From a virus: 64,000 nt of DNA. Where the stretch lies: IMG/VR virus record IMGVR_UViG_3300044729_001198, positions 62,001 to 126,000 of that record. The stretch is one strand, 5' to 3'. The notes under the pieces were generated by a model that had not been told where the DNA came from, did no database searches, and saw only the letters and a list, made by a program, of their open reading frames with translations. Below, in pieces: positions 1 through 64,000 of this stretch (position 1 is its first letter; the number at the start of each line of letters is the position of its first letter). A program made the position numbers and the translations under genes.

Positions 1-67
1 CTATTGAATTTGCTAATGTTGATTTACCACTGCCGGGCAATCCTCTTAATAAAAATAACTCTTTCAT
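1..67 (-). CDS. P-loop kinase, N-terminal fragment (runs off window)
   Basis: The gene begins at the ATG complementary to 65-67 and leaves the window after 22 codons. The visible residues contain a Walker A loop, GLPGSGKST, close to the N-terminus, as in small phage nucleoside, polynucleotide or zeta-type kinases of the AAA_33 kind. The start overlaps the stop of the upstream metallophosphoesterase by ATGA, so the two are translationally coupled. Which substrate it phosphorylates cannot be told from this fragment. Confidence 0.75.
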   Translation of the reverse strand, partial: MKELFLLRGLPGSGKSTLANSI

Positions 68-714
68 ATTAATCTTTTTTCGTGATGGTCTTTAGGTAAA
101 CATAATTTTTTAATAGGTCGGTCTTTTAACAAGTCTAAAATTTCAACAAGTTCGATTGGGTATAGTTCGTTACCATCCATACCAACATCCATAGCACGAC
201 CCTCGGCAATACGATGTTGTGGATACAGGTGACAATGACCATGTAAGTGCATTATACCAGCATTCATGTTATCCCAACTTGCAATTGGATAATGCATACA
301 CACAAATGAAAACTTATCTACAAATTTACCATTTGGGATTCGTAAGTCAAGATACAAATACTCATGGATTGACTTGAACAACCTCTGAATGTTTTCTTTA
401 TTTCTACGAATGTGGTGGTCGTGGTTACCAAGAACCAAGTGTATGTTTTTACAAAGAATCCTATTCCTAAACTCTTCAATCTTATCAAACCCACCAAACG
501 ACCAATCTCCCATGTGAATCAAAACATCGTTTTCACCCACCACCTCGTTGATGTTGTTCACAATAGCATCGTTCATCTCTTCAATAGAATCAAAGTGACG
601 AGCGGTATCATCAGCATCCTTCCAATTCGTGGTAGCTGAACAAATGTTTGCGTGACTATAATGGGTATCGGATGTGAACCACAATCGTTGACCCTTTTCT
701 AATACTAATTTCAT
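64..714 (-). CDS. Calcineurin-like metallophosphoesterase
   Basis: This 216-residue protein has the ordered metal-binding motifs of the metallophosphoesterase superfamily: SDTHYSH near residue 15, GDWSFGG near 68, GNHDHH near 96 and a C-terminal HLHGHCH near 158. It should be a cytoplasmic dinuclear-metal phosphoesterase acting on phosphomonoesters or diesters. The substrate is unknown. The start codon lies only 4 nt after the -7 box of its promoter, so the mRNA may be nearly leaderless. It is followed by a P-loop kinase, which hints at an end-processing or nucleotide-repair pair, but this is inference. Confidence 0.88.
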   Translation of the reverse strand: MKLVLEKGQRLWFTSDTHYSHANICSATTNWKDADDTARHFDSIEEMNDAIVNNINEVVGENDVLIHMGDWSFGGFDKIEEFRNRILCKNIHLVLGNHDHHIRRNKENIQRLFKSIHEYLYLDLRIPNGKFVDKFSFVCMHYPIASWDNMNAGIMHLHGHCHLYPQHRIAEGRAMDVGMDGNELYPIELVEILDLLKDRPIKKLCLPKDHHEKRLI

Positions 715-718
715 AATA

Positions 719-750
719 CAAATGTAAATAAAAAAGGGGACTTAAACAAG
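719..750 (-). promoter_or_regulatory. Bacteroidota-type promoter inside a terminator
   Basis: The -7 box TACATTTG and -33 CTTG are 20 nt apart. The CTTG lies within the arm and loop of the terminator hairpin that ends the hsp20 unit. A tandem TTAACA repeat sits just upstream (about 758-775). Confidence 0.7.
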
Positions 751-758
751 CCCCCTTT
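730..758 (-). terminator. Rho-independent terminator after hsp20
   Basis: Stem AAAGGGG/CCCCTTT with inner CTT/AAG, followed on the minus strand by a run of six T. The same hairpin recurs at 8677-8706, and a weaker copy lies at 6244-6270. Confidence 0.8.
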
Positions 759-777
759 GTTAAAAAATTGTTAAGTT

Positions 778-1128
778 TTACTTTATCTTAACACGAACGG
801 ATTCTTTTTTAGAACTTTTAACTTTGGGGATTCTAACAATCAAAATACCATTCTTTAATTCAGCCGTAGTTGATTCGGTATCAAAGCTTGAATTAATCTT
901 GTACTTACGAGAAAAATGTCTAACTGAATTTTCAGCGTTCATAACCAAGACTCCCTCTTCAATGTTAATTGATACTTCGTCTTTTTCAAAACCGGGAATT
1001 TCAAATTCCATTTTTAATTCTGAATCAGTAACTTCCATGTGGTCATTTCTGATATCATAGTTTGTAGCAGCTGTTGACCACAAACTAAAATCTTTGTCGT
1101 CTAATAGATGTTTTAATAACGATGTCAT
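778..1128 (-). CDS. Small heat-shock protein (Hsp20/alpha-crystallin)
   Basis: This 116-residue protein carries an alpha-crystallin domain: the beta-strand MEFEIPGFEKDEVSINIEEG, then LVMNAEN, and the closing GILIVRIPK strand. It ends in a short basic tail with a VRVKIK motif in place of the usual IXI. It should form ATP-independent holdase oligomers. I place the start at the inner Met (ATGACATCG) because AAGGAG lies at the right distance before it. The upstream in-frame ATG at 1155 has no such site. It is one of five proteostasis genes in the window (GroEL, GroES, J protein, ClpS-like). Confidence 0.9.
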   Translation of the reverse strand: MTSLLKHLLDDKDFSLWSTAATNYDIRNDHMEVTDSELKMEFEIPGFEKDEVSINIEEGVLVMNAENSVRHFSRKYKINSSFDTESTTAELKNGILIVRIPKVKSSKKESVRVKIK

Positions 1129-1194
1129 AAATTTCTCCTTTTTTTGATATACCATTTACCAATGTCATACCAATCTTAATTTCATGACATATTG

Positions 1195-1530
1195 TCAGTT
1201 AACTGACCTTGCTGGTGTAGTTCCAATCAGGTTATATATGTCAACATTTCCTTTATTCTCACGAAATGTCAGGATTAACCCATCCATCATAAAAGTTCCT
1301 ATGGTCTTTTTTCTTAAAACAGCATCATCACACTTTATAAGAAATGCATTTTCAGTAATAATAACATCTATATCTAACGGATGTGATTGAGGTGAATTGA
1401 AATCAATACCATCAATAGTTTCAGAGTCGTAATTAAAGAACTCATAGATGTATTCTAATTTATCTGTATCTGACATCGACATGAAGAAATCAAACTCTTC
1501 AGCATCCCAAATCCAATCAGAGTCTTCCAT
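1195..1530 (-). CDS. Hypothetical acidic protein
   Basis: This 111-residue, strongly acidic protein has no family I recognise. Its N-terminus is rich in Asp, Glu, Trp and Phe. A beta-rich segment follows (VIITENAFLIKC, then GTFMMDGLILTF). The start is chosen at the Met preceded by GGAGGG rather than the Met 15 nt upstream. Confidence 0.65.
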   Translation of the reverse strand: MEDSDWIWDAEEFDFFMSMSDTDKLEYIYEFFNYDSETIDGIDFNSPQSHPLDIDVIITENAFLIKCDDAVLRKKTIGTFMMDGLILTFRENKGNVDIYNLIGTTPARSVN

Positions 1531-1559
1531 ATACAACCCTCCCATATTATATAAGTATT

Positions 1560-1913
1560 TTATTTATGGGATTTGTATATGTCATTCAAAAAAAGTAAAC
1601 CCTCTTTAGACATTGCGGTTTCTGATTCTGAAATATAATCCATACAAATTTTTATAAAATTTTTAGAAAATTCATCGGTTACTTTCCAATACACTTCAGT
1701 TAGCTTATCCATCATACGAACCTTATACTCTTCCGATATTGGAGTATCTGATGTTAGATACATTTTAACTTTAGATGATACTATAGTAAAAACGGGGTCT
1801 CGTTTATCTCTTATGATTTCGATGACCCCGCTTGTACCTGTTAACCAATCTTTTAAATCTGAAGATTCAGAATCAGACCCCATGTTCACTATCTTACTAA
1901 TAAGGTCTGCCAT
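1560..1913 (-). CDS. Hypothetical protein
   Basis: A 117-residue predicted soluble helical protein of unknown function with no motif I recognise. It starts 4 nt after the stop of its upstream neighbour and belongs to the run of small unknown genes at 1.2-4.6 kb. Confidence 0.65.
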   Translation of the reverse strand: MADLISKIVNMGSDSESSDLKDWLTGTSGVIEIIRDKRDPVFTIVSSKVKMYLTSDTPISEEYKVRMMDKLTEVYWKVTDEFSKNFIKICMDYISESETAMSKEGLLFLNDIYKSHK

Positions 1914-1917
1914 CTTT

Positions 1918-2220
1918 TTAATTTAAAGTACCAATTCTAAATCTTTTTTGTGAACTTGTCACAGCATCATCCAAGGTGTGAATGATTCTTTCAGCCTCTG
2001 CTTTAGTAATAGCAATTTCATGATTACCAACAATCAGCATACCAATTTCAGTAGCGTTACGAATTGGATAGTCTTCCGGTTTTAAATCTGGATTAAATTG
2101 AAAGTCAATTGTATTCCATTTAGAACCAAAGGCTTTTTCCAAACGAGCTTCTTCAGATGACGCTACACCAAAAGCATTATTAACGAAGCTTTTGTGATTT
2201 GTTTTATTGTATTTTTGCAT
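1918..2220 (-). CDS. Hypothetical protein
   Basis: A 100-residue unknown protein with a basic N-terminus and a helical C-terminus (AEAERIIHTLDDAV). A TATTTAT motif lies 22 nt upstream of the start (2243-2249). The gene is followed after 4 nt by another unknown gene. Confidence 0.65.
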   Translation of the reverse strand: MQKYNKTNHKSFVNNAFGVASSEEARLEKAFGSKWNTIDFQFNPDLKPEDYPIRNATEIGMLIVGNHEIAITKAEAERIIHTLDDAVTSSQKRFRIGTLN

Positions 2221-2270
2221 AACGATATAAATTTATTTGATAATAAATATCGTCACCAACATTAATAAAA

Positions 2271-2567
2271 CTAATTCTTTCGATTCCTACGAGATAATCT
2301 CATGAATTTTTTCTCGTTTTGTTCGAACTCCATTTTATCAGGATGAGTTCTCATAATATTTTGGCTTGTACGAATTGTTTCGGCAGCCCAATGCCAAGCT
2401 GAAGCTACATTGTCTTGTGGTGGTATCATGAATTCTTCACCAATATAAGAACCCATTCCATCCGACACATAGAACTTACCATCGTTGGTTATTTTGGTTG
2501 TAGCATTTGGGTACTTATTCAGCACCTTCTTCTTCAGTCGAAGAAACTTCTTCTTGTCCACTTGCAT
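2271..2567 (-). CDS. Conserved-looking hypothetical phage protein
   Basis: A 98-residue protein, Lys/Arg-rich at both ends, with a central glycine-containing segment (DGKFYVSDGMGSYIGEEF) and a helix with two Trp. It has the look of a small phage protein but I cannot name it. Its first 17 codons overlap the end of the upstream gene in another frame. Confidence 0.65.
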   Translation of the reverse strand: MQVDKKKFLRLKKKVLNKYPNATTKITNDGKFYVSDGMGSYIGEEFMIPPQDNVASAWHWAAETIRTSQNIMRTHPDKMEFEQNEKKFMRLSRRNRKN

Positions 2568-2769
2568 TTTTTAATGTTTTTGTCAATCCTTTAATAATGT
2601 GATTTGGGCTAAGTTCTTTGTTTACCGAACAATTCTCAACAAGTTTACCATTCTCAAGAACTACTGAATAAATGATACCTCGTTTTAATCGGCTAATTTG
2701 AGTGATGGTGCCCACTCGGTGGACACCATTAACTCGAACTACAACTTGGTCTTTAACCGAGTAACTCAT
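2515..2769 (-). CDS. Small SH3/KOW-like hypothetical protein
   Basis: This 84-residue protein has an N-terminal beta pattern (DQVVVRVNGVHRVGTITQI, then IIYSVVLENGKLVE) like KOW/Tudor-type barrels that bind RNA or protein. An acidic tail (EEVSSTEEEGAE) overlaps the next gene out of frame. The fold assignment is by strand pattern only. The gene overlaps the upstream one by ATGA. Confidence 0.6.
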   Translation of the reverse strand: MSYSVKDQVVVRVNGVHRVGTITQISRLKRGIIYSVVLENGKLVENCSVNKELSPNHIIKGLTKTLKNASGQEEVSSTEEEGAE

Positions 2770-2966
2770 GCAATTACCTTAACGATTTTTGTTTCAATAA
2801 CTGCGGTTACCTCGAATTCAAGATTTGAACCTTGGAATTCTTCAACCACCTTAACTTCAGCGTCCGTAACCGATACCGCATCTACGAGGTATTGTTCAGT
2901 TACTTTTTTAACACGTCCTTTGTCATCTTCATGATGAACTTTCACTTTTGCGATGTAATAAGCCAT
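2766..2966 (-). CDS. Hypothetical protein
   Basis: A 66-residue protein, predicted beta-alpha-beta (VKVHHEDDKGRVKKVTEQYLV, then ELEFEVTAVIE-like strands). I do not recognise a family. It is coupled by ATGA overlap to the SH3/KOW-like gene. Confidence 0.65.
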   Translation of the reverse strand: MAYYIAKVKVHHEDDKGRVKKVTEQYLVDAVSVTDAEVKVVEEFQGSNLEFEVTAVIETKIVKVIA

Positions 2967-3007
2967 AATTTATTTGTTTTTATTTGGTTTTAATAATTAG
3001 TGTTGGG

Positions 3008-3370
3008 TTAAAAAAATTTATTATCCGAACCATCACCCAACATACTTTTGATGATATCTGATATAGCCTTACCTTCTTCAGTAGCCCTATAACCAAGCTG
3101 ACCATTTTCGTCAATATGCATTTGAATCAATCCATGGTCGGACAAGTAGTCTACGATAGTATTGAATTGCCAGTCTCTATAGTCATTTAAGCAATCCAAT
3201 AATATAATGGTTAATCGTGTATTTTCATTTGCGTCATATAATCGTTGTTCTAAAAACTCAAGGAACTTAAATCGGTCATCGATTTGATTTAGTTTGTAAA
3301 AGTTTTCGTTCTCCAATAAAAGAACTACCTTTGCTACCATTTCTTGAAACTCATCTGGCTCCCAACTCAT
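3008..3370 (-). CDS. Hypothetical protein
   Basis: A 120-residue, mostly helical protein of unknown function. The C-terminal half (IVDYLSDHGLIQMHIDENG) resembles a winged-helix pattern, but no DNA-binding call is justified. It overlaps the upstream gene by 20 nt. Confidence 0.6.
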   Translation of the reverse strand: MSWEPDEFQEMVAKVVLLLENENFYKLNQIDDRFKFLEFLEQRLYDANENTRLTIILLDCLNDYRDWQFNTIVDYLSDHGLIQMHIDENGQLGYRATEEGKAISDIIKSMLGDGSDNKFF

Positions 3371-3536
3371 GTTCTTCTTTTTTTAGTTGTTCAAGAAACC
3401 TAATAGATTCTACACTACCAATCAAAGCATCAGCCGATGCAAATCGTTTTAAGACATATTCAGACCCATAGTCATAAACCATTTGTTGTAGAATATCAAT
3501 TGTTGGAACTATCTTTTTATTAAATCCCATCTTCAT
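3351..3536 (-). CDS. Hypothetical protein
   Basis: A 61-residue helical protein of unknown function, overlapping both neighbours by about 20 nt. This packing is typical of the early small-gene runs here. Confidence 0.55.
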   Translation of the reverse strand: MKMGFNKKIVPTIDILQQMVYDYGSEYVLKRFASADALIGSVESIRFLEQLKKEEHELGAR

Positions 3537-3804
3537 TTGATTTTAAACGTTCAGCCATCATTCGATTTGATTCTTGTCTATATTCTTTAGCCATCTTATT
3601 TAGATTCTTATGATGGTCATCCGTAATTTTAGAACCACGGTTTGCAGCATCAATATAAGCGTATCTTTTTAAATAGTAACCGGGAAGAGGTGCTGAGAAT
3701 TGTTTAAGATATTCAGCCTTTCCATCAAGGTATTCCATCAAAGCGTCATCTGATAACGACTCCAACTGATGGTCACTCAATTCATTTTTAGGGTCATATT
3801 TCAT
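3520..3804 (-). CDS. Hypothetical protein (start corrected)
   Basis: A 94-residue charged helical protein of unknown function. An in-frame ATG exists at 3819, but it lies inside the -7 box of the promoter, so the first usable Met is at 3804 (MKYDPKNE), 4 nt after the box. The transcript may therefore be leaderless. Confidence 0.65.
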   Translation of the reverse strand: MKYDPKNELSDHQLESLSDDALMEYLDGKAEYLKQFSAPLPGYYLKRYAYIDAANRGSKITDDHHKNLNKMAKEYRQESNRMMAERLKSNEDGI

Positions 3805-3808
3805 ATTA

Positions 3809-3839
3809 CAAATATACAAAATTAATTTGATATATCAAA
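3809..3839 (-). promoter_or_regulatory. Bacteroidota-type promoter
   Basis: -7 TATATTTG and -33 TTTG separated by 19 nt, directly in front of the gene ending at 3520. Confidence 0.75.
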
Positions 3840-4125
3840 ATGGTATTTTTGTTGATGAAGCGTAAGATTCACCTTCTACAATTTCAAATCTGAAATCGTT
3901 TTCATTTTTCCAAATGGTAATACGAAATCCATCACCAGTTCCTACCGCCTGACACCATCCCTTGTAATCAGGTTTTGGTCCGGCTGTTCCTGGAAGATTC
4001 TCATTGTAATGTGCTCTGAACCTACCATGGGCTCGTAGCTTACCAATAACGTTAGATTCTCCATAGTTTTGAACATGAGATTCTCGTAACTTATTTAATT
4101 CTTCTTTATCTTTTAATCTTGACAT
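3835..4125 (-). CDS. Hypothetical protein
   Basis: A 96-residue basic protein of unknown function. The N-terminus is helical and Arg/Lys-rich. The C-terminus is beta-like (GDGFRITIWKNENDFRFEIV). Confidence 0.65.
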   Translation of the reverse strand: MSRLKDKEELNKLRESHVQNYGESNVIGKLRAHGRFRAHYNENLPGTAGPKPDYKGWCQAVGTGDGFRITIWKNENDFRFEIVEGESYASSTKIPF

Positions 4126-4136
4126 ATACTTAAAAA

Positions 4137-4568
4137 TTAAACACCCATACCACGTCTACGCATCAATTCTTGACAGTAAAAATCATATAGGTCTTCCAAC
4201 TCCATAGGTTCTTCATTCATCATTTCATCCCACAAATCAAAACCAAACGTTTCTATTAGTTTAGTTCGTAATTGGTGCAACATCATCACTTCATTCTTAT
4301 GCGCTTCCTCAAACAACTTTAAAGCCCGAACACGAAGCATTCTACCAGCATCATATGCGCTTTGTAAGCGATTTGATTCATCATTACCACCATATGATTC
4401 ATATGCTAAATTGAAACGGATAGAGGCCTGACGTTGAGCCTCTTCCGCTTCGGTGTAATAATGAGAGTAGTTAAAGTCACCGTTGATGATTTTGTCATAC
4501 AAGTCTGCTGTTTCGGGAAGCATCTTGCGTTTTCCTTTTGTCCACCAACGATATTTGTTATACGCCAT
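4137..4568 (-). CDS. Hypothetical protein
   Basis: A 143-residue helical, Glu/Arg-rich protein of unknown function, transcribed after tRNA-Met. No catalytic motif is visible. Confidence 0.65.
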   Translation of the reverse strand: MAYNKYRWWTKGKRKMLPETADLYDKIINGDFNYSHYYTEAEEAQRQASIRFNLAYESYGGNDESNRLQSAYDAGRMLRVRALKLFEEAHKNEVMMLHQLRTKLIETFGFDLWDEMMNEEPMELEDLYDFYCQELMRRRGMGV

Positions 4569-4587
4569 AATTTCTTTTATTTTTTTG

Positions 4588-4660
4588 TGGACCTGGTAGG
4601 ATTTGAACCTACGACCAACTGATTATGAGTCAGCTGCTCTGACCGCTGAGCTACAGGTCC
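4588..4660 (-). tRNA. tRNA-Met (CAT)
   Basis: A full cloverleaf of 73 nt. The acceptor GGACCTG pairs with CAGGTCC, the anticodon loop is CTCATAA, and the T-loop TTCAAAT is canonical. The first pair is G-C, so this is an elongator or a CAT tRNA modified to read AUA (Ile). The sequence alone does not decide. It stands apart from the main RNA island. Confidence 0.92.
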
Positions 4661-4678
4661 TTGAGTCATAACCCTTAA

Positions 4679-5944
4679 TTAGAATGGGTTAGACAAGTCC
4701 ATGTTAGGGTCGGTATTGAAGAGGTCTTCATTGACGTTCTGATTGATGAACTTTTGAACGAATTGTTTCATGTAAACTCGTTCTGACTGAGCACCACCAG
4801 CATTCTCAAAGAATGGGTAGATGGTAATTTCTGCAGCTTCTTGAAGAGAGAATCCATCGTAAAGAAGAGACCCCATCTCAACAGCAGCCCGTGTAGAAAG
4901 TGAGTTAGACAATTTCGGAGATTCTGACATCACCTCTGAACGAGTCATCGAAGTGATTTCTGCGATAGCCTCGATGTCGCCTTTGTGAACCGATGGGTAC
5001 ATCATCTGAAGAAGTTCAGATTCTTGTTCTTTGGTCAAGGTATCCATTTCAATGACAGTGAATCGGTCAAGGATGGCGCGGTCAAGCATTCGAGTGGCGG
5101 TGTACTCATTACCGATGTTAGCGGAAGCGATAAATGAAACACCCTCGGCGACCTTAACAACTGGTGAATCAGCAGCCTCGTCAAGACGTAAGTATCGTTG
5201 ACCTTGGTCAAGGACAGTCATCAAGATGTTCCAAGCCTCTGGATGAGCACGAGTAATCTCGTCAAGAACCACAACCGTGTTAGGGGTCTGAATGGCCTTA
5301 ACAAACGGAGATGGGTTAAAGACAGTACCTTTGGCCGCCTCAAATTGAGTATTACCAATCAAGGTACTTCGTGGGTCTTGAGTAGCACCCAAGTTGATAA
5401 TGAATGTGTTGTAACCCTCAAGGGAGTTAGCAGCAGCCTTAGCCGCCATGGTCTTACCACAACCAGCAGGACCGGTCATCATGATGTTCTTACCACGGAT
5501 AATGTTACGAAGTAGATACTTCCACTTCAAAGATTCCATAAACAACATTTTAGGTTTCAATTCACTAGCTTCATTGTGAATAAAGTTCATAACATCCGAA
5601 GCAATCGGAGCGGAGACTACATTAGGTTTTCCTTCGACAGGCATAAATTTAAATTGTTCTAAACCACCATTTGGTTTAGAGAAGTTCATAACGGGCTCAG
5701 CCCCATTGATTTTTTCAGCAGGCACTCGACCATAAGCAAGTTCACCACTTGTAAGATTACCTACGACACGGATTTTGAAACCGAATCGGTCAGGGTGTTT
5801 AGCAGCACCACGAGCACGTTTATAAAGGGATGTCCCAACCTCATTCAGAGCGGGCACGTTAAAAAGATTACCGGCGCTGTCTTGAAACAACAACACACCA
5901 TTCAACTCGACAATTTTTCCGAAAACTTGTTTTTGATTTTTCAT
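4679..5944 (-). CDS. MoxR/CobS-like AAA+ ATPase
   Basis: This 421-residue ATPase has Walker A GPAGCGKT at about 158-165, Walker B VVVLDE at about 224-229 and a downstream sensor/arginine-finger region (NIGNEYTATRMLDRAILDRF), as in MoxR and cobaltochelatase CobS proteins. Such ATPases work with VWA-domain partners to remodel or insert metal into protein targets. The next gene upstream but one encodes exactly such a partner. The N-terminal 120 residues are unlike the family core. The start is set at the second Met of the ATGAGAGTTATG leader shared by several genes here. Confidence 0.88.
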   Translation of the reverse strand: MKNQKQVFGKIVELNGVLLFQDSAGNLFNVPALNEVGTSLYKRARGAAKHPDRFGFKIRVVGNLTSGELAYGRVPAEKINGAEPVMNFSKPNGGLEQFKFMPVEGKPNVVSAPIASDVMNFIHNEASELKPKMLFMESLKWKYLLRNIIRGKNIMMTGPAGCGKTMAAKAAANSLEGYNTFIINLGATQDPRSTLIGNTQFEAAKGTVFNPSPFVKAIQTPNTVVVLDEITRAHPEAWNILMTVLDQGQRYLRLDEAADSPVVKVAEGVSFIASANIGNEYTATRMLDRAILDRFTVIEMDTLTKEQESELLQMMYPSVHKGDIEAIAEITSMTRSEVMSESPKLSNSLSTRAAVEMGSLLYDGFSLQEAAEITIYPFFENAGGAQSERVYMKQFVQKFINQNVNEDLFNTDPNMDLSNPF

Positions 5945-5966
5945 AACTCTCATTTTTTATTACAGT

Positions 5967-5999
5967 GTAAAGATAACATATTTATTTGACATTTCCAAG
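5967..5999 (-). promoter_or_regulatory. Promoter of the MoxR-like gene
   Basis: -7 TATCTTTAC and -33 CTTG with a 20-nt spacer. The leader ends in GAGAGTT before the start codon. Confidence 0.7.
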
Positions 6000-6018
6000 C
6001 AAATCTTGAAAAAAGTTA

Positions 6019-6210
6019 TTAACATTTTTTATTTTTTTCGAAGGCGGACAACATACCAACACCACCACCCATACTCATCATTACGGCCATAGCCATCTCA
6101 TTTAAGGGGTCAGCGAAGTAAACGTATTCTTGAACTTTACCAGCCATCAGACCATACATAAGGCCAAAACACACAAGGCCAAAAACGAAGGGGATTAAAT
6201 TAACTTTCAT
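6019..6210 (-). CDS. Small two-segment membrane protein
   Basis: A 63-residue protein with two hydrophobic stretches (LIPFVFGLVCFGLMYGLMAG, then MAMAVMMSMGGGVGMLSAF) and a short basic C-terminus, so probably a two-pass inner membrane protein. Its function is unknown. It sits between the VWA and MoxR genes and may act with them. The start is the second Met of the ATGAGAGATATG leader. Confidence 0.65.
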   Translation of the reverse strand: MKVNLIPFVFGLVCFGLMYGLMAGKVQEYVYFADPLNEMAMAVMMSMGGGVGMLSAFEKNKKC

Positions 6211-6229
6211 ATCTCTCATTGATTACAGA

Positions 6230-6262
6230 GTAAAGGTAATACTAATTGGGGACTTAAACAAG
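6230..6262 (-). promoter_or_regulatory. Promoter overlapping a hairpin
   Basis: -7 TACCTTTAC and -33 CTTG with a 20-nt spacer. The CTTG is inside the hairpin ATTGGGG...CCCCAAT (6244-6270). Tandem TTAACA-like elements lie at about 6270-6290. Confidence 0.72.
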
Positions 6263-6282
6263 CCCCCAATGTTATTAAATTG

Positions 6283-8415
6283 TTAAATGTTAACTTGGAA
6301 TTTTTCATTCAATGTTTTAGCAAGTTCTGATACTTGAGTCACGTTGATGAATGCGGCGTCCTTACCATACATCTTGCGGAATTGTTCACCACCACTCTGG
6401 CCGTAGCTATCCGTGATAAAGTAAGAAAGTACATTCACACCATACGAACGAATTTTCTTAACTTGGTCTGCGGTGTGGTTGACCGCTTGGTCACCACAGT
6501 AGTTGATGTCCGAGTTATCGAAACCGGGGTAACCATCGGAGAAGTTAATAAAGTAGGTATCAGTACCTTTCTTTACTTGAGTCAATTGTTTCATGATTGC
6601 CTCAAAACACAAACCCTCTGGTGTAGTACCATCGTACACAATGTGTTTAAAGAGTTGTTGAATCTTTGAAAACTTATCCTTACGACTATCATAAGCAATC
6701 AGAACCAATGGTTGGTATTTACCATTTCGGTTGTTGTGGATGGCGCGGTAAGAAATCACAACATCCATGTTTTGAGTCATTGAAGCAGCCTTAGCGATTG
6801 CGACAGCGGCAACTTGAGTATTGTCCCATTTAGAACCACCCATAGACGAACTTGCGTCAATTGTGATGTGAAGTAAAGCGGGATTGACTTGGGTGGCCAT
6901 GGTACGTTCGAAGATGTCAAAGTTACCAAACCCAATCTCATGAATCATACGACCACTCAAACGACCTGATTTCATTCGTGGAGTAACCAGTGAACGTTCT
7001 TCGTTACGAGTCTTGAGCTTTTTACCAAGTAGAGTACCCAAAGCAATACCTTTCTTAACATTCTCATCACCACGATTGACGTAGTGAGAATAATTGGTCA
7101 ACATACCAACCAAGTTGGACTCAATGAGATTCTTGGTCAAGTTGTTGATAATGTAAGTTTCAGTACCACCTGACTTTTGATTACCATACCAACCTTGTTG
7201 AAGATTCTTACCAGTAACTTCAGTCTGAATGTCAGCCTTATCAAGTGATTCGACTTTTTTAGAATCCGATTTACTTAACTTGGTTTTCTTAACCTCACCC
7301 TCTTGGAACTCTTTTTGTTTCTCGATAGCCTTTTTAAGTTGGTCAAGTTGTTTTTGAGTAAGACCATCCAAGTTACCACCAGCCCCATTTGAGTTAGAAC
7401 CGCCGGTAGGACTACCTTTCTCATTTGAGTCGGAGTTACCATTAGCTTCAGAGTCAGACTCCGAGTTAGATTTCATCGACTCACCACCACCACTAGCAGT
7501 CATACCTTGTGACTGGTTGGTAGCAGACTCTTCCATATCACCACTCATTGGTGAATTACCATTCTCACCCCCACCATTCTCACCAGACTCACCCGAGCCA
7601 GAGGATTGTTGTTGTGACTGACGAGTTGGAATGTTTTTTTCGATAATCATAAAAATCTCACCAGCAACCTCAAGAGCATCCCATGAATTTTTCAATCGAG
7701 AAATGTTACGAAGGTCAAGAACATTCCAAATCTCACGAAGACCATTCAAAGCATCAAGGTCACGATTTGAGTTTGTTAAGTTGATAATTCGGAACATATA
7801 AGAACCCCAATCTTCAGAACGATACTCTGATGATTGAAGACCTTTATCGATGATTGGAGCGTGGAAGTATTTGTCATACATTGACTGATAGTAACCACGA
7901 TAACCAGGAGCGGTGGTGAAGATAAAGTTGTCAATCCGGCGGTCCTCAACATAGTTAAGTAAGGACTTGAGATTCTCAATAGCGTAATGTGACACCCACG
8001 ATTGACTATCGAACCCATACTTTTGTTTAAGGAACTCGATATCAATTGATTGGGGAAGGTAGTTGTCACGAACCATAGCTTTAAGCGTCATAAAGTCCGT
8101 GAGTTTAATGTGAGAACCCTCGTGTAGAGCAAGACCCACAGTAGGGTCAAAGTCATCACCATCCATCTTAGCGGAGATAACAACCGACTTACCATCGGTG
8201 TAGGAATCACCACCCTTGTCATCAAAATGAACTGGAATCGATTGGCCAGTAACAATAGAAACGAAGTTAGAAATCGAACGTTTGTACGATACTAACTTCA
8301 TGATATCAGACGATTTACGTTCGATAGCATTTTTATCGTTGACTGAATAATCATCTTCGAACAACGATTTGTCCATCCAAAAGGATGAATAACTTGAATA
8401 CTTATTTTTCTTCAT
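6283..8415 (-). CDS. VWA-domain protein with HExxH motif (MoxR/CobT-type partner)
   Basis: A 710-residue protein in three parts. An N-terminal domain holds the zincin-like motif HEGSH at 98-102. A low-complexity Gly/Ser/Asn/Lys-rich linker covers about 280-370. A C-terminal VWA domain has the MIDAS motif DASSSMGG starting at Asp520 and a downstream Thr and Asp (DGTTPEG, NFSDGYP). This layout matches CobT/MoxR-associated VWA proteins, which pair with AAA+ ATPases such as the one encoded just downstream. The HEGSH motif suggests metal binding or proteolysis, but activity is unproven. It is the largest gene in the window. Confidence 0.85.
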   Translation of the reverse strand: MKKNKYSSYSSFWMDKSLFEDDYSVNDKNAIERKSSDIMKLVSYKRSISNFVSIVTGQSIPVHFDDKGGDSYTDGKSVVISAKMDGDDFDPTVGLALHEGSHIKLTDFMTLKAMVRDNYLPQSIDIEFLKQKYGFDSQSWVSHYAIENLKSLLNYVEDRRIDNFIFTTAPGYRGYYQSMYDKYFHAPIIDKGLQSSEYRSEDWGSYMFRIINLTNSNRDLDALNGLREIWNVLDLRNISRLKNSWDALEVAGEIFMIIEKNIPTRQSQQQSSGSGESGENGGGENGNSPMSGDMEESATNQSQGMTASGGGESMKSNSESDSEANGNSDSNEKGSPTGGSNSNGAGGNLDGLTQKQLDQLKKAIEKQKEFQEGEVKKTKLSKSDSKKVESLDKADIQTEVTGKNLQQGWYGNQKSGGTETYIINNLTKNLIESNLVGMLTNYSHYVNRGDENVKKGIALGTLLGKKLKTRNEERSLVTPRMKSGRLSGRMIHEIGFGNFDIFERTMATQVNPALLHITIDASSSMGGSKWDNTQVAAVAIAKAASMTQNMDVVISYRAIHNNRNGKYQPLVLIAYDSRKDKFSKIQQLFKHIVYDGTTPEGLCFEAIMKQLTQVKKGTDTYFINFSDGYPGFDNSDINYCGDQAVNHTADQVKKIRSYGVNVLSYFITDSYGQSGGEQFRKMYGKDAAFINVTQVSELAKTLNEKFQVNI

Positions 8416-8431
8416 AACTCTCATTTACAGT

Positions 8432-8464
8432 GTAAAGATAATAAAAATAGTTGACAATACCAAA
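8432..8464 (-). promoter_or_regulatory. Promoter of the VWA gene
   Basis: -7 TATCTTTAC and -33 TTTG with a 20-nt spacer, and tandem TTAACA repeats just upstream (about 8469-8487). Confidence 0.75.
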
Positions 8465-8472
8465 TCCCAATG

Positions 8473-8640
8473 TTAAGAAATTGTTAAATCTTTTTTGTGT
8501 TTCTCCTTACGAGTATAAGATTTTTTACTGGTTTGGGTTTGTTGTGTGGTCTTTTTTGAGATATGGTGAGCAGCTTCACCACGAGACCAACCACCATTGA
8601 AGTCCAATGGTTCTTGATATGTTTTGTTTTTCTTGCTCAT
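8473..8640 (-). CDS. Small basic hypothetical protein
   Basis: A 55-residue very basic protein (MSKKNKTYQEPLDFNGGWS, then a Lys/Thr/Gln-rich tail). The ATG is preceded by GAGAGGAGAG. The function is unknown. The charge suggests nucleic-acid binding or a ribosome-associated role, but this is inference. Confidence 0.7.
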   Translation of the reverse strand: MSKKNKTYQEPLDFNGGWSRGEAAHHISKKTTQQTQTSKKSYTRKEKHKKDLTIS

Positions 8641-8665
8641 TTTAACTCTCCTCTCAAATACATAA

Positions 8666-8697
8666 CAAAGATAATAAAAAAAGGGGACTTAAACAAG
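8666..8697 (-). promoter_or_regulatory. Promoter inside a terminator
   Basis: -7 TATCTTTG and -33 CTTG with a 20-nt spacer. The CTTG belongs to the terminator hairpin. Tandem TTAACA repeats lie at about 8705-8722. Confidence 0.75.
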
Positions 8698-8706
8698 CCC
8701 CCTTTG
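8674..8706 (-). terminator. Rho-independent terminator
   Basis: A repeat of the hairpin at 730-758 (GGGGG...CCCC with a T run on the minus strand), ending the unit of the exported 281-residue protein. Confidence 0.78.
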
Positions 8707-8736
8707 TTAAATTTTTGTTAAGTTATCAACATCCTA

Positions 8737-9582
8737 TTAACGATGTGTTAGCATCTTTTTTGTAGAACCATCGCTATAAACATAAATAATGATTTCATTT
8801 TCTCGAGCATAGTTAAGAGGTCTACCCAACATATCATACATAGCAACTAACTTTGGCTCGGGTCTTGATAAATTAAATACGTTTGATGTTGGGTTTGATT
8901 TACAAACATCCAAACGTCTAAACATAAAGGTATCTTGTCGTAAACATTTGTTCCACCATTGAGCATACATCAATACACGACCGGTGTCTTTAAATGTTAA
9001 ATCAGCAATCCGTGTTTGAGTATAACCTAAAAAGTCAGCGTCAGGAAAATCATACTCCATACCGATTTGGTAATCAGTTAGGTTATCCCATTCTTTTTGA
9101 GACATAGTATCCATCCAAGGACCTTTATAAAATACCATATAGTATTCCATACAAGTATCTTTCAATGGTATACCCTTAATATACGTCATCTCAAATTTAT
9201 ACTTTTTACAATCAGCCATGTTTACAGAATACCCAACACCTGCTCCGGGAAACTGAACAATATTAACTTCACGATATAAAGCAGTATCACATTTCTCACA
9301 TTTATTCCTAACTTTCAAATACAATTTGTATTTACCTTTGACGTTGAATTGTACTTCAACTATACCACGAATATCTTGAATTGTATCGGTTTTTTTGGTT
9401 TGGAAATCATACACCATAAATGTGTAATCAACACAACTATCATCGAGTATCTGACCACTCACATACCACTTGTAATAATTGCGCTCATTCCATTGTTGGA
9501 GTTTTAGTGAACTCCAATCACATTTTGCACTCGCTGTTGCTAAGGAGACCAAAAGCATTAACAGCATTACTATACGTTTCAT
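8737..9582 (-). CDS. Exported protein with possible type IX sorting-like tail
   Basis: A 281-residue protein with a clear Sec signal peptide (MKRIVMLLMLLVSLATASA), then a Cys-rich beta-rich body with paired cysteines. The C-terminal end (LVAMYDMLGRPLNYAREN, then a Tyr/Val strand and Lys-rich tail) resembles the Bacteroidota type IX secretion C-terminal domain, though it is shorter and lacks the usual NP start. It is probably a surface or secreted phage-encoded protein. The match is by pattern only. Confidence 0.6.
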   Translation of the reverse strand: MKRIVMLLMLLVSLATASAKCDWSSLKLQQWNERNYYKWYVSGQILDDSCVDYTFMVYDFQTKKTDTIQDIRGIVEVQFNVKGKYKLYLKVRNKCEKCDTALYREVNIVQFPGAGVGYSVNMADCKKYKFEMTYIKGIPLKDTCMEYYMVFYKGPWMDTMSQKEWDNLTDYQIGMEYDFPDADFLGYTQTRIADLTFKDTGRVLMYAQWWNKCLRQDTFMFRRLDVCKSNPTSNVFNLSRPEPKLVAMYDMLGRPLNYARENEIIIYVYSDGSTKKMLTHR

Positions 9583-9583
9583 A

Positions 9584-9790
9584 TTATTTTTCTAATCCAA
9601 ACTTGATATATTTGTACCAAGCTCTTTCGTGTAGATAGTATAAGACCATCTTGGTAATCACCTCGAACCCACCTATTGCAAGTCCAAGTTTTAAATCACC
9701 AGTTATTATCCACCCAAGAATCATTGTATCAATAGTTCCAACGATTCTCCAAGTTATTGTCTTTGCAATATGTCTTTTATAACTTACCAT
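9584..9790 (-). CDS. DUF2061 membrane protein
   Basis: A 68-residue protein with the DUF2061 pattern: RHIAKTITWRIVGTIDTMIL near the N-terminus, a Gly-rich membrane segment (GLAIGGFEVITKMVLYYLHE) and the typical YYLHERAW ending. In bacteria DUF2061 genes are often found beside sulfate-assimilation genes. Here it overlaps a nucleotidyltransferase that is followed by APS kinase. It is likely a two-pass inner membrane protein. Confidence 0.8.
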   Translation of the reverse strand: MVSYKRHIAKTITWRIVGTIDTMILGWIITGDLKLGLAIGGFEVITKMVLYYLHERAWYKYIKFGLEK

Positions 9791-10127
9791 CCTTACGAAG
9801 TTCTTCTCTTATCTTTGTAGCTGATATTTCCGATATATCCGTTGGTGGTATGTGTTCAATTACGTTATATCCAACCCCACGTCCATAGTTAACGGACTCA
9901 ATATCTGGAATAATCATGAGTTTAATTTTACCTTGTTTAATCAGGTCATAATGAACTTTAGATAAGTTCTTATAAACTTGTTCAGCAGTCCATGGATTAC
10001 TATCATCCGGCTGTACGTCTCTAATACACAATAAAACTCGACTACCTTGATTGAGTTTTTGGTCAATCAACCATTGGTGACCATCGTGCCACGGCTGCCA
10101 CCTACCTATAAACATTGCGTATTTCAT
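9777..10127 (-). CDS. Cytidylyltransferase-like nucleotidyltransferase
   Basis: A 116-residue protein with the nucleotidyltransferase HxGH-type motif in GRWQPWHDGHQWLI at the N-terminus and the second motif ISATKIRE near the C-terminus. It transfers a nucleotidyl group from an NTP to a phosphate-bearing substrate, as NadM/CTP-transferases do. The substrate is unknown. Position between DUF2061 and APS kinase suggests a sulfate or nucleotide-sugar role. The start is at MKYAMFIG, overlapping the upstream stop. Confidence 0.8.
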   Translation of the reverse strand: MKYAMFIGRWQPWHDGHQWLIDQKLNQGSRVLLCIRDVQPDDSNPWTAEQVYKNLSKVHYDLIKQGKIKLMIIPDIESVNYGRGVGYNVIEHIPPTDISEISATKIREELRKDGKL

Positions 10128-10555
10128 ATATAATCTTTTACATCCAATAAACACTCTATTGGGGATTTGTTTGTGGTATCAATCGAGACATCATCTTCAT
10201 CAATTTCTATTTCGGTAAAATACATTTCACGCCCACGAATTTCGGTGGTATGAACAAAAAAGTATTGACATCTACACATACTCTTCAATTCATTACGAAC
10301 GTCTTTATATGGTGCTACTAAAGACACAATTACATCATACCCCATGTGGTCGAGGTAACGAGTTATATTTGTAGCAGTTCGTATATTGTCCACTCTGCCA
10401 TTTGGTGTATAATTAGCATTACCCAATATCAATCGTAGGGTATCACCATCCACCTGAAAAACTTGTCGATGTAAATTAAATTGTAAATGTTCTGATAATG
10501 TTTTTGCTAAAGTTGTCTTGCCGCTTCCCGGCTGACCATAAAACCAATATACCAT
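10124..10555 (-). CDS. cysC: Adenylylsulfate (APS) kinase
   Basis: A 143-residue protein with Walker A GQPGSGKTT at 7-15, the APS-kinase DGD motif at 36-38 (VDGDTLR), then GRVDNIRTA and the conserved GYDVIVSLVAPYKDVR segment. It should phosphorylate APS to PAPS, the sulfate donor. It is slightly shorter than bacterial CysC (about 200), with an altered C-terminus. Two sulfotransferases elsewhere in the window are the obvious users of PAPS. Confidence 0.88.
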   Translation of the reverse strand: MVYWFYGQPGSGKTTLAKTLSEHLQFNLHRQVFQVDGDTLRLILGNANYTPNGRVDNIRTATNITRYLDHMGYDVIVSLVAPYKDVRNELKSMCRCQYFFVHTTEIRGREMYFTEIEIDEDDVSIDTTNKSPIECLLDVKDYI

Positions 10556-10899
10556 TATTTAACCCATTCGTGATACGCCTGTTGATATGCTGTAACTCTA
10601 TCAAGTTTTGGGTCTTGGTCCATTAAGGATTTAGCCCAACTTAATACCTCTTCTCGTAGACCATACGAGTTAGCCTCAATAAGGATTTCCTCTATAATTT
10701 CTTCGTTCGTTATTGACATTTCTCTTTCATATACAATTTCTAATGACTCCAATTGACAATCACCAAATGACTGACCCGTAGTTGTGTAATACACATAATC
10801 ATCAGCCATTGGGAAATATTCTACTTCGTCAATTTGATGAATTTCTTTTTTACCAATGACATTCACAAATTGTAATTCCGTAAATAGTTGTTTCTTCAT
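10555..10899 (-). CDS. Hypothetical protein
   Basis: A 114-residue acidic protein of unknown function, beginning at MKKQLFTELQF. An upstream TTG at 10935 is in frame but less likely. It ends one base inside the APS kinase start, so it probably belongs to the same operon. Confidence 0.65.
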   Translation of the reverse strand: MKKQLFTELQFVNVIGKKEIHQIDEVEYFPMADDYVYYTTTGQSFGDCQLESLEIVYEREMSITNEEIIEEILIEANSYGLREEVLSWAKSLMDQDPKLDRVTAYQQAYHEWVK

Positions 10900-11104
10900 A
10901 TATTCAGAATAATAGGAGTGTAAGGGAAACCTCAATCAGGGGTTTGTTTTACGGTTCAAAGAGTTTTGATATTTGACAATTGATTTGTGAACACTTAAAT
11001 CTTGAATTTTGAATTCAATATCAATATCGAATATCTGCTTATATGGCGTAGTAGAAAGTAAAAAATAACTTAACTTCGGCCTCCCTTTACATCTCCAAGG
11101 TTAT

Positions 11105-11536
11105 TTAGATGTGGTGTGTATTATTCCAAACATCCAACTCATTCTGAAGAGTTTCAATTTTAGCTTCAAGTTCTGAAACTTTAGTGTCGAGGGTAACTAC
11201 ATCCATTTCAACTACCATCATAGTAGGTGGAGCATCTGACCATCGGTGAGCAACCATTCCCTCATCGGAAGAAATAGCACGGTACTTCTTGATTAGATTT
11301 TTAAGTTCAGAGATTTCAAAAATCTTCGAATACACTGGAGCATTAGCAAGGTGAATTTTAGTTTTCAACTCAACTAACTCATGAGTTAATTTCTCCATAC
11401 CTTCAGCAGCAGCCTTGGCCGAATACCTACGAACTGAATCAGCTGCCATAGAATTATACTTCATGGCGATTACGGCTTGTTTATCAATTTCAGATACAAG
11501 CTTGTTTTTACGTTTTAGAGCTTCATTAATTGTCAT
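11105..11536 (-). CDS. DIP1984-like coiled-coil protein
   Basis: A 143-residue helical protein. The pattern MTINEALKRKNKLVSEI, a central IHLANAPVYSKIFEISELK and the ending ETLQNELDVWNNTHHI match the DIP1984 family of small coiled-coil proteins of unknown function found in bacteria. It has its own promoter. Confidence 0.65.
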   Translation of the reverse strand: MTINEALKRKNKLVSEIDKQAVIAMKYNSMAADSVRRYSAKAAAEGMEKLTHELVELKTKIHLANAPVYSKIFEISELKNLIKKYRAISSDEGMVAHRWSDAPPTMMVVEMDVVTLDTKVSELEAKIETLQNELDVWNNTHHI

Positions 11537-11557
11537 AACTTTTTATTTTTGATAATA

Positions 11558-11589
11558 CAAATATACGAAATAATTTTCAAATAAACAAA
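11558..11589 (-). promoter_or_regulatory. Bacteroidota-type promoter
   Basis: -7 TATATTTG and -33 TTTG with a 20-nt spacer, in front of the DIP1984-like gene. Confidence 0.8.
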
Positions 11590-11595
11590 TTTTTA

Positions 11596-11862
11596 TTACT
11601 CATAGTCAAAATAAATCCGACCATCGTTGAATGGGTCGGTTGACCATCCAATAGAATATTCATCCAAGACATCAAATACAATTTGTTTCATGTGGTCCGA
11701 ATTACCTGTGATGATATAATACTTACCCTCTATATCAAAATTCTTTTCTACAAATTCAATAATAACCCCCCTTGCATCGGAATGGGTATATCCATGTAAG
11801 TCCAATGATATAAACTTTTCAGATTTCATCTTTTTGTTATACCTTTTTGTAAACCTTGACAT
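11596..11862 (-). CDS. Smr-like domain protein
   Basis: An 88-residue protein with the Smr LDLHG signature (ISLDLHGYTHSDARG) followed by a helix and a beta-strand ending in ITG. The usual second motif (TGxG) is replaced by TGNSDHM. Smr domains are nucleases or nucleic-acid binders. Whether this one cleaves RNA is unknown. It overlaps the upstream gene by 26 nt. Confidence 0.7.
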   Translation of the reverse strand: MSRFTKRYNKKMKSEKFISLDLHGYTHSDARGVIIEFVEKNFDIEGKYYIITGNSDHMKQIVFDVLDEYSIGWSTDPFNDGRIYFDYE

Positions 11863-12343
11863 AATCCGCTTTACCTTGGGTGATAATACGCATTTTTTTT
11901 ATAAACAATTTAACGTCATCTATGTTGTTAGTTTTGTAAACTAAATAATCATCGACATATAATTCAATAGAATCTTCAGACCACATCAATCCAAACTTAT
12001 GAGACTTGATTGATTTATTAAAATAGTGATTTAGTTTCGCAGGTTCAAGTTCAAATGGTGATTGTAAATAGAATTTGTTATTTTCATTTAAAACAATCTT
12101 CAAGGTTGAAAGTTCCTTGGATTGTAATTTAACATGATTACTTGTTTTTATTTCAAAGTATCCAAATTTCCAATCCGACATAGATACTAACGTGTCGTCA
12201 CCACTCCAATTCAAATAACCAGCATATCGAGTTTTTTTATAGTCGAACTCGTGAAATACAACTAAATAGTCTGATAATATTTTTGAATCAAATCTCTTTC
12301 GAGAAATGATAAAGTATTTCATATATCTTAAAAATTCTTTCAT
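11837..12343 (-). CDS. GH16-like concanavalin-fold protein, catalytic motif absent
   Basis: A 168-residue protein with strands reminiscent of family 16 glucanases and LamG folds: FGYFEIKTSNHV near the middle and HKFGLMWSEDSIELYVDDYL followed by VYKT. The ExDxxE catalytic motif of GH16 is not present, so it would be a binding protein at most. No signal peptide is seen. The fold call is tentative. Confidence 0.5.
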   Translation of the reverse strand: MKEFLRYMKYFIISRKRFDSKILSDYLVVFHEFDYKKTRYAGYLNWSGDDTLVSMSDWKFGYFEIKTSNHVKLQSKELSTLKIVLNENNKFYLQSPFELEPAKLNHYFNKSIKSHKFGLMWSEDSIELYVDDYLVYKTNNIDDVKLFIKKMRIITQGKADYVKVYKKV

Positions 12344-12383
12344 AGATAAATCCTTTACAATAAATAGTAAAAATTATTTTGTA

Positions 12384-12456
12384 GTTACCCCTCAAGGACT
12401 CGAACCTCGATTAACTGGACCAAAACCAGTTGTCCTGCCATTAGACGAAAGGGTAA
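12384..12456 (-). tRNA. tRNA-Gln (TTG)
   Basis: A 73-nt cloverleaf. The acceptor TTACCCT pairs with GGGGTAA, the anticodon loop TTTTGGT sits in stem ACTGG/CCAGT, and the T-loop TTCGAGT is canonical. Confidence 0.92.
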
Positions 12457-12481
12457 TATATCAATGTAGTTCGGTTAGTAA

Positions 12482-12784
12482 TTATCCTTTTAAAATTTCT
12501 TGTTTGTTTGTGATTTTGTTTTCAAACTTATCAAACCGTGAATCAATATAACGATAAATCTCATTGACATGATTTTCACTTGTGTTATGAAGCGTGTCAA
12601 CATAATTCATAGTTTCTTTTTCTTTTTGAATAACAGTTTTAAATATTTCAGCAAGTGTACCATCCGTGTCCATAACATCAGACTCCAACTGCTTTACCGA
12701 TTTTCTCAACTGAAACACGACTACAATCATTCCAACATAGAACATTGTAACCGCACCCCAACCGAACGCAATAATTGTTTCCAT
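12482..12784 (-). CDS. Membrane-anchored coiled-coil protein
   Basis: A 100-residue protein with one N-terminal membrane segment (AFGWGAVTMFYVGMIVVVFQ) followed by a charged coiled coil. The function is unknown. It is transcribed after tRNA-Met and tRNA-Gly of the RNA island. Confidence 0.68.
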   Translation of the reverse strand: METIIAFGWGAVTMFYVGMIVVVFQLRKSVKQLESDVMDTDGTLAEIFKTVIQKEKETMNYVDTLHNTSENHVNEIYRYIDSRFDKFENKITNKQEILKG

Positions 12785-12820
12785 AATTTTCTCCTAATTT
12801 AAAGAACTACATTGATATAG

Positions 12821-12874
12821 ATAGACTCGGGCCTAGCGAGCCGCCAAAGCGGAAAGGCCCTTTTTAAAGTCTAT
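12821..12874 (-). ncRNA. 54-nt closed hairpin element at the end of the RNA island
   Basis: Nested perfect stems: ATAGACT/AGTCTAT, GGGCCT/AGGCCC and CCGC/GCGG. It begins 3 nt downstream of tRNA-Met. On the plus strand the inner hairpin is followed by five T, so it could also stop antisense transcription. It could be a 3' processing signal or a small RNA of its own. Confidence 0.5.
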
Positions 12875-12877
12875 TTG

Positions 12878-12949
12878 TTGCGGGGGGCGGACTCGAACCA
12901 CCGACCTCAAGGTTATGAGCCTTGCAAGCTACCACTGCTCTACCCCACA
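12878..12949 (-). tRNA. tRNA-Met (CAT), second copy
   Basis: A 72-nt cloverleaf. The acceptor TGTGGGG pairs with CCCCGCA, the anticodon stem CAAGG/CCTTG encloses CTCATAA, and the T-loop is TTCGAGT. The discriminator is A. It could be elongator Met or an AUA-reading Ile tRNA. Confidence 0.9.
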
Positions 12950-12955
12950 ATGTTG

Positions 12956-13028
12956 AGCGAAAGAGGAGATTCGAACTCCCGACCCTCACCTTGGCAAGGT
13001 GATGCTCTACCAACTGAGCTACTTTCGC
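12956..13028 (-). tRNA. tRNA-Gly (GCC)
   Basis: A canonical 73-nt cloverleaf. The acceptor GCGAAAG pairs with CTTTCGC, the anticodon loop is TTGCCAA in stem TCACC/GGTGA, and the T-loop is TTCGAAT. Confidence 0.94.
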
Positions 13029-13031
13029 AAT

Positions 13032-13215
13032 TGTAATATCTTATCTCCGGTTTTTACTTATGGTTTGTTCCCCATAACCTGTTGACGTGCACATCAGAGC
13101 AGGGACCTGAACATAGTCTACTGAGCCGTTTCCAAACTTCCGATTTGTGGTTGCGACCCACTTGGAAGTCAGTAGTCCTTTCAGAGAAGCGATATCTCCT
13201 TATGTAGATATTACA
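13032..13215 (-). ncRNA. 184-nt structured RNA with 10-bp closing stem
   Basis: The ends TGTAATATCT and AGATATTACA are perfectly complementary. In order, the inside contains a short hairpin (GGAGA/TCTCT, 7-nt loop), a long arm (CTACTGA/TCAGTAG enclosing CTTCC/GGAAG and GTGG/CCAC) and a final hairpin TTATGG/CCATAA. That arm order recalls an enlarged tRNA. It abuts tRNA-Gly on one side and the 72-nt cloverleaf RNA on the other. No long reading frame is convincing. I recognise no known RNA family. Confidence 0.6.
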
Positions 13216-13218
13216 TTG

Positions 13219-13290
13219 AGCGGAGAGGTGGTTCTGCCCCACCATCTCTCATCTGGTTGATGAGTGAGTTTCTCTAAACTCCTCCTCCGC
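13219..13290 (-). ncRNA. 72-nt non-canonical cloverleaf RNA, copy 1
   Basis: It folds with exact tRNA geometry: 7-bp acceptor GCGGAGG/TCTCCGC, two linker bases, D-like arm GAGTTT/AAACTC with a 4-nt loop, one base, 5-bp anticodon-like arm CTCAT/ATGAG with loop CAACCAG, a 4-nt variable region, 5-bp T-like arm GGTGG/CCACC with loop GGCAGAA, and a discriminator. Loop sequences are not those of a translating tRNA: there is no U33, no TTC in the T-loop and no GG in the D-loop. Copy 2 shows compensatory stem changes. Confidence 0.7.
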
Positions 13291-13296
13291 GTTGTA

Positions 13297-13367
13297 GGTA
13301 TGAATCTCCGGTAACACTCGAATTAGATTCACTGCAGGCGGTTTCATTCCTGTCTTCAATTCATACC
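13297..13367 (-). ncRNA. 71-nt element with complementary ends
   Basis: Ends GGTATGAAT and ATTCATACC pair over 9 bp. Inside are CAGG/CCTG and an alternative GAATCT/AGATTC stem. It has tRNA-like size and lies between tRNA-Thr and the 72-nt RNA, but the internal arms do not give a clear cloverleaf. Confidence 0.45.
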
Positions 13368-13371
13368 TTGG

Positions 13372-13444
13372 AGCCACCAGAGGGACTCGAACCCCCGACC
13401 TACTGATTACAAATCAGTAGCTCTACCAACTGAGCTATGGTGGC
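13372..13444 (-). tRNA. tRNA-Thr (TGT)
   Basis: A canonical 73-nt cloverleaf. The acceptor GCCACCA pairs with TGGTGGC, the anticodon loop TTTGTAA sits in stem ACTGA/TCAGT, and the T-loop is TTCGAGT. Confidence 0.94.
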
Positions 13445-13516
13445 TTTTGAGAGGGGTGTTTTAGTGAGTGCTAACTTACCCCCCTCGGTGGGCTAGACTC
13501 AGCAGTTACTCGGCGA

Positions 13517-13666
13517 TTACTCGGCGCTAGTTGTGTCTACAACAGCGGTAGTATCTACAACAGCAGTCGTGTCAACGGCAGTAGAATCTACTGAAGTCTC
13601 TTCGGTTGAAGTTGAGCAAGATACCAAAGCCAAGGTAGCTACGAAAGCAAACAATACTTGTTTCAT
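13517..13666 (-). CDS. Small Thr/Val-repeat lipoprotein
   Basis: A 49-residue protein. The signal peptide MKQVLFAFVATLALVSC ends in a lipobox Cys at residue 17. The mature part is an acidic Ser/Thr/Val repeat (about three copies of DTTAVV). It would be an outer-surface or periplasmic lipopeptide, exported by the host. It lies directly downstream of copy 2 of the 72-nt cloverleaf RNA and probably shares its promoter. A plus-strand reading frame over the same bases is its shadow. Confidence 0.75.
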   Translation of the reverse strand: MKQVLFAFVATLALVSCSTSTEETSVDSTAVDTTAVVDTTAVVDTTSAE

Positions 13667-13712
13667 GGTTCGTTTCTCATTATTAAGGTTAAACATATGT
13701 GAACTAAATTTG

Positions 13713-13784
13713 AGCGGAGAGTTGGAACTGCCCCAACACCTCTTATCTGGTTGATAAGCGACTTTCTTTTAAGTCTTTCCCCGC
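13713..13784 (-). ncRNA. 72-nt non-canonical cloverleaf RNA, copy 2
   Basis: The arm geometry matches copy 1: acceptor GCGGGGA/TCTCCGC, D-like arm GACTT/AAGTC, anticodon-like arm CTTAT/ATAAG with the identical loop CAACCAG, and T-like arm GTTGG/CCAAC with loop GGCAGTT. Paired changes against copy 1 (for example GGTGG/CCACC to GTTGG/CCAAC) keep the stems. A promoter ends 10 nt before its first base, so transcription should start within a few nucleotides of its 5' end. Confidence 0.72.
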
Positions 13785-13794
13785 GATTGTTTAA

Positions 13795-13826
13795 CAAATA
13801 TACGAAATAAATTTCATATTGCCAAA
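13795..13826 (-). promoter_or_regulatory. Promoter of the 72-nt RNA copy 2
   Basis: -7 TATATTTG and -33 TTTG with a 20-nt spacer. The RNA begins 10 nt after the -7 box. Confidence 0.8.
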
Positions 13827-13834
13827 TCTTTTTT

Positions 13835-13858
13835 AAAAAAACCCCGACCTAGCTCGGG
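13835..13858 (-). terminator. Rho-independent terminator after tRNA-Ser
   Basis: Stem CCCGA/TCGGG with loop GCTAGG, followed on the minus strand by seven T. It separates the tRNA-Ser unit from the next promoter. Confidence 0.85.
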
Positions 13859-13873
13859 ATAACACATCGGATG

Positions 13874-13960
13874 CGGAGGCTCAGGGATTCGAACCCCGGT
13901 TACAATTTCTCGTAAAGCAGTTTTCAAGACTGCCGCATTCGACCGCTCTGCCAAACCTCC
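13874..13960 (-). tRNA. tRNA-Ser (TGA)
   Basis: An 87-nt class II tRNA. The acceptor GGAGGTT pairs with AGCCTCC, the anticodon loop CTTGAAA sits in stem GCAGT/ACTGC, there is a long variable arm, the T-loop is TTCGAAT, and the discriminator is G as expected for serine. Confidence 0.94.
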
Positions 13961-13968
13961 GTGTTTTA

Positions 13969-14058
13969 TCATTTGTTTTTTTCTTGATAGGTAGCCAATA
14001 AGTACGCTGATACAATCATAAAAGCTACAATACCCAACCCAATTAAAAATGATTCCAT
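13969..14058 (-). CDS. Single-pass membrane micropeptide
   Basis: A 29-residue peptide, almost all membrane segment (LIGLGIVAFMIVSAYLLAT) with a short charged tail. It lies between tRNA-Glu and tRNA-Ser after a 73-residue gene. The function is unknown. Confidence 0.6.
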   Translation of the reverse strand: MESFLIGLGIVAFMIVSAYLLATYQEKNK

Positions 14059-14066
14059 GATGTATA

Positions 14067-14288
14067 CTATAAATTGTAGTCTGTAAAATTAGAACGTAAC
14101 ACTTCCAATTTATCACTAGCATTAGCCATTTGTTCAACGAGAGTATCAAGCTCTTCAGTATGTTGTGGATGTTCTCCAATGGCTACGGGTGATTCAAAGT
14201 AAATACTAATTCTTGCGCGAGCGTCCAAAATCTCGGCTGTGTATTTTGCCTCAAGGGCTTGGAACAATTGTTTTGAAATTCTGCTCAT
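14067..14288 (-). CDS. Hypothetical protein inside the RNA island
   Basis: A 73-residue helical protein (MSRISKQLFQALEAKYTAEI, ending in a Leu-rich helix) of unknown function. It is one of three protein genes embedded between tRNAs. A TATTTAT motif lies 15 nt upstream (14303-14309). Confidence 0.65.
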   Translation of the reverse strand: MSRISKQLFQALEAKYTAEILDARARISIYFESPVAIGEHPQHTEELDTLVEQMANASDKLEVLRSNFTDYNL

Positions 14289-14334
14289 AACTTTAGTTTA
14301 ATATAAATAGGTTTACCAACATTAATAAAATTAG

Positions 14335-14406
14335 TAGTCCGTGCGGGAATCGAACCCGCCTTTTATCCGTGAAAGGGATATGTCCTAACCGATAGACGAA
14401 CGGACC
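14335..14406 (-). tRNA. tRNA-Glu (TTC)
   Basis: A 72-nt cloverleaf. The acceptor GGTCCGT pairs with ACGGACT (first pair G-U), the anticodon loop is CTTTCAC, and the T-loop TTCGATT is canonical. Confidence 0.9.
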
Positions 14407-14409
14407 AAG

Positions 14410-14467
14410 TTGACTACGAGAGCACGTTGTTCTTTGCACCTCTTTGATATTCCCCGTGGTTAGTCAA
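14410..14467 (-). ncRNA. 58-nt element with complementary ends
   Basis: Ends TTGACTA and TAGTCAA pair perfectly over 7 bp, with an inner CACG/CGTG. It begins 3 nt upstream of tRNA-Glu. It may be an independent small RNA or a spacer structure for processing. Confidence 0.4.
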
Positions 14468-14563
14468 ACCAGATATAAATTTGTTATATCAGCAGTTCCA
14501 TATGAGGTATCACCCCACTTCTCATCGTATTGGACATACTATTCGGTGATGAACCGAACCGTG
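14468..14563 (-). ncRNA. Spacer with three consecutive hairpins
   Basis: The stretch holds GATATAA/TTATATC, ATGAG/CTCAT and TTCGG/CCGAA hairpins. The last has a 7-nt loop (TTCATCA on the minus strand) close to a tRNA T-loop. It may be a degenerate tRNA-like sequence. There is no coding potential. Confidence 0.35.
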
Positions 14564-14693
14564 TAGTCAGGACAGGAATCGAACCTGTATGTCAACCTCT
14601 ACGACAGAGCTGTTCTTATTAACCGTGGCCAGCGGGTTTATTACAGTTGTAGTTGACTATCTATGTAGCGTCTACCAATTCCGCCACCTGACT
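14564..14693 (-). ncRNA. tRNA-Leu-like scaffold RNA 1 (130 nt)
   Basis: The ends are those of a tRNA: acceptor AGTCAGG/CCTGACT, a class II D-arm GCGGAATTGGTAGACGC with the GG pair, and a canonical T-arm ACAGG/CCTGT with loop TTCGATT. Between them, where about 35 nt of anticodon and variable arm belong, are about 79 nt that fold as a long interrupted hairpin (GTCAAC/GTTGAC, CTGT/ACAG, AACC/GGTT). No normal anticodon arm is visible. Two siblings follow in the array. Confidence 0.7.
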
Positions 14694-14697
14694 AAAT

Positions 14698-14792
14698 AAA
14701 TTGGAGTAAGACCCTCTACTACTGGACCAATTGTAGTCGCTGGATTTAAACTTAACCTATTACGTAGTGTTTCCAAAACCTACCACCAATTT
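14698..14792 (-). ncRNA. 95-nt element with complementary ends
   Basis: Ends AAATTGG and CCAATTT pair over 7 bp. Inside lies ACTAC/GTAGT. It fills almost the whole gap between scaffold RNAs 1 and 2 (4 nt and 1 nt free), so the boundaries look precise. Confidence 0.45.
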
Positions 14793-14793
14793 G

Positions 14794-14915
14794 AAGTCAG
14801 GACAGGATTGTGAACCTGTATTTAAACGGAGGTGTTTTTACACTGCGTTTAATTTCTAACTGTGTTTTCACATACAGTAGTTGTAGAAGCGTCTATACTT
14901 TTCCGCCACCTGACT
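14794..14915 (-). ncRNA. tRNA-Leu-like scaffold RNA 2 (122 nt)
   Basis: The acceptor AGTCAGG/CCTGACT is the same as in scaffolds 1 and 3, with a D-arm closing in GACGC. The D-loop has lost GG and the T-loop has one extra base (TTCACAAT), so the elbow may be weakened. The central insert of about 69 nt forms two hairpins: CTGT/ACAG and TTAAACG/CGTTTAA with inner GTGT/ACAC. The insert sequence is unrelated to those of its siblings. Confidence 0.65.
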
Positions 14916-14918
14916 ATT

Positions 14919-14986
14919 AAATAATTCTGTGTTGGCCAACTAAGCACGTACCTGCACCAGATACTTTTTATGCATCAGAATTATTT
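14919..14986 (-). ncRNA. 68-nt element with 11-bp complementary ends
   Basis: Ends AAATAATTCTG and CAGAATTATTT pair perfectly over 11 bp. It fits exactly between scaffold RNAs 2 and 3, with 3 nt and 1 nt free. It is AT-rich at the ends and GC-richer inside (palindromic GTTGGCCAAC). Confidence 0.5.
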
Positions 14987-14987
14987 G

Positions 14988-15112
14988 CAGTCAGGACAGG
15001 ATTCGAACCTGCAATTGTGGATTTCAAAGAAGGACTCGTATGGGTTTTTTCCATTCCACACCCACGATAATACTATCCTTTCTTATTGCGTCTACCATTC
15101 CGCCACCTGACT
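14988..15112 (-). ncRNA. tRNA-Leu-like scaffold RNA 3 (125 nt)
   Basis: Acceptor AGTCAGG/CCTGACT, D-arm GCGGAATGGTAGACGC with GG, and T-arm with loop TTCGAAT are all canonical. The central insert of about 75 nt is a long irregular hairpin (AAGGA/TCCTT, CGT/ACG, GGG/CCC) with no anticodon arm. With scaffold 1 it keeps every element needed for the tRNA elbow, so RNase P, RNase Z and CCA addition are plausible. Confidence 0.7.
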
Positions 15113-15193
15113 AAATAGTGGAGCGTCATTTATTTCTAAATTATCCACTTCGGTTACGTTATCTTTCGATAAGAGGCTTTACCGAGCCCAATG
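15113..15193 (-). other. Spacer between scaffold RNA 3 and tRNA-Arg
   Basis: An 81-nt stretch with short inverted repeats (AGTGGA/TCCACT, TTATC/GATAA, GGCT/AGCC) and no coding potential. Less ordered than the other spacers. Confidence 0.35.
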
Positions 15194-15267
15194 TATCCCC
15201 GATTGGATTCGAACCAATGACCTACGCATTAGAAGTGCGTTGCTCTATCCAGCTGAGCTACGGAGAC
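15194..15267 (-). tRNA. tRNA-Arg (TCT)
   Basis: A 74-nt cloverleaf. The acceptor GTCTCCG pairs with CGGGGAT (with two G-U pairs), the anticodon loop CTTCTAA sits in stem ACGCA/TGCGT, and the T-loop is TTCGAAT. Confidence 0.92.
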
Positions 15268-15309
15268 GTTTTAATAACAATGTCAAAGAACTATATGTGA
15301 GTTTCCGTG

Positions 15310-15395
15310 TACCGCCTGCCGGAATCGAACCGGCACGGACATCGCTGTCCGAGGGATTTTAAGTCCCTTGTGTCTACCTGTTTCACCAAGGCGGC
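15310..15395 (-). tRNA. tRNA-Leu (TAA)
   Basis: An 86-nt class II tRNA. The acceptor GCCGCCT pairs with AGGCGGT, the anticodon loop CTTAAAA sits in stem GGGA/TCCC, the variable arm is normal and the T-loop is TTCGATT. It is the first RNA after the island promoter and differs in sequence from the three Leu-like scaffold RNAs. Confidence 0.94.
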
Positions 15396-15405
15396 ATCTT
15401 GTATA

Positions 15406-15437
15406 CAAATATACGAAATAAGTATGAGATTGCCAAA
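15406..15437 (-). promoter_or_regulatory. Promoter of the RNA island
   Basis: -7 TATATTTG and -33 TTTG with a 20-nt spacer. tRNA-Leu begins 10 nt after the -7 box. Confidence 0.82.
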
Positions 15438-15438
15438 T

Positions 15439-15612
15439 TTATTTTCTCATGCCATCACGAACTCCACGTTGATACAACGTATACGAATTGATGACCCAAA
15501 GAAGTGTGATAATTTGCCATGTAGGATTTTCACCATTCTTATAATGTAAAATGGCTGATGTTGCGGCTAGGATAGCCATAATAACGAATAATGATTTTTC
15601 GAATAGTTTCAT
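15439..15612 (-). CDS. Small membrane protein
   Basis: A 57-residue protein with two membrane segments (FVIMAILAATSAILHY and IITLLWVINSYTLY) and a basic C-terminus. The function is unknown. It ends 2 nt before the island promoter's -33 element. Confidence 0.7.
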   Translation of the reverse strand: MKLFEKSLFVIMAILAATSAILHYKNGENPTWQIITLLWVINSYTLYQRGVRDGMRK

Positions 15613-15614
15613 AA

Positions 15615-15932
15615 CTAATATTTTTCGATTTGTGTTTTGATTTTGTGTATAAGTTCCATGTCACCTAATTGTGGGATAATTTCTTCCAACAAAGATTTCA
15701 TGTGTTGTTTTGATTTACGTTTAGATTCAGCTTGATTAGCTCGTTCTACTAAATACAAGTGATATGCAATCTCATCAACCTGTTTTAGTTTGTCGTAATA
15801 CTTTTGAATACGAGCATCTAACTTACGAGACCGATGTAGGTCAATGACTGTTGGAAATGCTTTGTGTAATTCATCTAATCTACCTTTTAGGTATTGGATT
15901 TCCCCGTATCGTTGAATTTCGTGTTCGGTCAT
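15615..15932 (-). CDS. Hypothetical helical protein
   Basis: A 105-residue charged, fully helical protein of unknown function. Its start overlaps the stop of the upstream micro-gene by ATGA. Confidence 0.65.
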   Translation of the reverse strand: MTEHEIQRYGEIQYLKGRLDELHKAFPTVIDLHRSRKLDARIQKYYDKLKQVDEIAYHLYLVERANQAESKRKSKQHMKSLLEEIIPQLGDMELIHKIKTQIEKY

Positions 15933-16093
15933 CGTGATATTTTAAATACTGACAAAAATGACTTGAGACTCATTTGTTTTACCTGAGCAAAATACTTTGC
16001 AGCTCCCAAACGACCCCAAGCTTTTGTATAGGCAATGGGTTCTGATGTTTTGTCTGTTTTAGAATAAAAATAATACTTTTTCATTTCCTTCAT
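15929..16093 (-). CDS. Small basic conserved-looking phage protein
   Basis: A 54-residue protein (core YTKAWGRLGAAKYFAQVKQM, ending LKSFLSVFKISR) of a type I recall from other phages, function unknown. It overlaps both neighbours (TAATG upstream, ATGA downstream). Confidence 0.72.
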   Translation of the reverse strand: MKEMKKYYFYSKTDKTSEPIAYTKAWGRLGAAKYFAQVKQMSLKSFLSVFKISR

Positions 16094-16251
16094 TATTGTA
16101 CTCCCATGGGCTTGCCAAGTGTAGCTGATAATCGAGTAGCAAAATCTTCAGCGAAGTCTTTCTTGATAAATGTCTTTACGACTTCACCATCAAGTTTAAC
16201 ATCAAACGCTTTGTTTGAGATTTTGGATGTAACGATTTCAATACGTTCCAT
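16093..16251 (-). CDS. Small hypothetical protein
   Basis: A 52-residue protein with two predicted strands and a helix (EIVTSKISNKAFDVKLDGEV, then ADFATRL-like helix). The function is unknown. It is coupled by TAATG to the next gene. Confidence 0.68.
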   Translation of the reverse strand: MERIEIVTSKISNKAFDVKLDGEVVKTFIKKDFAEDFATRLSATLGKPMGVQ

Positions 16252-16290
16252 TTTATAAATAAGTGTTAAAAATTAATCAAGGTTAAAATG

Positions 16291-16620
16291 TTAGTGTTTC
16301 TTTTTAATTTGTTCGATAAGGTCCGTTACAAATTCACCGGCATATGTTTTACCACCAACGTTCCATCGTTTGTTTTCAAACTCTGCGAATTCACGACTTC
16401 CACTTTTCCAATCGTATAGTGTAAATACAGCACCATCAGATGTACGTTGGAATACCCACTCGAAATTTACTTTACCATCACCACTCGGAGTGTCAAAGGT
16501 TGGTTTACCAAATGTTTTTACTAATTGGTTAAAGGTCCAACCTACAAGTGAATCTTTATAAGACGTTCCATTTGTTAGATTCAGAGCGTCTTTTTCATTT
16601 TTAATGATATTATACTTCAT
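16291..16620 (-). CDS. Conserved-looking hypothetical protein
   Basis: A 109-residue protein with the pattern FNQLVKTFGKPTF, then KVNFEWVF and VFTLYDWKSGS. I recall this from several phages as a protein of unknown function that predicts substrate or ligand binding by an FGxP turn. It has its own promoter. Confidence 0.7.
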   Translation of the reverse strand: MKYNIIKNEKDALNLTNGTSYKDSLVGWTFNQLVKTFGKPTFDTPSGDGKVNFEWVFQRTSDGAVFTLYDWKSGSREFAEFENKRWNVGGKTYAGEFVTDLIEQIKKKH

Positions 16621-16638
16621 GTGTTTCTTATTTACTTT

Positions 16639-16671
16639 GTAAAGATACGAAATAATTTTGACATTGCCAAA
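16639..16671 (-). promoter_or_regulatory. Bacteroidota-type promoter
   Basis: -7 TATCTTTAC and -33 TTTG with a 20-nt spacer. Confidence 0.78.
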
Positions 16672-16702
16672 TTTATTTTAAATGTTAGCACCTGCTGACA
16701 TT

Positions 16703-17251
16703 TTAGCTTGGTAATACATCGATGGCAATAATATCCCACGGCCAAACTTCACAATGATACCCATGTGTAGATAGATGTCCTACAATCGCATCGAAGCTGG
16801 AATGTTTGTGTTCTATCTTTATATACTTTGGCCGTAGCGGACCTCGTAGGTCAACCATTTTCAATATCTCATAATCATGACCTTCAGTATCAATCTTCAA
16901 ATAATCAACTTGAGTGATATTACACATCGATATTAAATCCGAATATGTAAGTGTTGGTACTGTGATTGACCTATCATGTGAACCTGCCTTTTCAGATTGT
17001 ACGTTTTTATAAAACGATGACATTCCAGCATAATCTTTGTCGGAATCAACCAACTCTTCAGAGCACAACCACAACTCCCTACTACCACGTTCAGTATCAA
17101 CGGCTGCGTTAACATAGAACACATTTTCTTTTTGTTCAATGTTATCTAAATATTTTTTTACGGGTTCAACAATAACACCTTTCCATCCAAAATCGGATAG
17201 ATAGTTTAATGTTTGAAAGTCACACGACCCAATTTCTATAAATGTTTTCAT
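16703..17251 (-). CDS. FkbM-family SAM methyltransferase
   Basis: A 182-residue protein with the SAM-binding IEIGSCDF near the N-terminus and the FkbM signature VDYLKIDTEGHDYEIL near 120-135. FkbM enzymes O-methylate sugars or small molecules. In a phage it may modify host or virion glycans. It is smaller than typical (about 250) because the N-terminal helices are missing. Confidence 0.85.
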   Translation of the reverse strand: MKTFIEIGSCDFQTLNYLSDFGWKGVIVEPVKKYLDNIEQKENVFYVNAAVDTERGSRELWLCSEELVDSDKDYAGMSSFYKNVQSEKAGSHDRSITVPTLTYSDLISMCNITQVDYLKIDTEGHDYEILKMVDLRGPLRPKYIKIEHKHSSFDAIVGHLSTHGYHCEVWPWDIIAIDVLPS

Positions 17252-17252
17252 A

Positions 17253-17528
17253 TTATTTTAATGCTACACAAACCATACACTTAATACCATCTTCAGATTC
17301 AAACAACCATTCGTTGGTATAATCAGTTTCAACTTCTTTTACAAATCTAAATCTACGAGCCCCTTGCGTTTTCCAATTCTTGATATAAAATTGCTTTCTT
17401 CCATTTGGGAATGTAAACTGATAATATACACCATTACCCACTTCTTGAAGATTCCAAGCATCGCCATAAAACGTATTAGAATCAGCATCCCATTTAAAAC
17501 TATGAATATCGTATGTTATTTTTTTCAT
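17253..17528 (-). CDS. Hypothetical beta-rich protein
   Basis: A 91-residue protein dominated by aromatic beta-strands (DSNTFYGDAWNLQEVG, YYQFTFPNGRKQFYIK). The function is unknown. It overlaps the upstream phosphoesterase by ATGA. Confidence 0.65.
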   Translation of the reverse strand: MKKITYDIHSFKWDADSNTFYGDAWNLQEVGNGVYYQFTFPNGRKQFYIKNWKTQGARRFRFVKEVETDYTNEWLFESEDGIKCMVCVALK

Positions 17529-18220
17529 AAAAATACAATCTCATTGGTATCAGGATTCCAATCAACACTAACAGGTCGTTGAGTATAATTGTATCGTTCG
17601 TCTAATACTGCTGCGTTAAAGAAATGTGTACCATTTTCAAACTTATAACCATACCCGGTATGAATATGACCACAAACATGAATCTTTGGTTTAACTTCCT
17701 TGATACGCTCGGCCAATAATTCACAACCCAATGGGATGGAACGGCTATGATAAACTGTATCTAAATTACCCCAAGATGGTCCGTGAGTAACAAGAATATC
17801 GGTATCATCAGGAATACCTTTCCATTTCACTTCCAGTTCCCAACCATTTCTTGGCAAGTTAAATGCCCAATTATAAAATTCCGGCTGCCAAGGACTACCA
17901 TAAATCTTAACCAGATTATCCATATCTTCGCCAACTTTCAACCAATCATCTTCTAAATAATCGATAGTTTTATAGCCAGTTAAAATTCCTCTCGATACAT
18001 CTGGCGCATTTTCCATCCACCTATCATGATTACCAGCAATGAATATTTTATGGTCGTAGTTATTAATATTATCAAGCCAATCAAAGAACTCAATTGCTTC
18101 AGTTTGATGGTAACCTGAATTCATAAAATCACCCGCATGAATCAGTAAATCACCGCCCGGCAAATCTTCCGTAATATTTCGGTGTTTAGTGTGTGTGTCT
18201 GATATAAACGTAATTTTCAT
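17525..18220 (-). CDS. Metallophosphoesterase (MPPED-like)
   Basis: A 231-residue protein with the full motif set: FISDTHTKH at the N-terminus, LLIHAGDF near 28, AGNHDRW near 63, VTHGPSWG near 145 and VCGHIHTGYG near 183. The spacing fits the MPPED1/2-like branch of the calcineurin superfamily. It should be a dinuclear-metal phosphodiesterase. It is unrelated in sequence to the phosphoesterase at the start of the window except for the motifs. Confidence 0.9.
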   Translation of the reverse strand: MKITFISDTHTKHRNITEDLPGGDLLIHAGDFMNSGYHQTEAIEFFDWLDNINNYDHKIFIAGNHDRWMENAPDVSRGILTGYKTIDYLEDDWLKVGEDMDNLVKIYGSPWQPEFYNWAFNLPRNGWELEVKWKGIPDDTDILVTHGPSWGNLDTVYHSRSIPLGCELLAERIKEVKPKIHVCGHIHTGYGYKFENGTHFFNAAVLDERYNYTQRPVSVDWNPDTNEIVFL

Positions 18221-18221
18221 A

Positions 18222-18320
18222 TTAATCTCTTTTCTCTATTTCTTTTAGGACATCCTTTATGCCCCATAATGCCGCCAAAACTATGGCTATTATTCCAACT
18301 AAAATTGCTATTAATTTCAT
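18222..18320 (-). CDS. Membrane micropeptide
   Basis: A 32-residue peptide with one membrane segment (LIAILVGIIAIVLAALWG) and a charged tail. It overlaps the upstream gene by ATGA. The function is unknown. Confidence 0.62.
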   Translation of the reverse strand: MKLIAILVGIIAIVLAALWGIKDVLKEIEKRD

Positions 18321-18412
18321 ATACTTGTAGGTCTACCACAATAAATCATGGTGTTAATTTTTTCTTGTTCTAACCATCCAAGAAAATTCCAAATCTTTTT
18401 TAATGTTCTCAT
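18317..18412 (-). CDS. Micropeptide
   Basis: A 31-residue basic peptide (MRTLKKIWNFLGWLEQEKIN) coupled by ATGA to genes on both sides. The overlaps are the main support. The function is unknown. Confidence 0.55.
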   Translation of the reverse strand: MRTLKKIWNFLGWLEQEKINTMIYCGRPTSI

Positions 18413-18702
18413 GCTGGATATTTTGACTTTGGAGAACATCCCATCAAAATTCCAATACGGAATCCATCGGCTATGTATTTTTTAAATTTAAATTTTTTTG
18501 AAACTTCTTTAATGATTTCTTCCAAACGCTCGTGCTCTATCTCGTATTCGAGATACGGAATCACCTTTTGACCCATTTCATTAAGTTCAGCATTTTCTAC
18601 TAATTGGTCAAAATCAGCGGATGGTGTTGCTTCATTGTAGAGTCTACGATAGCATTCTAAAAACGCATCATCAATCTTCTTTTGTTGTCGTGTTGTATAC
18701 AT
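18409..18702 (-). CDS. Hypothetical protein
   Basis: A 97-residue helical protein of unknown function. It overlaps its upstream zinc-ribbon neighbour by 32 nt and the next micropeptide by ATGA. Confidence 0.62.
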   Translation of the reverse strand: MYTTRQQKKIDDAFLECYRRLYNEATPSADFDQLVENAELNEMGQKVIPYLEYEIEHERLEEIIKEVSKKFKFKKYIADGFRIGILMGCSPKSKYPA

Positions 18703-18880
18703 CTGATATCAAATTACTATTATTAAGTTTGTGACTTAAACATTCTTTACACATCAATGGTAGGCAGTCTTGATTACCATCCATACATTCTTTTTCAAAT
18801 TGAGACATTTCACCCCGTGTCTTTATCACACAACCACAATCACTACACACAGCACCAATGTCGTTATGTATCCGTTTCAT
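18671..18880 (-). CDS. Small zinc-ribbon protein
   Basis: A 69-residue protein with two Cys pairs, CSDCGCVI near residue 12 and CKECLSH near 44, so probably a single zinc-binding fold. The Asn-rich tail overlaps the next gene. A nucleic-acid or protein contact is likely but unspecified. Confidence 0.7.
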   Translation of the reverse strand: MKRIHNDIGAVCSDCGCVIKTRGEMSQFEKECMDGNQDCLPLMCKECLSHKLNNSNLISDVYNTTTKED

Positions 18881-19086
18881 GGTTTTCTAAAAACTGATTT
18901 GAATACGTTAAACCAAAATATAAAAGACATTATAGGCCATACTAATATTGTCGATATTCTTTCAGGATGCCCAAAGTATATTTTCTCTTCAGCATCACTT
19001 ATTTTGTTTATTCTAAAAATAACAAGGTCCATCAAAAACATATGAGCCAGCCCAAGGAGTAAATACAATATAATGTAACTTATCAT
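18877..19086 (-). CDS. Two-pass membrane protein
   Basis: A 69-residue protein with hydrophobic segments MISYIILYLLLGLAHMFLMD and LVWPIMSFIFWFNVF. The function is unknown. It is ATGA-coupled on both sides. Confidence 0.65.
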   Translation of the reverse strand: MISYIILYLLLGLAHMFLMDLVIFRINKISDAEEKIYFGHPERISTILVWPIMSFIFWFNVFKSVFRKP

Positions 19087-19232
19087 TTCTTAAACCCCCA
19101 ATTGAAAGAAAGACCCTTGTTTAAGAATACAATCTCAAATGTGTAATGACCATATAGTAATCTATCTGGTGTTATTTTCATGGTAGGAAGCAAGTACCAT
19201 TGGTATCCTATTGTGTACGTTTCAATCTTCAT
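19083..19232 (-). CDS. Small hypothetical protein, possibly leaderless
   Basis: A 49-residue beta-rich protein of unknown function. Its ATG lies 4 nt after the -7 box of its promoter, so its mRNA could start at or next to the start codon. Confidence 0.62.
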   Translation of the reverse strand: MKIETYTIGYQWYLLPTMKITPDRLLYGHYTFEIVFLNKGLSFNWGFKK

Positions 19233-19236
19233 ATTA

Positions 19237-19268
19237 CAAATATACAAAAAATATTTTAATTTTCCAAA
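19237..19268 (-). promoter_or_regulatory. Bacteroidota-type promoter
   Basis: -7 TATATTTG and -33 TTTG with a 20-nt spacer, overlapping the 3' end of the upstream gene. Confidence 0.78.
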
Positions 19269-19501
19269 TCATTTTTAAACCACTCGTTGATATCGTGGAT
19301 GTTCATGTCGTGAACGAATATTGGAGTAGACTCTCCTACATAAGCGGACCATGTATTAAACTCAAGAAACTCAACAGCCTCCTCTTCAGACATACCATCG
19401 TTGGTCAAAATATCGACCATTTTTTGTTTAGAGTAAACTACACGTTGATATTCAGTATCAACTCCGAGTATAGCTTCATCGTAACCAAATGCAAGAATCA
19501 T
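19256..19501 (-). CDS. Hypothetical acidic protein
   Basis: An 81-residue acidic protein (DGMSEEEAVEFLEF looks like a UBA-type helix). The function is unknown. Its end overlaps the next promoter. Confidence 0.65.
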   Translation of the reverse strand: MILAFGYDEAILGVDTEYQRVVYSKQKMVDILTNDGMSEEEAVEFLEFNTWSAYVGESTPIFVHDMNIHDINEWFKNDLEN

Positions 19502-19584
19502 AATAAGTAGTTTAATAAAAGGTGACCAAATCCAATTCCTGCCAAAAAGTAAATTAGGTTATTTAACCAATTAGGATATTTCAT
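19498..19584 (-). CDS. Membrane micropeptide
   Basis: A 28-residue peptide, mostly one hydrophobic segment (LIYFLAGIGFGHLLLNYLL). It is ATGA-coupled to the next gene. The function is unknown. Confidence 0.58.
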   Translation of the reverse strand: MKYPNWLNNLIYFLAGIGFGHLLLNYLL

Positions 19585-19586
19585 AT

Positions 19587-20183
19587 TTAGTTGTTTAAAA
19601 GTTTTAAAATTTTATCTATTACACCACTCTGTTTAATTCCCTCACTTGAGTAGGGTGTGTGAACAAAGTTGGTCAATCCGGCCTTGTCATCAGAACCATT
19701 ACTGGCTATAAAATGATTGCTTAAAAAATCAATAGACATATCTAAATCATCCACAGCGACCCAATGGGTAATTTCAGAATGATTATTCAACCAATGTTGA
19801 ATCTCCATACTACGTTCCAATTCCAAATCAGCTCTAAATCGTAATACAGACCACTCCCTTGGGTGTATGTCTTTAAACATATCAGTTGTTGCGATTGGTC
19901 GTTTGATAATACCCTGTGATGTGTAGTAATCACCCAACTCTTCCAAATTAGCGTGAAATCGCCAATCGGAACTAACTACTATTTCAGCACCAGTCTCCGT
20001 TAAGATTTTATTAAGAACTTCAATAGCGCCTTTATCAAAATCATCAAACCGGTATTGAACCGGTATTTCACGAGATGTCATAGACAATTTACGACCACCC
20101 CATTTTTCTTGTTTCTTGTAACGACCACCCCAATTGTTGGATAGGCATATAACGCCATCGTTATCTAAAAATATTACTTTCAT
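19587..20183 (-). CDS. HAD-like phosphatase (HAD_SAK type)
   Basis: A 198-residue protein beginning MKVIFLDNDGVICLS (HAD motif I with DxD), then VVSSDWRF (motif II) and VAVDDLDMS (motif IV). The WR after the motif II Ser is typical of the HAD domains linked to RNA repair enzymes. It is probably a phosphatase acting on nucleic-acid ends or small phosphates. The start at the internal Met avoids overlap with the upstream gene. Confidence 0.8.
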   Translation of the reverse strand: MKVIFLDNDGVICLSNNWGGRYKKQEKWGGRKLSMTSREIPVQYRFDDFDKGAIEVLNKILTETGAEIVVSSDWRFHANLEELGDYYTSQGIIKRPIATTDMFKDIHPREWSVLRFRADLELERSMEIQHWLNNHSEITHWVAVDDLDMSIDFLSNHFIASNGSDDKAGLTNFVHTPYSSEGIKQSGVIDKILKLLNN

Positions 20184-20187
20184 TTTT

Positions 20188-20403
20188 TTATCTATATAAA
20201 GTGACAAATGACCCAAAGTGTCGGTCAAAGACCTGTACAAGGTTTTCATAGTCACCACTCTTCATCTCATCCAAAATTGGTTTGGAATCAATACCAAGTT
20301 GTTTAGCAAAATTTGAAGCAGTTCCCAAAAGGAAAAATGCGTTACCTTGTGGACCGGTCAAGTCGATTTCGATACCACGAGTATTTGATTTAGTTTTTAT
20401 CAT
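20188..20403 (-). CDS. Conserved-looking hypothetical phage protein
   Basis: A 71-residue protein with IDLTGPQGNAFFLLG at the N-terminus and a Tyr/Phe-rich end. I recall this pattern from other phages. The function is unknown. Confidence 0.7.
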   Translation of the reverse strand: MIKTKSNTRGIEIDLTGPQGNAFFLLGTASNFAKQLGIDSKPILDEMKSGDYENLVQVFDRHFGSFVTLYR

Positions 20404-20409
20404 AACTTA

Positions 20410-20745
20410 TTAGATTAAGTAAGCAGGTCCGTAAGCACCATAGTTAGCAGTTCCTTCGATTACGTTACCACGAGCGTGTTTAGCAGCTTGGTTTCGACCA
20501 GCAGGTTTCATCAAGTCACCTTTACGAATTTGAACACCTTTGTGAATCATTGGGATTCTAGCGATAAATCCCCAAACAGAATTACCAGATACGATTTTGT
20601 AAAACTTACTTCCACGTTTGACAACCACATTAGGAACTGGCAAGCAACTGAATTTGGTTTCGTAATACTCTTTAATTTGATTTTTCAACATTGATTCGAA
20701 CTCTTCGATAGTTGAACACGGGGTGGGTTTAAAAATTTCTTCCAT
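20410..20745 (-). CDS. Hypothetical protein
   Basis: A 111-residue basic protein (FYKIVSGNSVWGFIARI, then KGDLMKPAGRNQAAKHARGN). The function is unknown. Its promoter carries the tandem TTAACA element. Confidence 0.65.
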   Translation of the reverse strand: MEEIFKPTPCSTIEEFESMLKNQIKEYYETKFSCLPVPNVVVKRGSKFYKIVSGNSVWGFIARIPMIHKGVQIRKGDLMKPAGRNQAAKHARGNVIEGTANYGAYGPAYLI

Positions 20746-20767
20746 AACTTATCTCTCTTATTACTCT

Positions 20768-20799
20768 GTAAAGATACGAATAATTCCCGATATTACAAA
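20768..20799 (-). promoter_or_regulatory. Bacteroidota-type promoter with TTAACA element
   Basis: -7 TATCTTTAC and -33 TTTG with a 19-nt spacer. TTAACA-type repeats lie at about 20805-20823. Confidence 0.72.
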
Positions 20800-20825
20800 C
20801 TTTCAATGTTATCAAATTGTTAAAT

Positions 20826-20915
20826 TTAAAAAAGAATTAGAGGAAACGATATCATCACTCCTAACCAAATCAATAAGTAGATGGTGGTTTTCAACTCATG
20901 TTTATCTATCTTCAT
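20826..20915 (-). CDS. Membrane micropeptide
   Basis: A 29-residue peptide with one hydrophobic segment (TTIYLLIWLGVMISFPLILF). It is ATGA-coupled to the upstream gene. The function is unknown. Confidence 0.6.
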   Translation of the reverse strand: MKIDKHELKTTIYLLIWLGVMISFPLILF

Positions 20916-21157
20916 GTGTTGTTCTTTAATAACAATACCAATACTTCCAAGTCACCAGCTCCTTTGATTTTTAAAGTCATCGAGTCAAATATAAAACCAT
21001 GCCACCCTTCGACTTCTGCGCTCTCATTATCATTTGACATAATACAAATATCACCAATGTCAATAGTATAATAATGGAATGGGGTGTCAGCGCCTGATTC
21101 TTCGATTGATACATCAACTCGTTCGAATCCTAAATCTATAAATGTTTGTTCAGTCAT
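20912..21157 (-). CDS. Hypothetical protein
   Basis: An 81-residue acidic protein with alternating strands (FHYYTIDIGDICIMSN, then GWHGFIFDSMTLKIKG). The function is unknown. Confidence 0.65.
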   Translation of the reverse strand: MTEQTFIDLGFERVDVSIEESGADTPFHYYTIDIGDICIMSNDNESAEVEGWHGFIFDSMTLKIKGAGDLEVLVLLLKNNT

Positions 21158-21159
21158 AA

Positions 21160-21633
21160 TTATGAAAAATTGGTTGAGTCTGAAATACGAAGACCATCAA
21201 CATATCGTTCCACATGGCGAAACCAATTGGTTCGTGGGTGTTCGGTATCATATGATTGTAAATCCCAACCATCAGTACACCACGTTAACGCCATTTCAAT
21301 AAATTCATGAGTCGGTATCAATTCACCATACTCATCAACAACTCGACCGGAGTTAATAAACCTAAATAAACTTTCTTGGTCATGGTAATATTTGTTATCA
21401 TGAAAATTCCACAAGAACTTCCAACCACCACTTCGTTTACCTAAATGGATGTTTATTTCATTTGTGAATTCACCCCAAGGATTATCATATTCCCAGTCGC
21501 CGGTTGGAATGGTATTGAACTCACGTTCAATATTAGCGGGTGTCATTTCCATATTGGAAATACGTTCTTGGAGTCGAGCTTTACGTTGTTCAACTTCTTC
21601 AACGGATGGTATTCGATAATAGTTAGTTCCCAT
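21160..21633 (-). CDS. Conserved-looking hypothetical phage protein
   Basis: A 157-residue protein starting MGTNYYRIP, with EINIHLGKRSGGWKFLWN in the middle and many aromatic residues. I recall the GTNYY...HLGKRSGGW pattern from phages of diverse hosts, function unknown. It has its own promoter. Confidence 0.72.
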   Translation of the reverse strand: MGTNYYRIPSVEEVEQRKARLQERISNMEMTPANIEREFNTIPTGDWEYDNPWGEFTNEINIHLGKRSGGWKFLWNFHDNKYYHDQESLFRFINSGRVVDEYGELIPTHEFIEMALTWCTDGWDLQSYDTEHPRTNWFRHVERYVDGLRISDSTNFS

Positions 21634-21653
21634 GTTTTATTTTTTATTAGATT

Positions 21654-21686
21654 GTAAAGATAGTGAATAATTTTGAGATTTCCAAA
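21654..21686 (-). promoter_or_regulatory. Bacteroidota-type promoter
   Basis: -7 TATCTTTAC and -33 TTTG with a 20-nt spacer. Confidence 0.75.
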
Positions 21687-21687
21687 T

Positions 21688-21936
21688 TTATTTTACAAAA
21701 ATACTATCAATGTAGATAGTGTCGCCAACACCATGTGGTTTTCGTGATTTTACCACTACATCATATTGGTTCACATATAATTTCCAATATGGGTCAAGTT
21801 GCATTACATTGTCATGACCAACCCCATGGTACTCTACGGAATCAACAACACACTTAACACTTTTACGTTCGGTTGTGGATTGTGTACATGACATAATAGT
21901 CAATGTCAATAATCCTAATAGATTAATCTTCTTCAT
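21688..21936 (-). CDS. Small lipoprotein
   Basis: An 82-residue protein with signal peptide MKKINLLGLLTLTIMSC ending in a lipobox Cys at 17, then a beta-rich domain. Likely anchored in a host membrane. Superinfection exclusion is one option for such phage lipoproteins, but nothing in the sequence proves it. Confidence 0.75.
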   Translation of the reverse strand: MKKINLLGLLTLTIMSCTQSTTERKSVKCVVDSVEYHGVGHDNVMQLDPYWKLYVNQYDVVVKSRKPHGVGDTIYIDSIFVK

Positions 21937-22369
21937 AGTATTTTATTTCAACGTTTGCTTCTTTAAACATTTCAATTGAACGAATCGCATGTTCGTCCCA
22001 TATTCCGCCAGTTGCTCCACCATTACGTTCGAGGTACACTCGTTTGATTCCTGAATTAATAATTCCACGAGTACAATCGGTACAACACATACCACACGTC
22101 AAATACATTGTAGAATCTTTCAGAGACACACCAATCCTAGCCGCATTGTAAATAGCATTTCGTTCAGCGTGTTCAAACCAATAGTATTTTTCAGGTCGGT
22201 CTTGTCGCCAATCCAACTCATCATTAATCCCTCGTGGGAATGAGTTATAGCCGGTAGATATGATTTCATTATCCTTACCAACCACAACCGCACCTATTTG
22301 AGTTCGAATATCTTTCGACTTTAATTTTACTTGATGAGCGATATTTCTAAAGTATGTGTTCCAATTCAT
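21923..22369 (-). CDS. dCMP deaminase
   Basis: A 148-residue zinc deaminase: the catalytic HAE at 67-69 and Cys96/Cys99 (CGMCCTDC) form the metal site. It should convert dCMP to dUMP, feeding the phage thymidylate synthase encoded at 31.8 kb. The start is at MNWNTYFRN, preceded by AAGGA. An upstream Met six residues earlier is less likely. Confidence 0.9.
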   Translation of the reverse strand: MNWNTYFRNIAHQVKLKSKDIRTQIGAVVVGKDNEIISTGYNSFPRGINDELDWRQDRPEKYYWFEHAERNAIYNAARIGVSLKDSTMYLTCGMCCTDCTRGIINSGIKRVYLERNGGATGGIWDEHAIRSIEMFKEANVEIKYYEED

Positions 22370-22390
22370 TTTCAGATTCCTTATCACAAT

Positions 22391-22726
22391 TTAGTATGGT
22401 AATTCAATATCAGCCAGTTTGTTTCGTAGTTTGTGGTCGTCCCAAAGAGCCCGTAATACCAATCGGGGTGTTGCTATATCTCCGAAGAAAACACCAAGAC
22501 CGATTACATATTTGAATCTTGCGTTTCGAGGTCCAAAATTAAAACTTAATAAGAACTTTGAATCCCCAGTCAACGTATCCGAGTAGTCTCGTTCGAGTCG
22601 AACGTCATCAACACGTTGGTTTCCAATAAGTGGGTCGTAAATTTGTATACTCTGCCACATGATACCAATGTCACCCTTACCTATGATTTCTTCGATTGAA
22701 TTTAAATGTACTTCAGTAATTTCCAC
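22391..22726 (-). CDS. Hypothetical protein (GTG start likely)
   Basis: A 111-residue protein of unknown function (LTGDSKFLLSFNFGPRNARF, then VLRALWDDHKLRNKL). The in-frame ATG at 22777 lies inside the promoter, upstream of any transcript start. The GTG at 22724-22726 is the first sensible start, and the next Met is well inside. Confidence 0.6.
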   Translation of the reverse strand: MEITEVHLNSIEEIIGKGDIGIMWQSIQIYDPLIGNQRVDDVRLERDYSDTLTGDSKFLLSFNFGPRNARFKYVIGLGVFFGDIATPRLVLRALWDDHKLRNKLADIELPY

Positions 22727-22746
22727 AACGTGTCTTTTTGTATTTT

Positions 22747-22778
22747 CAAATATACAACATAATATCGATATTTCCAAG
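22747..22778 (-). promoter_or_regulatory. Bacteroidota-type promoter
   Basis: -7 TATATTTG and -33 CTTG with a 20-nt spacer. Confidence 0.75.
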
Positions 22779-22812
22779 CATGCGCTTTAAAAAAATTTAA
22801 TCATTTTTAGCT

Positions 22813-23106
22813 TTATGGCTCTGGGGCTCTATGGGGCTTGGGTAGGTATTTTTGTTGATAAGAATACATCTTTCGTAAAACCTCTCGTGACGTATCATTC
22901 AATGTAGAGGTTTCTTTTATGATGTATTCACATTCGGGGGTTCTTAACAAGTACCGATGTTCAATATGACCCGACGCATGGGTCATGAGTGGTGAAAGCA
23001 CCAATTCGTACACATACCCATCTTCATCAATACGCAACTCGGCACCTTTCCAAGTCATTTCACTTAACGCAGCCCATTGTTCATCGGTGATAGGTTTTGG
23101 GTTCAT
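22813..23106 (-). CDS. Hypothetical protein
   Basis: A 97-residue protein of unknown function (GYVYELVLSPLMTHASGHIE, YLLRTPECEYIIKE). It ends in a Pro-rich tail and is ATGA-coupled upstream. Confidence 0.65.
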   Translation of the reverse strand: MNPKPITDEQWAALSEMTWKGAELRIDEDGYVYELVLSPLMTHASGHIEHRYLLRTPECEYIIKETSTLNDTSREVLRKMYSYQQKYLPKPHRAPEP

Positions 23107-23336
23107 TTCTCTTTGGCGTTAAATGTTTCATTGTGCAGTTTAACAAAGTATTCCGCTGTTTCTTTTAACATCTCACCGCTCCGTACAACGTAATATTCTG
23201 ACAAGACATCACCATCCTCAAATAGGATTGGTTCTACTGGCTCTATGGTTCTACACCAACATTGTTCACCTTGAGAACAAGTTCCGGTTTTCCACTTGGC
23301 AGTGAATGATTTGTCTATTGCTTCTTGATAGGTCAT
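23103..23336 (-). CDS. Conserved-looking Cys-rich hypothetical protein
   Basis: A 77-residue protein with a W-x-T-GTCSQGEQCWCR motif near residue 15, which I have seen in other phage proteins. The three Cys could bind metal. The function is unknown. It is ATGA-coupled on both sides. Confidence 0.7.
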   Translation of the reverse strand: MTYQEAIDKSFTAKWKTGTCSQGEQCWCRTIEPVEPILFEDGDVLSEYYVVRSGEMLKETAEYFVKLHNETFNAKEK

Positions 23337-23515
23337 TTTAGTTTACTATTAAATAAATCTTTTGCAAGTTGTTCATCACCATCTTCTTCAAAGAAAACGC
23401 CGATAATAAAATCAGCTTCTTCAATTGTACATTTGTTTTCAATTACGTCAATGTAGGTTTCTACACTAACACCTAATGACTCGGCTATCAGTTCGTCTAT
23501 AAATTCAAATAACAT
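23333..23515 (-). CDS. Hypothetical acidic protein
   Basis: A 60-residue very acidic helical protein of unknown function, ATGA-coupled to the next gene. The negative charge would allow DNA mimicry, but this is only a possibility. Confidence 0.6.
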   Translation of the reverse strand: MLFEFIDELIAESLGVSVETYIDVIENKCTIEEADFIIGVFFEEDGDEQLAKDLFNSKLK

Positions 23516-23516
23516 A

Positions 23517-23795
23517 TTAATCTATTTCAGGAATTTTTACTGAATGTTGGTATGACTTAATATTGATTTCCATTTTTACATTATTCCAATAAGTAATATA
23601 TTCTTCCGTAACAGGTTGGTCAGCAACACTATCCAATAAATTTACCACGGAAAAATATGCACACATGATGGCTTCTTTGTATCTTGATTCACAGCTATTG
23701 ATACCATAATCAGAATATCCGTTATTGGGTAACGAATAGTAAAATTTATTGATAATCAATATAGCTTGTTCTTTTGAGGTCATGCGCTTATCCAA
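23517..23795 (-). CDS. Hypothetical protein
   Basis: A 92-residue helical protein of unknown function, overlapping the upstream gene by 16 nt. Confidence 0.62.
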   Translation of the reverse strand: MDKRMTSKEQAILIINKFYYSLPNNGYSDYGINSCESRYKEAIMCAYFSVVNLLDSVADQPVTEEYITYWNNVKMEINIKSYQHSVKIPEID

Positions 23796-24085
23796 TCAAT
23801 AGTATCTTTAAACATAAGTGATTCTCTACCATCGTATTCTTCGATGAAAAATTGTGTACCTTCTACGACCCAAACAACACTTAATTCGTCAACACCACCG
23901 GTGTATACATCTGGATAGGTTTTTTCAACATATTCCAAAGCATCATCGTATTTTTGATTTTCAATTAAATAAATTAGTTCAGGGTCAAATATTGCCCGTA
24001 GGGGAGCTCCCCATGTGTAGAACCCTGCGCCCCATCCGCCGGAAATAAGAACTCCGACCATTCCATCTCTAATTACTTTTTTCAT
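23780..24085 (-). CDS. Conserved-looking hypothetical phage protein
   Basis: A 101-residue protein starting VIRDGMVGVL with SGGWGAGFYTWGAPLRAIF and a late GTQFFIEEYDGRE. I recall this pattern from phage hypothetical proteins. The function is unknown. Confidence 0.7.
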   Translation of the reverse strand: MKKVIRDGMVGVLISGGWGAGFYTWGAPLRAIFDPELIYLIENQKYDDALEYVEKTYPDVYTGGVDELSVVWVVEGTQFFIEEYDGRESLMFKDTIDWISA

Positions 24086-24278
24086 TTACTATACCTTTTT
24101 TTAAGTCTGCTTTAATTTTCCACATAGATTCTCTATAGAACATATAACTGTGTCTTGCTTGTTGACCACCCTTTACATTGTGTAAATCTGAAATCAAATC
24201 ATCCATCAATCTGGATAAGAAATCCAAATCTTCAAATACAGTGTTTAATGCCTCTTCGCTTACTTTAAATGTTTTCAT
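24069..24278 (-). CDS. Hypothetical protein
   Basis: A 69-residue helical protein of unknown function, overlapping the next gene by 17 nt. Confidence 0.58.
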   Translation of the reverse strand: MKTFKVSEEALNTVFEDLDFLSRLMDDLISDLHNVKGGQQARHSYMFYRESMWKIKADLKKGIVNEKSN

Positions 24279-24289
24279 CTTATTTTTAT

Positions 24290-24403
24290 TTAGTCAATTG
24301 GTTCATAAATTGTGTAGGGTTCGGAAACACCATCTTGATTAAAACGTTGGACTGTAATTTCTTTACAATACCCAACTCCCTCTATGTATACTATGTTATT
24401 CAT
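24290..24403 (-). CDS. Small hypothetical protein
   Basis: A 37-residue protein (MNNIVYIEGVGYCKEITVQR) of unknown function in a gap between two larger genes. Packing and coding sense support it. It is too short for more. Confidence 0.5.
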   Translation of the reverse strand: MNNIVYIEGVGYCKEITVQRFNQDGVSEPYTIYEPID

Positions 24404-24414
24404 CTTATTCTGAT

Positions 24415-24600
24415 TTATTTAGTTGTTTTAATAAAACCACTTACCCAAAAGTTTGAACGAGCTTGACCGGTGTCCTTCATCACCTTTGCAATAGCTTCGT
24501 TTTCAACATTTACATTAGGTATGCCTTTAATGTATTTAAACTCATAGTCAACTTTGTTCTTGAGGTCTTGTACAATAAACCCCTTATAAGTATTTTTCAT
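24415..24600 (-). CDS. Hypothetical protein
   Basis: A 61-residue protein of unknown function (FIVQDLKNKVDYEFKYIKGI). Confidence 0.58.
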   Translation of the reverse strand: MKNTYKGFIVQDLKNKVDYEFKYIKGIPNVNVENEAIAKVMKDTGQARSNFWVSGFIKTTK

Positions 24601-24605
24601 ATCTC

Positions 24606-25376
24606 TTATTTTACTGCGTTAAGTTTTGATTGAAGTTTAGTGAGTTCTTTCTGATAACCCTTACGACTTCGAGTCGGCCACTCGATGTTTTGAGTTCTCC
24701 AAAATTCAATACCATGCTTTTTAGATTTCTTAACCGATTCGAGATATTCAGTCTCACTATTGTTAAAATTATCAGCAGCACCATTCTTAATGATTTGTTC
24801 CCAAGATGGATTATTATGAGACCAGTGACCCTCTTTTGTTAAAATCGTCCCAATCCGTTCATCGGTAATACCCTCAATTGAAGAGAGGTTGTAGTCAATC
24901 TCAAGAATTCGATTTTCGTAATTTTGGATTTCTTGTTCCAACTTTTCAATCTTGGTCAACTTCTTGTATTGTTCTTGATACTCACGAGCCAACTCTGATT
25001 TGATTCGTGGCATCTTGGTCTTGGTCAAGTATCGTAGGTGAAGTCGTTGGATGTTGTAACCACCAGCGTAGATGGCTTCGGTGAAGAACTGATAAACTTC
25101 AGACCCACGACCAATCTTAGCACTAATCTCAATTCCCTTACCACCCTCACACCAATTCATACTAATCAACTTGTCTTCCGAAGACACATAGTTTTGGAGA
25201 GCCTTCATAAGGTCAATCACCAAACTCAAACGAAGCATCTCTTTGTACCACTCACTAACCTTCATCACACGGCCAGTACGTTCAAGGAACTCTTTCTTTT
25301 CACTCTCGATAATACGTTCAACGATACCATTCATCGGAACTTTCAACTCATAAAGGATTTCTTCTTTAATACTCAT
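24606..25376 (-). CDS. Hypothetical coiled-coil protein
   Basis: A 256-residue protein with a helical N-terminal domain, a central coiled coil (EKLEQEIQNYENRILEID) and a Lys-rich tail. The function is unknown. It uses the ATGAGAGATATG leader and a TTAACA-type promoter, like the MoxR and VWA genes. Co-regulation is likely. Confidence 0.68.
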   Translation of the reverse strand: MSIKEEILYELKVPMNGIVERIIESEKKEFLERTGRVMKVSEWYKEMLRLSLVIDLMKALQNYVSSEDKLISMNWCEGGKGIEISAKIGRGSEVYQFFTEAIYAGGYNIQRLHLRYLTKTKMPRIKSELAREYQEQYKKLTKIEKLEQEIQNYENRILEIDYNLSSIEGITDERIGTILTKEGHWSHNNPSWEQIIKNGAADNFNNSETEYLESVKKSKKHGIEFWRTQNIEWPTRSRKGYQKELTKLQSKLNAVK

Positions 25377-25395
25377 ATCTCTCATTGATTACAGA

Positions 25396-25428
25396 GTAAA
25401 GGTACAACAAAGGGTTGATATATCCAAA
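25396..25428 (-). promoter_or_regulatory. Promoter with TTAACA element
   Basis: -7 TACCTTTAC and -33 TTTG with a 20-nt spacer. Tandem TTAACA at about 25436-25452. Confidence 0.78.
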
Positions 25429-25480
25429 TATCGTGTGTTAACAAATTGTTAAGGTTTCGGTGAAGTAAAAACAAATCAGC

Positions 25481-25810
25481 TTAAATAGAATTCAAGGGAG
25501 TATCATCACTATATAATTGACCAGATGGAACATGATGATATAACTTATACCACTCACCATACATATAACGTAGTATAGAGGTATCATAAGAAGATATAAC
25601 CCCATCAGAGTATAAGTCAACATCATAGGTAGGATATACCAACTTCCAATGAAACCACCCCCTTCGGATATCCCCATTAACAAGTTTAACATAGACCCTT
25701 CCAGCCTCATCAGATGTATACCCCAACCTAACGGAGTCCCCAGAGGACATCCTATTTAAAGCAATTATTTGTTCTTCAGTCATAGTGTTACCAATATACA
25801 AATCAGTCAT
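25481..25810 (-). CDS. Hypothetical protein
   Basis: A 109-residue Tyr-rich protein of unknown function (KLVNGDIRRGWFHWKLVYPT). Its codon use leans to ATA and TTATA-type codons, unlike its neighbours. The ATG lies 6 nt after the -7 box. Confidence 0.6.
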   Translation of the reverse strand: MTDLYIGNTMTEEQIIALNRMSSGDSVRLGYTSDEAGRVYVKLVNGDIRRGWFHWKLVYPTYDVDLYSDGVISSYDTSILRYMYGEWYKLYHHVPSGQLYSDDTPLNSI

Positions 25811-25816
25811 GTAACC

Positions 25817-25848
25817 TAAATATACAAAAAAGATTCGACATATCCAAA
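25817..25848 (-). promoter_or_regulatory. Bacteroidota-type promoter
   Basis: -7 TATATTTA and -33 TTTG with a 20-nt spacer. Confidence 0.7.
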
Positions 25849-25859
25849 TTAGGTTTAAG

Positions 25860-26138
25860 ACTTATAATCCATCATTATTAGAGTGTACCCTTATATAACC
25901 AATGGAATGAGCTAAATAAGAATTAGGGCATAGGAATTAGGGCATAGGAATTAGGTCTGTGTCCGTGTCTACACGGGTTCGGAGGGGACTTTTCTCCCCA
26001 GCGAAAAAACCGGGCTCGATAGAAAAACGGACTACACGAGCGTCTAACTCATTGACCCTCAGCGGTTTACAAGAAAATGCCCCCCCCCCTGCTCGAGTAT
26101 CTTTCATCACCTTTAAAGGCTTACGGGGGTTTGTGGGC
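25860..26138. other. Compositionally odd non-coding patch
   Basis: No gene is credible here. The patch holds a direct repeat GAATTAGGGCATAG in two full copies plus a partial one (25920-25955), the hairpin GGGGA/TCCCC (25984-25999) and a run of ten C (26080-26089). Its GC content is far above that of the flanks. It may be acquired DNA, a structured RNA or an assembly artefact. Confidence 0.5.
25920..25955. repeat. 14-bp tandem direct repeat
   Basis: GAATTAGGGCATAG occurs twice head to tail, followed by an 8-bp partial copy. Confidence 0.8.
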
Positions 26139-26399
26139 TTATTTCACTTTCATCTCTGGCCATACGCCATATACCTCATAATGGCGTTTTTGGAAATACT
26201 GAACCTTGTTTAGTGCGCTAATCTGGTCAAGGGCTGTCTTTGCGTTCATTAGCTTATCGGTCCAATACTGAACCTTGGGGATATACCCTTGGCTATACTT
26301 TACCTCTTCTACTATAAGGGGAACGCCTTTCTTGTTGGCTTCTTGTAGTTTGTTATCCATATTGGACAACCACATTTCGAACTCTTGTATCTTGTTCAT
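26139..26399 (-). CDS. Hypothetical protein
   Basis: An 86-residue helical basic protein of unknown function (MNKIQEFEMWLSNMDNKLQE). It lies next to the odd patch, which is transcriptionally upstream of it. Confidence 0.58.
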   Translation of the reverse strand: MNKIQEFEMWLSNMDNKLQEANKKGVPLIVEEVKYSQGYIPKVQYWTDKLMNAKTALDQISALNKVQYFQKRHYEVYGVWPEMKVK

Positions 26400-26424
26400 A
26401 TACTGGGTGTTAGCTATTTTTATT

Positions 26425-26994
26425 TTATTTCACTTCATGTCCCATCCCAACCAAGATAGTCTTGGCCTTTGCGGGGTTCATCTTGGTACTACTATCGGTG
26501 TAGTATTTAATCACTTGACTAAAGGCACGACCCTCATTAAGGACCTCGTTAAGGATAGCTTCTACAGTACCGAAGCGTGGTCGGTTGTTAACGTGGACAT
26601 ACTTAACACCGGCTTGGAGTTCCATTCCTTTGTCAGTTTTAGCACCCGAAGCCTCATAGTCTTCATATATGTCGTACATTCCGTTGAACTTTCCGTACTC
26701 CCATAGGTTAGCAAACTGATTAATTTCTTTAAAGATTTTCTCACTCACCTCACCACCGATTTTGTTGTGGACATATACGTCCAAGGAGTTACCACCAGCG
26801 AAGGAGTCTGATTTAACCTTGACTACCACGTCTTGGTTCTTATACATCTTCTTAACAAACTGCTTGACCAACGACCCAGCGTCAGCGTGACTGACATAAA
26901 TGTACTGGCGACCTTGGTAATTACGAAGGGCTTTAGCAGACAATTCGTAGATTTCGTTGTTGATTTGGACTTGGATTTTGTTTTGGTTTTTCAT
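26425..26994 (-). CDS. Probable LPD29-domain protein
   Basis: A 189-residue protein with VVVKVKSDSFAGGNSLDVYV and a later NLWEYGKFNGMYDIYEDYE, the pattern of the large-polyvalent-protein-associated domain 29, found in phage and plasmid proteins of unknown role. The family call is from memory of the motif. It uses the GAGAGATATG leader and a TTAACA-type promoter. Confidence 0.62.
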   Translation of the reverse strand: MKNQNKIQVQINNEIYELSAKALRNYQGRQYIYVSHADAGSLVKQFVKKMYKNQDVVVKVKSDSFAGGNSLDVYVHNKIGGEVSEKIFKEINQFANLWEYGKFNGMYDIYEDYEASGAKTDKGMELQAGVKYVHVNNRPRFGTVEAILNEVLNEGRAFSQVIKYYTDSSTKMNPAKAKTILVGMGHEVK

Positions 26995-27012
26995 ATCTCT
27001 CATTCTTACAGA

Positions 27013-27045
27013 GTAAAGGTACTGATTATTATTGGATAATACAAG
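27013..27045 (-). promoter_or_regulatory. Promoter with TTAACA element
   Basis: -7 TACCTTTAC and -33 CTTG with a 20-nt spacer. Tandem repeats at about 27051-27068. Confidence 0.78.
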
Positions 27046-27078
27046 CGTCTAATGTTAACAAATCGTTAAATTTTAATC

Positions 27079-27201
27079 TCAATTAACTTTGTGTTTAATC
27101 CACATAACTGCCGGTTTGATAGCATCTTCGTTCTGATAGTACCAATACATCCACTTAATGACCTTAAAAGCGGCAGGAAAAATAAACTCTAATAGACTCA
27201 T
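27079..27201 (-). CDS. Small hypothetical protein
   Basis: A 40-residue aromatic-rich basic protein (FPAAFKVIKWMYWYYQNED), perhaps membrane-surface associated. It has its own strong promoter downstream of the gene-free region. The function is unknown. Confidence 0.62.
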   Translation of the reverse strand: MSLLEFIFPAAFKVIKWMYWYYQNEDAIKPAVMWIKHKVN

Positions 27202-27216
27202 CTCAATCATTACAGA

Positions 27217-27249
27217 GTAAAGGTAATGATAGTATTTCAATAAAACAAG
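27217..27249 (-). promoter_or_regulatory. Promoter with TTAACA element
   Basis: -7 TACCTTTAC and -33 CTTG with a 20-nt spacer. Tandem repeats at about 27255-27273. Confidence 0.76.
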
Positions 27250-27284
27250 CTTTTAATGTTAATTTTTTGTTAAGTTTTCAACAA

Positions 27285-27375
27285 GTTATTAACACTCTGG
27301 AACCCTTATTCCCGTTGAGTTCCAGAGCCCCGTGTTATTATTTAGCTATTTTTTTTTATATAATAGCACCCGCAC
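27285..27375 (-). ncRNA. Candidate small RNA with strong hairpins
   Basis: A promoter at 27380-27411 reads into a non-coding stretch that contains GCTATT/AATAGC and a perfect 9-bp stem CTCTGGAAC/GTTCCAGAG, extended by AACAC/GTGTT. There is no reading frame before the next promoter. It may be a small RNA or a long structured leader for the 40-residue gene. Confidence 0.45.
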
Positions 27376-27379
27376 AGTA

Positions 27380-27411
27380 CAAATATACGAAATAATATGC
27401 AACTTGCCAAA
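27380..27411 (-). promoter_or_regulatory. Bacteroidota-type promoter in gene-free region
   Basis: -7 TATATTTG and -33 TTTG with a 20-nt spacer. It is the only promoter here not followed directly by a gene or tRNA. Confidence 0.75.
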
Positions 27412-27452
27412 TATCTTGCCATTTTTTTCAAAAAAGTTATTAACAATTTCTT

Positions 27453-27567
27453 GCACTTAAACCTTTACTTTAAGTGACATTGTGTCAGGCCGGCACTTAA
27501 AGCTTTACTTTAAATAAAAATTCCAATCGTAGCACTTAAAGCTTTACTTTAACTGACATCGTGTCAG
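27453..27567. repeat. Iteron-like repeats with palindromes
   Basis: Three copies of GCACTTAAAnCTTTACTTTAA begin at 27453, 27493 and 27532 (about 40-nt spacing). The first and third are followed at once by TGACA-N3-TGTCA (27475-27487 and 27554-27566). The first copy is itself a palindrome, CACTTAAA/TTTAAGTG. Such an array suits a replication origin or a repressor operator. Confidence 0.65.
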
Positions 27568-27583
27568 TCTTTTTATGACAAAA

Positions 27584-27615
27584 AAGTTATCAACATCGCA
27601 TTGTTAATAACTTTC
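27584..27615. repeat. Imperfect 13-bp inverted repeat
   Basis: Arms AAAGTTATCAACA and TGTTAATAACTTT pair with one mismatch around a 6-nt loop. The left arm contains TTATCAACA, one base from the DnaA box TTATCCACA. Confidence 0.55.
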
Positions 27616-27936
27616 CCAGCAAAAATTTTGCCTTCCGCCAAAAAAGACGTACTATGCGGTGCTTATTTGTGTTAAATAGAAACTTCGGGGGGTTTACCCA
27701 CTACTTGTTTAACATAATTGTGGTAAAAATGAATCATTTAGGGTTTTTGTGGGATTGGTACGGCTGAAAGAGTGTTTACTAATAATACAATACAAGCTTT
27801 TATAATATGTTTTTAGTGGACGTGTTTACCATAAAGTGGGGAATTGTGGGGAAAAATGGGTGATTTTGGGACACTTTTTCCGATATTTGTCATCTTGTCA
27901 TGGTGCTGATGAGGAGATTATGGGATATAAGGGCAT
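27616..27936. other. Gene-free stretch, nothing recognised
   Basis: Only short open frames on either strand, no promoter pattern and no clear repeats. It is the right part of the 784-nt gap between the 40-residue gene and its upstream neighbour. Confidence 0.4.
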
Positions 27937-27959
27937 AAAAAAAGGTGGGATTGCCCACC
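27937..27959 (-). terminator. Rho-independent terminator
   Basis: Perfect 6-bp stem GGTGGG/CCCACC with a 4-nt loop, followed on the minus strand by seven T. It ends the operon entering from 28 kb. Confidence 0.88.
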
Positions 27960-27985
27960 AAGTTTTCGTGATAAATCTTCAGCCC

Positions 27986-28183
27986 CTAATCAATCCATGG
28001 GTTAGAGGTATAGTATTTCTTACGTTTCCTCTCCATGTCCCATATGTGTAACAACTGACCTTGTAAATGGTCAAGTGTACCCTTATCCAGCTCTTTTATA
28101 GGGATTATTCTTGTTTCGGTCAGGGCTTCAATGATTAATGAGTCCCCTCTGAACTGAACGGAAATTATTTCATTATTAATCAT
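27986..28183 (-). CDS. Hypothetical protein
   Basis: A 65-residue protein with an N-terminal small beta-barrel-like pattern (EIISVQFRGDSLIIEALTET) and a basic C-terminus. The function is unknown. It is the last gene before the terminator. Confidence 0.65.
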   Translation of the reverse strand: MINNEIISVQFRGDSLIIEALTETRIIPIKELDKGTLDHLQGQLLHIWDMERKRKKYYTSNPWID

Positions 28184-28280
28184 AATATCCCATCTGGCCT
28201 AATACCCATAGGTATATCATCATACTACCTATTACTACTACTCCTAATACTATGAGTTCTTTTACTGGAAACTTTTTCAT
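28176..28280 (-). CDS. Membrane micropeptide
   Basis: A 34-residue peptide with a long hydrophobic segment (LIVLGVVVIGSMMIYLWVLG), overlapping the next gene by 8 nt. The function is unknown. Confidence 0.6.
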   Translation of the reverse strand: MKKFPVKELIVLGVVVIGSMMIYLWVLGQMGYYD

Positions 28281-28377
28281 CTTTGTGTTTCTTCCTTTTA
28301 TTAGCTAATTTATTATTAGATAGTTTTACTATCACCCAAATTACCGGCCATATTGCCACTCCTGCAACCATGACCAT
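28225..28377 (-). CDS. Possible membrane micropeptide overlapping the next gene
   Basis: A 50-residue frame with one hydrophobic segment (MVMVAGVAIWPVIWVIVKLS) and a basic tail. Its last 56 nt overlap the next micropeptide in another frame. The hydrophobic segment looks real, but the end may be shorter. Confidence 0.45.
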   Translation of the reverse strand: MVMVAGVAIWPVIWVIVKLSNNKLANKRKKHKDEKVSSKRTHSIRSSSNR

Positions 28378-28386
28378 TCCAACTGA

Positions 28387-28557
28387 CTATCTCCATGGTT
28401 CTGGCCTTGTTCTTACCACCTCTTCACCATTTACTTCCTTGAGACACTCTTTTCTCCATCGGTTCAACTCTTCACGTTGTTGTTCGGTGAGGTTTGGGTC
28501 GTGGATTGCTTGATAGTATCGGGTGTTCCAATATTCTAATTCTTCAATGAGTTCCAT
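28387..28557 (-). CDS. Small hypothetical protein
   Basis: A 56-residue helical charged protein (MELIEELEYWNTRYYQAIHD, then EQQREELNRW). The function is unknown. Its start overlaps the end of the sulfotransferase gene. Confidence 0.62.
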   Translation of the reverse strand: MELIEELEYWNTRYYQAIHDPNLTEQQREELNRWRKECLKEVNGEEVVRTRPEPWR

Positions 28558-29054
28558 AGCTCTATGTCCTTTCTATATATTAATCTGATTAGTTCATCGG
28601 TTTTATCATCAATTTCCACATGAATCTTATCATGGGTTTTGTTTGAGTGTTTGAGTGGTACATTGAAATGTTTATTCCAATCGTTTTGTAGATTCTCAAA
28701 CTTTAATATGTGGTCTACTCGTATCTCTCCATCTATAGAGATAAAATCTACTTGTGGATGGAATACAAACTCATATTGTGATTTGTTGTATATCTTTAAT
28801 AATACTGATTTTAATTTATCGTATAAATCACCACGACCTGGCATCATATTCCAACCACTAACGGCTCTGTCCCATGGGTTTCTGATTACACAATAGGTTG
28901 GATATGGACTACGAACGTCTTGTAACTTCCAATGGTCGTGTGTGTTGTATTTACCATCTTGTGGTAGATTCTCATCATAAAGAGATTCCCATACGGAATA
29001 TGACCCCGCTTTGGGGATTCCTATAAATTGTACTTTATGATTGTGAAATATCAT
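28536..29054 (-). CDS. Sulfotransferase (copy 1)
   Basis: A 172-residue protein with a 5'-PAPS-binding loop IGIPKAGSYSVWESL at about 10-24 and the 3'-phosphate motif VIRNPWDRAVSGWNMM at about 54-70, as in the Sulfotransfer_2 family. It should move sulfate from PAPS to a sugar or other hydroxyl. The start is taken at MIFHNHK because the earlier ATG overlaps the upstream gene. PAPS could come from the phage APS kinase at 10.1 kb. Confidence 0.82.
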   Translation of the reverse strand: MIFHNHKVQFIGIPKAGSYSVWESLYDENLPQDGKYNTHDHWKLQDVRSPYPTYCVIRNPWDRAVSGWNMMPGRGDLYDKLKSVLLKIYNKSQYEFVFHPQVDFISIDGEIRVDHILKFENLQNDWNKHFNVPLKHSNKTHDKIHVEIDDKTDELIRLIYRKDIELWNSLKN

Positions 29055-29056
29055 AT

Positions 29057-29359
29057 CTAAAAGTGTGGATGCCAACTATCGTATTCGTCCGGCTCTAATC
29101 CATCTTGACTATCACCCCCACCCCATACTATTGTGGGTTTTGGATTTACTAACGTAACTAACTGGTAAGTAACTAACTCATCGGTAAGTTGGATTTGGAT
29201 GGTTTGGGCCTTGGAGAGGGTTTGGGCGACATTGAAGTTTGAGTCATTTAAGGAGATTTGGGCGACATCGCTAGATGTCCCCAAATTTTCTTTAGGACAC
29301 ACGAAATCGTCTCCGACCATTTCTATGTTGGGGTCGATGTTATTTTTTTGGATTGTCAT
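29057..29359 (-). CDS. Hypothetical protein
   Basis: A 100-residue acidic protein rich in Thr, Gln and Asn (KAQTIQIQLTDELVTYQLV). No family recognised. It overlaps its upstream neighbour by 20 nt. Confidence 0.58.
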   Translation of the reverse strand: MTIQKNNIDPNIEMVGDDFVCPKENLGTSSDVAQISLNDSNFNVAQTLSKAQTIQIQLTDELVTYQLVTLVNPKPTIVWGGGDSQDGLEPDEYDSWHPHF

Positions 29360-29510
29360 ATTCTTGAGAAGATATATAAGGATTTTCTGAATAACTTACC
29401 CACATCTTGTAATCATGTTCTTGGTCTTCTACGATGTTAGGTTTTTTAATGGATTTCTGGCCGGCTTTTTTCTTATCGTGTATCTTACTGATAAGAGTTT
29501 TGATTTTCAT
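29340..29510 (-). CDS. Small basic hypothetical protein
   Basis: A 56-residue basic N-terminus and acidic C-terminus (MKIKTLISKIHDKKKAGQKS). The function is unknown. It is ATGA-coupled to the Nudix gene. Confidence 0.6.
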   Translation of the reverse strand: MKIKTLISKIHDKKKAGQKSIKKPNIVEDQEHDYKMWVSYSENPYISSQEYDNPKK

Positions 29511-29920
29511 GTGTTGGTCTCCTTGGATGGTTGAAAGAATGATAAATAACTACCTTTTATAATATGTATGACACTTTTACTTATTGGTGTGAATTTGTAG
29601 TTGTTTATTTCGTAAAAAGTTATAAATTTTACCTCTGAATGGGCATTTAGTCGGGGTTTACCACTCACGAAATTACATATCCAAGGATGTACCATCATAC
29701 CTTCCATTTCTCGTGGTGGTATCAAATAATGTGGATGAATATCAATCTCCATCTCTTCCATCCACTCACGTTTCAATCCATGCCACGAAGACTCATCAGT
29801 TGGGTCTATCTTACCACCGGGCAACTCCCATAGACCTGGATGATTCTTATTATCATCCATACGTCTACCTATAAGAAATTTATCTTCATTTCGAAGAGCA
29901 CCAAGTGTAATTTCTAACAT
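29507..29920 (-). CDS. Nudix hydrolase
   Basis: A 137-residue protein with a Nudix box at about 35-57: GGKIDPTDE, then REWMEEMEI, one residue longer than the consensus before the first Glu. The REWMEE core is intact. It should hydrolyse nucleoside-diphosphate-linked compounds such as oxidised dNTPs, ADP-ribose or mRNA caps. The substrate is open. Confidence 0.85.
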   Translation of the reverse strand: MLEITLGALRNEDKFLIGRRMDDNKNHPGLWELPGGKIDPTDESSWHGLKREWMEEMEIDIHPHYLIPPREMEGMMVHPWICNFVSGKPRLNAHSEVKFITFYEINNYKFTPISKSVIHIIKGSYLSFFQPSKETNT

Positions 29921-30063
29921 TTGTCGTCTATAATCCCAATTTTTTCTGGTTCAATTCCTACTAACTTACCATCCTTTACGGATTTTATTAACATCTTTAA
30001 TGCGTATATCATATCCTTGGTATCTGAATTCCACAGGTATGATGCTAGTATTGAGTCTTTCAT
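29914..30063 (-). CDS. Small hypothetical protein
   Basis: A 49-residue protein (MKDSILASYLWNSDTKDMIY) of unknown function, overlapping both neighbours, the upstream one by ATGA. Confidence 0.6.
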   Translation of the reverse strand: MKDSILASYLWNSDTKDMIYALKMLIKSVKDGKLVGIEPEKIGIIDDKC

Positions 30064-30455
30064 TTGTTTACAAATCCGTATTTTTCTCTAACTCTATCTG
30101 AAATAGGAATAGCATCACCATTTTCATCAATTCTTACGAATACGATGTTTGTTGATAACACCGGCACTTGTTTACCGGTGTATACGTTGTGAGCTCTTGC
30201 CTCCATGTATAATGTCAATGATGTATTACCAATACTATCAACCCTTCCATAGATTTTCAATAATTGACCTTCCTTAGCGGGTTTTTTAAATATACACTCG
30301 TCAATCTTGATTGTCACCATTCGTGGTGAATCTGCTACTTGCATGGCCATAGCAGCACCTGCCGCATCTAACCAAGCCAAGAGCTTCCCACCAAATAAGT
30401 TGGCGTGGAAGCCCAAGTCCGTTTTTTTGATAGGATGGGTTGAAATTAACTCCAT
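30060..30455 (-). CDS. Hotdog-fold acyl-CoA thioesterase
   Basis: A 131-residue protein with the YciA/acyl-CoA hydrolase pattern: GFHANLFGGKLLAWLDAAGA (helix with the catalytic Asp), then VTIKIDECIFKKPAKEGQLL. It should cleave acyl-CoA to free acid. It is a bacterial-type metabolic enzyme and unusual on a phage. It may alter host lipid metabolism or release CoA. The start shares one base with the stop of the exported nuclease gene. Confidence 0.85.
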   Translation of the reverse strand: MELISTHPIKKTDLGFHANLFGGKLLAWLDAAGAAMAMQVADSPRMVTIKIDECIFKKPAKEGQLLKIYGRVDSIGNTSLTLYMEARAHNVYTGKQVPVLSTNIVFVRIDENGDAIPISDRVREKYGFVNK

Positions 30456-31048
30456 TATCTACACTTACATTTATATTGATTCAAGTCTGATGTTGTAGGT
30501 GCTACATTCTTGAAATAGTAGCAGTATTTTTGATTACCCACTTTTAGTTCTTTGTAGAACCCACTTGGAATAGCTGCGCCTGCTGGTACTCGTGGTGGAT
30601 TGGGTGCGAATTCAATTCGAATATATACATCAACTTGTGCCGTTCGAGCCCACTCTCGTTCTTGAATCTCTAACTTCTTCCATACACCACGATTCAATGA
30701 TTGTTGTTGTAGAGCTGAATTCATATAACTAAAAGTTTCCCACAACATATCCTTATTACAATTCAATGAAGCGGCTGGAGCCATGTGACCCTTGTCCCAT
30801 TCATTATTTACATAATCTGCGTTATCCGATGTGACAATTCCCTTTTCGGTAAAGAAATCCATCCCAGCTCTTGAAGCCGTACCATTTGGACAAGCGACAT
30901 TGTAATATGCTGCTTTTGGTTGTTGTAACACCTCTGAATAGATAATTCTATAATATGGCGTATTCCAATCAATAGAATCTTGGAGTTGTTGAGCGAATGT
31001 GGTTACTGATAACAGTAACGAGAGTAAAAATAGTGTTGTTTTTTTCAT
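30455..31048 (-). CDS. Exported DNA/RNA non-specific endonuclease
   Basis: A 197-residue protein with signal peptide MKKTTLFLLSLLLSVTTFAQ and the beta-beta-alpha-metal nuclease motif DKGHMAPAAS (general-base His88), with metal-binding Asn in SLNRGVWKKLE and the ETFSYMNSALQQQS segment. This is the NucA/Endonuclease_NS fold. A phage that exports a nuclease to the periplasm or outside could degrade rival or environmental DNA. Confidence 0.88.
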   Translation of the reverse strand: MKKTTLFLLSLLLSVTTFAQQLQDSIDWNTPYYRIIYSEVLQQPKAAYYNVACPNGTASRAGMDFFTEKGIVTSDNADYVNNEWDKGHMAPAASLNCNKDMLWETFSYMNSALQQQSLNRGVWKKLEIQEREWARTAQVDVYIRIEFAPNPPRVPAGAAIPSGFYKELKVGNQKYCYYFKNVAPTTSDLNQYKCKCR

Positions 31049-31058
31049 TTTATATCAT

Positions 31059-31634
31059 TTATTGTTCGTTGTAGTCATCATCAACCCAAGTCACATCTTC
31101 AAGAGCTTCATCACGACACCCACATCGTGATTCGTCTGCAATCTCATGAAATTCAGCACAAGCATCAAAATACTCATCCTCATTTTCAAATGCGTCTCGG
31201 TCTGGATATTTTAGAGTTTCATCCGAGTATTCGTATAAGTCATCTACATTTTTGATAGCACCACCACCAACGAAGTTATATCCCTCATCCTCAAAGGTAC
31301 ATGACAGTACGACATTTGGGTCAACTTCATGTAGAATCTTATGAAGTCGTACAAAAGCACCACGACACCAATCCCATGCTGATGTGGTTTGTAATTCAAA
31401 ACCATCTTCAGAAATATCACAATCTTCGATGTGACACCACTTCGCACCCATTCGTGTAGTAAACACTTCACGGTCATAGTCTTCTCCGGCGTGTTCCGGA
31501 TACAAGGTATCATGGAATTTTTTAGAATCCCAAGAATCCAAATTTGATGAATCTCCAAACATTAGTTGGAGCTTTTGGTATACTTCGGGTGACCCCTCTT
31601 CTACCGAAATCCAAGTAGTAACGTGATTTGCCAT
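31059..31634 (-). CDS. Api92/DUF1281-like hypothetical protein
   Basis: A 191-residue very acidic protein. MANHVTTWI at the start, MGAKWCHIEDCDI near 63 and SAWDWCRGAFVRLHK near 85 resemble the Api92/DUF1281 group of phage and plasmid proteins with a ferredoxin-like fold. The role is unknown. It has its own promoter. Confidence 0.6.
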   Translation of the reverse strand: MANHVTTWISVEEGSPEVYQKLQLMFGDSSNLDSWDSKKFHDTLYPEHAGEDYDREVFTTRMGAKWCHIEDCDISEDGFELQTTSAWDWCRGAFVRLHKILHEVDPNVVLSCTFEDEGYNFVGGGAIKNVDDLYEYSDETLKYPDRDAFENEDEYFDACAEFHEIADESRCGCRDEALEDVTWVDDDYNEQ

Positions 31635-31653
31635 TTTTTTAAATTTATTTATA

Positions 31654-31685
31654 CAAATATACGAAATTATTTTGAATTTTCCAAA
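31654..31685 (-). promoter_or_regulatory. Bacteroidota-type promoter
   Basis: -7 TATATTTG and -33 TTTG with a 20-nt spacer, overlapping the end of a micropeptide frame. Confidence 0.78.
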
Positions 31686-31753
31686 TCATTTTGAGAACCA
31701 CTTGGTTCTGATGCGGGGACGTAATCATCCCAATATACAAATACCCAACTCAT
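31667..31753 (-). CDS. Possible micropeptide
   Basis: A 28-residue frame (MSWVFVYWDDYVPASEPSGS) linked to the end of thymidylate synthase by TAATG. Its end lies in the next promoter. The overlap is the only support. Confidence 0.45.
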   Translation of the reverse strand: MSWVFVYWDDYVPASEPSGSQNDLENSK

Positions 31754-32856
31754 TAGTTTGACAATGGTGCTTTAATTGTTGGATGAGATTGGTAATTAAA
31801 TAACACAAAATCATCAGGTACAAATCCTTTTAAATCTTTATCATATTCACCTTCTCTATAATCTAAACATAAAGTAGGTAAGTCAAATGGTTCTCTTCCA
31901 ATTTGTTCTTTTGCTTGTTCAATGTGATTTGAATATAGGTGAACATCTCCTAAATTACCAATCAATTCATCGGGTATCATATTTACCTCTCTAGCAATTA
32001 TTTGGAGTAATAAACCATAAGAAGCGATATTGAATGGTAATCCTAAAAATGTATCTACTGAGCGTTGATTCCACATCAAGGAAATTGCTCTCTTTGGAAC
32101 TCGTAAACTATCCATATGAGAGTGGTGATAATCCATACTTCTACTCAATGGTTGTTTTGTTGAATTAAAGTATTCGATTCTTTCATCCAAATCTAATTCT
32201 CTGGTATATACTTGAAACCCATAATGACATGGTGGAAGAACCATTTGGTCTAATTCACCTACATTCCAAGCTGAAACCATTAATCGTCTTGAGTCTGGAT
32301 TATTTTTAAGGTCGTTGATTAGATTTTGGATTTGGTCAATATATTGTGTTCCTTTTACATACAAAGGTTCAACATCATCACCATCATCAATTTTTAATGT
32401 CGTTGGGATGGCAACCTCACTTTGCCACTCTCTCCATTGTGCTCCATAGATTGGACCTAATTCACCCCATCTATTAGCCCAATCATCATCAAGCTTAATT
32501 GCTTTAACGAAATCTTCTTCGGAAAGTTTTGGAACTGGTCCAAATGGTGAAGTTCTATTTGCTTCTTCGTTCCATTTTTCATAGTTCTTATAAGCATCAC
32601 CATTCCAAATATTACAATTGTTATTGACCAGGAATTTGATATTAGTATCACCACGAAGAAACCATAGCAGTTCCACCACCATGGTTTTGAATGCCATTTT
32701 CTTGGTAGTAATTAAAGGATATCCTTCAGACATTTTGTGTCTAATTTGACGACCAAATACTGAAATAGTTCCAGTACCGGTTCTGTCTTGTTTTTCTATA
32801 CCATTGTCCAAGATATCTTGAAGTAGGTTTTTATAGTTTTTATCGAGATTGTTCAT
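31753..32856 (-). CDS. thyA: Thymidylate synthase
   Basis: A 367-residue protein with all ThyA hallmarks: RTGTGTISVFGRQIRH, FLRGDTNIKFLV, GPIYGAQWREW, the nucleophile in VLPPCHYGFQVY (Cys210) and LPFNIASYGLLLQIIA. It makes dTMP from dUMP with methylene-tetrahydrofolate. It is longer than the bacterial enzyme (264) because of acidic inserts near 95-130 and 150-170 and around 225. The phage dCMP deaminase supplies its substrate. Confidence 0.96.
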   Translation of the reverse strand: MNNLDKNYKNLLQDILDNGIEKQDRTGTGTISVFGRQIRHKMSEGYPLITTKKMAFKTMVVELLWFLRGDTNIKFLVNNNCNIWNGDAYKNYEKWNEEANRTSPFGPVPKLSEEDFVKAIKLDDDWANRWGELGPIYGAQWREWQSEVAIPTTLKIDDGDDVEPLYVKGTQYIDQIQNLINDLKNNPDSRRLMVSAWNVGELDQMVLPPCHYGFQVYTRELDLDERIEYFNSTKQPLSRSMDYHHSHMDSLRVPKRAISLMWNQRSVDTFLGLPFNIASYGLLLQIIAREVNMIPDELIGNLGDVHLYSNHIEQAKEQIGREPFDLPTLCLDYREGEYDKDLKGFVPDDFVLFNYQSHPTIKAPLSN

Positions 32857-32868
32857 ATAGTTAATATT

Positions 32869-35113
<2,245 letters not shown>

Positions 35114-35725
35114 TTATTCTTCCTTTTTGTTTTTGTTGTATTTACTTTGTTCTTTTGCGATTGTTATTTGTTCGGCTCTCCACTCCGGCTGTTTACCTCG
35201 TAGATTACCTCGGAGATTATGAAAGCAATTATAACACAAGAATCTTAAATTTTCTCGTATATGATTGTGCCAGTCATCATCCATGTGGTCTAATACCAAT
35301 GGAATTGTTCCATCTGATATTCGTTTTTCATTATACCCACAACTATGACATTCATGTGGAAAATCTTCCAACTTATCAGCATTGTTAATCAATCTCTTTT
35401 TTAACAAATGGACTGAATAGTCAGGATACTTACCATCTAAAATATCTTGTAGAGCATACCTACCCTTATCAACATTGTAGGGTTTTTTTACACCTTCACC
35501 CTTTTGGTTTTTATGTAAGTCCCAAAGAGTTTTTCCGGTGGTCTCGTCTTTATATACTTTGGAGTATTTTTGATAGGTCGTTAATGATACATTCAAGAAT
35601 CTAGCAGCACCAGAATTTGATTTAGAGTTCTTCATCGCATATCGAATCTGAGCCTCTGTCAAATTCATTGGGGTTCTACCCATCCCAAGAACATAACCAT
35701 TAGGTAATTTATGACCTTTTTTCAT
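35114..35725 (-). CDS. HNH endonuclease with helix-turn-helix-like N-terminus
   Basis: A 203-residue protein with an N-terminal segment like a resolvase-type helix-turn-helix (SNSGAARFLNVSLTTYQKYS) and a C-terminal HNH domain: CHSCGYNE, the LDHMDDDWHNH core, and CYNCFHNLRGN with four metal-binding Cys. It is probably a homing-type or site-specific endonuclease. It sits between GroES-side genes and GroEL, where it may be a mobile insertion. A TATTTAT motif lies 20 nt upstream. Confidence 0.85.
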   Translation of the reverse strand: MKKGHKLPNGYVLGMGRTPMNLTEAQIRYAMKNSKSNSGAARFLNVSLTTYQKYSKVYKDETTGKTLWDLHKNQKGEGVKKPYNVDKGRYALQDILDGKYPDYSVHLLKKRLINNADKLEDFPHECHSCGYNEKRISDGTIPLVLDHMDDDWHNHIRENLRFLCYNCFHNLRGNLRGKQPEWRAEQITIAKEQSKYNKNKKEE

Positions 35726-35758
35726 TTATCGTAACTCCATTTATAATAAATACACGAT

Positions 35759-36007
35759 TTAATATTTTCGGATTATAGTTTGTAAAAATTCGAAATCAAA
35801 ATTGTTCATTAATTCATCCTTTTTCAATAACTTTGACTCAATATCATATAATCCTCTACGGTCATAGTATGCTTCAATACCATGAATGATTCGGTCATTC
35901 ATATAAGCATAAAACTTAACACTTTGAAAGATTCTTTTTTGTCTATTGAGTTCATTACCCAATAAATCGTTGAGTTTTTTGTTAGTTGTATAGATGTCTA
36001 CTTCCAT
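35759..36007 (-). CDS. Hypothetical protein
   Basis: An 82-residue charged protein of unknown function, overlapping the end of its upstream membrane neighbour by 10 nt. Confidence 0.62.
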   Translation of the reverse strand: MEVDIYTTNKKLNDLLGNELNRQKRIFQSVKFYAYMNDRIIHGIEAYYDRRGLYDIESKLLKKDELMNNFDFEFLQTIIRKY

Positions 36008-36342
36008 AATACTTGAATTAATACAATAATTAAAGATAATCCTAAAGAAACAAGGGTTTTCGTGTTCATACCCTCATTCATAAAAAAGTAAGTCATTACA
36101 GTGAATGACACAATGCCCAATCCAAATCCAATGAATCTAACGGGCCACAAAGCGCCGTTGAAATACGGCACCATATACCGAGTTGAGGTTATAAATAGGA
36201 ATGATAATACAGACCCAAAGACCACGGATAAAATGATGGGGTTACGTCTAAACCAATCCCAAACAAATTGTCCGTTTGTCTGAATCCATACCAATGATTG
36301 ACCCATTAGCATCAGTACCATTCCTATAATTAAATTCCTCAA
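35998..36342 (-). CDS. Multi-pass membrane protein
   Basis: A 114-residue protein with about four hydrophobic segments, for example MRNLIIGMVLMLMGQSLVWI and IILSVVFGSVLSFLFITS. The function is unknown. It is ATGA-coupled to the preceding 49-residue gene. Confidence 0.7.
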   Translation of the reverse strand: MRNLIIGMVLMLMGQSLVWIQTNGQFVWDWFRRNPIILSVVFGSVLSFLFITSTRYMVPYFNGALWPVRFIGFGLGIVSFTVMTYFFMNEGMNTKTLVSLGLSLIIVLIQVLWK

Positions 36343-36488
36343 TCCTCGTAATTTTCGTATTCAAACTCCGTGGATTGTTTTTCTTTTAACCACGATTCAT
36401 AATGATAAGCGTCATCGATGTAATCTTCAGATTCATCGGTAATTTCAGCTTCTCGGAGTTGTTCAAACCAACGCTTTGTTATACTCAT
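36339..36488 (-). CDS. Small acidic protein
   Basis: A 49-residue very acidic helical protein (DESEDYIDDAYHYESWLKEK) coupled by ATGA to GroES upstream and the membrane protein downstream. The function is unknown. Confidence 0.65.
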   Translation of the reverse strand: MSITKRWFEQLREAEITDESEDYIDDAYHYESWLKEKQSTEFEYENYED

Positions 36489-36769
36489 TTTACTTCTACC
36501 ATTAAGATTTCACCTTCACGATACAAATTGTATTTATCACCCTCAAGTTTGAGTTGGATACCTGTGTTTGGTACGATGATGGTATCACCGGCTTTTAAAG
36601 ACATTGGGATGAGATTACCATTTTGAGTATAGATTCCAGGTCCAACTGAAATAACCTCACCTCTCATTTGTTCTTTTACTGATTCGGGTCTATACAACCC
36701 ACCTTTGGTTTTTTCATCCTCTCGGATGATTTTTACTAAAACGTAATCGTTCAATGGTTTATAGTTCAT
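36485..36769 (-). CDS. groES: Co-chaperonin GroES
   Basis: A 94-residue protein with the GroES fold pattern: NYKPLNDYVLVKIIREDEKT at the start, a mobile-loop region (KGGLYRPESV), RGEVISVGPGIY and a final GEILMVEVK strand. It should cap the phage GroEL. T4 gp31 plays this role with host GroEL. Here both partners are phage-encoded, though separated by four genes. It has its own promoter. Confidence 0.92.
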   Translation of the reverse strand: MNYKPLNDYVLVKIIREDEKTKGGLYRPESVKEQMRGEVISVGPGIYTQNGNLIPMSLKAGDTIIVPNTGIQLKLEGDKYNLYREGEILMVEVK

Positions 36770-36788
36770 AACTTTCCTTTAATTTTAA

Positions 36789-36820
36789 CAAATATACGAA
36801 ATTAATTTGACATATCCAAA
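36789..36820 (-). promoter_or_regulatory. Promoter of groES
   Basis: -7 TATATTTG and -33 TTTG with a 20-nt spacer. It probably drives the whole groES-groEL run. Confidence 0.82.
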
Positions 36821-36823
36821 CAT

Positions 36824-37273
36824 CTACCAAAAATCCCCATTCACAAAGTCTTTTTGGCGTCTTGCTTGTTTTTTTAGAGCAACCTTGTCGTCATTAGATA
36901 ACTCCTTACTTTTTACTTTTTTATTAACAATTGGTACTTCTTTTTTAGGACGTGACCTAGCAACCTCATTTAAAATACGAGTACGTTCGGCATCGGTCAT
37001 ACTACTTGTCAATACTGAAGAAACATAACAATATGGGTCTCGTGGGTCATCTAACTCAATATCATAATAAATACACCCAATTGTACTTACCGACCTAACT
37101 CTATAGGTGGCATATCCATCTTTTGTGAACTCCAACTTTTCAACATAAGCGAGTTCCTTAACACCAAACCATTTTATAGCAATCGGCTCATATGGTTGAT
37201 ATTGATGCTTCTTGCGTCTACGTTTATCTTTGTTTACGTTTCGTACTTTGGGTAATAATGGTTCTTTACTCAT
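36824..37273 (-). CDS. Hypothetical basic protein
   Basis: A 149-residue Lys/Arg-rich protein (NKDKRRRKKHQYQPYEPIA at the start), probably nucleic-acid binding. The function is unknown. The start is at MSKEPLL, ATGA-coupled to the upstream stop. Confidence 0.65.
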   Translation of the reverse strand: MSKEPLLPKVRNVNKDKRRRKKHQYQPYEPIAIKWFGVKELAYVEKLEFTKDGYATYRVRSVSTIGCIYYDIELDDPRDPYCYVSSVLTSSMTDAERTRILNEVARSRPKKEVPIVNKKVKSKELSNDDKVALKKQARRQKDFVNGDFW

Positions 37274-37647
37274 GACCACCAATTGTCTATATGTTTTTCT
37301 AAAAGTTTAAATAAAATACGTTTGGCCTTTTGATGTTGATTATAATGATATTCAACTACCCAGCGGTCATTAACAACATCACCACTCGGTAACCTATCAA
37401 ATAGTTGTTCAATGTAATATTCATTCTGAACCCTATCTAACAGTTTGAGTATGGTTTGTCCTCGTTGGTACTGATAATCAAACACCACAATTTCTTCTTC
37501 TTGAATGTGTTCGAGTTGAAACTCTATTTTCTTTTTCAGAATTTCATAAACATAGTAGTAATCCCAATCCCTATCTTTCCATATGATGGGAGCCCATCGA
37601 ATCATATTTCTAATACGACTCACAAATGTTTTAAATTTGTGTAACAT
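37270..37647 (-). CDS. Hypothetical protein
   Basis: A 125-residue charged, aromatic-rich protein of unknown function (FQLEHIQEEEIVVFDYQYQR). It is ATGA-coupled to the next gene. Confidence 0.65.
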   Translation of the reverse strand: MLHKFKTFVSRIRNMIRWAPIIWKDRDWDYYYVYEILKKKIEFQLEHIQEEEIVVFDYQYQRGQTILKLLDRVQNEYYIEQLFDRLPSGDVVNDRWVVEYHYNQHQKAKRILFKLLEKHIDNWWS

Positions 37648-37649
37648 GA

Positions 37650-38003
37650 TTAGATGTTGATGTTTTCGAGACCACCATTCTTTTCAACTTGGATAGCGAT
37701 AGCTCTTTGTTCTTCGGGACGTTCCTCACTTGAGTTGTTGATAAGGATACGTTCAGCACGACCAATTCCCATCACCAATTGGTGGAATGGAATACCCAAG
37801 TTTTTCATCTCGATTTCAGTAGTGTTTCGTAGGTATTCAGGTCGAGCGGTAGTCAACACAATGTGGTGACCTTCGTTATACCACTTGTTCATTTTCTCAA
37901 CAGCACCGGGCAGAGCACGACTGGTATGTGGGTTAATTTCTTCAAAACGGACTTGATGAACCAAAGTTCCGTCAATGTCACTAAAAATGGTCATGGGTTT
38001 CAT
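37650..38003 (-). CDS. HAD-type phosphatase
   Basis: A 117-residue protein with HAD motif I FSDIDGTLV at the N-terminus, LTTARPEYLRN (motif II) and GRAERILINN near the end in place of a full motif IV. The short length suggests a cap-less nucleotidase or polynucleotide 3'-phosphatase-like protein. The in-frame ATG at 38027 lies in the -7 box, so the start is at MKPMTIF. Confidence 0.8.
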   Translation of the reverse strand: MKPMTIFSDIDGTLVHQVRFEEINPHTSRALPGAVEKMNKWYNEGHHIVLTTARPEYLRNTTEIEMKNLGIPFHQLVMGIGRAERILINNSSEERPEEQRAIAIQVEKNGGLENINI

Positions 38004-38024
38004 ATTTCTCTCAATCATTACTAA

Positions 38025-38056
38025 CAAATATACAAATTATTTTTCATACTGCCAAA
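38025..38056 (-). promoter_or_regulatory. Promoter with TTAACA element
   Basis: -7 TATATTTG and -33 TTTG with a 20-nt spacer. Tandem repeats at about 38062-38079. Confidence 0.78.
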
Positions 38057-38077
38057 CATTTCAATGTTAAGTTTATG

Positions 38078-38260
38078 TTAAATACACAATTTTTCACGGA
38101 GGCGTTTGATATGTTTACACTCGGAGTATCTACGGAATTGTCCAGCAGGACACTCACAACTAAATGACTTGTGTTCATATGAAGTCACTATATAATATTT
38201 GAGTTTTCCGGTCTTCTTGTCTCGGGAACCCATTTCTTTGTATTTCTGAATCCAACTCAT
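38078..38260 (-). CDS. SWIM zinc-finger protein
   Basis: A 60-residue protein with CECPAGQFRRYSECKHI near residues 35-51, the CxC...CxH SWIM signature that binds zinc and contacts DNA or proteins. The basic body supports nucleic-acid binding. Confidence 0.8.
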   Translation of the reverse strand: MSWIQKYKEMGSRDKKTGKLKYYIVTSYEHKSFSCECPAGQFRRYSECKHIKRLREKLCI

Positions 38261-38277
38261 AGTCTCAATCTTACTTT

Positions 38278-38310
38278 GTAAAGATACGAAACTATTTTGA
38301 TAATGCCAAA
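38278..38310 (-). promoter_or_regulatory. Bacteroidota-type promoter
   Basis: -7 TATCTTTAC and -33 TTTG with a 20-nt spacer. Confidence 0.78.
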
Positions 38311-38314
38311 TTTT

Positions 38315-38959
38315 TTATGCTTTTTTTGGAAAAATATTTGAAAGTTTGCTTTGCGTTGGTTTAGAATCCCACAAATTGTCAAAGTTATCCCACTTACCAT
38401 ATCCAAAGTTATCATAGTCTTGCTTGAATCTCTCATAGACCAACTCACGAAGTTCTACCTCATCCCAACTAACGTTCGATGGTACTTTCAGTCTTCCCAA
38501 ATTCATCTGGTCTATTACAATATCATTGGGCATAAATGGTAAATTGAATATGTCTTCAGACCAAGTTTCGGCATGAATTATATAATCAATTCGTGATTCA
38601 AATTGTGTAATAACTCTCCACTCCGATAAAGCATCACATCTTTCTAATGGGAATTTTTTAAGAGCATCCAAGGGGTCAGTCGTACCACTTGGTAATTCAG
38701 TACCATCCACTTGGTCATGTTTCCAATACGAAATCCATCTATAATATGGATGTCTAACTGAAACTATATGTAAATATTCATTAGGACATTCTTTGGGCCA
38801 ATTGTTTTCATGAGTAAACACGGGCCATCTCTGATTTGCTAATGGTGTTTGTATGTGTGGATTCAAATCACAATACTTACGAAACACTTCAGCCGTGCTT
38901 CTACTAGCAACCTTTGGTGGGCAATGCCAAACAAACCTATATTTGTGAGAATAATTCAT
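38315..38959 (-). CDS. Sulfotransferase (copy 2)
   Basis: A 214-residue protein with a PAPS loop HCPPKVASRSTAEVF near residue 12 and the 3'-phosphate motif VSVRHPYYRWISYW near 67, then a C-terminal ERFKQDYDNFGY like that of Sulfotransfer_2 enzymes. It differs from copy 1 beyond the motifs, so the two probably act on different acceptors. It shares one base with the preceding oxygenase gene. Confidence 0.82.
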   Translation of the reverse strand: MNYSHKYRFVWHCPPKVASRSTAEVFRKYCDLNPHIQTPLANQRWPVFTHENNWPKECPNEYLHIVSVRHPYYRWISYWKHDQVDGTELPSGTTDPLDALKKFPLERCDALSEWRVITQFESRIDYIIHAETWSEDIFNLPFMPNDIVIDQMNLGRLKVPSNVSWDEVELRELVYERFKQDYDNFGYGKWDNFDNLWDSKPTQSKLSNIFPKKA

Positions 38960-39543
38960 TAAAGTTCGGTATCGAAGAAGAATGTCTGAAACAATCTACC
39001 ATCGTACAAATCTTGTCCAAAATAATCCAATGACATATGAAAATTATCACCACGATACATCACAAGTCTATTGTATCTATTAGCAAGTCTATCTACCAAT
39101 TCCCATTTAGTCATGTCTTGGGAATCTTTATATATTGACTTTAATACTTCTTGATTGTAAGTACCATCTTCATTTCGAGGCGCGGTGAACAATCCCGTTG
39201 GTTTGTGTTTGAATAATCCCGTACCGGAACTCAACGGAGCATCGGGTGTTAAATAACAAACAGCAGCCCACTTCGTAGTTTGGTCAGCATGAATCCAACT
39301 TCTATCTCTCGAAGTTGTATATTGATAAGCACCTGTGTATTGTTCTTCAGACCAATAAGTCACATTTCCATAAAAAGGTTTGACAACCGACTGAATGGTT
39401 TCTTTCATTGAGTCGTTCAGAAACGTTTGTGTTCTTGGTCCTGGATAATTTCCACGAACTGAAAAATCTTGTTGTAGAGCGAATTCTCTAACAGTGTCTA
39501 CGTCCGAGTAGAAATCATCAATAATGTAAGCTGATATTTGCAT
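38959..39543 (-). CDS. 2OG-Fe(II)-like oxygenase (DUF6445-like)
   Basis: A 194-residue double-stranded beta-helix protein. SWIHADQTTKWAAVCYL supplies the HxD pair, MYRGDNFHMS a distal His and GRLFQTFFFD the Arg that binds 2-oxoglutarate. It should hydroxylate a protein, nucleic acid or sugar. The gene order with the sulfotransferase suggests joint modification of one target, but this is inference. Confidence 0.75.
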   Translation of the reverse strand: MQISAYIIDDFYSDVDTVREFALQQDFSVRGNYPGPRTQTFLNDSMKETIQSVVKPFYGNVTYWSEEQYTGAYQYTTSRDRSWIHADQTTKWAAVCYLTPDAPLSSGTGLFKHKPTGLFTAPRNEDGTYNQEVLKSIYKDSQDMTKWELVDRLANRYNRLVMYRGDNFHMSLDYFGQDLYDGRLFQTFFFDTEL

Positions 39544-39560
39544 AACTAATTTTGGTTTGT

Positions 39561-40481
39561 TTATTTCATGTTTGCTGTGATTGATTCGGGAGCATTACCT
39601 TTAATCCAACCGAATAAAGTATCTTTCCACAATTTTTCTGGCAAGATAGAACCACCTGCCTTTTTAACAGGCAATGATAAGAATCCCTTGGTAGCACCGG
39701 TTAATTTATTACCATCTTTGTCGTAATAAAATACAGTATGTTCAGGATTGTTTAGAATCACATCAACTCTACCATTCATGCCCTTTGGCATGGCTTTAGT
39801 GACAAGCCCCCAAACAGTATTAGCAGCACCCTCATGAGTACCTAAAAGAATATCTTCAGGAACTACCCGTGACCTACCTTTGTTATTTTTAAGTGCAATA
39901 TTGTAATTAGTCAATACCCATGTCAAGTGAATGTTTTCTGGCTTGTAACCAGCTTCTTCCAACTCTACCATGTACTCGGTGATTGAACTAACTTTCTTTG
40001 CAGTAATATCAAATAAGATGTTCGGTAATACTTCAGGATTATCTTTACCAGCCAATAGAGCAGTTAATGTCTTATCCTTCAAGCCCATTGCATCTACAAT
40101 CGTATGTAGTGCGTACACATTCTCCGGCTTTCTCATATCCCACTTGTAGAACGGAACACCTTTATCTTTAACTAATTGAATTTTCTCCATGTCTGATGGA
40201 GTTATATTTTTACCAAATCTTTTTAAGACGTTATTAAGGTTTAGCTTTTTTAATCGATTCAACTTTTGAAGATTGCTTTTCATAGCATCCACATCACGGA
40301 CTTTGAATCCAGCCGAATCAATAAAGTTATCAATAGCCCAACCCTTACCACTACCAGCACCACCGGCAAGGAATACCACTTGACCATATGGTTTTCTATT
40401 ATTGTAAGTAATCAGTTTTTCATCAAGTTGTTCTTCCTTGATTACTTCTAATATAAATTTTGCAAGATTTGGGAATTTCAT
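39561..40481 (-). CDS. P-loop kinase, zeta-toxin-like
   Basis: A 306-residue protein with Walker A VFLAGGAGSGKGWAIDNF near residues 34-51, a metal-binding DVDAMKS region near 62 and an Arg-rich lid (NNKGRSRVVPEDI) near 205. The pattern fits the zeta-toxin/phage kinase group that phosphorylates small molecules or RNA. The substrate is unknown. It is coupled by ATGA to the upstream 59-residue gene. Confidence 0.72.
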   Translation of the reverse strand: MKFPNLAKFILEVIKEEQLDEKLITYNNRKPYGQVVFLAGGAGSGKGWAIDNFIDSAGFKVRDVDAMKSNLQKLNRLKKLNLNNVLKRFGKNITPSDMEKIQLVKDKGVPFYKWDMRKPENVYALHTIVDAMGLKDKTLTALLAGKDNPEVLPNILFDITAKKVSSITEYMVELEEAGYKPENIHLTWVLTNYNIALKNNKGRSRVVPEDILLGTHEGAANTVWGLVTKAMPKGMNGRVDVILNNPEHTVFYYDKDGNKLTGATKGFLSLPVKKAGGSILPEKLWKDTLFGWIKGNAPESITANMK

Positions 40482-40657
40482 TTATTTTCCTTGGTTTTGT
40501 AGGGAAACACTTTGTTTAGAGTTTGTTGCCTAGCAGCACAACCACAATCTTCTGCCCCAACGGCTTTAGCTATTTGTTCTGCTAATACATCTAATTTTGT
40601 AGCTGATGTAATTTTAGCTATTGTATCACCAAGTCCTTTAGATTGATTCGTTTCCAT
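40478..40657 (-). CDS. Small CxC protein, conserved-looking in phages
   Basis: A 59-residue protein with GLGDTIAKITSATKLD, a central CGCAARQQTLNKVFPYK motif and basic tail. I recall the GLGDTI...CGC...LNKxFPY pattern from marine and Bacteroidota phages. The function is unknown. The Cys pair may bind metal. It is ATGA-coupled to the kinase. Confidence 0.72.
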   Translation of the reverse strand: METNQSKGLGDTIAKITSATKLDVLAEQIAKAVGAEDCGCAARQQTLNKVFPYKTKENK

Positions 40658-40880
40658 ATTCTTTTATTTCTACTTTAAATCCGTTTTTCGTAAATACTTC
40701 ATAGATTTGTTCAATCTCCGAAGCATCACCACTTTTAATTTCACATCTACCCACTGTATGTGTAATCTCAGCAATTGAACACCCATGTATCAAGGTATAA
40801 CCAAGATATCGTTTCAATATGGATACTACATCATCGAATGAGTGTACGTCATCATTTAATAAATATAGTTTAGATTTCAT
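40638..40880 (-). CDS. ClpS-like protease adaptor
   Basis: An 80-residue protein that follows ClpS from the substrate pocket onward: NDDVHSFDDVVSILKRYLG (the NDD at 9-11), an ITHTVGR segment matching VHxxG (His41, Gly44), and a last strand FKVEIKE. Bacterial ClpS hands N-degron substrates to ClpAP. A phage copy could redirect host proteolysis or block it by occupying ClpA. The flexible N-terminal extension that delivers substrates is almost absent, which favours blocking. Confidence 0.78.
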   Translation of the reverse strand: MKSKLYLLNDDVHSFDDVVSILKRYLGYTLIHGCSIAEITHTVGRCEIKSGDASEIEQIYEVFTKNGFKVEIKEYGNESI

Positions 40881-41068
40881 TAAATGTCGTAGATTATTGT
40901 TTCGGTGGTATTATATTCCGATTTGAATTTACTAATATAAATTGGTAGTTCAACTTCATTTGCTATTTCAGCAACTACAGGCCTACCATCGTCATTCATA
41001 ACATAGATGATGAATGGTTTATTAATTGTTTCTACTTCACCACCAACTCGTTTGATTATTATTTTCAT
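40880..41068 (-). CDS. Hypothetical protein
   Basis: A 62-residue beta-rich protein (MKIIIKRVGGEVETINKPFI) of unknown function. It shares one base with the ClpS-like start. Confidence 0.62.
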   Translation of the reverse strand: MKIIIKRVGGEVETINKPFIIYVMNDDGRPVVAEIANEVELPIYISKFKSEYNTTETIIYDI

Positions 41069-41255
41069 TGTCCTTCTCCATAACCTTTAGCAGTTCTTGA
41101 AGATGAATACATTTTTCATACTCTTCTACAACAGTATAGTATTCGGTCAAGTTACTAATTAGGTTTTTCTTAACGATATCATCCACATTGTTTGGATTGT
41201 ACAATAATATGCTGTACACTTCATCCATAGCTTTATGTTTGAAATCTATACCCAT
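41037..41255 (-). CDS. Hypothetical protein
   Basis: A 72-residue helical protein (EYYTVVEEYEKCIHLQELLK) of unknown function, overlapping the next gene by 32 nt. Confidence 0.6.
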   Translation of the reverse strand: MGIDFKHKAMDEVYSILLYNPNNVDDIVKKNLISNLTEYYTVVEEYEKCIHLQELLKVMEKDNENNNQTSWW

Positions 41256-41275
41256 AAGTATGAAAAATTAATTAA

Positions 41276-41659
41276 TTAAAACAAAAAACTCTGAGCAGAG
41301 AAAAAGATTAAACCAATGACTGATGTGAAAAGTATCCAAAGAGCTCTGTTTACACCCTCTTTCCAATCCAACATCTTTTCTAATTCTTTTATTTTATTTT
41401 CGTAATAATCTTCTTTACGTTCTTTTTCAAGTCTGAACTCGGTATTACGATTTACTCTAACAATAACCCCATTTTCAGGATTAAGTAGAGTATATTTTAT
41501 TTCAGAAACATCTTCTTTGATGTCTATGTAGTTTTCTTTCATTTCTTGAATGGACAGTTCCATTCGTTTTAACTCCCCATTTGGGAGTTTTGTTTTCATT
41601 TCAGAGATTTCGTGTAATATACTCTCTAATATTTGAGCCTGCGTTTTCGTAGTAGCCAT
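41276..41659 (-). CDS. Coiled-coil protein with C-terminal membrane anchor
   Basis: A 127-residue protein with charged coiled coils over most of its length and a final hydrophobic segment (LWILFTSVIGLIFFSAQSFL). Tail-anchored topology, facing the cytoplasm. The function is unknown. A TATTTAT motif lies 38 nt upstream. Confidence 0.68.
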   Translation of the reverse strand: MATTKTQAQILESILHEISEMKTKLPNGELKRMELSIQEMKENYIDIKEDVSEIKYTLLNPENGVIVRVNRNTEFRLEKERKEDYYENKIKELEKMLDWKEGVNRALWILFTSVIGLIFFSAQSFLF

Positions 41660-41705
41660 AGGTTTCCTATATCGGGGTTTTGTAAACTAAACTGATTATA
41701 AATAG

Positions 41706-42275
41706 TTACAAAAGTCTTTTAAATTGGTCAGAGTAGTATTGTTCTAACAATTCTTTTCTTTCCATGGTGGTTAAATGTTCGACAGCCAGAACGGATTTAA
41801 CTCTAATATTAGGATACTTGTCTTGTAATTGAGCTACGGCTTTTACGTTTTTAATCGAGTCATCCATAAATGCAATGTCGGTGTATCCACTTTTAATGTG
41901 TTTTTCAATCCAATCAGCTTTTGCCTGTGGATTAGCATCACCAAGTGCAACAACATAGACATCTACACCCAAATTCTTCTTGAACCAATACTTGACAGGA
42001 AATCCTAACTTACGAGCAGTAAGAATGGTAACTTTCTTTTCAGGACTTGAAATCATTCTTCGTAACAAATCCACATTCTTTTTGATAACCTTTGGATTAT
42101 TCAACATTCTATTAAAATCACGATAGTCGAATGTATCACCTACTTTTGGTTCATAGACAGCATATTCGGCTGGGTCAAGGGTACTTTCAGTACCATCCGA
42201 ATGCTTTACATAAATATATGACACACTTTTCGCAAGCGTGTCATCGAAATCAAAAACTCTTAACGTTTTACCCAT
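41706..42275 (-). CDS. HAD-superfamily phosphatase
   Basis: A 189-residue protein with motif I VFDFDDTLAKS, TILTARKLGFPVKYWF (motif II) and FMDDSIKNVKAV (motif IV). Probably a phage nucleotidase or polynucleotide phosphatase. It is the third HAD enzyme in the window. The substrate is unknown. Confidence 0.85.
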   Translation of the reverse strand: MGKTLRVFDFDDTLAKSVSYIYVKHSDGTESTLDPAEYAVYEPKVGDTFDYRDFNRMLNNPKVIKKNVDLLRRMISSPEKKVTILTARKLGFPVKYWFKKNLGVDVYVVALGDANPQAKADWIEKHIKSGYTDIAFMDDSIKNVKAVAQLQDKYPNIRVKSVLAVEHLTTMERKELLEQYYSDQFKRLL

Positions 42276-42312
42276 GTATATAAATATTACTATTTCATGA
42301 TTGACATACTAA

Positions 42313-42555
42313 TTAGACGTACATTTCTGAATTTGAGAATGACAAGTGAAGTTCAGCCAAGTCTTTGGCGACCTTTTTAGGATTTAGAAGTTTTTCAGCG
42401 AACACCTCAACTCGGTGAGCATTCACAAACTTCTCTGCGTTTTCATATCCAAGAAACGACTTCAACAATTTTTTACGAAGAATAACATTGTAAACTTCTT
42501 GACCATTTAACTGGCGACCAGCCAACTCAATTTTGTAAGGACGAACACTTTTCAT
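42313..42555 (-). CDS. Hypothetical protein
   Basis: An 80-residue basic protein (MKSVRPYKIELAGRQLNGQE) of unknown function. It uses the shared GAGAGATAT leader and a TTAACA-type promoter. Confidence 0.66.
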   Translation of the reverse strand: MKSVRPYKIELAGRQLNGQEVYNVILRKKLLKSFLGYENAEKFVNAHRVEVFAEKLLNPKKVAKDLAELHLSFSNSEMYV

Positions 42556-42577
42556 AATATCTCTCATTGATTACAGA

Positions 42578-42610
42578 GTAAAGATACTATTTGTTTTTGA
42601 ATAAACCAAG
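42578..42610 (-). promoter_or_regulatory. Promoter with TTAACA element
   Basis: -7 TATCTTTAC and -33 CTTG with a 20-nt spacer. Tandem repeats at about 42616-42634. Confidence 0.78.
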
Positions 42611-42667
42611 CGTTTAATGTTAAATTTATGTTAAACTTATCAACAAGTTATTAACATTATTTTAGTG

Positions 42668-43426
42668 TTATTTCAAATTAGGAATACCACCAATTTTTGG
42701 AATTCTAACTTTCCAAGCGGTGTATATCTTTTTACGAGTGATTGGATTGATAATACCATCATCAACCAATGAATCTAAATAATCATCAACCACATCTTGA
42801 TATGGTTTCTTCAACGTCTTGGCTTTAGAATACAATCCGTGAATGTTAGCATCAACCTCTTTTGGTAATAAGAAGTATTTGTAGAACAATTCTGGGTTTT
42901 GTCTGATTTTGACTCTCATGGCCTCATCACCACGGAGTAGTTTTGATAACTTCAAAGCAGCTGAATCTTTACCATGTGTCAAGTGTTCAATCTCATGTCT
43001 TACCAAATCACGAAGAACTGGCTGAATTTTTGAGAATATTTTTTCGTTATCATCGGGGTGTACTGCAACATTCACTTCGATTGATGGGAAATCGGAATCA
43101 GCTTCAGCGTGACCATCCATGAAAAACTTACCCGGCGTAACGCCATCTTCAGTCACAGCAAACTTTAAATGAACTTCAACATCTACGCCCGATACTGAAT
43201 CTGAAAACTCACCAACGTACAAAGTTCGGTCTTCAGTTTGAAACAAAGTTTGCATATCACTAAATGGCATTGGGTCTTTACGAACAACGTAACCCTTGTA
43301 CTTCTTTGGTGATTCTTGAGTACCTGACCCTTTTAGAGCGTTCTTCATCGTAACGAACACAGCCTTGTTGATTTCACCCGTAAGTTTATCGTACATTCCT
43401 TCTAATATGAGATTCTTTAACTTCAT
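42668..43426 (-). CDS. Putative zincin-like phage protein
   Basis: A 252-residue protein starting MKLKNLILEGM, an N-terminus I associate with virion proteins of T4-like phages. Near residue 143 it carries RHEIEHLTHGKD, a HExxH zinc motif, so a metallopeptidase activity is possible. The ATG lies only 2 nt after the -7 box, so the mRNA would be leaderless or start at Met11. Confidence 0.7.
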   Translation of the reverse strand: MKLKNLILEGMYDKLTGEINKAVFVTMKNALKGSGTQESPKKYKGYVVRKDPMPFSDMQTLFQTEDRTLYVGEFSDSVSGVDVEVHLKFAVTEDGVTPGKFFMDGHAEADSDFPSIEVNVAVHPDDNEKIFSKIQPVLRDLVRHEIEHLTHGKDSAALKLSKLLRGDEAMRVKIRQNPELFYKYFLLPKEVDANIHGLYSKAKTLKKPYQDVVDDYLDSLVDDGIINPITRKKIYTAWKVRIPKIGGIPNLK

Positions 43427-43428
43427 TA

Positions 43429-43460
43429 CAAATATACGAATTAAATTTTATATTTCCAAC
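43429..43460 (-). promoter_or_regulatory. Bacteroidota-type promoter, last before the late region
   Basis: -7 TATATTTG and -33 GTTG with a 20-nt spacer. No further site of this class is seen until 62.2 kb. Confidence 0.7.
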
Positions 43461-44767
43461 TTTGGAGTAGACGATTTGAAATCTTTTTTTCTCATGATAG
43501 TTTTGGCAATTGCCTTGTTGGCTTGTTTCATAAACGGAATGTTGATGTTGGTTCTATCATCGGTAGCTACCATTTGTTCGTATTTCTCAAGAAACTCGAC
43601 AAATTGTTTTTTATGTTTTGATAATCTCTTAAAGAACCCAATCAATTCAGCTTGTGAGATTTCTTTACCATTTCTTGGGTCATTAAGTCTATCAAAGAAA
43701 TGTTTGTCAGTAAGAACTACATCCAATGGATTTAAAAACTTATCAGCAACTCTATCGATGTCTTTCAAATCATCCATAGGGATTTCGTTGATTACACTCT
43801 CACTTGCGCCTGTTTTTGAGAACGTGGGTTTTTGACCTTTCTTTTGTTCGCCACCCTTTTTAGCATCACCCGATTTCTTTTGGTCTGCTCTTTTTCTTCT
43901 TACAAATGCGGCTCTACCATCAGGTCCAAGTTTTGCAGCTTTTTCTTTTGATAAACAAGCAGCATATGCATCTCCATCATCACCATCACCACACTTACCT
44001 AACCTTTGACCATCAGTTCCATATCTATCCCAACCACCACCATCGTTTGAGCCGGTTTTACCTTTACCAAACCAATTTCTTAAATCTTCTTTTAGTTCTT
44101 GGGATTCATTCTTTTTTTTACCTTGACAATGTGCTTTTTGAGAAAACCCTTTTGGATTATTACAATCTATGGAGCGTTTGTATTTCTCACTCCAATCCTC
44201 ATTACGAGCTTTACTTGCTTCAATGGCTTGTAATTGATTCAAAGCATCTTCATATGTGTCATGAGTACCAAGTCTATCACCACCTGATTTTGGGTATACA
44301 ACATACTTACCATCTACTTTTTCAATACGTTCAAACATACCCTTTGTATTGATTTTTCTCCAACCACCACCGGGCATATTAAACAATCTTGCTGGGATTG
44401 GTAGGATTGCTCCTACTTTTAACATCGGATGTTTAACTGGCGTGTGAATTAAACGAGTAAGATACATTCGAGTTTTATTATCAACACCATACAATTCAAC
44501 CTCAACCTCAATCTTTTGATTTGATATTTTGATTGGACCTTTGTACAAACCTTTTGTAGGACCTTCGTTTAAAGTAGACTCGGTAATTTCAGCATCCATG
44601 TATTTTTTATACAACATCATTAAAAATGGTATAAGGTCGTGAACCATCTTTTGTTTTTCAGCTTGATTATTTTTTGATACTATAACCTTGTCAGTAGCGC
44701 TGGGTGGATTATGTACTGCGTTTACAGCTTGTCTTTGTATTTGCCGCTTAGTAACTCGTAATGCCAT
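43448..44767 (-). CDS. Virion-associated-type protein with DUF5872-like segment
   Basis: A 439-residue protein of several parts: a helical N-terminus, a beta-rich middle (IEVEVELYGVDNKTRMYLTR), then SIDCNNPKGFSQKAHCQGK near 200, then a DUF5872-like Gly/Asp/Lys-rich stretch (WDRYGTDGQRLGKCGDGDDG) with several Cys, and a helical C-terminus. The Cys-rich pieces recur in marine T4-like phage proteins as I recall. Its role is unknown. Confidence 0.62.
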   Translation of the reverse strand: MALRVTKRQIQRQAVNAVHNPPSATDKVIVSKNNQAEKQKMVHDLIPFLMMLYKKYMDAEITESTLNEGPTKGLYKGPIKISNQKIEVEVELYGVDNKTRMYLTRLIHTPVKHPMLKVGAILPIPARLFNMPGGGWRKINTKGMFERIEKVDGKYVVYPKSGGDRLGTHDTYEDALNQLQAIEASKARNEDWSEKYKRSIDCNNPKGFSQKAHCQGKKKNESQELKEDLRNWFGKGKTGSNDGGGWDRYGTDGQRLGKCGDGDDGDAYAACLSKEKAAKLGPDGRAAFVRRKRADQKKSGDAKKGGEQKKGQKPTFSKTGASESVINEIPMDDLKDIDRVADKFLNPLDVVLTDKHFFDRLNDPRNGKEISQAELIGFFKRLSKHKKQFVEFLEKYEQMVATDDRTNINIPFMKQANKAIAKTIMRKKDFKSSTPKLEI

Positions 44768-44838
44768 ATTATATTCTTCCCATTTTTAATAAGTATTTAA
44801 AAATTCATTATCAAGGTATAAAATGGGATTGTAGTTAA

Positions 44839-44985
44839 CTACCTACCTTGACCACGATATAATTTTTTGTAATTCTTCGAATTCTTATTTTTAGACGTTT
44901 TGGTTTTGGCGTGAACGCCTGGTCTGTTAATTTCTTTTTTTTCCACAACATTGATTGTAGAACTTTTAGCTTTTGGTTTTGCCAT
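44839..44985 (-). CDS. Small basic conserved-looking phage protein
   Basis: A 48-residue protein with RPGVHAKTKTSKNKNSKNYK and the ending YRGQGR, a pattern I recall from T4-like phages. It is nearly all Lys, Asn and Ser, so probably RNA or DNA binding. AGGAG precedes the start. Confidence 0.78.
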   Translation of the reverse strand: MAKPKAKSSTINVVEKKEINRPGVHAKTKTSKNKNSKNYKKLYRGQGR

Positions 44986-45000
44986 TTTCGAATCTCCTAA

Positions 45001-45828
45001 TTAGAGGTCTACTTCTTCGACCTCAATTTTAATTTTCGGAACGTAGCCCTCTGGTAATCTAACAATGATACCATTGAACTTTTCCACTTTTGATTTAAAG
45101 TAATGTAATGTCAAAACTCTATCAGTCAAGTTTAACATAAGTTGTGATGATGTACTCATTTTGGGAGTATCACGTCTCATGTTCAACGGACTGTCTTGCT
45201 TATATAACTGTTTTCTTAAATTTTGTAATATTCCAATTGGGTCATCGCTGACCTTGTTTGTCATTTTTTCAGCTGACATTTTTCTAATCTTCGAAGACAA
45301 GTAATCAGGTCCTTTTGTGTAACCAGCATCAGCATAATGATATCCATGGTTAGTTCTTACAAAGTTATCTGAATCTATATCTCTAATGTCAATTTTGGGA
45401 TTGTGTTTTGATGTCATCTCAACGGATACTGCTGTTTGTGGATTTGATACCAAAGTATGTCCTTTAACACCACCATCTACTTTAACAACACTTGTTAGGG
45501 CTTTACCCAATGTTTTATGACTCAATGCTTTACGGATTCTAGCACCATCCTTTGAGGGTTTACCACCCTTTTTCACAATCTTCTTTTCATTTTCATCATA
45601 TCCAACCATGAGTGCTGTATTCAAAATACCAATGCCATACTCATTCATACCCTCTGACCAATCGGTTATCATATCACGAAGATAAGCTACTTCAACACCA
45701 TCCACAATTTCATGTACTATTTCTAATTGAGGCATGTAAGCTCGGTCACGGTTCTTAGCCATTACAAGTGTATCACCAACTCTTTTGGCTACAACAATAC
45801 ACTCGTTGATTAGGATGTCTTTCTTCAT
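45001..45828 (-). CDS. Ntn-hydrolase of the C45/acyltransferase type
   Basis: A 275-residue protein with a possible N-terminal nucleophile Cys10, followed by GDTLVMAKNRDRAY and GMNEYGIGILNTALM. This Cys, NRD and Gly/Asn pattern matches C45 peptidases and related choloylglycine-type amidases. Such enzymes self-cleave to expose Cys, here after about nine residues. The substrate may be an amide in the cell wall or a virion precursor. It ends the surface/export run. Confidence 0.65.
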   Translation of the reverse strand: MKKDILINECIVVAKRVGDTLVMAKNRDRAYMPQLEIVHEIVDGVEVAYLRDMITDWSEGMNEYGIGILNTALMVGYDENEKKIVKKGGKPSKDGARIRKALSHKTLGKALTSVVKVDGGVKGHTLVSNPQTAVSVEMTSKHNPKIDIRDIDSDNFVRTNHGYHYADAGYTKGPDYLSSKIRKMSAEKMTNKVSDDPIGILQNLRKQLYKQDSPLNMRRDTPKMSTSSQLMLNLTDRVLTLHYFKSKVEKFNGIIVRLPEGYVPKIKIEVEEVDL

Positions 45829-45839
45829 AATAATAAATA

Positions 45840-46238
45840 TCAGTCTAAAGCATCTTCCAATGATTTTTTCACTGCAATGCTAAATTCAGTTCTTTCAAAT
45901 GGTAAATTCTCATCTTGGAGTTGTAACAAAGTAGCAGCAACGTTTGTTTTTGCTATTCCCGTACCAAGGTATTCCTTACCATCAATAACTACTTTACTCT
46001 TAACTATTGTTTTTTTTGATTTAAATTCAAATGGCCCGATTCTTAATCCTTGAGTTGGAGCTTCGATTGATAAAATTACAACTTCAACGGGCTTTCCATC
46101 GGGGCATAATTGGTACTTTTCTTGTATCATGTCTTCAGTAATTTGTCTGATACCATATGTTAGTTTTTTCTCGTCTACTCCATTCATACTGGCTAATGAG
46201 GTGACTGCTGCTACGAAATAACAAATGAGTGTGTTCAT
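45840..46238 (-). CDS. Probable exported protein of the surface module
   Basis: A 132-residue protein with a weak signal peptide (MNTLICYFVAAVTSLASMNG) and a compact alpha-beta body. No family recognised. Its place right after the C-type lectin gene and near the CsgG-like gene suggests an accessory periplasmic role. Confidence 0.55.
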   Translation of the reverse strand: MNTLICYFVAAVTSLASMNGVDEKKLTYGIRQITEDMIQEKYQLCPDGKPVEVVILSIEAPTQGLRIGPFEFKSKKTIVKSKVVIDGKEYLGTGIAKTNVAATLLQLQDENLPFERTEFSIAVKKSLEDALD

Positions 46239-46247
46239 GGTGTTTCC

Positions 46248-47912
46248 TTAATATGTTAGTTTTGATTGATAGGTATAACCGGGCGATAATAAATAGAAGT
46301 TAGTAGTTCCTCCCGATGTTGGTGTAAATGTATAATTTGTTGTGATTCCTGGAATTGTAGATTTTAAATTCGTAGTTCCATTAGATAGTGTAGTCCATTG
46401 ACTTGATGTAAACAATAGCGTTTTTTTGGTAAATGACAACCCATTCAGTATTCGTGCTACATGGTATACATCACCCACAGTCACATAACCATCATTGTTT
46501 AAATCACACTTATGATATTGATATGATTTTAGTGGGATTTCACCAATAGATACTTTTGATGGTCCTATAAAATCTGAAGAACTTATATTGGATGAAACCT
46601 TTGGAGTAACGACTTCAATATAATATTGCTTTGATGGGTTATATGTTTTACTAAATGAGTATCTACCATTCACATCAGTAACTATACTATCTTCCATAAC
46701 CCAATCGGTTGTATCAACTATGTAATCAAATTCAATTACATATGGAAGTGAGCTATTTGGTAAATCATTCCATCTACCACCAGATACAAATTGAATATAG
46801 TCCTCACCACCAGCGTTATTTGGTTCTCCACTATTCCAATTTAAATATTTCATCCTACCATACCGATATGAAATACTCATCCAAGCCCTATCAATCTCAT
46901 CGTCTGATAATTTTCTATTAAATATTCTGAAATATCCCAATCTATATTTACCATAAGCACCACTACCCATATTTGTGGATTCGGATTTGGCCAAAGCATA
47001 ATACATACCATTTGAAGAATTACTATGTGGTACTTCCCTATTGAATGTGGACGTTCCAAAGTAAGTGCCATCCAAATAACCCCTTAAAGTAGAACCATCA
47101 TATGTCATTGTTATCAAATGCCATGTGTTCATCGAGATTGTCGTTGATATACTTGATATAGTACCACCCGTATTCCAAAACCCAACTTTCAATGTACCAC
47201 TTGTGGTTATTTCCATAACAGCAGCATGCCAACCACTCGAAGCGCTACCCGTACCAAGCTCGGTAACTAATATACCGGCTGATTCCGGATAACATAATAA
47301 TTGTAAAGTTTGAACCTCTGACACATTAGGAAAACTGCCAGAAACGTCACCTGTTATTGAGTAATCATTTGTACCATCAAATTGTACATAATTACCACTT
47401 GAAGTTGTTAGGGTTGGCCCATTGTACATTGTTGCGTTTTTACTACCAACGTTATCTACTAAAGTTGTAGTGTAATTTTTAGAATCATAATTGTGTTTAT
47501 AATCATCAATATCATTTTCAGTCCATCTCCAACCCCCATTAGGTTCGGAATAAAAAGCACCACCTTTATCTTGATACAGCCCAATCCAACCCGATGGCCA
47601 TGTTCCAAACAAAAAAGAATTTTCACCTGAAGTTGATATTGTTGCTAAATGACCACCCATGTTCTCACATGCGGATTTTGCACTTGTCCAAGTGGAATTA
47701 CTCGTAGACCTATAGTATGAGTGACCATTGTAGTTTGTTTGTGAAGTAAATCCGGTAATATTTGGTATTACTCTACTATAAAGTTTTACAGGTACATTTT
47801 TTACACCAGTATCTCCCTCGGTTCTAATGTATCCGGAATGACTCCAGGTTTGAGAATATCCTTGGATTTGTACTAATAGTATAAAAATAAGAGTTAAAAT
47901 AAACTGTTTCAT
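46248..47912 (-). CDS. Exported C-type lectin protein with LamG insertion and dockerin
   Basis: A 554-residue protein. After signal peptide MKQFILTLIFILLVQIQGYS comes a C-type lectin domain (SYYRSTSNSTWTSAKSACEN, GWIGLYQDKGG) that is interrupted by a LamG-like concanavalin domain of about 210 residues (WHLITMTYDGSTLRGYLDG). The lectin then resumes (YLNWNSGEPNNAGGEDYIQF). A dockerin-type calcium loop (CDLNNDGYVTVGDVYHVARI) follows. The start is the second Met, where the ATG overlaps the upstream stop by ATGA. A lectin split by LamG is unusual. Confidence 0.78.
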   Translation of the reverse strand: MKQFILTLIFILLVQIQGYSQTWSHSGYIRTEGDTGVKNVPVKLYSRVIPNITGFTSQTNYNGHSYYRSTSNSTWTSAKSACENMGGHLATISTSGENSFLFGTWPSGWIGLYQDKGGAFYSEPNGGWRWTENDIDDYKHNYDSKNYTTTLVDNVGSKNATMYNGPTLTTSSGNYVQFDGTNDYSITGDVSGSFPNVSEVQTLQLLCYPESAGILVTELGTGSASSGWHAAVMEITTSGTLKVGFWNTGGTISSISTTISMNTWHLITMTYDGSTLRGYLDGTYFGTSTFNREVPHSNSSNGMYYALAKSESTNMGSGAYGKYRLGYFRIFNRKLSDDEIDRAWMSISYRYGRMKYLNWNSGEPNNAGGEDYIQFVSGGRWNDLPNSSLPYVIEFDYIVDTTDWVMEDSIVTDVNGRYSFSKTYNPSKQYYIEVVTPKVSSNISSSDFIGPSKVSIGEIPLKSYQYHKCDLNNDGYVTVGDVYHVARILNGLSFTKKTLLFTSSQWTTLSNGTTNLKSTIPGITTNYTFTPTSGGTTNFYLLSPGYTYQSKLTY

Positions 47913-49360
47913 AATAATATTTTTGTACCTGTCATTAACTGCCAGTTTAAAACTGACTGATTTAACTGATATACTCCTGCAAAACTTATACTCCATTTGA
48001 ACTTATCCGTAACTTTAAAATCGGTATTAATCATAGGCACCATCAAGAACCCACTTTTATACCACTGTCCCTCATAATAAAATATGTATGGAGAATATAC
48101 TGACAACAATAATACGTTAGCTCCTATAGATTTTCCACCTTTAAAGTTTGTAAATCCACCACCAACTAATGAAAAGTTTTGGAAATTACCTTTACCCAAG
48201 TAACCATATGTGTAGTTTCCACCTATCATCCAAGTTACAGGACCCGTCTTTTGAGCATTTAATAATGATGTTGTATTAAACCAATCCGTTTTAAAGTTTG
48301 TCATAAATGAGTTTGAAAATATACCCATGTATCCATTTTTTTTTAATGAGCCATATAGAGTAACATTTGTTACGTTTTCTCCGGTTTGATAGTTGACGTT
48401 AACACCTTTAATGAATGTTTGTTTAGTATTCAAGTGAGTCATAGATACATTTATCTTGTAGTTATCAAGGCCTGATTCTGAAATATCACCGGAATTTCTG
48501 ATTATTACGATATCACCTGCGCCAATCAAAGCACCCCTACCCACTTTTTCTTGTTTAGATTTAGATTTATTTCCACCGGAAGAACCACCACCACCCTCAC
48601 TCGATTCGGATTCACCACCGGTAGCGGATGCGTTTGTTTGACTTGTACCACCACCTTCAGATGTGGTACTTCCCTCGGAGTTAGGAGTTGTTTCGGATGA
48701 TGGTTGTCCCTGTGAGCCCCCATTAGAACCACCACTCGAAGAACCGCCAGTATTTCCACCACCACTACCACCACCACTATTACCATTTCCACCAGTTGAA
48801 CCACCACCAGAGCCGCCACTTGGAGGTTTACTACCACCGGAATTGTTAGAGCCAGAATTGTTAGAGCCACCCTCTCCACCTTCACCACCTTCGCCATTAT
48901 CATTTGAGTTAGAACTTCCGCCAGATGAGGATGAACTGCCTGACATAGAACCCCCCACACCCCCAGCAGTTGAGGCTGCGCCTGACATTGTACTACCCAT
49001 GGAAGCAGCCATACTTACAATGCCAGTTATTGATGCTACGTTATTAGCTGATTGTGAACCGAGTTGAGTGTTAAAATCGTTTGTTACGGTTTCACCTTGA
49101 CCAGCACATGGGTCGACTCCGGGTGGAAATTGTGCATTAATAGAAGCAACCCAAGCTTCATAAGCACCACCTTGAAGTTCAGCCCAAGTAAATATACGAG
49201 TTTGACCAGCATAATTCATTATTGTGCCAGTACCACTTGGTGGTAGATTTATCGTTTTTTGTTGACCAGTACACGGGTCTATATAACGATAAGTGGACTG
49301 CCCATATAGGGACAATCCACTTAAAAGTAAGATAAATAATATAAATTGTTTACCAGCCAT
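47909..49360 (-). CDS. Exported Gly/Ser-rich protein with C-terminal beta-barrel-like domain
   Basis: A 483-residue protein: signal peptide (FILFILLLSGLSLYG), a folded part with two Cys, a low-complexity Gly/Ser/Asn stretch at about 130-280, and a C-terminal third with alternating aromatic strands (YGYLGKGNFQNFSLVGGGFT, TDKFKWSISFAGVYQL) ending in hydrophobic residues, like an outer-membrane barrel. It may be a phage-encoded outer-membrane protein. Plus-strand reading frames over the Gly/Ser stretch are artefacts. Confidence 0.65.
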   Translation of the reverse strand: MAGKQFILFILLLSGLSLYGQSTYRYIDPCTGQQKTINLPPSGTGTIMNYAGQTRIFTWAELQGGAYEAWVASINAQFPPGVDPCAGQGETVTNDFNTQLGSQSANNVASITGIVSMAASMGSTMSGAASTAGGVGGSMSGSSSSSGGSSNSNDNGEGGEGGEGGSNNSGSNNSGGSKPPSGGSGGGSTGGNGNSGGGSGGGNTGGSSSGGSNGGSQGQPSSETTPNSEGSTTSEGGGTSQTNASATGGESESSEGGGGSSGGNKSKSKQEKVGRGALIGAGDIVIIRNSGDISESGLDNYKINVSMTHLNTKQTFIKGVNVNYQTGENVTNVTLYGSLKKNGYMGIFSNSFMTNFKTDWFNTTSLLNAQKTGPVTWMIGGNYTYGYLGKGNFQNFSLVGGGFTNFKGGKSIGANVLLLSVYSPYIFYYEGQWYKSGFLMVPMINTDFKVTDKFKWSISFAGVYQLNQSVLNWQLMTGTKILL

Positions 49361-50090
49361 TTGTACTCATTCGCTTCATAAGGTTCATTGTAGCAACCTC
49401 CAAAGCTCTTTGAGTAGCAATTCCGACTGTAGATTGGTCAAAAGACATACTTGGGTTTTTAAAGTAACCTTCACCAATTTGAGTGGATGTACCCTGACCA
49501 GAGGCTACAATGTATTGTGAATTGTCAACATTAACCATTCGGATTTGAATACCGATAATTGTAGTGTTTGTCTTTTGTAATTTACCCTTATCATATTTCT
49601 CAGCATATGAAACTGAAAAGTCATAGATTTCAGCATACACTATGAATTTTGGTAAAGCGATACCTTCCATCTTGATTTTGGTTCGACCATCACCAAGACC
49701 TTGTGCATCCTTTTCCCAAGCATCAAGCATTTGGTTGACTATGGCTTCTTTTTCTTCTGCGTAAATAAATCTATTTGTAGTCTCGAAGTTTTCGATGATT
49801 CTATTCGATACACCCATTCCGAGTCTCTTCTCACGAAGTTCAGGAAAGGATTCCCACAATTCTTTATTTACATTTAAAGTAGCCAACTGAACCACTTGTT
49901 TCTCACCAGTGTATGGTGGTAATGTTTCCAATGGAGCAGCTTTTTCAAATTCAGCTTGATATTGTTGAGTAGATATGGTAGATTTACAACCAGTAACAGC
50001 GGATGAAATGAGAGCGAAGCCGGCAATCATTACGATGATACCAATAACACTAAATAATGTTGAGATAAATTTATCTTTACGAGTTTCCAT
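49350..50090 (-). CDS. CsgG-like curli secretion lipoprotein
   Basis: A 246-residue protein with a membrane segment and lipobox-like Cys (AGFALISSAVTGCKSTI). The body follows CsgG/FlgO-like folds: VVQLATLNVNKE, GIALPKFIVYAEIYDFS and IGIQIRMVNVDNSQYIVASG. CsgG forms the outer-membrane pore for curli subunits. A phage copy next to an exported Gly/Ser protein suggests its own export path. The long cytoplasmic N-terminus before the membrane segment is atypical. Confidence 0.75.
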   Translation of the reverse strand: METRKDKFISTLFSVIGIIVMIAGFALISSAVTGCKSTISTQQYQAEFEKAAPLETLPPYTGEKQVVQLATLNVNKELWESFPELREKRLGMGVSNRIIENFETTNRFIYAEEKEAIVNQMLDAWEKDAQGLGDGRTKIKMEGIALPKFIVYAEIYDFSVSYAEKYDKGKLQKTNTTIIGIQIRMVNVDNSQYIVASGQGTSTQIGEGYFKNPSMSFDQSTVGIATQRALEVATMNLMKRMSTNGW

Positions 50091-50497
50091 TATTTACCTT
50101 CACCATTGGCTTCAGCTTTTTCCCTTTTCAATCGAGCAACTCTCTCTGCTACAGTTTCCTTTTTTGGTTCTGGCGCTGGAGTTGCGGCTGGAGCTGCTTG
50201 TTGAACAGGCACTTCACGAACAGTCTCTTTGATAATGGTTTTACCACCACCATTTGAGTTGTTTTGTTGTTGTGTGTTATTGTTTGTCATGTTGATAACA
50301 ACTGGCGCTGGAGCAGCTGATTGACCTTGAACTCCACCTTGTTCAGATACTTGTTCGGTCTTTTCTTTTTCTTCAGTACCAAAGATTTTCTCAACATTTG
50401 TAACTACATAACCGGAAACTACAGTTACAATTGTAGTAACAGCACCAATTACTGTTTTGGTGATGCTTGACATTCCTTCTTTTACTTCTTCACTCAT
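50090..50497 (-). CDS. Membrane-anchored Gln/Asn/Pro-rich protein
   Basis: A 135-residue protein: one membrane segment (VIGAVTTIVTVVSGYVVT), then a low-complexity Gln/Asn/Ala/Pro linker and a basic helix (RVARLKREKAEA). It shares one base with the CsgG-like start. The function is unknown. It may tether or gate the export module. Confidence 0.65.
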   Translation of the reverse strand: MSEEVKEGMSSITKTVIGAVTTIVTVVSGYVVTNVEKIFGTEEKEKTEQVSEQGGVQGQSAAPAPVVINMTNNNTQQQNNSNGGGKTIIKETVREVPVQQAAPAATPAPEPKKETVAERVARLKREKAEANGEGK

Positions 50498-50510
50498 TTC
50501 GAATCCTTTT

Positions 50511-52412
50511 TTAATATTTCATGATTTTATAGAATTTTGTTTTAGTATCAGTTGACATCATTAACACATACACACCGGTAGGTAATTTTGTCAAATCATA
50601 CTTGGTGCTTGTAACACCACCTTGGTTGATAACTTCATTATGTTGTAACAACCGACCATCAAGTGTAAACAATCCACTTGATAATTTGTGTTGTTCAGCC
50701 ATGTAGTAATCAACCAAGATATAATCGGTGGCTGGGTTAGGGAATGTTCTGAAACCATCTACTAACTCATCCAACAATTCACTCTTACCTCTTCTATAAA
50801 CAACAGTAGCGTCTACAGGAGTTTTGATGATATTTAAGTCATCTGCGTTTTCATCACCAGCTGCTTTTGAGAATACACGAATGGGACTCTCTTCCCAATT
50901 GGTTGATTTAATTTTAAATTTGAAACTAAATACGTTGGTTACGCCGGTAACAAGAGCGGGGTCCATTTGTGATTCATGACCACCCCATAAGATTTTACCA
51001 TCTTGATTAGACAAGAATGATGTCCAACGACTCATAGTCTCACCCATATCCAATGATTCGAATTCAAAAATGTTAGTATCAAACTCAAGACCAATTTGTG
51101 CAGCACCAATTGAATTACCATGAGTAACTAAAGTTACAGGAATTGTAGCGGTGTTATCAGCAGATACGTTTAATTTAGGAATTACAAACTGAACTGAATC
51201 ATCAATGTGTTCAATCATTCGCTGTTGGTCGAGAACGTATTGAGTTCCAGTTCCACCTTGAGCAATTCTGGCAACCAAGTAAGATGTTGTGTTGTAACCA
51301 GTAGATGTAACATCACCTAATACATAAGAATGGTATTGTAATGAATCTAATCCATTAATTACTTTATCAATTGTGTATACACCAACCTTTGATGTTAAGA
51401 ATGTACTTGAATTTGATACGATTGAATCATATTCAGTCTTTCTCAATAATTTAACGTTATATTCACCTGATACAAGATTGTTCCAAGTCGTATCCATTTT
51501 GGCTAATCTATTGAAAACCAAGAATGCGTCAGATGTAGTCAAAGTTCCATTTCGGTTTACGTCACCTTCTTGATACTCATAAGAAGCTGCAGTATCAGAT
51601 TGTACTGAAATGTCAGCCAATCTATATGCATCTACAATAGATATAGCTGAACCATCTTTTAGAGAGTCGGTAGCGATTGTCAATTTAACATTGTAATATG
51701 AAGTGTCATATGGAATCACCACGTTTACTTTACCAGTAGAATCGGTTCTGAACGATGTTCCGGCTAACCAAGTAGAAGATGCTTTTTTCTTGTAGTGGTA
51801 TTTGGCGGTAATCCCTTTAGTTCCATTGTTTTGAACGTTTTTAACAATGAATGGGAATTTCAATTCCGGTTGTAAGAAAGCACCACCATAAGAATACATA
51901 CCCAAAGTTACGTCAATACCGGCACTTGTGGTAGCCAAGTTATTATATGTTGTAGTACCAATCAACTCAAGTGAATCTACAGTAGCAGGGTCAAAGGTTG
52001 ATTTATGAGGTAACTTAACCATGAAAATAGCACCATTGGACCATCCGAACGTAGTCGAGTTTCCGGTGTAAATCAAGTTAACGTTAACCCAGTTTGATGA
52101 TGAGTAGTATGCACCATACTTTGAACTAACAGCAGTTGCTACAGGCCCCCACTTTACGATAGGAGTTTTGAAGTTAGCATTATCATAGAAGAATCTAACC
52201 TGAATACCTGTAATTTTATTTGAGGTTGGGTTATTGAAGTGTAAATAGATAACAGTTGTATCTTCAAGTTTAGAACCTTGAACGAACGTGGTATCAACCA
52301 AGAAATATGGAGAGCTCGAAGCGGGGGCAGGGAGAACTTCGTTCTTACCATTCTGCCCAAACGCTGACACACTCACCCATATTGTAGTTAACAATACGAG
52401 TAATTTTTTCAT
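50511..52412 (-). CDS. Exported cohesin/dockerin-like protein with type IX secretion tail
   Basis: A 633-residue protein: signal peptide (MKKLLVLLTTIWVSVSAFG), repeated beta-sandwich domains, a dockerin-like loop (EGDVNRNGTLTTSDAFLVFN), a cohesin-like domain (ATIPVTLVTHGNSIGAAQIG) and a C-terminal domain that fits the type IX sorting signal: FPNPATDYILVDYY, LFTLDGRLLQ and LTKLPTGVYVLMMST. Such tails send proteins across the outer membrane only in Bacteroidota, so this supports host assignment. The start is the Met beginning the signal peptide. Confidence 0.82.
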   Translation of the reverse strand: MKKLLVLLTTIWVSVSAFGQNGKNEVLPAPASSSPYFLVDTTFVQGSKLEDTTVIYLHFNNPTSNKITGIQVRFFYDNANFKTPIVKWGPVATAVSSKYGAYYSSSNWVNVNLIYTGNSTTFGWSNGAIFMVKLPHKSTFDPATVDSLELIGTTTYNNLATTSAGIDVTLGMYSYGGAFLQPELKFPFIVKNVQNNGTKGITAKYHYKKKASSTWLAGTSFRTDSTGKVNVVIPYDTSYYNVKLTIATDSLKDGSAISIVDAYRLADISVQSDTAASYEYQEGDVNRNGTLTTSDAFLVFNRLAKMDTTWNNLVSGEYNVKLLRKTEYDSIVSNSSTFLTSKVGVYTIDKVINGLDSLQYHSYVLGDVTSTGYNTTSYLVARIAQGGTGTQYVLDQQRMIEHIDDSVQFVIPKLNVSADNTATIPVTLVTHGNSIGAAQIGLEFDTNIFEFESLDMGETMSRWTSFLSNQDGKILWGGHESQMDPALVTGVTNVFSFKFKIKSTNWEESPIRVFSKAAGDENADDLNIIKTPVDATVVYRRGKSELLDELVDGFRTFPNPATDYILVDYYMAEQHKLSSGLFTLDGRLLQHNEVINQGGVTSTKYDLTKLPTGVYVLMMSTDTKTKFYKIMKY

Positions 52413-52416
52413 GAAA

Positions 52417-52665
52417 TTATCCCTCTGATTCTTCGTTGTTCTTTTTACCACCGAAAATCTTACCAGCTTCAGCGATACCAAAAGCACCCAAGGTAATCAT
52501 TACGAACGAATTAAAAATCGTGTCGCTAATGATGAGTTGATTACCCATAATACCTGTTACGATGTCAGCTCCGGCGAAAATAGCCATTACTGTGAATGAT
52601 AGAAAACCTACGATAGTCTTCTCGTTAAAATCATTTTTGTCTTTGAAAATGTCCCAAAATGCCAT
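52417..52665 (-). CDS. Holin-like two-pass membrane protein
   Basis: An 82-residue protein with hydrophobic segments FLSFTVMAIFAGADIVTGI and FNSFVMITLGAFGIAEAGKI and a charged C-terminus, the layout of small class II holins. It directly follows the two lysis enzymes in the transcript. Alternative: an unrelated membrane protein. Confidence 0.65.
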   Translation of the reverse strand: MAFWDIFKDKNDFNEKTIVGFLSFTVMAIFAGADIVTGIMGNQLIISDTIFNSFVMITLGAFGIAEAGKIFGGKKNNEESEG

Positions 52666-52734
52666 AGTTGTTTCTCCTTTATTAACGGCTACATAACAAT
52701 TCCAAAACTAATTCCAATATAAATATATCAATAT

Positions 52735-52765
52735 AAAAAGAAACCCTCCTTGTTAGGGGAGGGTT
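52735..52765 (-). terminator. Rho-independent terminator
   Basis: Perfect 8-bp stem AACCCTCC/GGAGGGTT with an 8-nt loop and a T-rich tail on the minus strand, right after the YkuD-like gene. Confidence 0.88.
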
Positions 52766-52789
52766 CTTACTATGTTTAATTTTCGATGA

Positions 52790-53389
52790 TTAAACGATAT
52801 CTTTAGATTCAATCAATGTATAAGTGAATGACTTACCATGAATTGCTCCAGCTTTTCTACAAATAGCCATAAACTCTTCAAAGTCAGCCGCTCTTTTGAA
52901 TACTTGACATCCTTCGGACCAGTTTTCTACATAAGTAGAATCAGCACCTGCCTTGTGGATGTTGATACCAAATACACCTTCTTGAATTTTAGTCTCATCA
53001 TAGTTCATGTCACGGTTTGCGTCACGATAAACTTTTACGGGCTTTTGTTGTTTCAATGCTTCGTACTTACCTTGGTGTAATCCCAAAGTATGTGAACCAC
53101 GATATTGACCAGGAACCAAACGAGCTACACCAGCAGCGTTATGATATTCCTTAACACCTTTAGTTCCAGGATCGGTAGTGTTTACCCATTCTTTGTAAAC
53201 CCAAACACCATTTTCTTTGTAAGATACTGAAATAGCATCATCAAATGCGTTAGTAACTTTAGTTCCGGTAGCAGAGTTTCTGATACCAATGATGTTCAAA
53301 TCGAACCCTTTGTTAGAGGCGTCTTCGAACCACACATAACCTTTAGCTTTTACAGCTTTTTCAATTTGTTCTTTTGTGTACTTTGCCAT
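52790..53389 (-). CDS. L,D-transpeptidase (YkuD)-like peptidoglycan enzyme
   Basis: A 199-residue protein. Near residue 143, GINIHKAGADSTYVENWSEG, then CQVF, shows a His and a Ser-x-Gly-Cys spaced like the catalytic His/Cys of YkuD enzymes. It would cut or link peptide cross-bridges. It is adjacent to the endolysin, so a lysis or injection role is likely. It has no signal peptide, so it needs the holin. Confidence 0.72.
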   Translation of the reverse strand: MAKYTKEQIEKAVKAKGYVWFEDASNKGFDLNIIGIRNSATGTKVTNAFDDAISVSYKENGVWVYKEWVNTTDPGTKGVKEYHNAAGVARLVPGQYRGSHTLGLHQGKYEALKQQKPVKVYRDANRDMNYDETKIQEGVFGINIHKAGADSTYVENWSEGCQVFKRAADFEEFMAICRKAGAIHGKSFTYTLIESKDIV

Positions 53390-53402
53390 TTTATTAGTCT
53401 CC

Positions 53403-54014
53403 TTATTTTAGCCACCCATAATACTTGAGTGTTTTTTCCTCACGGTCGGCTAACCCATGAGTTCCACCATTAATTCTTTTTGTCAATGCAAGAATGGTAT
53501 CTTTATTAACACCCTTATCACAAATATCCCATAATTTATTTCTCTCAAAGAAAAACAAAGCAGATTCAAAAGCAAGTTCATTTGCTACTAAATCAGGTGT
53601 TGTAATGATTTCGGGTTTGTTTAAATATTTTGAGAACGCTTCGTAGTTAGCTTTACCAGTTAATTGTAGAGCTCCTCTACCACGATATTTCCAACCATCA
53701 CCTGATGCTTCATTACCATTACCCATTCGGTCAGCATATACTCGATTAGCAATCTTTTCAGGTTGTCTAGCATATGATTCTTCTAAATTTCCAGGAAAAT
53801 ACTTACCAAAGATTCCTTGTAATCCTTGAGCTGAATAATTTAGATTTTCAGAGAATGCTTTAAATCCACCAGTCTCATGTGATGTTTGAGCAAAGAAATG
53901 TGCCGCTCTTTCGGGTGTAAACTTGTAGTATGTCATAGCTGCTTTTAAAGTTCCGGGCCCAAAAGCACCATCAGCATTTACACCAATTTTAGTTTGTAAC
54001 GATTTTAAACTCAT
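53403..54014 (-). CDS. Endolysin, glycoside hydrolase family 19
   Basis: A 203-residue protein: a short N-terminal repeat like a peptidoglycan-binding helix (GVNADGAFGPGTLKAAMTYY) and a GH19 domain with HETGG (Glu47), SENLNYSAQG (Glu56), YRGRGALQLTGKANY and the final NGGTHGL. It cleaves the glycan backbone. A TATTTAT motif sits 19 nt upstream. Its neighbours make this the main endolysin. Confidence 0.92.
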   Translation of the reverse strand: MSLKSLQTKIGVNADGAFGPGTLKAAMTYYKFTPERAAHFFAQTSHETGGFKAFSENLNYSAQGLQGIFGKYFPGNLEESYARQPEKIANRVYADRMGNGNEASGDGWKYRGRGALQLTGKANYEAFSKYLNKPEIITTPDLVANELAFESALFFFERNKLWDICDKGVNKDTILALTKRINGGTHGLADREEKTLKYYGWLK

Positions 54015-54049
54015 AGAACTCCTATTTTAGAAATAAATATGTTAATATC

Positions 54050-54619
54050 TTATCTTTCGATTTGTTTTAATTTTAATATATTCAATTTTGGACGAGATGG
54101 TAATGCTATATCAGTTTGCCAGTTTAATGGTGGTTCTTTATCATTTTTATCATCTCTATTACAATCCGGTGTCATTTTATAAAATAATAAATCACCATTG
54201 GAATCATTTTTTCTAACAACATAATCTGATAAATCTACAGCAACTACCGATTGTTGTTGATATGAGTAATATAACCAAGAACCTTCAACTGCTCTTTTAT
54301 ACAACCACTCTGAAATAGTATCAAGTCTATCAACTCTTTCTATTTCCTTATCTATGATTGTATTGTATTCAATTACTCTATTTGTATAATATATCAACAA
54401 GGTATCTCGGATTGATATTATAGAATCTTTAACTCTCGTGTCAGCTTTATACTTTGCTATTTTAGCTTTTTGACTTTCAAATATAGAATTAATTGTATCA
54501 GCTTGACCCTTTGTCAAAATAACAAAAGTATCACCATCAATTACCTTCTGAATCGGGTAACTTGATTGGCTGAAACTCAAATTCCCTACCATTATTAATG
54601 CTATTAACAGTCCTCTCAT
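54050..54619 (-). CDS. Exported lysis-region protein, o-spanin candidate
   Basis: A 189-residue protein with signal peptide (MRGLLIALIMVGNLSFSQ) and a helical body. The N-terminal 25 codons overlap the upstream coiled-coil gene in another frame, the arrangement of nested i-/o-spanin pairs. It is longer than known o-spanins and no lipobox is visible, so the assignment rests on position. Confidence 0.6.
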   Translation of the reverse strand: MRGLLIALIMVGNLSFSQSSYPIQKVIDGDTFVILTKGQADTINSIFESQKAKIAKYKADTRVKDSIISIRDTLLIYYTNRVIEYNTIIDKEIERVDRLDTISEWLYKRAVEGSWLYYSYQQQSVVAVDLSDYVVRKNDSNGDLLFYKMTPDCNRDDKNDKEPPLNWQTDIALPSRPKLNILKLKQIER

Positions 54620-54914
54620 CTTTCAATTCTTTCTTAATGTTTTTAACAACAGACTTGGTACTATCTAAATCCCCAATAACCTCGGATACCATGGTTTCGA
54701 GGTTTTGTTTTTCTTCTACAAGTTCTTCATTTTGAGTTTCTAATTTAGAAACAGTACTACGCAATGATTTATTTGCTGTGGTTAATTGTTTATTCTCATC
54801 GGTGAGTTGTACGTTTTCTTCAACAACGACAACGTGACCATGACCACTTGAAAATATTTGTAAACAAACCAATGCTACAAATGCTGTGATTACTATGAGT
54901 ATCTTTCTTTTCAT
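54537..54914 (-). CDS. i-spanin-like membrane-anchored coiled coil
   Basis: A 125-residue protein with an N-terminal membrane anchor (ILIVITAFVALVCLQIFSSG) and a long coiled coil (NKSLRSTVSKLETQNEELVE), as in inner-membrane spanin subunits. Its end overlaps the next gene by 83 nt. Confidence 0.65.
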   Translation of the reverse strand: MKRKILIVITAFVALVCLQIFSSGHGHVVVVEENVQLTDENKQLTTANKSLRSTVSKLETQNEELVEEKQNLETMVSEVIGDLDSTKSVVKNIKKELKDERTVNSINNGREFEFQPIKLPDSEGN

Positions 54915-55156
54915 TTTTTACCACTTAAAAACATGATAACGATTTCTTTTAAACTTTTAGAGTTTTCGGTACTTTCGGTCAATTTCTCTTCCAATGAATC
55001 ACGATATTCCTCTTCCAAGTATTCTACTCGTTTTCTATACTCTTCTTCACTCTGCATTAGTTTGTTTAAAAACACCCAACACAAATAACCCAATCCTAAA
55101 ACGGCAAAACCCAATACTCCATATTGAGTTAATACTTCAAACGGACCAAAAGACAT
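54911..55156 (-). CDS. Holin-like membrane protein, paralogue A
   Basis: An 81-residue protein with one membrane segment (YGVLGFAVLGLGYLCWVFLN) followed by a charged coiled coil. The membrane part repeats in the next gene upstream, so the two arose by duplication. A hole-forming or regulatory lysis role fits the location. Confidence 0.62.
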   Translation of the reverse strand: MSFGPFEVLTQYGVLGFAVLGLGYLCWVFLNKLMQSEEEYRKRVEYLEEEYRDSLEEKLTESTENSKSLKEIVIMFLSGKK

Positions 55157-55344
55157 TATTTCTTACGTTTCTTTGTATTATTTAATTCTTCTTTTAGTCT
55201 GTCTTTTTCAGCCCACTGGCGTTTTAAAAACATCCAAGCTACATACCCAAGCGCAAGTACAGCTAATCCTAACGGACCGTAATCACCCAATTGATTAAAT
55301 ACACCAAAATCAGGTACGGCCGGTTGTACTGAAGTTGTATCCAT
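55156..55344 (-). CDS. Holin-like membrane protein, paralogue B
   Basis: A 62-residue protein whose segment YGPLGLAVLALGYVAWMFLK matches paralogue A almost residue for residue, with a shorter charged tail. It shares one base with paralogue A. Confidence 0.62.
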   Translation of the reverse strand: MDTTSVQPAVPDFGVFNQLGDYGPLGLAVLALGYVAWMFLKRQWAEKDRLKEELNNTKKRKK

Positions 55345-55355
55345 CGTACTCCTTT

Positions 55356-55387
55356 ATAAAATATATGCAGCCACAATATGTGGCCGC
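55356..55387 (-). terminator. Probable terminator
   Basis: Stem GCGGCCACA/TGTGGCTGC (one G-U) followed by an AT-rich tail on the minus strand. It separates the kinase operon from the lysis genes. Confidence 0.65.
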
Positions 55388-55411
55388 TTCTGACTATTCT
55401 AATATAATAAT

Positions 55412-55990
55412 TTACTCTTTCGAGTTACCATTGTCGGTAGCATATTTAACACCCATAATAGTACCAACTATTGAAAATGCATTTGTCAAAAGAATACCAA
55501 ACATATTGCTCCATGTAGAACCTATGATTTGCGTATCTTGACCAGCCATCATTGCTATAGCGTACATTACCGATGTAATTACACCCACCCCAATTATCAC
55601 AAATAAAGCAACCCTAACAATCGTACCTATTAATTCAAATTGAGTTCGTTTTTGCATTATATCAAGGTCATCGAGTGCTTTGTCTTTAGCTTGTTCAGCT
55701 TGACTTCTTAACATTTCAGACTCATCTAATGCAACTCTCAACTCTTCCATCAATTTAGACGTGTTAGCCGCTGCTACTTCTAATTCTTTATTTTGTTGTT
55801 GTACTTGTTTTGTTACTTCTAGTCTCTTTTTACGAGAAGAAACATCTCTAACAATACAATCTTTTAGATAGGTTTCAAACTCAACATCACCGGCTTCGGC
55901 TTGTAGAATCTTTAATATATTACCCTCAAGATATATTTTCTTTTTGGATAATTCTAATAACCCATCTCTCGTAACTTTTCCAACAACCAT
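55412..55990 (-). CDS. Coiled-coil two-pass membrane protein of the two-component unit
   Basis: A 192-residue protein: a globular N-terminus, a coiled coil (KELEVAAANTSKLMEELRVA) and two C-terminal membrane segments (LFVIIGVGVITSVMYAIAMM and FGILLTNAFSIVGTIMGVK). It lies 2 nt after the response regulator gene and may be its effector. No known family. Confidence 0.65.
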   Translation of the reverse strand: MVVGKVTRDGLLELSKKKIYLEGNILKILQAEAGDVEFETYLKDCIVRDVSSRKKRLEVTKQVQQQNKELEVAAANTSKLMEELRVALDESEMLRSQAEQAKDKALDDLDIMQKRTQFELIGTIVRVALFVIIGVGVITSVMYAIAMMAGQDTQIIGSTWSNMFGILLTNAFSIVGTIMGVKYATDNGNSKE

Positions 55991-55992
55991 TT

Positions 55993-56430
55993 TTATTTAT
56001 ATATTTTAAACGGGGCTGTTTTATTTCGATACCCCTCATAGTCTTTTTTAAACTCAATTAAACGTGGTTCAATGTCATCTGATTTTATAATCCAAAACTG
56101 AGCACCAACTTTTTTTGCCTTTTCGATTTCTTCAATATCCTCTGATGATGATATGATACCAATCACACACCCATTACCATATTCATAGTTTATTTTACGA
56201 ATCATCTCAATACCATCAAAAGATGACCCGATGATGTTCAAATCAACAAACACACATTCAGGTCTTTCATGATTCACGTCATCAGGAAACCACTCCTTGA
56301 ATTTTTTATCAGCTTCATCAGATGAATCTAACGCTTCCATTGAAAGCGCTATATCAAGCAATGAACAAGCATCCTCGAATACGAGATGAAATAAATTTTC
56401 GTCATCAATTAACATTAAAGATTGAATCAT
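55993..56430 (-). CDS. Receiver-only response regulator
   Basis: A 145-residue CheY-type receiver with all key residues: acidic pair Asp9/Asp10 in LMLIDDEN, phospho-acceptor Asp63 in CVFVDLNI, Ser94 in GIISSSED and Lys116 in FWIIKSDD. There is no DNA-binding domain, so it must act through protein contacts. The start at MIQSLML overlaps the kinase stop by ATGA, so the pair is coupled. The loop after Asp63 is longer than usual. Confidence 0.87.
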   Translation of the reverse strand: MIQSLMLIDDENLFHLVFEDACSLLDIALSMEALDSSDEADKKFKEWFPDDVNHERPECVFVDLNIIGSSFDGIEMIRKINYEYGNGCVIGIISSSEDIEEIEKAKKVGAQFWIIKSDDIEPRLIEFKKDYEGYRNKTAPFKIYK

Positions 56431-57323
56431 ACCCTTACCATTAGTTTTGTTCCACAATCAGTCTTATAAGCTCTTATTTTAAAGCCGTGTTCTTTTAATA
56501 TTTCAGTACATATATTCAACCCCAATCCAGTTCCACTTTCTACCTGACCTTCTTTTCTCTGATAAGGTTGTGATAATATGTCAAACTCGTCTTGGGTCAT
56601 ACCTCTACCATTGTCCTCTATAACTATGTAGGACTTACCATCTTCGGTTGATTCTTTGTATATTTTTACCCACTTTGTTGGTGAATCATTATACTTTAAT
56701 CCATTTCTAATTAGATTATCAATAGCAGTACAAAATAAAGCTTCATTTACATCTATGGTTGGTAAATTACTATCAAGTATAACTTGGTTTTTATAAGCGG
56801 TAAGTCTTAAATAATCTTCTAATATATGTTTAATATCACAAGTGGTTTTTGTTAGTTGTGAATTTTGTTTTACAAGATTTGTAAACTCATATACCCCAGC
56901 ATATACCTTTTGAGCATGATGTAACCCATCTTCCACTAATTGTAGTGGAGCCCCAATTCCAAGTTCTTTGATTTTGTCGTCATCAAGTCTACGTCTTAAA
57001 GACTTAACACCACGAGGTAAGTAAGTGTTAATACCGCTATGCATATCATGTCTGATTATCTTTGCGGCGTGTTCAAGATATATATTTTTCTTTTTAAGGT
57101 CATTTGATGTAGTTTGTTTATTTCGTAAGAATTCCATAACCACCATGAAAAAGGGTGGCATAAACGCAATTACACATGAGTATCCAAATACGGCTAGTTC
57201 ATATGAATTTTTACAAATTCCAAAAACAATACATGATTGTACAGCGAAGAACGTAAACATAATCACAGCAGCTACTAAAAGTGCTACTCGTGACCTAACT
57301 GATATTCCATCGAGAGCCGACAC
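56427..57323 (-). CDS. Membrane sensor histidine kinase
   Basis: A 298-residue protein: two N-terminal membrane segments (about 12-36 and 42-62), an H-box-like IIRHDMHSGIN (His92), and a HATPase domain with N-box DNLIRNGLKYND (Asn207), G1 DNGRG and G2 GTGLGLN. The sensor part is minimal, with only a few residues outside the membrane, so it may read the membrane state itself. Histidine kinases are very rare on phages. Confidence 0.88.
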   Translation of the reverse strand: MSALDGISVRSRVALLVAAVIMFTFFAVQSCIVFGICKNSYELAVFGYSCVIAFMPPFFMVVMEFLRNKQTTSNDLKKKNIYLEHAAKIIRHDMHSGINTYLPRGVKSLRRRLDDDKIKELGIGAPLQLVEDGLHHAQKVYAGVYEFTNLVKQNSQLTKTTCDIKHILEDYLRLTAYKNQVILDSNLPTIDVNEALFCTAIDNLIRNGLKYNDSPTKWVKIYKESTEDGKSYIVIEDNGRGMTQDEFDILSQPYQRKEGQVESGTGLGLNICTEILKEHGFKIRAYKTDCGTKLMVRV

Positions 57324-57324
57324 G

Positions 57325-57513
57325 TCATAGCTCCGACTTTTTGAATCCTATTTTTTCAAAAATCCACTTTGATGGACATACCTTGGTCCAAACTCCAGCT
57401 TGTAGCATTATCACTACAAATAAAACAACATACCAATTGCTCAACAAAATTGATGTCAACAATACAAGTGACATTAACAAGTATACGGCTCTAACCGATG
57501 TCCAATGTTTCAT
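57325..57513 (-). CDS. DUF2892-like membrane protein
   Basis: A 62-residue two-pass protein (MSLVLLTSILLSNWYVVLFV) ending in CPSKWIFEKIGFK, like the DUF2892 inner-membrane domains. It starts at MKHWTSV with an ATGA overlap and ends directly before the kinase. Confidence 0.65.
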   Translation of the reverse strand: MKHWTSVRAVYLLMSLVLLTSILLSNWYVVLFVVIMLQAGVWTKVCPSKWIFEKIGFKKSEL

Positions 57514-57617
57514 AGGGCTCCAATTGTAGCAAAAAATGCTACCTTTAATCGAATCCAAAACCGTGTCTTCCAAGGTAGTGCTTTGAATTCGGGTGTATTA
57601 AATGATTCTTCTATCAT
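57510..57617 (-). CDS. Membrane-associated micropeptide
   Basis: A 35-residue peptide (MIEESFNTPEFKALPWKTRF, then a hydrophobic end), ATGA-coupled to the DUF2892-like gene. Because of that coupling it looks real. A TATTTAT motif is 4 nt upstream. Confidence 0.6.
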   Translation of the reverse strand: MIEESFNTPEFKALPWKTRFWIRLKVAFFATIGAL

Positions 57618-57628
57618 AAGAATAAATA

Positions 57629-57814
57629 TTAAGCTATCTCTAAAAAGTCAAGTGGTATATCCCATTCGATTCCAAATGGGTCTTCTATCCTACCTTCTTG
57701 CTTTTGTTCGTTTACTGATATGAGAGTCACCTTTTCTCCCACTATCAGACTTCCCCGATGATTCGAGTATGTCTTCTTTAACTTTATTTTTCTTTTTGGG
57801 TTTAAATTTTTCAT
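57629..57814 (-). CDS. Small SH3-like hypothetical protein
   Basis: A 61-residue protein with a basic N-terminus and a beta-rich C-terminus (SLIVGEKVTLISVNEQKQEG). It overlaps the next upstream gene out of frame over most of its length, so its true start may be later (a GTG at 57742). Confidence 0.45.
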   Translation of the reverse strand: MKNLNPKRKIKLKKTYSNHRGSLIVGEKVTLISVNEQKQEGRIEDPFGIEWDIPLDFLEIA

Positions 57815-57869
57815 AACCAGCGTGTTGAATTTCACTAAAATCGAATTGATTAACATTAAGTTTAGCCAT
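57690..57869 (-). CDS. Small basic hypothetical protein
   Basis: A 59-residue protein (MAKLNVNQFDFSEIQHAGYE, then a Lys/Ser/Arg-rich tail) whose start overlaps the previous stop by 8 nt. The function is unknown. It shares bases with the SH3-like frame below it. Both may be translated. Confidence 0.6.
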   Translation of the reverse strand: MAKLNVNQFDFSEIQHAGYEKFKPKKKNKVKEDILESSGKSDSGRKGDSHISKRTKARR

Positions 57870-58107
57870 GTCGGATTACTTTCAGCTTTTTAATAACGTC
57901 CAAGAATTCTTCTACGGAATAAGATTTGTTTTTTTCATCTTTTATAACCACCGCTTCAAGGGTGTCTGGATATTTCTCTACCAATCGGATTAATATTTCA
58001 AAACCATGTTCGGCCCAAAAATTCTTAAACGATACTTCTCCTAATATGTTGGTTGAGTAATCAACATCTTTCTCGGTATCATCTGGTAGTAATATAAAAT
58101 ATCTCAT
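57862..58107 (-). CDS. Hypothetical protein
   Basis: An 81-residue alpha-beta protein (MRYFILLPDDTEKDVDYSTN) of unknown function. It is ATGA-coupled to the glycosyltransferase gene. Confidence 0.65.
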   Translation of the reverse strand: MRYFILLPDDTEKDVDYSTNILGEVSFKNFWAEHGFEILIRLVEKYPDTLEAVVIKDEKNKSYSVEEFLDVIKKLKVIRHG

Positions 58108-59276
58108 AGTTTTATAAGGCCATCTTCATAGTGTTTTACACGATTAACCTTTACATTAAATATGTCAAATTCGTACTCACCGATTTCAAAGTTGTTAAAA
58201 TCGAAGATTTCTGACATATTTTGGATGAATTGAAATGACTGATTTGTCATTCGTTTAACATCAAATTGTACAATAACGTCCGAATTCTCATTCACATTTA
58301 TACGTTTTGATAAGTCGAATTTAGTATTTGACTGTTCATTTTTAATATACTCAGCAATCACTTCTTGTGGTAAATCGGTATTGATTACATCACACCACGG
58401 TTCTAACATCTCTAAAAATTTCATGTCACAATTTGTGATGTCAAACTGAATATTGTATTTATGTGGAATTAACGGTTTCATGTACACATCATGTTTTACA
58501 AAATGTCCCCACTTACGAATGAAATTTCTACCATTCTTGGTCGTGGTGTGAATCCATTCTTCGGAGTTTACACCAGCAGACCCACCAGCGTGTTTGTTAA
58601 ATCTACTACCACGAGATGTAAAGTGATACACGAGAGCATCCCAACTCTGAATCAGCTGATATCCATTAAGTAGAAACCTATTGAATAAGTCGGAGTCTTC
58701 CTTTGATTGTGGAGCAAATAGTTCATCATGACCACCGATTGATAGAAAATCCTCACGATACATACACCATGGTGCAAATATACCTTCAGTAGTTTTATCT
58801 TTGTTTTGATTCTCAAGTTGTAACAAGTTTATTACGTTCATGTCATAATCATACTCATCAACCTCATTACCCCAAGCTAATGTAATCTTTTCAACACCCG
58901 GTGGATGTAATGGTGGCTCAACCCGTGTAGCTGATACAACTGTTAATGGTTTTAGGTGTTTGATAATATTCTTATCTAAATTTGGAGATGCTACCATATC
59001 AGCATGAAATGCCATAATAATTGGAGTTCTTGCCATTTGAATACCTTTATCAAACATACCAACAATTCCAATACGTTCAGGTCCATTATTTCTATATGTA
59101 ATCAGTTTGTCATCATTTAAAGAACTAATCCACTCCGATGTACCATCGGTTGAAGCGTCATCTAATACCAAAACCTCGTGATTACCACCCAGGTCTTTGA
59201 TTGATTTATATGATAATTTTAAAAACTCAAGATTATTTCTTGATGGAATTACAAATGTTATTCTTTGGTCTAGCAT
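58104..59276 (-). CDS. Glycosyltransferase family 2
   Basis: A 390-residue GT-A enzyme: FVIPSRNNLEFLKLSYKSI and LVLDDASTDGTSEWI at the N-terminus, AFHADMVASPN for the DxD-like metal site and APQSKEDSDLFNRF for the acceptor-side acidic motif. A C-terminal domain of about 130 residues is not familiar. It adds a sugar to a glycan. It is in an operon of six further glycan genes. Confidence 0.88.
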   Translation of the reverse strand: MLDQRITFVIPSRNNLEFLKLSYKSIKDLGGNHEVLVLDDASTDGTSEWISSLNDDKLITYRNNGPERIGIVGMFDKGIQMARTPIIMAFHADMVASPNLDKNIIKHLKPLTVVSATRVEPPLHPPGVEKITLAWGNEVDEYDYDMNVINLLQLENQNKDKTTEGIFAPWCMYREDFLSIGGHDELFAPQSKEDSDLFNRFLLNGYQLIQSWDALVYHFTSRGSRFNKHAGGSAGVNSEEWIHTTTKNGRNFIRKWGHFVKHDVYMKPLIPHKYNIQFDITNCDMKFLEMLEPWCDVINTDLPQEVIAEYIKNEQSNTKFDLSKRINVNENSDVIVQFDVKRMTNQSFQFIQNMSEIFDFNNFEIGEYEFDIFNVKVNRVKHYEDGLIKL

Positions 59277-60109
59277 GCGTATAATTTTTTAATATAGTCT
59301 TCAAGCTCACGAGTCGGAGTCCAACCCAAGATTTCCATGGTCGTAGAATCCGTGTTTAATGTATGTAGTGCTTCTCCCGGCTTACCATCTTTGTAAATAG
59401 GATTAATACCGAACATCTTTGCAACTTCATTTACTGAAATGTTTTTACCTCTACCCAATTCAAATTCATAACCATATGATTTCTTTTCCATAATCAATAC
59501 CAACGCATCTACAATGTCATCTACATGAGTAAAATCTCTACGTTGCTCACCATTACCATAGATTTCACAAGCAATACCTTTACTCAAGTTATTAATCCAC
59601 CTACCAATTAAAGTGGTGTAACCCCCTTCAAGTAACTGATGTGGTCCGTAAACATTGTAGAACCTAGCAATAGAGGCTGATAATCCAAAATGGGTCTGAT
59701 ATAGAGTAATAATATCCTCACCCAAATCTTTTGAGAATGTGTATGGGTTTTTAAATCTACCGCTGTGTTTAGAAGAAGACCCAGCATATATTAATTTAAT
59801 ATCATTGTTTATACAAAACTTAACAACCTCGTATGTTCCGTTAAAGTTTGTATTAATATAATCTTCAGGCATTTCGAATGATGGTTGAATTCTAGCAATA
59901 GCTGCCATATGAAATACTACATCAAAATCCGTATCCATTGTGGATATGTGTTGAATATCACCAACCCAATACCGACAACCACTTATTTCATTAGATTTAA
60001 GACCGGTCGAATAGTTGTCTAACGAAGAAACATCATGACCATCTTTTAATAATCTTTTGATGAGGTTTGTTCCAACAAAACCAGCACCACCTGTAACTAA
60101 TATTTTCAT
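59270..60109 (-). CDS. NAD-dependent nucleotide-sugar epimerase/dehydratase
   Basis: A 279-residue extended SDR enzyme: Rossmann GGAGFVGTNL at 7-16, the catalytic YTFSKD (Tyr-x3-Lys) near 140, ARFYNVYGPHQ near 165 and a C-terminal substrate domain. It probably interconverts UDP-hexoses such as UDP-Glc/UDP-Gal. It overlaps its neighbours by a few bases. Confidence 0.9.
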   Translation of the reverse strand: MKILVTGGAGFVGTNLIKRLLKDGHDVSSLDNYSTGLKSNEISGCRYWVGDIQHISTMDTDFDVVFHMAAIARIQPSFEMPEDYINTNFNGTYEVVKFCINNDIKLIYAGSSSKHSGRFKNPYTFSKDLGEDIITLYQTHFGLSASIARFYNVYGPHQLLEGGYTTLIGRWINNLSKGIACEIYGNGEQRRDFTHVDDIVDALVLIMEKKSYGYEFELGRGKNISVNEVAKMFGINPIYKDGKPGEALHTLNTDSTTMEILGWTPTRELEDYIKKLYAC

Positions 60110-61038
60110 AATATAGATTTTACCTTTTCTATAAATACAGACTCGGAGTATAATTGATTGTATAATTCTTTAGTTGACTCACTACACTCTTTGTAAAAGT
60201 CCCTATCAGATTTTAATTTGTTTGCTAATTCTTTTGCTGTGACTATATCACCACGTTCTACACTTAAATTTGGGTGTAGATATTTTTGCGTATTTACATC
60301 ATTGTATCCAATGCAAGGGATGCCTAAATACGAACAATTTAAAGGGAATTGTCCAGCAGACGCGGGATAACATTGTACAGCATATTTGTATTTTGATAAT
60401 TCAAACATAAAGTCAGACCACACCATCCATGGTAAATACTCAACTCCATTTTGTTCTTCTCCACTTTTAAACTTACCAGTTTTGTAGCCAACCATCGGTA
60501 AGTCAAACTCACAAGCTATAGACCAAGCGTCAAAACCACGATATGTACTTGTCCAATTCCCAGCAACAAATACTTTTTCTTCTTTTGTTTCAGATTGTCG
60601 TATTCCGTTATCAATCATTAACGTTGGTAAAACAAATGCAGGTTTATTAGTTACTCCTCCAAAAAAAGGAACATCAACATCGTTATGACACAAGACACCA
60701 TCGCTATCTATTAGTTGTTTATAAAACCAAGCCATAGATGTAAATGACTCATCTTGCCAGTCCCATTGAATACTTTCTTGCATCACATAAACTTTTCCAC
60801 AGAAAGGCTTTATTTTTTGAATTAAATCAACTTGATTTATAGCAAGATGCTCTCTATTCTTTTCTTTTGGTATAATCACAATACCAACATCTATGAAATA
60901 TGGAATTTCCGGCGTATTAAAGATTGGGATGTGAATTGCATCTAAAGCACATACCCAAGCTTGGTCAGTTCTCATATTTGGATTATTTCGTGGAACTTTT
61001 CCAAAGTAACCACCTTCAGTAAAAAATGCTATTTTCAT
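60106..61038 (-). CDS. GT-B-like glycosyltransferase
   Basis: A 310-residue protein with two Rossmann-like halves. The C-terminal half has EEKVFVAGNWTSTYRGFD and YKYAVQCYPASAGQFPLNCS, with an acidic turn as in GT-B enzymes. No family assigned with certainty. Confidence 0.68.
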   Translation of the reverse strand: MKIAFFTEGGYFGKVPRNNPNMRTDQAWVCALDAIHIPIFNTPEIPYFIDVGIVIIPKEKNREHLAINQVDLIQKIKPFCGKVYVMQESIQWDWQDESFTSMAWFYKQLIDSDGVLCHNDVDVPFFGGVTNKPAFVLPTLMIDNGIRQSETKEEKVFVAGNWTSTYRGFDAWSIACEFDLPMVGYKTGKFKSGEEQNGVEYLPWMVWSDFMFELSKYKYAVQCYPASAGQFPLNCSYLGIPCIGYNDVNTQKYLHPNLSVERGDIVTAKELANKLKSDRDFYKECSESTKELYNQLYSESVFIEKVKSIL

Positions 61039-61604
61039 ATGTGTTGTAATGTAGTGTAATAATTTGTAACATTCGGATGAAAGTAACTAACTTTACAATC
61101 AAATAAGGATTCATCGAGATATACAACTCCACCACAACCACTTATATATTCGGTTGCTGAAAAATGTTTACATATGTCTGCAAGCCGTTGTGAGCTTGAC
61201 GATGTGATTCCTAACTCTGATGACCTGACCATGGGTGTTGTTATACCCAATGCAGTTCTACAATATTCAATACTAGCAATGTTTACGTCAACGAGAGAAG
61301 TGTGTGAGTATATATCTGAAAAGTCTATTCCAAAATTGGTTTGTAACTTATTTAGGATTACACGTTTCCATTTTGGATTTTGACTAACGAAAATATCCTT
61401 GATTAGTTTTGAATTTGCGTGTTGTTCCAACTCAATAGTAAACCATTCATCTACACCATTTTTATTAAGAAACTTATTTCGATTCTGAAAGTTATTTTTT
61501 GTGTATTGAACATCGTCTAAAATTACAAATAAGTCAGCCGATTCCATTTTTTGAAAGAATCCCATGTAGGGGAAATGTTCAGGTTGATGTATTGTTATTT
61601 TCAT
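61035..61604 (-). CDS. WbqC-like protein
   Basis: A 189-residue protein with the WbqC pattern: MKITIHQPEHFPYMGFFQKM at the start, VILDDVQYTKNNFQNRNKF and a basic helix. WbqC-type proteins lie in O-antigen clusters, with a role in amino-sugar transfer that is not settled. Confidence 0.85.
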   Translation of the reverse strand: MKITIHQPEHFPYMGFFQKMESADLFVILDDVQYTKNNFQNRNKFLNKNGVDEWFTIELEQHANSKLIKDIFVSQNPKWKRVILNKLQTNFGIDFSDIYSHTSLVDVNIASIEYCRTALGITTPMVRSSELGITSSSSQRLADICKHFSATEYISGCGGVVYLDESLFDCKVSYFHPNVTNYYTTLQHI

Positions 61605-62218
61605 CGAGATAATACCATTAAAAAGTCAAATTTTGATTTGTGTATTAAGGTAACATTTTCAGTTACCGATAAGGCAATCTCTAATGTAGATGATGGTGAG
61701 AAATACTCAATATTAGTGCTTCTTATAGAAGCCCATGTGCTTGGAAAATTTACCATAACAACATCAGAACAATCATACATACATTGTAGATATTCTTTTA
61801 ATTTAGTTGGATGGTCAGCAGGTCCCCCTTGATTTCCAGCAACTCCAGATGAGATTGCTAAATCATACTTTTTGTTAATCTTTGATTCTAAAATATCCGA
61901 TACCTCAAACGAATGTTCTTTGTAATTTTCAGATGCAATTTTAACAAACTCATCATTTATATCAATACCATGATATGACTTACAATTATAACCAAAATCA
62001 AAGAAAGAACCCCAGCCACAACCAAATTCAATAATTGACTTATCCGAAAACGGAATAATTGAATTCATAGCATCATATCTAAACTTCGCAGAAGTGCCAT
62101 CAGCTGACCCCCATGTCAGAGACCTATAGTCTCCAACTCCATATGTTTTTAAAGACTCAGCGTACCAAGTCATCATTCTTTCACGTTGATTCATATTTAA
62201 ACAATTATAGAAACCCAA
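61601..62218 (-). CDS. SAM-dependent methyltransferase
   Basis: A 205-residue class I methyltransferase with SAM motif IIEFGCGWGSFFDFG at about 55-70, DINDEF for the ribose acid and DLAISSGVAG for motif IV. It is part of the glycan operon and may methylate a sugar. A promoter lies within the end of the gene before it. Confidence 0.85.
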   Translation of the reverse strand: MGFYNCLNMNQRERMMTWYAESLKTYGVGDYRSLTWGSADGTSAKFRYDAMNSIIPFSDKSIIEFGCGWGSFFDFGYNCKSYHGIDINDEFVKIASENYKEHSFEVSDILESKINKKYDLAISSGVAGNQGGPADHPTKLKEYLQCMYDCSDVVMVNFPSTWASIRSTNIEYFSPSSTLEIALSVTENVTLIHKSKFDFLMVLSR

Positions 62219-62883
62219 TCTACCTTACCAATATACGAATTAATTTTATAACATCCAAGCCCACCAACAATTTTATGTAAGGGAATGTATGGTTCTCGTT
62301 TAGAATGGTCGGTGAAATACATACCACGAAGCCACGAACTTTCATTACCAATTAAATTAACACCAGCGTTCTTTATTTCGTTTGCCAAATCCACTCTCTT
62401 TATAAGATTAGATTGAATTGTTGGTTTTAACTCATCAAACGTATATAGTGGTAAATCCATCATTTTATTTGAAAATACAAACCCACCTCTACCAAAGTTT
62501 AACCATTTGGATTTATTTGTAGATGAGACCACAATGTCAGCATATTTACCCAACCCAACCAGACCATGACATTGACTTAAATCTTCGATTATTTTTAAAG
62601 ACGTGTGTTCTCTTATGGTTTTAACATCAGCTCTGATACCAAACATATGTGGTATGATGATAGTATCATAGTCGTCAGCAACACTTAACACATCTTTGAC
62701 ATCAATTTGTAGGTCAAAATCACAATCAGACAAGTAGTAATCACAATTGGTTTGTGTAACTGCTGTCAATATGTCAGTGCAAGTGTAGGATGGTATAATT
62801 ACTTTTTTAGAATCTAACTCTTTCAAAGCAATTATTAAAGCATCCGTACCGGATTTAGTTTGATATGTATATTTTTTATACAT
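62197..62883 (-). CDS. DegT-like aminotransferase, short
   Basis: A 228-residue protein that follows DegT/DnrJ sugar aminotransferases: GTDALIIALKEL, VIIPSYTCTDILTAV, IIEDLSQCHG (where the PLP-Asp sits) and VSSTNKSKWLNFGRGG with the candidate PLP-Lys. It is about 140 residues shorter than the family because the C-terminal domain is missing. Whether it is active is doubtful. Confidence 0.75.
   Translation of the reverse strand: MYKKYTYQTKSGTDALIIALKELDSKKVIIPSYTCTDILTAVTQTNCDYYLSDCDFDLQIDVKDVLSVADDYDTIIIPHMFGIRADVKTIREHTSLKIIEDLSQCHGLVGLGKYADIVVSSTNKSKWLNFGRGGFVFSNKMMDLPLYTFDELKPTIQSNLIKRVDLANEIKNAGVNLIGNESSWLRGMYFTDHSKREPYIPLHKIVGGLGCYKINSYIGKVDWVSIIV
62228..62259 (-). promoter_or_regulatory. 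Bacteroidota-type promoter inside a coding end
   Basis: -7 TATATTGG and -33 CTTG with a 20-nt spacer, within the 3' end of the aminotransferase gene and in front of the methyltransferase. Confidence 0.6.
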
Positions 62884-63533
62884 TAGCGAACAATTTTTAA
62901 AACATTAAACGCTTCAGCATATTTAACACCCGACTGACTACCTCTGAATTTTGCTAATGTTTCAAGATTGGATATCATATCAAATCCATGACATTTGAAT
63001 TTTTCTATCTGACTCCGGTGTTTTAGACACCCTTGAAGTTTGTAGTCAAATGACTCTGTGATATCAACATAATAGTTAGCTACAGGATATGTCGTAGTAA
63101 TTCTTGGAAGTGGGACTTGTTCATAACAAAGTACATTTTTAACCAAACGGCCAGCAGCCATTGTAGCAGAAAGAGTATTAATGTGGTCTTGATGAGTATC
63201 ACCACCCCAATGGGTATAGATAATATCTATATTACGTTCTTTAATGATTTTTTCAAGGAACGCTACTGATTGATTATCAAATGGAACTTTAGTATCTTGA
63301 AATGGTCCAAGAATTAATTCAGCACCAATTACATCAGCAGCCAATTTTGCTTCAATAATACTTTGAGAACTATCTCGTGTTACTTCTTGAGTATGAGCAT
63401 CTTTAACATCACTTTGGGTCATTACAACCATAGTCACATTATCACCATCATTGGTGTGTTTTTTTAGTGTGCCAAAACACCCAAATTCAATATCATCGGG
63501 ATGAGCACCGATTGCTAAAATATTATAAGACAT
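62883..63533 (-). CDS. PIG-L/LmbE-type deacetylase
   Basis: A 216-residue protein with zinc-binding AIGAHPDDIEFGCFG near residue 6 and the His of THWGGDTHQDHINTLSA near 116, as in GlcNAc deacetylases. It probably removes an acetyl group from an amino sugar in the same pathway. The Met at 63533, preceded by GGAAAG, is a better start than the one 66 nt upstream. Confidence 0.88.
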   Translation of the reverse strand: MSYNILAIGAHPDDIEFGCFGTLKKHTNDGDNVTMVVMTQSDVKDAHTQEVTRDSSQSIIEAKLAADVIGAELILGPFQDTKVPFDNQSVAFLEKIIKERNIDIIYTHWGGDTHQDHINTLSATMAAGRLVKNVLCYEQVPLPRITTTYPVANYYVDITESFDYKLQGCLKHRSQIEKFKCHGFDMISNLETLAKFRGSQSGVKYAEAFNVLKIVR

Positions 63534-64000
63534 CTTTCCAACCTTTAAATTTATAATATGGGTGAAATAAATTAGCAAGATTTTGACTACTTGCTTCATA
63601 AGCCTTCTTATACCAAGAATGTTGTTCTCTTAACAAGCCCGTGTTTGTTGGGTCTATACCAACCTCACCTAAAACATTTTTACGCTTCGAATGGTGTTTT
63701 CTATTATGAACTAACAAAATATTTCTGATAACATATTGTGGTATATTACCCAACAATTTTTGGGTCATCATCATAAACGCGGTATCTTCATGTACAAAGA
63801 ACATACCTTTAGGAATATTAGCACCTGATTTGATAACTTCCGATGATATTACTAACCCACACCCGTTAAATTTATGTTGTGGTAAAACTACAACATCTAA
63901 ATTTTCAGTTTCTTCATTTATAGAATCCATTTCGGATTCAGACATGGTGTAGCGTAATGACCACCAATTTTCAGTATCACCTTCTATAAAAGGTTTGGTT
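63523..64000 (-). CDS. Glycosyltransferase-like protein, N-terminus outside window
   Basis: The frame stays open to the window edge (159 residues visible), so the Met at 63945 is internal. GANIPKGMFFVHEDTAFMMM resembles the acidic metal/acceptor region of family 2 glycosyltransferases. The C-terminus is helical and basic. It is the next member of the glycan operon. Confidence 0.65.
   Translation of the reverse strand, partial: TKPFIEGDTENWWSLRYTMSESEMDSINEETENLDVVVLPQHKFNGCGLVISSEVIKSGANIPKGMFFVHEDTAFMMMTQKLLGNIPQYVIRNILLVHNRKHHSKRKNVLGEVGIDPTNTGLLREQHSWYKKAYEASSQNLANLFHPYYKFKGWKDVL

What the first reader, a model, noticed from the sequence alone, without database searches (positions are those of the whole stretch)
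13219..13784. Two 72-nt cloverleaf RNAs with tRNA geometry but non-tRNA loops, supported by covariation
13219-13290 and 13713-13784 both fold with segment lengths 7-2-16-1-17-4-17-7-1, as in a tRNA. Stem bases change in pairs between copies (CTCAT/ATGAG versus CTTAT/ATAAG, GGTGG/CCACC versus GTTGG/CCAAC), while the middle loop CAACCAG and the GGCAG of the T-like loop are fixed. U33, the TTC T-loop and the D-loop GG are absent, so normal translation is unlikely. Copy 2 lies right behind a promoter. Possible roles: decoy for tRNA-processing or tRNA-cleaving enzymes, a tRNA mimic, or a primer.
Basis: seen in the sequence. Interest (0 to 1): 0.88.

Follow-up and report, generated by a model that had tools for sequence, protein, structure and literature searches.

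The report
Phage glycine tRNA for DNA modification
This virus of bacteria carries two odd glycine-tRNA-like RNAs that look unfit for making protein but travel with the phage enzyme Mom, and they most likely hand Mom the glycine it uses to disguise viral DNA from bacterial defences.

Summary
Both 72-nt RNAs (minus strand) belong to a family absent from Rfam: 69 distinct homologues from phages and Planctomycetota contigs, 98.3% of stem cells paired, both-side changes in 16 of 22 pairs. The 'non-tRNA loops' are tRNA-Gly stripped of translation features: positions 33-34 vary, but C35-C36, G1:C72, G3:C70 and U73 (glycine identity) persist. Weak model hits grade into genuine tRNA-Gly(UCC). The RNA tracks Mom, the phage Mu adenine-hypermodification enzyme: three mom genes in this phage (outside the window); Mom in 7 of 8 RNA-bearing viral records of at least 108 kb; RNA in 11 of 12 Mom-selected records of at least 118 kb. 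In 30 other loci the RNA lies inside the 3' end of the mom reading frame; a Mu-like Mom shows this independently. A 2026 meeting report says Mu hypermodification needs tRNA-Gly for glycyl transfer. Best explanation: a phage-encoded tRNA-Gly withdrawn from translation, supplying glycine to Mom. Charging and transfer by this RNA are inferred, not shown. Decoy and primer ideas are not supported; 'tRNA mimic' is nearly right.

The parts
13219..13290 (-). tRNA-Gly-like RNA copy 1; acceptor GCGGAGG/UCUCCGC, anticodon-type loop CAACCAG, T-type loop GGCAGAA, U73
   Evidence: 85.5 bits to model R1; fold z -4.40
13713..13784 (-). tRNA-Gly-like RNA copy 2; acceptor GCGGGGA/UCUCCGC, loop CAACCAG, T-type loop GGCAGUU, U73; first element after a promoter
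   Evidence: 90.3 bits to model R1; fold z -3.46
13795..13826 (-). Bacteroidota-type promoter TTTG-N20-TATATTTG, 10 nt before copy 2; TAnnTTTG at the same place in 8 of 47 low-GC upstream regions, TATATTG-type variants in others
   Evidence: sequence, upstream comparison, sigma-70 scan hit at 13825-13797
13841..13860 (-). intrinsic terminator-like hairpin closing the upstream (tRNA-Ser) transcript before the copy 2 promoter
13296..13368 (-). second structured RNA directly upstream of copy 1 (10-bp closing stem, conserved AUAARnCCG...UACCGG core); role unknown, may belong to the same unit

Best explanation
The two RNAs are phage-encoded tRNA-Gly derivatives withdrawn from translation and dedicated to Mom-type DNA hypermodification. 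Steps: (1) transcribed as tRNA-like RNAs, copy 2 from its own promoter (inferred from sequence); (2) they fold as a cloverleaf (shown by covariation); (3) host glycyl-tRNA synthetase charges them with glycine, because the glycine identity set is kept (inferred); (4) non-U33, the closed C32-G38 loop and the non-TPsiC, non-G18 elbow keep them out of the ribosome and perhaps off EF-Tu (inferred); (5) a GNAT-fold Mom enzyme, of which this phage encodes three, takes the glycyl group and puts it on adenine in phage DNA (tRNA-Gly dependence reported for phage Mu; inferred here); (6) the product, probably N6-carbamoylmethyl-adenine as in Mu, possibly by rearrangement of an N6-glycyl intermediate (my speculation), shields the DNA from restriction. 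A dedicated donor would spare translation's Gly-tRNA pool when much DNA is being modified.
For: RNA: covariation in 69 homologues. Glycine identity: G1:C72, C2:G71, G3:C70, U73, C35, C36 invariant in 69 (partly required by the search patterns). In 16 further or differently fetched copies all end CGCU with CC at 35-36 and G at 1 and 3 (one U2). Model R1 grades down to ARAGORN-called tRNA-Gly(UCC). Some family members encode CCA. Mom link: three Mom genes in the window's own phage (Pfam E 3.5e-45, 1.8e-46, 4.7e-34); RNA-selected records of at least 108 kb Mom+ in 7 of 8; Mom-selected records of at least 118 kb RNA+ in 11 of 12; a record chosen by DNA polymerase only (G342) has both. In 30 of 30 Planctomycetota-type loci with mom, the RNA starts 22-37 nt after the Mom homology, same strand, same codon phase, inside the mom reading frame; L137 repeats this with a Mom 36% identical to Mu Mom. 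The one non-Mom Planctomycetota genome with a non-canonical copy has a phage GNAT gene (PF22559, E 1.6e-47) and a ParB-like gene upstream. Model of a Mom closely related to this phage's best matches Mu Mom 8bv8, E 2.2e-12; the residue mutated in its inactive form, S124, is conserved in all ten aligned Moms. Literature: Mu hypermodification depends on tRNAGly for glycyl transfer (PMC12908700).
Against: No RNA-seq, charging or transfer data. In window-type phages the RNA and mom genes lie roughly 50-77 kb apart, so linkage there is co-occurrence within related phages, not independent events; no Mom-negative relative was found as a control. Several RNA+ fragments lack Mom; the large ones end before the expected mom site, but that is an argument, not an observation. 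Phages Mu, P12002L and Psychrobacter Y8A have Mom without the RNA, so it is not obligatory. Some identity bases were in the search patterns. 25 of 69 copies have U at position 33. Host GlyRS type was not examined. The Mu tRNA-Gly result is known here only from one sentence in a meeting report.
Confidence: 0.8

Rival explanations
1. An unusual but translation-active tRNA-Gly that decodes GGN codons in phage mRNA.
For: Anticodon NCC; canonical tRNA-Gly(UCC) relatives exist and grade into the family; lies in a tRNA cluster.
Against: Wobble base 34 and position 33 vary freely; C32-G38 can close the loop (pairs in 69/69); TPsiC loop and G18 lost; the phage already has a canonical tRNA-Gly(GCC) at 12955-13028; does not explain the Mom linkage.
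Confidence: 0.05
2. Decoy (sponge) for host tRNA-cleaving defence nucleases or tRNA-processing enzymes.
For: Phage location next to tRNA genes; tRNA fold.
Against: Does not explain retention of acceptor and anticodon glycine identity with variable 33-34, nor nesting in mom genes.
Confidence: 0.05
3. A cis-regulatory or processing element of the mom mRNA: the cloverleaf recruits RNase P/Z or GlyRS to limit toxic Mom expression.
For: In 30 loci the RNA is at the 3' end of the mom reading frame; PMC12707154 states Mom is toxic when artificially expressed.
Against: In window-type phages the RNA is far from mom, in two copies, one with its own promoter; conserved glycine identity is unnecessary for mere processing.
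Confidence: 0.06
4. A glycyl donor for another phage enzyme (cell wall, lipid or protein modification) with Mom merely co-travelling.
For: Staphylococcus uses non-proteinogenic tRNA-Gly for peptidoglycan (PMC4052509); L206 and L180 fragments carry the RNA without Mom in the sequence held.
Against: Direct, repeated mom adjacency in unrelated loci; no FemX-like gene was seen next to the RNA in the clusters looked at (not a whole-genome search).
Confidence: 0.04

Closest known systems
Non-proteinogenic tRNA-Gly isoacceptors of Staphylococcus aureus (peptidoglycan interpeptide bridge)
   Same: tRNA-Gly lineage withdrawn from translation; G18-G19 altered; T stem without G51-C63; feeds glycine to an aminoacyl-tRNA-dependent transferase (PMC4052509)
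   Different: Here phage-borne, linked to a DNA-modifying enzyme, with non-U33, a C32-G38 closed loop and a T loop GGCAG; no sequence relation tested
Phage Mu Mom system (PF25680; PDB 8bv8)
   Same: Same enzyme family with conserved S124; reported to depend on tRNAGly for glycyl transfer (PMC12908700)
   Different: Mu carries no such RNA and presumably uses host tRNA-Gly; here the phage brings its own donor RNA, and this phage has three Mom paralogues
Canonical bacterial and phage tRNA-Gly(UCC), Rfam RF00005
   Same: 7-bp acceptor with G1:C72, C2:G71, U73, C35-C36, 5-bp anticodon and T stems, 7-nt loops, G19 and C56
   Different: Loses U33 in the window copies, free wobble base, A38 to G38, TPsiC and G18; not reported by the Rfam tRNA model or ARAGORN
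freshwater-1 RNA (RF02979)
   Same: Neighbouring phage RNA at 13052-13113, same strand
   Different: Unrelated sequence and structure; not found in 12 relatives

Membership tests
tRNA (RF00005) | Cloverleaf with 7-bp acceptor, 4-5-bp D, 5-bp anticodon and T stems and 7-nt anticodon and T loops | tested here: met
tRNA (RF00005) | Reaches the curated covariance-model score or is called by ARAGORN | tested here: not met
   window copies not reported
tRNA (RF00005) | U33, T54-Psi55-C56, G18-G19 | tested here: not met
   window copies have A33, GGC at 54-56, A18; G19 and C56 retained
tRNA-Gly identity (bacterial GlyRS substrate) | G1:C72, C2:G71, U73, C35, C36 present | tested here: met
   69/69 (partly pattern-selected); 16/16 in the further set for CC at 35-36 and CGCU end, one U2
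tRNA-Gly identity (bacterial GlyRS substrate) | Aminoacylated with glycine | not testable with these tools
   needs biochemistry
Non-proteinogenic tRNA-Gly (Staphylococcus type) | Replacement of G18-G19 and weak EF-Tu T-stem pairs | tested here: inconclusive
   A18-G19; pair 51-63 is U-A or C-G, never G-C; EF-Tu binding not measured
Non-proteinogenic tRNA-Gly (Staphylococcus type) | Serves FemXAB peptidoglycan synthesis | not tested
   Mom, not a Fem enzyme, was the associated gene; FemXAB families were not searched for genome-wide
Mom DNA-modification system | Mom family protein with the S124 residue encoded by the same phage | tested here: met
   three PF25680 genes in G000; S124 conserved
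Mom DNA-modification system | Phage DNA carries N6-carbamoylmethyl-adenine | not testable with these tools
   needs LC-MS on virion DNA

The most novel reading that the evidence does not exclude
A class of RNA not described in the sources available here: virus-encoded tRNAs whose dedicated job is to donate an amino acid to DNA. They arose from tRNA-Gly(UCC), lost decoding features while keeping synthetase identity, and are used by Mom and probably other phage GNAT enzymes (PF22559).
Probability: 0.7. Interest if true: 0.93.

Novelty: new variant of a known kind. Interest (0 to 1): 0.88.

Why it matters
What Mom uses as its donor was long open (a 2021 review suggested an acylated CoA such as glycyl-CoA, PMC7824862); a tRNA-Gly that evolved alongside mom genes is independent genomic support for glycyl-tRNA as the donor. 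It makes the mechanism directly testable, gives a marker for finding other amino-acid-dependent DNA modifications, and shows how a tRNA can be withdrawn from translation step by step, with intermediates still present in phage genomes.

Tried and rejected
Plus-strand RNA: folds less well and all neighbours are on minus. Known Rfam family: none up to E=5 covers the two RNAs on the minus strand; the only overlapping row is MIR2275, a eukaryotic microRNA model on the plus strand at E 4.1, far below its cut-off. Cultured-phage relatives of the RNA by blastn: only chance matches. Planctomycetota host gene: rejected, only 4 of 294 genomes have any match, so probably mobile. freshwater-1 as a partner: not in relatives. 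Melnitz phage hit (29.5 bits, 1 kb from mom): read as a tRNA-Trp(CCA) with G73, not this family. RNA-encoded tail of Mom as a protein domain: residues 212-252 of the model have pLDDT below 50, so RNA constraint is the simpler reading. Empty answers for named phage records in the genome search are not used as evidence because the first look scored almost nothing there and missed a hit that direct search found; whole genomes of Mu, P12002L and Y8A were searched directly instead. A Mom-minus relative as negative control was sought through DNA polymerase, but the one new long record checked (G342) was Mom+. An alignment of all Mom types was too divergent for a collection scan.

Full report
OBSERVATION. 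Each folds by itself into the described cloverleaf with z-scores of -4.40 and -3.46; the plus strand folds less well. The paired loops CAACCAG...GGCAG occur only at these two places in the window and in the whole 186,631-base virus record, G000. ARAGORN and Rfam's tRNA model do not report them.

HOMOLOGUES. DNA patterns built from the loops found relatives in viral contigs and in Planctomycetota genome contigs. Filtering for full cloverleaf pairing left 69 distinct 72-nt sequences, aligned without gaps (A1). The five pairs that never vary are at the acceptor end (1-72, 2-71, 3-70) and in the T stem next to the loop (52-62, 53-61); most of those columns were required by the patterns, so their invariance is partly by construction. 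Covariance model R1 returns the two window copies at 90.3 and 85.5 bits and nothing else in the window.

WHAT THE CONSERVED BASES ARE. Read with tRNA numbering, the middle loop is C32-N33-N34-C35-C36-A37-G38. Positions 33 and 34 vary (A/T/C/G and T/C/A); C35, C36 and A37 do not. CC at 35-36 with U73, G1:C72 and C2:G71 is the classical E. coli tRNA-Gly identity set (established knowledge). To reduce the pattern bias I examined 16 copies that were found by the covariance model, by the structure script, or by patterns that did not name all these bases: all 16 end CGCU, have CC at 35-36, G1 and G3; one has U2. The weak tail of R1 is ARAGORN-called tRNA-Gly(UCC), and there are intermediates with a canonical TPsiC loop but G33 or an 8-nt anticodon loop. 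The family is therefore best read as derived from tRNA-Gly(UCC). Some of it still encodes CCA. G19 is invariant and was in no pattern; with C56 it could keep one elbow pair. C32-G38 pairs in all 69 sequences, which together with non-U33 argues against decoding; 25 of 69 do have U33.

PARTNER GENE. Clustering the ORFs around the RNAs showed that in GC-rich loci the RNA lies inside the 3' end of an ORF that Pfam names Mom (PF25680, E 1.1e-39). Across 30 such loci the RNA begins 22-37 nt after the Mom homology, always on the same strand and always in the same codon phase. These loci include Planctomycetota MAG contigs. L137, a low-GC contig, independently has a Mom 36% identical to Mu Mom followed by the RNA. 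The window's own phage has three Mom genes, outside the window, at record positions 138988-139563, 144040-144678 and 145381-146043, all with strong Pfam matches.

CO-OCCURRENCE. Records of at least 108 kb found through the RNA: G000, G006, G007, G008, G009, G012 and G334 have two or three Mom genes each; G015 (112 kb) has none. In G000, G006, G008 and G012 the mom genes lie about 63-77 kb upstream of the RNA; G015 has only 37 kb upstream, and the other Mom-negative viral records (G010, G011, G013, G014, G016, G017) also end short. Records of at least 118 kb found through Mom: 11 of 12 have R1 matches, some of them only at 38-45 bits, where each was inspected and had at least one copy with the altered anticodon loop; in G316 that copy is still called tRNA-Gly by ARAGORN. 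A record found only through DNA polymerase (G342) has both. Most of these phages are related, so this counts as a few independent lineages, not as dozens: window-type phages, Planctomycetota-type elements, and L137. A Planctomycetota genome without Mom (G143) has a non-canonical copy (50 bits) next to a ParB-like gene and a 'GNAT-phage-like' gene (PF22559, E 1.6e-47), which hints at a wider use by phage GNAT enzymes. Only 4 of 294 Planctomycetota genomes had any match, which fits a mobile element.

ENZYME. A model of a close relative of this phage's Mom (mean pLDDT 74.9) best matches Mu Mom 8bv8 (E 2.2e-12), whose record describes an inactive S124A mutant; S124 is conserved in all ten Moms aligned, including the three of this phage. 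Other matches are GNAT acetyltransferases. In the Planctomycetota-type Mom the RNA-encoded C-terminal tail is predicted with very low confidence, so the sequence there is probably constrained by the RNA.

LITERATURE. [quoted passage not shown] A 2026 meeting report states that R. M. B. Silva (New England Biolabs) demonstrated that Mu adenosine hypermodification depends on tRNAGly for transfer of a glycyl group (PMC12908700). I reached the Mom-tRNA-Gly link from the genomes before finding that sentence. Most subscription papers and all preprints were not searchable, so prior description of these phage RNAs cannot be excluded. S. aureus keeps tRNA-Gly isoacceptors out of translation for cell-wall synthesis, with changed G18-G19 (PMC4052509).

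MECHANISM. Shown: a structured, conserved, tRNA-Gly-derived RNA family, genetically tied to Mom. Reported by others for Mu: glycyl transfer depends on tRNA-Gly. Inferred: this RNA is charged by GlyRS, avoids the ribosome, and gives its glycine to Mom. Speculative: N6-glycyl-adenine rearranging to N6-carbamoylmethyl-adenine. Phages such as Mu that lack the RNA would borrow host tRNA-Gly; large phages that modify much DNA with up to three Mom enzymes would profit from a private supply.

EXPRESSION. Copy 2 follows a terminator-like hairpin and a TTTG-N20-TATATTTG promoter that ends 10 nt before G1; TAnnTTTG recurs at the same distance in 8 of 47 low-GC upstream regions and related TATATTG forms in others. 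This fits a Bacteroidota host, which is an inference.

VERDICT. The finding is a new variant of tRNAs withdrawn from translation, with a role (DNA modification) for which I found no described dedicated tRNA.

Noticed in passing
window 13296-13368 (-); relatives in L144, L150, L160, L177, L179, L193, L202, L131, L139: Another conserved structured RNA directly upstream of copy 1: 10-bp closing stem with 97.9% of cells paired and 6 pairs changing on both sides, conserved AUAARnCCG and UACCGG that could form a pseudoknot; not in Rfam.
   Followed up: partly
window 13052-13113 (-): freshwater-1 RNA (RF02979, 74.3 bits) between copy 1 and tRNA-Gly; absent from 12 relatives searched.
   Followed up: partly
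G000 record 144040-146043 (outside the window; L303, L313): Two mom genes flank a 208-aa ORF without Pfam or PHROG match; PMC7824862 notes Mom domains fused to restriction-endonuclease folds in jumbo phages, so a nuclease is possible but untested.
   Followed up: no
L297 (genome G143) 1501-3017: Non-canonical tRNA-Gly-like RNA downstream of a ParB-like gene and a 'GNAT-phage-like' gene (PF22559) in a genome without Mom: a possible second glycyl-RNA-dependent system.
   Followed up: partly
L137 8068-8889, RNA 8789-8861; L236 2870-3628, RNA 3512-3583: A tRNA-like RNA overlapping the 3' coding end of a protein gene in two distant lineages, so the same bases are both codons and cloverleaf; how the RNA is released is unknown.
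   Followed up: partly
window 33503-35110 (-): Phage-encoded GroEL chaperonin (phrog_5725, E 3.4e-161).
   Followed up: no
L206 10648-10719 and L180 489-560: Strong family members (70 and 92 bits) in short contigs where no Mom was found; partner unknown, contigs are fragments.
   Followed up: partly
window 13517-13696 (-): Small lipoprotein-like ORF between the two copies with a VDTTAVVDTTAVV repeat.
   Followed up: no
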